Of a stretch of 13,965 nt of DNA, positions 1 to 13,965 are shown piece after piece. Every line of letters begins with the position of its first letter. Position 1 is the first letter of the stretch. The position numbers and the translations under genes were made by a program. The stretch comes from Coriobacteriales bacterium (lineage in GTDB: Bacteria; Actinomycetota; Coriobacteriia; Coriobacteriales; UBA8131): contig JAIRQI010000147.1 of the NCBI GenBank assembly GCA_031256575.1, positions 1 through 13,965 of the forward strand, given 5' to 3'. The notes under the pieces were generated by a model. It saw only the letters and a list, made by a program, of their open reading frames with translations, had not been told where the DNA came from and did not search any database.

Positions 1-296
1 TAGCCGAAGGAATAAGCAATAATGCCAACGCCAATGCCAGTCTGGATGCAGAAGAAGAGGCTCTCAATCTCGCCCGGCAACTCCCCACCTATCAAGGTCT
101 CTAAAACCGGTTCGAACCAAGGCTCGTACTCCTGCCCAGTGACCTCAACGACCATATCGCTACCGGCGTCATCACTACCACCGAACTCCGCTCCAGGTAA
201 AAAGAATAATGGGAACAACATAATGATGACCGCCAAGACGATCATCACAATGACCAGAGTGCGGCGGCTCTTGGGGGCGTTCTCGTTCTTCGCCAT
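1..296 (-). CDS. cbiN: Cobalt ECF transporter subunit CbiN (3' end outside window)
   Basis: CbiN is the small auxiliary membrane subunit that works with CbiM (S component), CbiQ and CbiO in cobalt uptake. The visible 98 residues begin MAKNENAPKS, then a hydrophobic helix at about residues 13-33, an extracellular loop starting EFGGSDDAGSDM with the conserved EYEPWFEP and GEIESL motifs, and the start of a second helix ending at the window edge. Family members are about 95-110 residues, so only a few C-terminal residues are missing. The start is set by GGAGGTGA just upstream, lying inside the end of cbiM; the cbiM stop and this ATG are one base apart, so translation is probably coupled. cbiQ and cbiO would be expected further left. 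Identification is confident. Confidence 0.93.
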   Translation of the reverse strand, partial: MAKNENAPKSRRTLVIVMIVLAVIIMLFPLFFLPGAEFGGSDDAGSDMVVEVTGQEYEPWFEPVLETLIGGELPGEIESLFFCIQTGIGVGIIAYSFG

Positions 297-297
297 G

Positions 298-1134
298 TTA
301 GTTCACCTCCGCATATGAAGTATTCGCCAGTTCCTGCTTGGCAAAGCTCTCCAGGCCAATTACTACGAGCACGGTCAAGATACCTTCGACAATGGTCAAG
401 GGAATCTGGGTTGGAGCAAACACGCTGAGAAATTTCAAGGCACTGGCTAACACCCCGCCGACTTCGCTGGGGTAAGCCAAAGCCAACTGTAAACTGGTCA
501 CGCAATAGGTGAACAGGTCGCCCAACGAAACAGCAATACCCACGTTGACCAGCTTGTTGACCTTCAGTTTCTTGCCAATCGTGAACAGTAGCAAGGTAAA
601 CAAGGGCCCAGCAATAGCCATGCTGAAGGTGTTCGCCCCGAGTGAGGTCAACCCGCCATGGGCCAGCAGAATAGCCTGAAAAATCAGCACGATAATGCCC
701 AGTATCGAGGTAGCTGATACCCCAAATAATACTGTGGATAAACCCGTGCCTGTCATGTGGCTGCAGCTACCGGTCACTGAAGGTATCTTCAGTGAGGAGA
801 TGACAAAGATGAAGGCCCCGGACATCGCTAGAAGAATCAATTGACGACGGTCTTCCTGAACAATCTTACGTAGACGAATCACGCCCAGCACCAGAAACGG
901 GATGCAAACCGCTCCCCAGATTATGCAATGAACCAGTGGCAAGTAGCCTTCCATGATATGCATGGCGCTGGCTTGCAGCGGTAGAGCCAAGAATAAAGCA
1001 ACCATCACCGAGGACCAAAAGACCGACCGCTCTCGACGGCTCAAACCCTTTAACACACCCCAGGTTCTTGACCTGACCTCTTTGTCAGGTCGGACTTCTT
1101 CAACACGCTTGGGATTAACGTGCTTGAATCTCAT
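298..1134 (-). CDS. cbiM: Cobalt ECF transporter S component CbiM
   Basis: CbiM is the membrane substrate-capture subunit of the CbiMNQO cobalt importer. The 278-residue product has a long basic N-terminus and a signal-type hydrophobic stretch (residues about 38-57) ending ALPLQASA, followed at 58-63 by the hallmark MHIMEG. Cleavage after A57 would expose the Met-His N-terminus used for metal coordination in CbiM/NikM structures. Further family motifs are the segment with HMTGTGL and [23 protein letters not shown], with six or more membrane helices overall. The ATG at 1134 has GGAGGA seven bases upstream. It is the first gene after a cobalamin riboswitch and its terminator, so it is expected to be shut off when cobalamin is plentiful. 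A nickel-specific NikM is less likely given the riboswitch and the separate CbiN. Confidence 0.95.
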
Positions 1135-1208
1135 AAGTATTCCTCCGAATTCAACGATAACGACTGGTTCGGGGCCAGTTCCCTCCTGTCCTGCTTGAAC
1201 ACCGAACT

Positions 1209-1235
1209 AAAAAAGCTCCCTAAGTGTTAAGGAGC
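1209..1235 (-). terminator. Intrinsic terminator of the cobalamin riboswitch expression platform
   Basis: Read on the minus strand, a 9-bp stem (arms at 1235-1227 and 1223-1215, one G-T pair, three-base loop) is followed directly by six T residues at 1214-1209. It lies 63 nt after the aptamer and about 75 nt before the cbiM start, the right place for transcription attenuation. This indicates control by premature termination rather than only by hiding the ribosome binding site. Confidence 0.87.
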
Positions 1236-1271
1236 AGCTGCTACGGATAACGATCCATAATCCGTACCTCC
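1231..1271 (-). promoter_or_regulatory. Putative antiterminator hairpin competing with the riboswitch terminator
   Basis: Between aptamer and terminator a perfect 7-bp stem (TACGGAT at 1242-1248 with ATCCGTA at 1260-1266) is flanked by GGAG (1231-1234) and CTCC (1268-1271), which can also pair around a short bulge. Bases 1231-1234 belong to the 5' arm of the terminator on the minus strand, so the two structures would exclude one another. The pairing is visible; the antiterminator role is inferred. Confidence 0.5.
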
Positions 1272-1297
1272 TCTATCTCTCGTAGATTCAATCGGTA

Positions 1298-1473
1298 CAA
1301 AAAGCAGGCAGTTCTTCTGGCTTAAGCTTCAACATCTACCCAGCCTTCCCAGTTTCCCAGTGGCTAGATGAGCAGACTTCACTTTACAGCGGCGGGACCG
1401 CGCGGGAATCACACCCGACTTCTCTTTTCACCGAGAGCCTCGCCAAATGACGGGCCTCGGCACCTGCTTTTTC
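1298..1473 (-). promoter_or_regulatory. Cobalamin riboswitch aptamer
   Basis: The minus strand carries the conserved order of the cobalamin aptamer. A 5' CAGGTGCC element comes first, then the core with GGGTGTGATTCC, GCGGTCCCGCCGCTGTAA, and near the 3' end a B12-box-like segment AGCCAGAAGAACTGCCTGC. The closing P1 helix is clear: GCAGG with flanking A residues at 1473-1463 pairs with CCTGC plus T residues at 1308-1299. It is followed by an antiterminator/terminator pair and then cbiM-cbiN. Cobalamin binding should favour termination and lower cobalt uptake. The B12 box departs slightly from the usual AGTCAGGAGACCTGCC pattern, but the whole aptamer is otherwise canonical. Confidence 0.93.
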
Positions 1474-1547
1474 GGCTCACAAACGGAGCCAGGCTATTTT
1501 GCTGTCAAAGTCCGACGCCAGTCAGCGAAAACTCTGACTGTTATGTA

Positions 1548-1556
1548 ATAATAGCA
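1548..1556 (-). promoter_or_regulatory. Probable extended -10 promoter of the riboswitch-cbiMN transcript
   Basis: On the minus strand TGCTATTAT forms an extended -10 (TG, one base, TATTAT). A -35-like TTGCCA lies 20 bases upstream, a long spacing, so the extended -10 would carry most of the recognition. Transcription would start near 1541, leaving a small hairpin (AGTCAG/CTGACT, 1540-1521) and then the aptamer. It sits back to back with the promoter region of the methyltransferase-MarR gene. Confidence 0.5.
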
Positions 1557-1579
1557 CAGTGGACTGAGAGTTATGGCAA

Positions 1580-1598
1580 GATAATACTGTTCGGTATT
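1580..1598 (+). promoter_or_regulatory. Candidate -10 box overlapped by an inverted repeat, upstream of the methyltransferase-MarR gene
   Basis: GATAAT at 1580-1585 resembles a -10 box about 40 bases before the start codon, though no good -35 box was seen. It is overlapped by the inverted repeat AATAC-TGTTCG-GTATT (1583-1598). A palindrome on a -10 box just before a MarR-type regulator gene fits an autoregulatory operator, but the arms are only 5 bp and the role is inferred. Confidence 0.35.
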
Positions 1599-1624
1599 GA
1601 TCCAGTTTTTTTCAGGAGAGTTGT

Positions 1625-2662
1625 ATGAGTTCGAATGAAACAACAGAGTATTGGAACTCGGTAGCTGACTTACTGTCAAGCTCCAGGATGAGTACTCTAA
1701 GCTCCGAGCAATCAATCTATTGGGAGAAGGTCTTAACCGATATTATCCCCAAAGATCCGCCTTTGCGTATCTTGGATATCGGTACCGGCTCAGGCTTCTT
1801 GGCTGTCATGTTGTCCCGTTTGGGGCACGAGGTGGTCGGCATCGATATCTCACCGGTGATGATTCAGTGCGCCTATGAGACCGCTGCAGCTTTTGGCCAA
1901 CGTATCGAGTTTCGCATCATGGATAGCAGCGACTTGGATTTCGCCGACCAGAGCTTTGATGCGGTGGTCTGCTGCGAGCTGCTGTCACATCTGCCAGATG
2001 TGCGGTCAACACTTGAAGAAGCCAAGCGGGTATTGAAAAACGACGGCATTTTTGTGGTCTTTGACTGCAATGAACTGACCACCGGGCAACTGTTGGCTCG
2101 GGGTTTCTCGCACTGCCGTTACCGCGATGTGCAGGACCTGGATACCTTGAACCGGGGAGATACCCTGTATTGCCTGAGCGCCCGCAAGCCGACGCGCAAT
2201 GAGAACGAGGACCTGCCGCAGGTCTCACTGCTGCGGCGCTACATGCAAACTGCCAAGAAGCTGATTCAGCTCTACCAGAACTGGTGCAAGGGCACCGACC
2301 TGCCCTACCCGGAGTTCTCGGTGTTGAATTTCGTCTCCCGTCATGCCCGTGGCGCCCGCCCCTCGGATATCTCGACAGCCCTGGTGGTACCGCCGCAGAC
2401 CTTGACCCGCATATTGGCCGGCTTAGAAGAAGCCGGTTATCTAAGCCGGGAAATCAGCAGCCGCGACCGGCGCAGTTCGATGATTAGCCTGACAGATGAG
2501 GGTTACACCAAGATTCGTCCCCTGCAACTGGCTCTGCGAGAGATTGAAGAAAGCGCCCTGACCAGTTTTGACAGTGATGACCTGGCTGACATGAGCGTCT
2601 TTGACGACCGCCTCTTCCAGGCTTTGGAATCAGCCTTTAGCAGTGTTCCAAACTCAGAATGA
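1625..2662 (+). CDS. Fusion of a SAM-dependent methyltransferase domain with a MarR-family winged helix
   Basis: 345 residues. Residues about 30-165 form a class I (Rossmann) methyltransferase: motif I ILDIGTGSG at 49-57, acidic D74 at the end of strand beta-2 (VVGIDIS), D100 in IMDSSDLDF, and the post-motif FDAVVCCELLSHLPD. Residues about 203-325 form a MarR-like domain: a helical dimerisation segment LLRRYMQTAKKLIQLYQNW, a recognition helix region PSDISTALVVPPQTLTRILA, and a wing with SSRDRRSSMISLTDEG. AGGAGA lies just upstream of the ATG. It diverges from the cobalamin-riboswitch cbiMN transcript. A plausible reading is a regulator whose DNA binding responds to SAM/SAH or to a methyl-acceptor small molecule; neither the acceptor nor the target is visible. 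Domain calls are firm, function is not. The only clear plus-strand gene in the window. Confidence 0.88.
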   Translation: MSSNETTEYWNSVADLLSSSRMSTLSSEQSIYWEKVLTDIIPKDPPLRILDIGTGSGFLAVMLSRLGHEVVGIDISPVMIQCAYETAAAFGQRIEFRIMDSSDLDFADQSFDAVVCCELLSHLPDVRSTLEEAKRVLKNDGIFVVFDCNELTTGQLLARGFSHCRYRDVQDLDTLNRGDTLYCLSARKPTRNENEDLPQVSLLRRYMQTAKKLIQLYQNWCKGTDLPYPEFSVLNFVSRHARGARPSDISTALVVPPQTLTRILAGLEEAGYLSREISSRDRRSSMISLTDEGYTKIRPLQLALREIEESALTSFDSDDLADMSVFDDRLFQALESAFSSVPNSE

Positions 2663-2782
2663 CAGTTATTTGTGTGGAGAAGACCTTGGGCTGGTGTGGT
2701 TGAGGCATGAGGCAGCAGCAACACCAGGTTTTCCTGTAGGAAGCCGCAATTGTAAGCTGTTGAGTGTTTATACTTGAGATTC

Positions 2783-2815
2783 AAAAAAGTGGAGAGGCCA
2801 AACTCTCCACTTTTT
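2783..2815. terminator. Bidirectional intrinsic terminator
   Basis: A perfect 8-bp stem GTGGAGAG/CTCTCCAC (2789-2796, 2803-2810) with a six-base loop is flanked by six A on the left (2783-2788) and five T on the right (2811-2815), so it works on both strands. It ends the methyltransferase-MarR gene on the plus strand and the small duplicated-repeat gene on the minus strand, which converge here. The 120 bases between 2663 and 2782 hold only a weak imperfect inverted repeat (CTGGTGT/ACACCAG, 2691-2727). Confidence 0.9.
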
Positions 2816-2848
2816 GTTGTACTCATTTAGTACCGGCATCGCTCTCGT

Positions 2849-3058
2849 TTACTTGTCGTAAGCAATCAGGATGATGTCGCTACCTTCTTCTTTCAGTTTA
2901 GCTTCCAGGTCTTGGACCATCTTTACAGCTTCTGGTGAGAGGTCCGCATACTTCGCATAAGCGAGTAGGACGGCGTTAGTTCCCTGGGCTTTAAGTTCAG
3001 CTTCCAGGTTCTCCACTAGCTTGACAGCATCAGCGGAAAGGTTTGCGTACTCGGCCAT
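2849..3058 (-). CDS. Small acidic protein of unknown function made of two tandem 33-residue units
   Basis: 69 residues. Residues 2-34 and 35-67 are two copies of one unit, identical at 18 of 33 positions with most other changes conservative. The shared pattern is Y-A-[ND]-L-S-x2-A-V-K-x-V-x2-L-E-A-x-L-K-x2-G followed by a short hydrophobic run ending L-x-A-Y. Each unit looks like an amphipathic helix followed by a beta strand, giving a predicted helix-strand-helix-strand protein with no signal sequence, so probably cytoplasmic. AAAGGAAA lies 5-10 bases upstream of the ATG. It is monocistronic, with its own promoter and terminator. No known family is recognised. The intact repeat, good ribosome site and flanking signals argue for a real gene. 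Confidence 0.82.
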   Translation of the reverse strand: MAEYANLSADAVKLVENLEAELKAQGTNAVLLAYAKYADLSPEAVKMVQDLEAKLKEEGSDIILIAYDK

Positions 3059-3083
3059 AGGTTTTTCCTTTCATTCGAGTCAC

Positions 3084-3125
3084 ACTATACAGGTCGTATA
3101 GTACCATAGCGGATGCTGTTGTCAA
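3084..3125 (-). promoter_or_regulatory. Promoter with overlapping palindromic operator for the small repeat protein gene
   Basis: On the minus strand a consensus -35 TTGACA (3125-3120) is followed after 16 bases by TACTAT (3103-3098) preceded by TGG, an extended -10. A perfect inverted repeat, ACTATAC-AGGTC-GTATAGT (7-bp arms, 3084-3102), covers the -10 and extends toward the start site, as a repressor operator would. The regulator is unknown. Confidence 0.7.
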
Positions 3126-3259
3126 AACTGGTATAAGCAGCCTAGAATTGGCAAATGGCTGTTATCTGATGGTGTTTGATTATTCAGAGCGTATAAAACG
3201 CAATATCCTCTGCTGAAGACGTAATCGTGATTTGTGCAAATATTGTGTCAGCGAATAGC

Positions 3260-3324
3260 AAAAAGACGCTGACATGAGTCCCACTAGGCTGTCCCGGAAG
3301 CAAAGTGGGACTCATGTCACCGTC
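3260..3324 (-). terminator. Long-stem intrinsic terminator after the substrate-binding protein gene
   Basis: Arms at 3265-3285 and 3304-3324 pair over 21 bp with a single mismatch (C3269/C3320), around an 18-base loop. On the minus strand the hairpin is followed by five T residues (3264-3260). It begins seven bases after the stop codon of the upstream lipoprotein gene. A 21-bp stem is longer than usual for a bacterial terminator. The 134 bases from 3126 to 3259 hold nothing further I can assign except a small GCGT/ACGC hairpin near 3190-3203. Confidence 0.8.
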
Positions 3325-3330
3325 AACACT

Positions 3331-4407
3331 TTACTCTAGGCGCCCGGTCTGTTGATTGTAGTTGACCGTTCCTTTGAGCAAGCCCTCAGCAGTCATCCAC
3401 CCCGAGACTGTACTGACAATCCAGCCTTCTGGACGTTCAGCTTGCGGATAGACTGATAACTGATAGCCATCCGCAATCATCGGTGGTAAGCCAGATTTCT
3501 GCACTAAAAGCGCTATGTAGTCGTCTGGTGCGGCATTCAAGATATCGACTGCGTCGTCCCAGACTCCCTGTAAAGCAGCTAACTGCTCAGCATCCAGTGA
3601 GTCGATGAAATCACCATTAGCTACCATCAGGGTCTGGGAGATATTCTCGCCATAGGCGTCATCGTAAACTACGGTCATTCCATTACGCTCAGCGTAATAA
3701 GCCCAGGGAGCAGGTAGCACTGCAGCTTTTATCTGCCCGGTTGACAGCAGGTCATAACATACCGCGGTAGAAACAGTTGGCTCAAACTGAAAATCCTCGT
3801 TAACCATTTCTGCGGCAGTAACCGCACAATCCACAATATACTCCCCCATGGTATCTTGTTCTACTGCTATCGGAACATCTAGTAAATCGCTCAGGTAGTG
3901 ATAACCAGAGCTTGGATTGGTTACGATACTGAAGTGCCCCTGCTTTGCGTCTGTTCCTAAGGCTACCCAGAGCAGCTGCAGAGGTGTGCCGCTGGCAGCA
4001 AGCGAGACGGTGGCTAGCGAATCCAAGACTGCCAAATCTACCTCGTTGGCAGCGACAGCAGTTGATAAGGCTCGGCTGGACGCGAAGACCTTGATCTCTA
4101 CAGAAAACCCAGCGTCTTTGAACAAGCCGCTCTGTTCAGCTACCCAGAAGGGCAGAGTATCCTCACAGGCAAGAGTGCCAACTCTGATTGGCAAACCAGT
4201 GTCGCCGGCTGGCTGGGTCTGGCAGGCAGAAAGCAACAGTAAGCCTGGTATCAGTAGCAGTATTGCCAGTAAAACTGCTATGCACTGATGATAAATAGCC
4301 CGACCAGGTTTGCATAGTTCCTGCCTCTCAGCCTGATGGTAATCAGCTTGATGCTTCAATTGAGCCTTTCGAGCCGTAATCCTTCGAGTACTTGCAGGTC
4401 CAGTCAT
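3331..4407 (-). CDS. Orphan ABC-type substrate-binding lipoprotein (NMT1/SsuA-like)
   Basis: 358 residues from the ATG at 4407, which has GAGGAG five bases upstream; a TTG one codon earlier is too close to that site. A long basic N-terminus precedes a hydrophobic stretch (residues about 42-61) and lipobox LSAC with the lipidated C62. The mature part has the start of an NMT1/SsuA/TauA-type periplasmic-binding fold: LPIRVGTLACEDTLPFWVAE, then GLFKDAGFSVEIKVF, NEVDLAVLD and SGTPLQLLW. This family binds sulfonates, nitrate, thiamine precursors and similar small molecules; the substrate here cannot be read from sequence. No permease or ATPase of that type is next to it, so it is either an orphan or shares a transporter encoded elsewhere. 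It lies just after the ECF cluster but behind its own putative promoter, so a link to corrinoid uptake is only a guess. Confidence 0.85.
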   Translation of the reverse strand: MTGPASTRRITARKAQLKHQADYHQAERQELCKPGRAIYHQCIAVLLAILLLIPGLLLLSACQTQPAGDTGLPIRVGTLACEDTLPFWVAEQSGLFKDAGFSVEIKVFASSRALSTAVAANEVDLAVLDSLATVSLAASGTPLQLLWVALGTDAKQGHFSIVTNPSSGYHYLSDLLDVPIAVEQDTMGEYIVDCAVTAAEMVNEDFQFEPTVSTAVCYDLLSTGQIKAAVLPAPWAYYAERNGMTVVYDDAYGENISQTLMVANGDFIDSLDAEQLAALQGVWDDAVDILNAAPDDYIALLVQKSGLPPMIADGYQLSVYPQAERPEGWIVSTVSGWMTAEGLLKGTVNYNQQTGRLE

Positions 4408-4434
4408 CAATTCTCCTCAGTTCACTGGTAACTG

Positions 4435-4463
4435 ATAATGCCAAGCAATTTCATATGCGGAAA
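4435..4463 (-). promoter_or_regulatory. Weak candidate promoter for the substrate-binding protein gene
   Basis: On the minus strand TTTCCG (4463-4458), a 17-base spacer and CATTAT (4440-4435) preceded by TGG form an extended -10-like promoter about 28 bases before the start codon. The -35 match is poor. A short hairpin ATGCGG/CCGCAT (4455-4477) overlaps it. Confidence 0.3.
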
Positions 4464-4503
4464 TTTCTCAACCGCATCTGGCCTCCCCTGTCAAAATGAA
4501 ACA

Positions 4504-4539
4504 CTACTCACCACGCTCGGTGGTGCCTGACCCGAGTAG
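4504..4539 (-). terminator. Hairpin at the end of the ECF gene cluster, possible weak terminator
   Basis: Nested pairing joins CTACTC (4504-4509) with GAGTAG (4534-4539) and, inside, ACCAC with GTGGT around the loop GCTCG. On the minus strand it comes 28 bases after the stop of the fused ECF gene and is followed by a T-rich run (TGTTTCATTTT) rather than a clean T tract. It may end the cluster partly or stabilise the 3' end. Confidence 0.4.
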
Positions 4540-4566
4540 AAAGCCTCAGGTCTTCTCCCCCTAAAT

Positions 4567-7368
4567 TCAAGTTTTCTCTACCAAGCCGTACTTGACCTTG
4601 ATACGGTCCAGTTTTTCCAGCATCGGTTGAGCAGCGATAGCTAAAAATACCACCGTGGCAAAAGCATGCACCAAATCAAGGGGTATACCCTGGAGAATAG
4701 CTGCGAAAAACATCGGCAGTTTGGGGTCGGGGTTATAGGTGAACACGAAGCTGGAGTTCATCAGGCCGCCATAAATAACAAATGCTGCTAAACCGCCAAA
4801 GATACAGAGGGCAGTAGTGGAACGCAGCAACACCCCCTTCTTGAACAACACGCCGGCCAGTAGCCCAATCAACCCAAAGGCAAACATCTGCCAGGGTGTC
4901 CAAGGCCCCTGGCCAAAATACATGTTACTGACAAAGCCAGTCACTGCGCCAACTAAAAAGCCAGCTTCGCCGCCAAAGGCTACGGCCGAGATGATAACCA
5001 CAGCAACCACCGGCTTGAAATGAGGCAGCATAAAGAAGGCTGTTCGGCCAGCCACCCCGATGGCACAGAGCACGGCAATGATTACCAGCTCCCGGGCCTG
5101 TGGTTTGCGGCCTTCGAAGACCAGGATAAAGGGCAGCATGGTCTCGGTGATAATCATTATGGCAATAATGTTGTAGCTACGGTCATTTAAATAAAAGATA
5201 CCGAAATAGATAGTTAGGGGTATAGCCAAAAGAATCATCGCTGCAGCAGCGACGGTGCGTTTAGAGAGCTTGCGTTGACCGACCGGGGTCTGTACAGCCT
5301 GCCATTCTCGCTGGCCACGCCGCCAATTGACCGCCAGGATAGCAGTCACTACCTCTAGGGCTAAGGCTAGCATCAGCCCGCTATACAACCAGGCCTGAGC
5401 GGGATCGCTGGCAACAGTGATAGCTTCTTGGCCACCAATGATGAAGTCAGAGAAGCCATCCCAGTGCAAAGCGGTAAGAAAGACAGTCAGGCTAAAAGCC
5501 AACAGAGCCAAACCTAATACCAGCAGCCTGGGCCAGGTCATTTTCTTTGTCTTCGGCTTGGCTTTCAGCAAGTTCGGCTGCTCTTCTTCAAGACTGTAGT
5601 GGCCGCTTTCTAGGTCATCGTCTTCCAATTCTGGCAAAGCTGGCGGGGTGCCGCCGAGGGCGCTGATGATGTCGTTGGCAGTGACTGCTGTAGGCAGCAC
5701 CTGGCGAGCCATTCGATTGGCAGCCGATGTATAGAAGCTGTTGCCGCTGAAAAACTCCCGCGGTGGGTTCTCGGTAATGATGTGCCCGTCAAAAAACAGC
5801 GCGCAATGCCCGGCATGTTCGGCACAGAATTCCAGGTCATGGCTGACGATGATAACTGCTACCCCAGCTGCGGTCAGTTTTCGCAAGATGCCGGCAAAGA
5901 CCAACTTGAACTCAGCGTCCAGACCCTTGGTCGGCTCATCTAGAAGCAGGATACGTGGCTTCAAGAGTAAGACCTTAGCCAGAGCTGCTCGCTGTTGCTC
6001 ACCCCCCGAAAGGTCATAGGGGTGTGAGTCCAGCAGGTTCTCAAGGCGACAGAGAGTCACCATGTTCATCATTTGGGCGTTCTTCTCGGGCTTGGAGAGC
6101 TTGCTTTCGGAGAGAATCTCCAAGAGGTCCTCGCGAACAGTCTTAGCCACAAACAGGCTTTGTGGGTTTTGCGGCAAGACACCCAGAAGGTTTTGGAATA
6201 GCTGGTTGTTGGGTATTTTATTGATATCGGTACCCTCTACCAAGACTTTGCCGCGGTAGGGTTTCTGAAGCCCGGCAATCAAAGACAAGGTGGTGGTCTT
6301 GCCGGTGCCGTTGCCACCGAGGATTGTCGTCACCTCTCCCGCGTAGGCCTTAAACGACAGTCCTTTGACAATGTCTGGCAGCTCCTTCTCATACTTGAAC
6401 CAGACATCTTGCAGCTCGACTGCGGCAGGCCCGCTGACAACCTTTGTCTTGTCAGCTACAGTATTACCGGCTAACTGCTGGTTGCTGACCGTCTGGTCGT
6501 TCCATTCAGTGATGGCCTGGGAGCGGCCATTGCTGGCTATAGCAGTTAACCAATCTCGCCCATCGCGTACGGTAGTCGGGCATTCCAAGCTATTTGCGAC
6601 CTCTGCCCAGACCCGCATCGGCACCGGCATGGCATTGAACATGCCATGCTGTTCCAAGCGCAGGGCCTCCCCCACTTCGGACGGAGTACCAGAGCAGATA
6701 ATCCGGCCACTATCCATCACCACAGCCCGGTTAGCTAAAGGAAAAGCCTCTTCTAATCGATGTTCGGTGAGCAGTACGGTCACTCCCAACTCACGGTTGA
6801 TTTTGCCGATGGTGGCTAGAAAATCGGAAGCAGCAATCGGGTCAAGTTGCGAGGTAGGTTCGTCCAGAATCAGTAATGAAGGTTGCATGGCCATGATTGA
6901 AGCCAAAGCCAAGAGTTGTTTCTGGCCACCAGAAAGCTCGCTGACATCATTATAAAACCAGTTCTGGATGCCAAAGAAGCTAGCCATTTCGGCCACTCTG
7001 AGCCGGATTGTAGCAGTATCATAACCTAGGCTTTCTAAACCGAAAGCCAACTCATGCCAAACCTTATCGGTAACTATCTGGTTGTCGGGGTTCTGCATGA
7101 CAAAGCCGATGCGCATCGCCGCATCACGGTCACTTAAGCCCTTCAATGGTGTTCCCTCAAAAAAGATGTCACCGGAGATTGCACCATAGGGAGCCAGACT
7201 GGGTTTTAGTTGCCTGAGCAAGGTAGTCTTGCCACAGCCCGAGGGGCCACAGAGCACCACCATCTCACCTGGCTTGACCGCCAGGTCAATGTCAGCCAGC
7301 GCCGGGGCTTCCCGCTCGGGGTAGGTGAAGTTCAGACCTTCGATGCGGACGCTTGCAGTGTTCTCCAC
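4567..7368 (-). CDS. Fused ECF transporter: two ATPase domains plus an S-component-like membrane domain
   Basis: 933 residues. ATPase 1 (about 7-240): Walker A GPSGCGKTT 41-49, Q-loop MQNP 91-94, signature LSGGQ 145-149, Walker B LLILDEP 165-171, switch H203. ATPase 2 (about 316-545): Walker A GGNGTGKTT 351-359, LPQNP 398-402, LSGGEQQR 453-460, LLLDEPTKGLD 474-484, H510. After an acidic linker (580-605) a membrane region holds about two helices (613-680) and then helices from 705 on. Its ECF-S core has RELVIIAVLCAIGVAGR (759-775), FKPVVAVVII, FGGEAGFLVGA, SNMYFGQGPWTPWQM (814-828). Both ATPase sites look intact. Separate ECF systems encode A, A' and S apart, so this fusion is unusual. It starts at GTG inside ecfT (37-bp overlap, weak ribosome site), suggesting translational coupling. 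Substrate inferred as a corrinoid from the DUF4430 and barrel genes upstream; not proven. Confidence 0.9.
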   Translation of the reverse strand: MENTASVRIEGLNFTYPEREAPALADIDLAVKPGEMVVLCGPSGCGKTTLLRQLKPSLAPYGAISGDIFFEGTPLKGLSDRDAAMRIGFVMQNPDNQIVTDKVWHELAFGLESLGYDTATIRLRVAEMASFFGIQNWFYNDVSELSGGQKQLLALASIMAMQPSLLILDEPTSQLDPIAASDFLATIGKINRELGVTVLLTEHRLEEAFPLANRAVVMDSGRIICSGTPSEVGEALRLEQHGMFNAMPVPMRVWAEVANSLECPTTVRDGRDWLTAIASNGRSQAITEWNDQTVSNQQLAGNTVADKTKVVSGPAAVELQDVWFKYEKELPDIVKGLSFKAYAGEVTTILGGNGTGKTTTLSLIAGLQKPYRGKVLVEGTDINKIPNNQLFQNLLGVLPQNPQSLFVAKTVREDLLEILSESKLSKPEKNAQMMNMVTLCRLENLLDSHPYDLSGGEQQRAALAKVLLLKPRILLLDEPTKGLDAEFKLVFAGILRKLTAAGVAVIIVSHDLEFCAEHAGHCALFFDGHIITENPPREFFSGNSFYTSAANRMARQVLPTAVTANDIISALGGTPPALPELEDDDLESGHYSLEEEQPNLLKAKPKTKKMTWPRLLVLGLALLAFSLTVFLTALHWDGFSDFIIGGQEAITVASDPAQAWLYSGLMLALALEVVTAILAVNWRRGQREWQAVQTPVGQRKLSKRTVAAAAMILLAIPLTIYFGIFYLNDRSYNIIAIMIITETMLPFILVFEGRKPQARELVIIAVLCAIGVAGRTAFFMLPHFKPVVAVVIISAVAFGGEAGFLVGAVTGFVSNMYFGQGPWTPWQMFAFGLIGLLAGVLFKKGVLLRSTTALCIFGGLAAFVIYGGLMNSSFVFTYNPDPKLPMFFAAILQGIPLDLVHAFATVVFLAIAAQPMLEKLDRIKVKYGLVEKT

Positions 7369-8234
7369 GTTAAATCTACTTTCAGGTTGAGTAACATCGG
7401 CATCAAACTCAAAGCAAGGTAAGAGATGAAAACGATGACTTGAAATACGGTTAAAGGAGCGCTGGTGAGCACCGGGTAATACCAGAAGAGCAGCTGGCTA
7501 GTAAGTGAGCCGCTGATAAGCAAGCCGCCAGCAATCAGTAAAAAGAGCATCGCCCAGCGGTCACGCTTGTCAAAGCGAAAGATGCTGAAAGCGGAGCGCT
7601 TAGGCAGCCCATAACCACGGCTCTTCATGCTGTCTGCTGTATCGATGGCGTTCTCAAGCGACCAGGTGACCAGCATCGAGAGTATCTTGATACCGTGTTT
7701 GGCCCGCTGCAGCACACCGCCATTCGAGACATCCCGGCCCACACAACGCTGAGCGTTGGCAATAATCTTAATCTGCGCAGTAAACCGCGGCACGAAGCGT
7801 AGCGCCATTGACAGCACCAGAGACATAGCCGGGATAATGCGCCCGAACAGGTAGACGAATTTGTCACTGGTCATCACTTTGTTGAAACCACTGAACCAGG
7901 TAATCACAGTAATCAACATAAAAGCTGCGTGAACCCCGTAAACGATGGATTCCAGGGTCAGGGGGTTACCACTGGGCAGATATGTCAGGATGGTCACCCC
8001 CTGGTGTGAGAAAGCCGGGTTCAAGAGCATGGCAATCAGTAGTAGAGGCATCATGTACATCAGATTGAAACGGATAGCCTTGCGGCCGTTCAAGTAAATC
8101 GAGTAGCTCAAAGAACCGAGAAACGACATGGCCAGCAACACTGGATGCTGGATGAACATAGTCGACCCGATGACCAAGACAAAGAACAGCATAGCTACCG
8201 TCGGATGATAGCCAGACAAGGTGTCCTTATCCAC
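7332..8234 (-). CDS. ecfT: ECF transporter scaffold subunit EcfT
   Basis: 300 residues, a CbiQ/EcfT-family membrane protein that links the ATPases to the S component. Membrane helices lie at about 11-47, 56-75, 96-117, 133-148, 226-245 and 260-285. The two coupling-helix arginine motifs appear as AQR (161-163) within ANAQRCVGRD and SRG (205-207) within ADSMKSRGYG, the contacts that sit in the grooves of the two ATPases. The start is GTG at 8234, with AAGGAG five bases upstream. It follows the DUF4430 lipoprotein gene after 28 bases and overlaps the fused A-A-S gene, so all three are probably one transcript. It is distinct from the CbiQ expected in the cbiMN operon. Confidence 0.92.
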   Translation of the reverse strand: MDKDTLSGYHPTVAMLFFVLVIGSTMFIQHPVLLAMSFLGSLSYSIYLNGRKAIRFNLMYMMPLLLIAMLLNPAFSHQGVTILTYLPSGNPLTLESIVYGVHAAFMLITVITWFSGFNKVMTSDKFVYLFGRIIPAMSLVLSMALRFVPRFTAQIKIIANAQRCVGRDVSNGGVLQRAKHGIKILSMLVTWSLENAIDTADSMKSRGYGLPKRSAFSIFRFDKRDRWAMLFLLIAGGLLISGSLTSQLLFWYYPVLTSAPLTVFQVIVFISYLALSLMPMLLNLKVDLTWRTLQASASKV

Positions 8235-8262
8235 AGATGCTCCTTATACTTCCATCTATGGC

Positions 8263-9444
8263 TCAGCGTCCCATGGAGTCGCCGATGGCATAGAAGCCAC
8301 CGATGTCGCGGCCCAGGTCACAAGTGTAGATCCACTCAATGACGTCGCCATTCTGCAGGTGATAACGGCTGGCTCCATAATTCGGGAACCATCCGTTGAC
8401 CTTGTACATCCAACCGGAGTTCTCACCTACATCGAATTCATAGAGATTATGAATGCCCTGTACGTAGACCGAGTTGTAAATCGGAGTCCACTTGAAGGAC
8501 ATATGGATGCCCGAGCTGCGGCACTCCCGCTGCAGCACATCAAAGACATTCTCGCCCTCATAGAAGACACAGGTGCGGGTAATCATGATTGCCCCATCAC
8601 CTGGTACCTGGGAGACCTTGTTCGGCTCGCAGATAGCCATATTGTCCAAAATGGTGTCACAGCGAATCGACAGTGTACATGTGTAGCGCACAGCAGTATT
8701 GACTGTCACATCTTCCGGTTCGACCGGAGCCGGGCGGCCGGCTGGTGTCGGATCTGTCAGGTACTTGTCCTTCTCCCCGGTACTGCCAGTGCTGCCGCTG
8801 GCTCCGGCACCGGTATAGGTGTCATCCAACTCGACCAGCGGCTGATCTCCGCCAGTGTTCTGGTTGCTCTGGTCAGAGCCAGTGACTAAGGAGTTTCCCG
8901 GAGCCTCACTCTTGCCAACCAGGTAGAACAGACCCTTGAAGTCTTGCGGTATGTAGGTGATGATAGCGTTCGGGCTGTTCTCTAAAGCAGCAGTTGCCAA
9001 CAAGGTAGCCTTATTGCTATTCAAGTCAAAGGAGTACAACTCGACAGATGCCGCGTCCCAGATATCAGCTAGATATATGGATAAGGTCGGGTGGCCAGCC
9101 AGGGGGTTCTCAGTCTCAAAGCTCAACTCTTGCACATAGGCTGCTTTCAGGTAACTCTTGACCGTACTGCTATGGGAGCTACTGAAATTTACCTTCAGGT
9201 TCATGTCTTCGGGCTCTTCAATCAAACTTCCGATGAATAGCCACTGGTAGGTGATATCGTTGTTGTTGCCATTGAAGATACCAAAGTCGTCACTGTCCCT
9301 GATACCTTCGAAGACCGACTTGGCAATGATGCCGTTGGCTGGGATCTGCACTGTACGCTGGGCGCCACTGCTGCTGCTGCCACAACCGCTCAGGCAACTG
9401 CCCAGCATCATGACCACCAGCAGCCAGCTGATCAGTTTTCTCAT
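8263..9444 (-). CDS. Lipoprotein with C-terminal DUF4430 (transcobalamin-like) domain
   Basis: 393 residues from ATG 9444, chosen because AAAGGAG lies eight bases upstream and the product starts with a standard lipoprotein signal (MRKLISWLLVV... LSGC, lipidated C21). An ATG six codons earlier (9462) has a poorer site. Residues about 25-180 form a beta-rich domain I do not recognise; 185-245 is a Gly/Ser/Thr/Pro linker; about 250-382 is DUF4430, with GENVFDVL, YEFDVGENSGWMYKVNGW, NYGASRYHLQNGDVIEWIYT and CDLGRDIG. DUF4430 matches the C-terminal beta domain of animal transcobalamin/intrinsic factor. The mature protein would sit on the outer face of the membrane next to the ECF transporter, where it could hold or hand over a corrinoid. 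Ligand is inferred from the family and the neighbours. Confidence 0.87.
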   Translation of the reverse strand: MRKLISWLLVVMMLGSCLSGCGSSSSGAQRTVQIPANGIIAKSVFEGIRDSDDFGIFNGNNNDITYQWLFIGSLIEEPEDMNLKVNFSSSHSSTVKSYLKAAYVQELSFETENPLAGHPTLSIYLADIWDAASVELYSFDLNSNKATLLATAALENSPNAIITYIPQDFKGLFYLVGKSEAPGNSLVTGSDQSNQNTGGDQPLVELDDTYTGAGASGSTGSTGEKDKYLTDPTPAGRPAPVEPEDVTVNTAVRYTCTLSIRCDTILDNMAICEPNKVSQVPGDGAIMITRTCVFYEGENVFDVLQRECRSSGIHMSFKWTPIYNSVYVQGIHNLYEFDVGENSGWMYKVNGWFPNYGASRYHLQNGDVIEWIYTCDLGRDIGGFYAIGDSMGR

Positions 9445-9474
9445 GCTCGTTACTCCTTTCATGATGTTTCCCTT

Positions 9475-10227
9475 TCAATCCTTGACAATTATCATGGCGG
9501 GATAAGCCCGCAAGGTTTTCATAGAGGTAGCCAGACTGGAGCCATCTTCCGCGCCACCGATGGTGGCAAAGCAGGCATCAGCAACCGTGATATTTAGTTG
9601 ATTACCGGCAATTGCACTGTCTCGCAATCGAAAAACCAGGCGCACCACAATGTCGCTTTGGCCTTTGGCAAAGCCATCGGCTACATAAGCGTGGCTACCC
9701 CCGGAAATATCCAGGTACATGATGTTCACTACACCCCGCTGGTTAGATGCTGCGATATCAGCTACCCAGAGTGGAATGTCGTAGTGCATCTCACCATTGG
9801 CACTGACATTGCCTAGCGTCATCATCGTACCCTGCTTGAGTCCGACGAACTCTAGCTTGCTGCTGTCGAACTCCACCGACAGACTGGCTGCCGGATAATT
9901 ACCTTCCGGTAGCTCGGACAGCACAACATCGATAACAATCTCGTCCCGGCTAGCCGCTGAGACCGGCTGGGGAGACATCAAGGTGATAGAAGGAGTCGAA
10001 GCATCTCCAAAGGGGCCGCGCAGGTAGAATAGAGCTACCGCTAAGACAATCAGCAGAAAACCAGCTGCAAAAGTCAAAAAGCGGTTGCGCTTGCTATCCC
10101 AGAACTTCGGCTTTTTGTAAAGCCCGTAAGGGTCGTCGCTGGCAGTTTCACCTGCAGTGTCATCAACTGCCGTGACGCCAGTGTCTTGAGCATTGCTAAC
10201 GCTGTTATGCTCTTCGCTTGAACCCAT
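9475..10227 (-). CDS. Membrane-anchored cohesin-domain protein
   Basis: 250 residues from ATG 10227, with AAGGAA a few bases upstream; an in-frame GTG one codon earlier is too close. Residues 1-48 are hydrophilic and acidic (cytoplasmic), followed by basic KPKFWDSKRNR and one membrane helix at about 50-69 with no cleavage site, a type II anchor placing the C-terminus outside. Residues about 80-249 read as a cohesin: SPQPVSAASRDEIVIDVVLSELP, then AASLSVEFDSSKLEFVGLKQG (the typical yDpskLevv...G pattern), and DIVVRLVFRLRD near the end. Cohesins bind dockerins, and two dockerin proteins are encoded directly upstream. It would tether them to the membrane near the ECF importer. It ends 30 bases before the DUF4430 lipoprotein start. 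Confidence 0.8.
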   Translation of the reverse strand: MGSSEEHNSVSNAQDTGVTAVDDTAGETASDDPYGLYKKPKFWDSKRNRFLTFAAGFLLIVLAVALFYLRGPFGDASTPSITLMSPQPVSAASRDEIVIDVVLSELPEGNYPAASLSVEFDSSKLEFVGLKQGTMMTLGNVSANGEMHYDIPLWVADIAASNQRGVVNIMYLDISGGSHAYVADGFAKGQSDIVVRLVFRLRDSAIAGNQLNITVADACFATIGGAEDGSSLATSMKTLRAYPAMIIVKD

Positions 10228-10278
10228 CACTTTCCTTGACCTTTCTAGCTACCGAATTGACTGTAAATACTAGGTGAC

Positions 10279-10330
10279 AGAGCTTTGTTCCACCTAGAGG
10301 AGGGGTTGCCTCACAGTGGAACAAAGCTCT
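10279..10330 (-). repeat. Perfect 15-bp inverted repeat spanning the stop codon of the X-dockerin gene
   Basis: AGAGCTTTGTTCCAC (10279-10293) is exactly repeated in reverse complement at 10316-10330, with a 22-base loop that holds the stop codon (10294-10296) and a smaller GAGG/CCTC pairing. The right arm encodes C-terminal residues of the upstream protein. There is no T tract after it on either strand, so it is not a standard terminator; mRNA processing, stabilisation or partial attenuation before the cohesin gene is possible. Confidence 0.8.
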
Positions 10331-11571
10331 ACCTCCTTAGAGCTTGTTTGTTCAAGATCTTTCATTACCTCGAACTCCGTACCGGAGATGTAATGCTCAA
10401 TGATTGCCAAGACATCGTAGGTATCAATGCCTGCTCGACCATTAACGTTCATAGCCAAAATCTGACTATTTGATGTCACTGGCTTTCCGCGCAGCCAGAC
10501 AGCGGTGACTTCTAAGGCATCTTGGGCATTGACGATGCCGTTACCATCGGTATCACCAAAGACCAGCTGCTCGCTGGTATCGTCAGGATAAATGAGGTAG
10601 TTAGCTGAAGCTGAGATGTCTGCCGCTGGTTCCTCTACTGAGGTACATAGCAGATAGCTGTCTAGACCATGAAGACTGGTTAACTCAGGGGAGTAGAACA
10701 ACTTACTGTCTTTATAAGAGATTGACTGGCCGCTTTCCAAGCCGGAGACCAGTACAGCCACAACACTGAGATCTGCTGGAACCAAATCGGAATCGTTGTC
10801 GTAGCCAGACCCATAACTATACCCAGGTTCATTGTAGTAACCGAAGTCATTGTTGTAACCGAGCTCGCTATTATGTCTTGTTTCGCTGTTGTGCTCAGAA
10901 TCACCTACACAGTTAGGTTCGCCGCTAAGATAGAGCACATAAAAGGTGATGGTGATACCTGCTATATCACCTGGGATACCGCTAGAGCCTTCAGTTCTAA
11001 GATCATCACCTTCTGTTAACTCATTGGTGTCAGCTATCTCAACTTCGTCATAGCTGGAGCTAGCGTGGTTGCCAGCCTCAGTAGCTTGGTCGTTAACTGA
11101 TGAATCTTCTTCGCCAGAGGTATCTTGGCTATCGTCAGTGGTTGCTGTGTCTTCGTCAGTAGTTGCTGTGTCTACAGCTGTGGTGCTTGTACCTTCATCA
11201 GCAGTTTGGCCGTCGGTAGTTTTCAAAGGAGCTGGTAGGCTTGCCAGTAAGCCTGTTGTTTTATCAACCGTAGACCAGTGTTTGGTCTGAGCGAGTGCTG
11301 CAGCGGGAGTGCCAAAGACCAGGCAGAAAGCCAGAATGGATAATATGAGACAACCGAGCTTTTTTTTGATTGCGCCCTCTTGCAGTAAACTCAGGCTGCC
11401 AGATAGACCAGCAGCTGCATCTGAGAACCTGGCTCGCAACCTCTTGTAGCTGTTGCCGGAAGACGAAGGTTTCTTCAAGCCTCGGTCCAGGGCAAGATGA
11501 AACCTCCGTCTTTCGGTAACAGTCTGTCTTCTTGTGACACTGTTACCATCTCTGAAATCTTTGATGTGCAT
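10294..11571 (-). CDS. Exported X-module/dockerin protein with acidic linker and Tyr-rich repeats
   Basis: 425 residues. A long basic N-terminus leads to a hydrophobic stretch (72-94) ending PAAALA, a probable signal peptidase site after A94. Residues 115-200 form a Thr/Asp/Glu/Ser-rich linker with a DTATTDE/DTATTDD duplication. Residues 238-261 are four tandem hexapeptides starting GY. Residues about 266-335 form a beta-rich module (SISYKDSKLFYSPELTS), and 337-400 a type I dockerin: first calcium loop complete (D340, D342, N344, D351), second loop degenerate (N375, N377, R379, D386). Module plus dockerin match the C-terminus of the barrel protein encoded upstream. Start ATG 11571 follows GAGAGGATAA. 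Likely partner: the membrane-anchored cohesin made by the next gene. No enzymatic domain is seen; the role may be a linker or adaptor. Confidence 0.82.
   Translation of the reverse strand: MHIKDFRDGNSVTRRQTVTERRRFHLALDRGLKKPSSSGNSYKRLRARFSDAAAGLSGSLSLLQEGAIKKKLGCLILSILAFCLVFGTPAAALAQTKHWSTVDKTTGLLASLPAPLKTTDGQTADEGTSTTAVDTATTDEDTATTDDSQDTSGEEDSSVNDQATEAGNHASSSYDEVEIADTNELTEGDDLRTEGSSGIPGDIAGITITFYVLYLSGEPNCVGDSEHNSETRHNSELGYNNDFGYYNEPGYSYGSGYDNDSDLVPADLSVVAVLVSGLESGQSISYKDSKLFYSPELTSLHGLDSYLLCTSVEEPAADISASANYLIYPDDTSEQLVFGDTDGNGIVNAQDALEVTAVWLRGKPVTSNSQILAMNVNGRAGIDTYDVLAIIEHYISGTEFEVMKDLEQTSSKEVELCSTVRQPLL
10789..10860. repeat. Four tandem 18-bp units coding GY-hexapeptides
   Basis: Inside the X-dockerin gene four consecutive 18-bp units encode GYNNDF, GYYNEP, GYSYGS and GYDNDS. 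The DNA copies are diverged and the glycine-tyrosine pair is kept. A related HNSE motif occurs twice just before them. Confidence 0.75.
11133..11174. repeat. 21-bp tandem direct repeat in the acidic linker
   Basis: Two adjacent 21-bp copies (11133-11153, 11154-11174) differ at two positions and encode the DTATTD[ED] duplication of the linker. It is in frame, so copy-number change would alter linker length only. Confidence 0.75.
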
Positions 11572-11712
11572 TTATCCTCTCTCAATTGTTCTTCTAAGAA
11601 GCAATCAAATTGCTGTAGCTTTGGCTGATCTCAACCGGGACGATTACCTTCGAGCAGTAGCAGCTCTTTGAACTGGCGGCTCGTTTTTCTGGATTTTGCT
11701 AAATCGGGGGAT

Positions 11713-11740
11713 GGGAGCCGCTGGTAAGCAAGCGGCTCCC
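11713..11740 (-). repeat. Perfect 10-bp GC-rich hairpin between the barrel and X-dockerin genes
   Basis: GGGAGCCGCT (11713-11722) and AGCGGCTCCC (11731-11740) form a strong stem with an 8-base loop, starting 35 bases after the stop of the barrel gene. No T tract follows on the minus strand, so it is a leaky terminator or an RNA-stabilising/processing element. In the remaining 140 bases up to the next start (11572-11712) I see no convincing promoter. Confidence 0.75.
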
Positions 11741-11775
11741 GAACCCGAAAGGCAACCCAGAAATGCGGGAGTTAA

Positions 11776-13965
11776 CTACCTACTGAGAATCACAAATGGG
11801 GTATCTGAAACGTACTCCTCCATGATTGCTAGGGCATCAAAGGTATTGACGCGGGCATCTGAGGTCACATTCATGGTCAGTATCTGGTAGTTGTCAGTGA
11901 CTTCGGTCTTGCGTAGCCAAGCCGAGACCACATCTAACGCATCCTGGGCGTTGATAGTGCCATTACCGTCAGTGTCGCCGAACTTGACAGTCGTTGCCGA
12001 CCCGGAGCTGACACTGTAGTTATTCTTGTTATTGACCGAAGAATAAAGCTCATCAGTCGAGGTGAAAAGGATATAGGTGGCAATGCCGCTGTAGCTGGTC
12101 ATCTCTGGTGAGTAGATTAAAGCCGTGCTTTTGTAGCTGACCTTAATACCATTTGAGATACCGCTGATCGAGACAGCATAGGCCCGGGTACTATTGGAAA
12201 TCAAGTCGATACCGTCACCTGAGAATAACTCACGGGCAGCAACGCTGATTTCACCACTGGCAGCAAAGGCGATTGTGTCATAGGCTTTAGAGATGTCAAA
12301 GACATAGGCTGGCTTGTCTGAGGCCTGCTTCAAGGTCACCCCGCCGACAGTGATGCTGACACTGGGAGTCGTGCTGGAGTTGACAGTCTCTTTGACTTCC
12401 AAGCCAATCACCAAGAGGTCAGCGTTGAAGCTAGTCGCTGTGAAGTCCAAACCATCCAAGGTATAATCGGCATAGACGAAACGTAGCTTGTTGTTGGGTT
12501 TATCAGCTACTTCTTCTAAGAACCATTGGACCTCTTCAGCACCATTCAAAGACGATGAGACGGAGACATTGGTGACGTTGAACTCTTTAGGAATGTTAAC
12601 CAGACCGTCCAGCATCTGCCAGTCGCCACCCTCGCACTCCGGCCAGCCATCCAGCTTGATCATCACATTGAAGCAGGTGCCAACCATGCCGGAAATGCTG
12701 TTTGGTGCATCGACGATGATTGCAAAGGTATCCGAAGGCTCGGTCACTTCTCCGCCACCACCGGACCAGGGCTCGACATCGGTCATGTCATAGAGGTTGT
12801 TCATCTCATTGATGTAGCGCCAATAAGCCACCATGGCATAACCACCTTGGTCGGTTGCCATACCATCCAAGCCGGTACCAGGAGTATGGGAGAACCCACC
12901 ACCATTGACATAGAAAGACATGATGGCACTCATCGCACTGTTGCCATTCTTAACAAAGCGCGGGTCGTTCATCGGGTCAATACCCAGGGCACAAAGCGCT
13001 GTGATTACCTGAGCACAACTCTCTGAGTTTATTGAACCCCAGGAATAGAAACCTCCGTCACTGCGCTGCAGAGTCGATAACGCGGTCAAGCCACGCTCGA
13101 TAGCTGCTGCTACAACAGGGTCATCCTTGTACCTGGCTAGAGCTTGGATAGCCATACCGGTGATGTCGGGATCAGGCTCATTGCCAGACATTGCCCAACC
13201 ACCAGCATCAGCAGTGCCTCGTTTAATTTCTCTGTTTAGGATGTAATCGATCATCCACTGCCGGGTGGCTTGATTATCAGGGTTCGGCAGGTAGCCGGTC
13301 ATCTCCGCAGTATCGACGATACTAGGAATCTCGTAGTTACGGGTATCTAAGGCAATCAGTGCAAAGATTGGGCCATTGATACCTTGACGAGTTATTGCAC
13401 TACGGCTAGACAACCAGGCTGTCAGGTCATAACCACCGACATCTGTAGCATCGATACCCAGCGAAGAGAGTCCCAGTATCAAGCGGGAGTATTCTGTCTT
13501 CTTATTGTATGAGTCTGGTAGGATGCCGTGGCCGGTGATAAATTCGTCGTAATCAGCCTCTGGATCACCGTTAACCACGATATTGACAACTCGATCGTAG
13601 TATCCCCGATAATACCCTTCTGGCACAGCAAAACCACCGCGAGCTAGAGTTAGGACTGTCCACTCTCCAGCACTGGTGCCATAACCAGGTTCAGGTACTG
13701 TCCTGACCATATAAGCAAAGGTAGCGGCCATTTGCGCACTGATATCCAATGTAGTCGTAGGCCCAGAGGGGTTCAGAGCCTTGTCTAATGTGCTTCTGGC
13801 ACTGTCAACCTCTGCTTGGGTAGCTGTCAGGTTGGTCAGAGCTGCATAGGCGGTCTGATAAGCTGCAGATACTGCTGGATCGGCAAGAATCTGAGTCTTA
13901 TTGGTTGATGTGTTGATTTCAGCGACCATAGCAGTCAAGGCATCTTTGTTGGCTCCCGGGTAAAA
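11776..13965 (-). CDS. Multidomain surface protein: transcobalamin-like alpha/alpha barrel, cohesin-like domain, X module, dockerin (5' end outside window)
   Basis: The frame is open to the right edge (729 residues visible), so the true start and any signal peptide lie outside. Numbering from the TTG codon at 13938: residues before about 58 look like a FIVAR-type helical module. About 62-390 form a helical barrel with prenyltransferase/squalene-cyclase-type repeats: GGWAMSGNEPDPDITGMAIQALARY, QRSDGGFYSWGSINSESCAQ, GGGFSHT. This is the fold of the transcobalamin/intrinsic factor alpha domain; no catalytic DXDD-type motif was seen. After a GGGG linker, 403-560 is a beta-rich, cohesin-like domain (tentative). 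About 583-645 is the X module shared with the next gene, and 652-714 a dockerin with loop 1 intact (D655, D657, N659, D666) and loop 2 degenerate (N690, T692, D694, D701). Inferred role: corrinoid capture outside the cell. Confidence 0.85.
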   Translation of the reverse strand, partial: FYPGANKDALTAMVAEINTSTNKTQILADPAVSAAYQTAYAALTNLTATQAEVDSARSTLDKALNPSGPTTTLDISAQMAATFAYMVRTVPEPGYGTSAGEWTVLTLARGGFAVPEGYYRGYYDRVVNIVVNGDPEADYDEFITGHGILPDSYNKKTEYSRLILGLSSLGIDATDVGGYDLTAWLSSRSAITRQGINGPIFALIALDTRNYEIPSIVDTAEMTGYLPNPDNQATRQWMIDYILNREIKRGTADAGGWAMSGNEPDPDITGMAIQALARYKDDPVVAAAIERGLTALSTLQRSDGGFYSWGSINSESCAQVITALCALGIDPMNDPRFVKNGNSAMSAIMSFYVNGGGFSHTPGTGLDGMATDQGGYAMVAYWRYINEMNNLYDMTDVEPWSGGGGEVTEPSDTFAIIVDAPNSISGMVGTCFNVMIKLDGWPECEGGDWQMLDGLVNIPKEFNVTNVSVSSSLNGAEEVQWFLEEVADKPNNKLRFVYADYTLDGLDFTATSFNADLLVIGLEVKETVNSSTTPSVSITVGGVTLKQASDKPAYVFDISKAYDTIAFAASGEISVAARELFSGDGIDLISNSTRAYAVSISGISNGIKVSYKSTALIYSPEMTSYSGIATYILFTSTDELYSSVNNKNNYSVSSGSATTVKFGDTDGNGTINAQDALDVVSAWLRKTEVTDNYQILTMNVTSDARVNTFDALAIMEEYVSDTPFVILSR

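Follow-up and report, generated by a model that had tools for sequence, protein, structure and literature searches.

The six-gene cluster on the minus strand at positions 4567-13965 of the window, by which we mean the whole 13,965-nucleotide stretch of DNA analysed here, is read, with a probability of roughly three in four, as a system for scavenging cobamides or corrinoids at the cell surface. A dockerin-tethered, one-chain receptor would serve a second DUF4430 protein, which is a lipoprotein, and, through it, a CbrT-like ECF importer. To our knowledge, the capture of B12 at the Gram-positive surface is little characterised. In the proposed mechanism, a secreted protein carrying a DUF4430/SLBB beta-grasp domain and an alpha/alpha barrel in the same chain would grip the corrinoid between both. 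Its C-terminal dockerin would clip to a neighbour-encoded, single membrane-anchored cohesin, as suggested by strict gene linkage, and the ligand would be passed to the membrane lipoprotein. On the basis of homology, this lipoprotein would deliver it to the CbrT-like S component, which is fused to two ECF ATPases and would work with EcfT. In relatives, the operon lies downstream of a cobalamin riboswitch. The SLBB domain is presumably the DUF4430 domain, given that both match the beta domain of transcobalamin.

Organization of the gene cluster

The source genome assembly comprises 182 contigs and is 64% complete. The order of the six genes, which an earlier note on this DNA had placed in one same-strand cluster, was verified on the minus strand. 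The features are as follows, with the domain limits of the barrel protein transferred from P0121, a counterpart described below.

11776-13965, minus strand: secreted corrinoid-capture protein (predicted; barrel and dockerin), 5'-truncated by the contig end
13765-13965, minus strand: FIVAR-like linker of the barrel protein
about 12763-13764, minus strand: alpha/alpha barrel
about 12238-12735, minus strand: cohesin-like domain of the barrel protein
11779-12237, minus strand: X-like module and type I dockerin of the barrel protein (dockerin 11821-11979)
10294-11571, minus strand: second dockerin protein
9475-10230, minus strand: membrane-anchored cohesin
8263-9462, minus strand: DUF4430 lipoprotein
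7332-8234, minus strand: EcfT-type transmembrane coupling protein
4567-7368, minus strand: ECF fusion A-A-S
1290-1482, minus strand: cobalamin riboswitch, preceding cbiM
298-1134, minus strand: CbiM, cobalt ECF S component, on a neighbouring transcript

The earlier note had taken the riboswitch and the cobalt importer as backing for the corrinoid theme. Both are indeed present, but the riboswitch faces cbiM and is ruled out as the regulator of the six-gene cluster, whose own 5' end lies beyond the contig; CbiM provides a thematic link only. The window also encodes an SsuA/NMT1-like binding protein beside the cluster and, at 1625-2662 on the plus strand, a fusion of a methyltransferase with a MarR-type winged helix, the best NCBIfam match of which is the corrinoid protein-associated methyltransferase CpaM (77.5 bits, cut-off 180).

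Related loci

A scan of species genomes yielded 76 loci, taken from the best 80 of at least 577 confirmed relatives (hereafter, the best-80 set) and, for this reason, leaning toward the nearest relatives. The barrel protein, the DUF4430 protein, EcfT, and the A-A-S fusion occur together in 48 of the 76 loci of the best-80 set; among the remaining 28 are many short contigs. Two layouts were found. One has a barrel protein with a C-terminal X-like module and dockerin, directly followed by the gene of a small cohesin protein that carries a single hydrophobic N-terminal segment. The other lacks both the dockerin and the cohesin gene; its barrel protein tends to be larger and in many cases contains extra DUF4430 and barrel domains.

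The second dockerin protein does not belong to this conserved core, as no dockerin module was found on a barrel-less ORF in any of the 76 loci of the best-80 set. By reading, it consists of a signal-peptide- or TM-like segment and a long acidic low-complexity stretch. Its X-like module and dockerin (10396-10557) share about 44% identity with those of the barrel protein. It is probably a lineage-specific duplication, and perhaps competes for the cohesin or serves as a decoy.

Among 60 taxonomically near genomes (the source genome included), the barrel protein was matched in 14, with a match reaching the dockerin in the source genome only; it was absent from all three same-genus genomes searched. 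This patchy distribution may reflect transfer between lineages.

The cohesin-dockerin pair as a probable exchangeable anchor

The window cohesin protein consists of a hydrophobic N-terminal segment and a single cohesin domain (about 9478-9963), and is the predicted docking site of the barrel protein. Its PF00963 score (22.8 bits) is below the 24.1 cut-off, and it is related to the Acetivibrio scaffoldin cohesins 5nrm and 5nrk (E about 9e-4). The dockerins of the barrel protein and of the second dockerin protein score 21.0 and 21.7 bits with PF00404 when searched as proteins, below the cut-off of 22.9, and 24.9 and 26.0 bits, above it, in a six-frame search of the genome. For the locus survey, the dockerin and cohesin profiles derive from sequences of this very family. 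With these profiles, a membrane-anchored cohesin is the next gene in 32 of the 33 dockerin loci among the 76 of the best-80 set; the exception, L059, has a dockerin without a cohesin, and its contig stops 69 bases past the ORF. No locus of the same set has a cohesin without a dockerin, and 43 have neither. With Pfam at E<=0.01, PF00404 was found in 27/33 dockerin-type barrel proteins and PF00963 in 32/33 cohesin proteins (the window and 32 loci), again within the best-80 set. This strict gene linkage backs the proposal of the earlier note that a cohesin-dockerin contact assembles the system, in the form of a predicted tether.

Another type of anchor is found where the dockerin is missing. Taking one barrel ORF per dockerin-less locus with a full operon in the best-80 set (25 of the 43 dockerin-less loci), SLH domains were matched in 20/25 and a listed dockerin in 0/25, both at E<=0.001. 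It is mainly because anchor types are exchanged between otherwise alike operons that the pair is called a tether: it would hold the barrel protein to the cell and, as suggested by the sister operons, would stand in for their SLH or other cell-wall anchors. We consider it likely, with somewhat less assurance than for the scavenging function itself, that one and the same type of B12-riboswitch operon, in over 30 genomes belonging mainly to Clostridia, replaces SLH or cell-wall-binding anchors by a dockerin and its own membrane cohesin, docking being an established and exchangeable mount for the receptor.

The cohesin-like domain within the barrel protein raises the question of chains, in which this domain would hold the next copy by its dockerin, with the membrane cohesin as anchor of the whole. 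PF00963 matches the stretch separating barrel and dockerin, above the cut-off in P0180 (E=2.2e-6) and below it in P0125 (0.0012), in the same scan of nine proteins; at E<=0.01, PF00963 is matched in 3/33 dockerin-type proteins of the best-80 set, and the Foldseek matches of the whole barrel-protein model include cohesin structures. However, most members are out of reach of the cohesin model, and the internal domains may be mere spacers, so that chain formation is regarded as improbable, roughly a one-in-eight prospect.

In total, the source genome contains two cohesin and four dockerin matches in its 64%-complete assembly. On contig C113 (L008), a further cohesin protein, TM-like at its N-terminus by reading, is encoded adjoining a metallophosphoesterase-like protein whose C-terminus looks dockerin-like by eye and for which Pfam lists no dockerin. 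Two more large dockerin proteins, with PF00404 above the cut-off, are found on contigs C85 and C56 (L001, L002), with no cohesin seen adjoining within the stretches examined.

A probable single chain rather than two halves

The barrel ORF runs open through the final base of the contig. The counterpart P0121 (923 aa), obtained by protein search, is identical to the window protein at 712 of 729 positions (98%). As the first residue of the window protein aligns with residue 195 of P0121, the latter is longer by 194 residues, comprising a DUF4430-like domain after a signal-peptide-like start. This N-terminal DUF4430 scores 18.2 bits in P0121 and 41.9, 44.1, and 34.7 bits in the aligned P0132, P0155, and P0190. 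The roughly 194 residues absent from the window are, at sequence level, known from P0121 only. Because of the cut at the contig end and the N-terminal domain of P0121, the barrel and a DUF4430-like beta domain very probably form one chain, beta domain first, and the DUF4430 lipoprotein is a second DUF4430 protein beside the barrel protein's own domain.

The earlier note had placed the two halves on two proteins, a split transcobalamin whose barrel, devoid of its own beta domain, grips the ligand jointly with the lipoprotein. Such a division has precedents: L074 and L080 are true splits, with DUF4430 and barrel-dockerin on two ORFs, and the lipoprotein does possess a clear transcobalamin-type beta domain. 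Nevertheless, for this species, the contig-end truncation and the one-chain P0121 argue against it, as does the N-terminal DUF4430 profile matching the barrel ORF in 21/33 dockerin-type loci of the best-80 set, which makes a split here highly unlikely. Among the dockerin-type loci in which this profile finds no match on the barrel ORF, L063, L066, and L077 begin at a contig end, and L054, L055, and L058-L062 have an N-terminus that the profile did not recognise.

The alpha/alpha barrel itself, proposed in the earlier note, is borne out by the predicted fold of P0121, an alpha/alpha toroid. A profile of 17 barrel proteins searched against the PDB did not find transcobalamin; it matched cyclases and dockerins. 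A surface-held enzyme, either terpene cyclase/prenyltransferase-like or corrinoid-modifying, is suggested by the top fold match of the P0121 model (squalene-hopene cyclase) and by a weak Pfam match of the window barrel to SQHop_cyclase_C (23.0 bits, cut-off 26.1), and is given only about one chance in twenty.

Lipoprotein and importer

The one-chain receptor would be followed by a lipoprotein matching PF14478 (DUF4430, E=1.6e-18), with a lipobox-like LSGC motif (by reading), an all-beta N-domain (residues 37-186), and a transcobalamin-like beta domain (residues 236-384, about 8311-8757). The beta domain is of the transcobalamin type by fold comparison, in agreement with the likeness claimed in the earlier note for this half. 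Searched singly or as a profile, the lipoprotein has no convincing relative among PDB sequences, and its link to transcobalamin comes from the fold only.

The window EcfT protein has no Pfam match; PF02361 (CbiQ) was found in two of four EcfT orthologues from related loci. The fused ECF importer was confirmed with Pfam, the A-A-S protein comprising two ABC_tran stretches, a TM region, and then an ECF S domain. This S component (about 4594-5151) is CbrT-like: its best solved relative is 6FNP (E=8.3e-10), and the next S-component match is 4hzu (E=0.014).

Evidence for the ligand

Whole loci were scanned with Rfam for the 48 full-operon loci and L042 (n=49, from the best-80 set), counting riboswitches on the same strand whose distance ahead of the operon's first ORF was below 1.2 kb. 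A cobalamin riboswitch precedes the operon in 41/49 loci of the best-80 set (RF00174, or RF01482 in L033, L035, and L036), namely 18/24 of the dockerin type and 23/25 of the others. By chance, about 0.02 such loci would be expected, from 146 hits in 181 Mb (45 of these genomes). In the loci without a counted riboswitch, the nearest is too distant in L105 (2.3 kb) and L061 (1.3 kb; another scan alone gave a nearer one, of 36.5 bits), L046, L066, and L077 begin at contig ends, and the whole-locus scan found no cobalamin riboswitch in L038, L078, and L080. Two cobalamin riboswitches lie upstream of one operon in L057 and L090, and L061 has one in the direct scan and one in the other scan only.

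The corrinoid uptake proposed in the earlier note is, therefore, supported at sequence level by the riboswitch in relatives, the CbrT-like S component, and the transcobalamin-like beta domain. These same three lines of evidence oppose a different cofactor or a metal complex, such as haem, a flavin, or free cobalt, as the ligand. Such a ligand could be argued from the best Pfam name of the S domain, which is of the riboflavin type, and from the ATPases passing the CbiO cut-off, and is considered very improbable.

Two other loci of the source genome associate DUF4430 with riboswitch matches. On contig C143 (L112, 2646-5846), a DUF4430 protein of at least 1067 aa, which runs off the contig, follows a cobalamin riboswitch match of 46.3 bits; no barrel was found by Pfam in its available part. 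On contig C158 (L113), a short DUF4430 protein (153 aa) lies downstream of a cobalamin riboswitch match of 31.4 bits, just below the 31.5 cut-off, and is followed by an EcfT-like gene (by reading, no Pfam match) and an ECF-type ATPase (by reading).

The source genome also carries corrin genes. A de novo block on contig C182 (L120) contains cbiL, cbiF, cbiG, and hemC, together with fusions (hemA-cbiH, cbiJ with a cysG N-terminal domain, and cobA with a hemD-like domain). Contig C32 has cobU-, cbiB-, and cobD-like genes behind another cobalamin riboswitch, the scores of the cobU and cobD models being below their cut-offs. CbiD was not found in the 64%-complete assembly. Given these genes, scavenging would supplement synthesis or remodelling, and not replace it. 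According to the available text of Burroughs et al. (2007; PMC1796856), hosts of transcobalamin-like SLBB proteins usually lack key enzymes of the B12 pathway.

Relation to known systems

The core of the system was predicted in the same paper, as far as its available text goes. It describes secreted bacterial fusions of toroid and SLBB domains, in either order, fusions with FIVAR, and operons combining such a protein with a second SLBB protein and CbiO/CbiQ-like genes; it proposes B12 scavenging and surface complexes for SLBB proteins, and an origin of animal transcobalamin from them. The window cluster likewise combines a beta-grasp domain of the transcobalamin clade with an ECF-like ATPase and a CbiQ-like membrane protein. 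The means of attachment given there are a Gram-positive anchor motif and sugar-binding domains, and the words dockerin and SLH are absent from the available text, whereas here a cohesin-dockerin pair would do the attachment, and a riboswitch and a CbrT-type S component are linked in. The view of the earlier note that no such system had been described, thus, does not hold for the core (toroid and SLBB in an ECF-like operon). What seems new is the tether, along with further evidence on the ligand. No joining of cohesin-dockerin to B12 uptake was found in the literature searched (open-licence PMC papers), and within it the tether seems new.

ECF-CbrT of Lactobacillus delbrueckii, for which 6FNP was deposited, moves cobalamin and cobinamide (PMC5997447). 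It has in common with the window cluster an ECF module and a sequence-related S component, but here the A-A-S parts are fused and extracellular DUF4430 proteins stand ahead of the importer; in the available main text of that paper, the word "lipoprotein" is not used. The work on ECF-CbrT made use of E. coli devoid of btuF, btuC, and metE.

Animal transcobalamin, intrinsic factor, and haptocorrin sandwich one B12 between the barrel and the beta domain of a single chain. In P0121, a barrel and a DUF4430-like domain lie in one chain, which is cut in the window. Compared with the animal proteins, the domain order is reversed, the beta domain coming first; modules of cohesin-like, X-like, and dockerin type and the predicted surface attachment are added, and a second beta-domain protein, the lipoprotein, is present. 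With cellulosomes, the cluster shares a type I-like dockerin (PF00404) and a scaffoldin-related cohesin, but its membrane protein bears a single cohesin, the operon has no scaffoldin array, and the cargo is a predicted vitamin receptor; in agreement with the earlier note, no glycoside hydrolase is among the Pfam families listed for the nine window proteins.

Significance

If the proposed reading is right, the operon would encode a full path, from receptor, tether, and lipoprotein to S component and motor, under riboswitch control in relatives. As sister operons differ in carrying dockerin or SLH anchors, comparing them offers a way to test what the tether does. The operon would also show a cohesin-dockerin joint, bearing a likely cargo, in use beyond the breakdown of polysaccharides: a cellulosome joint would serve nutrient import, possibly chained through the receptor's own cohesin-like domain.
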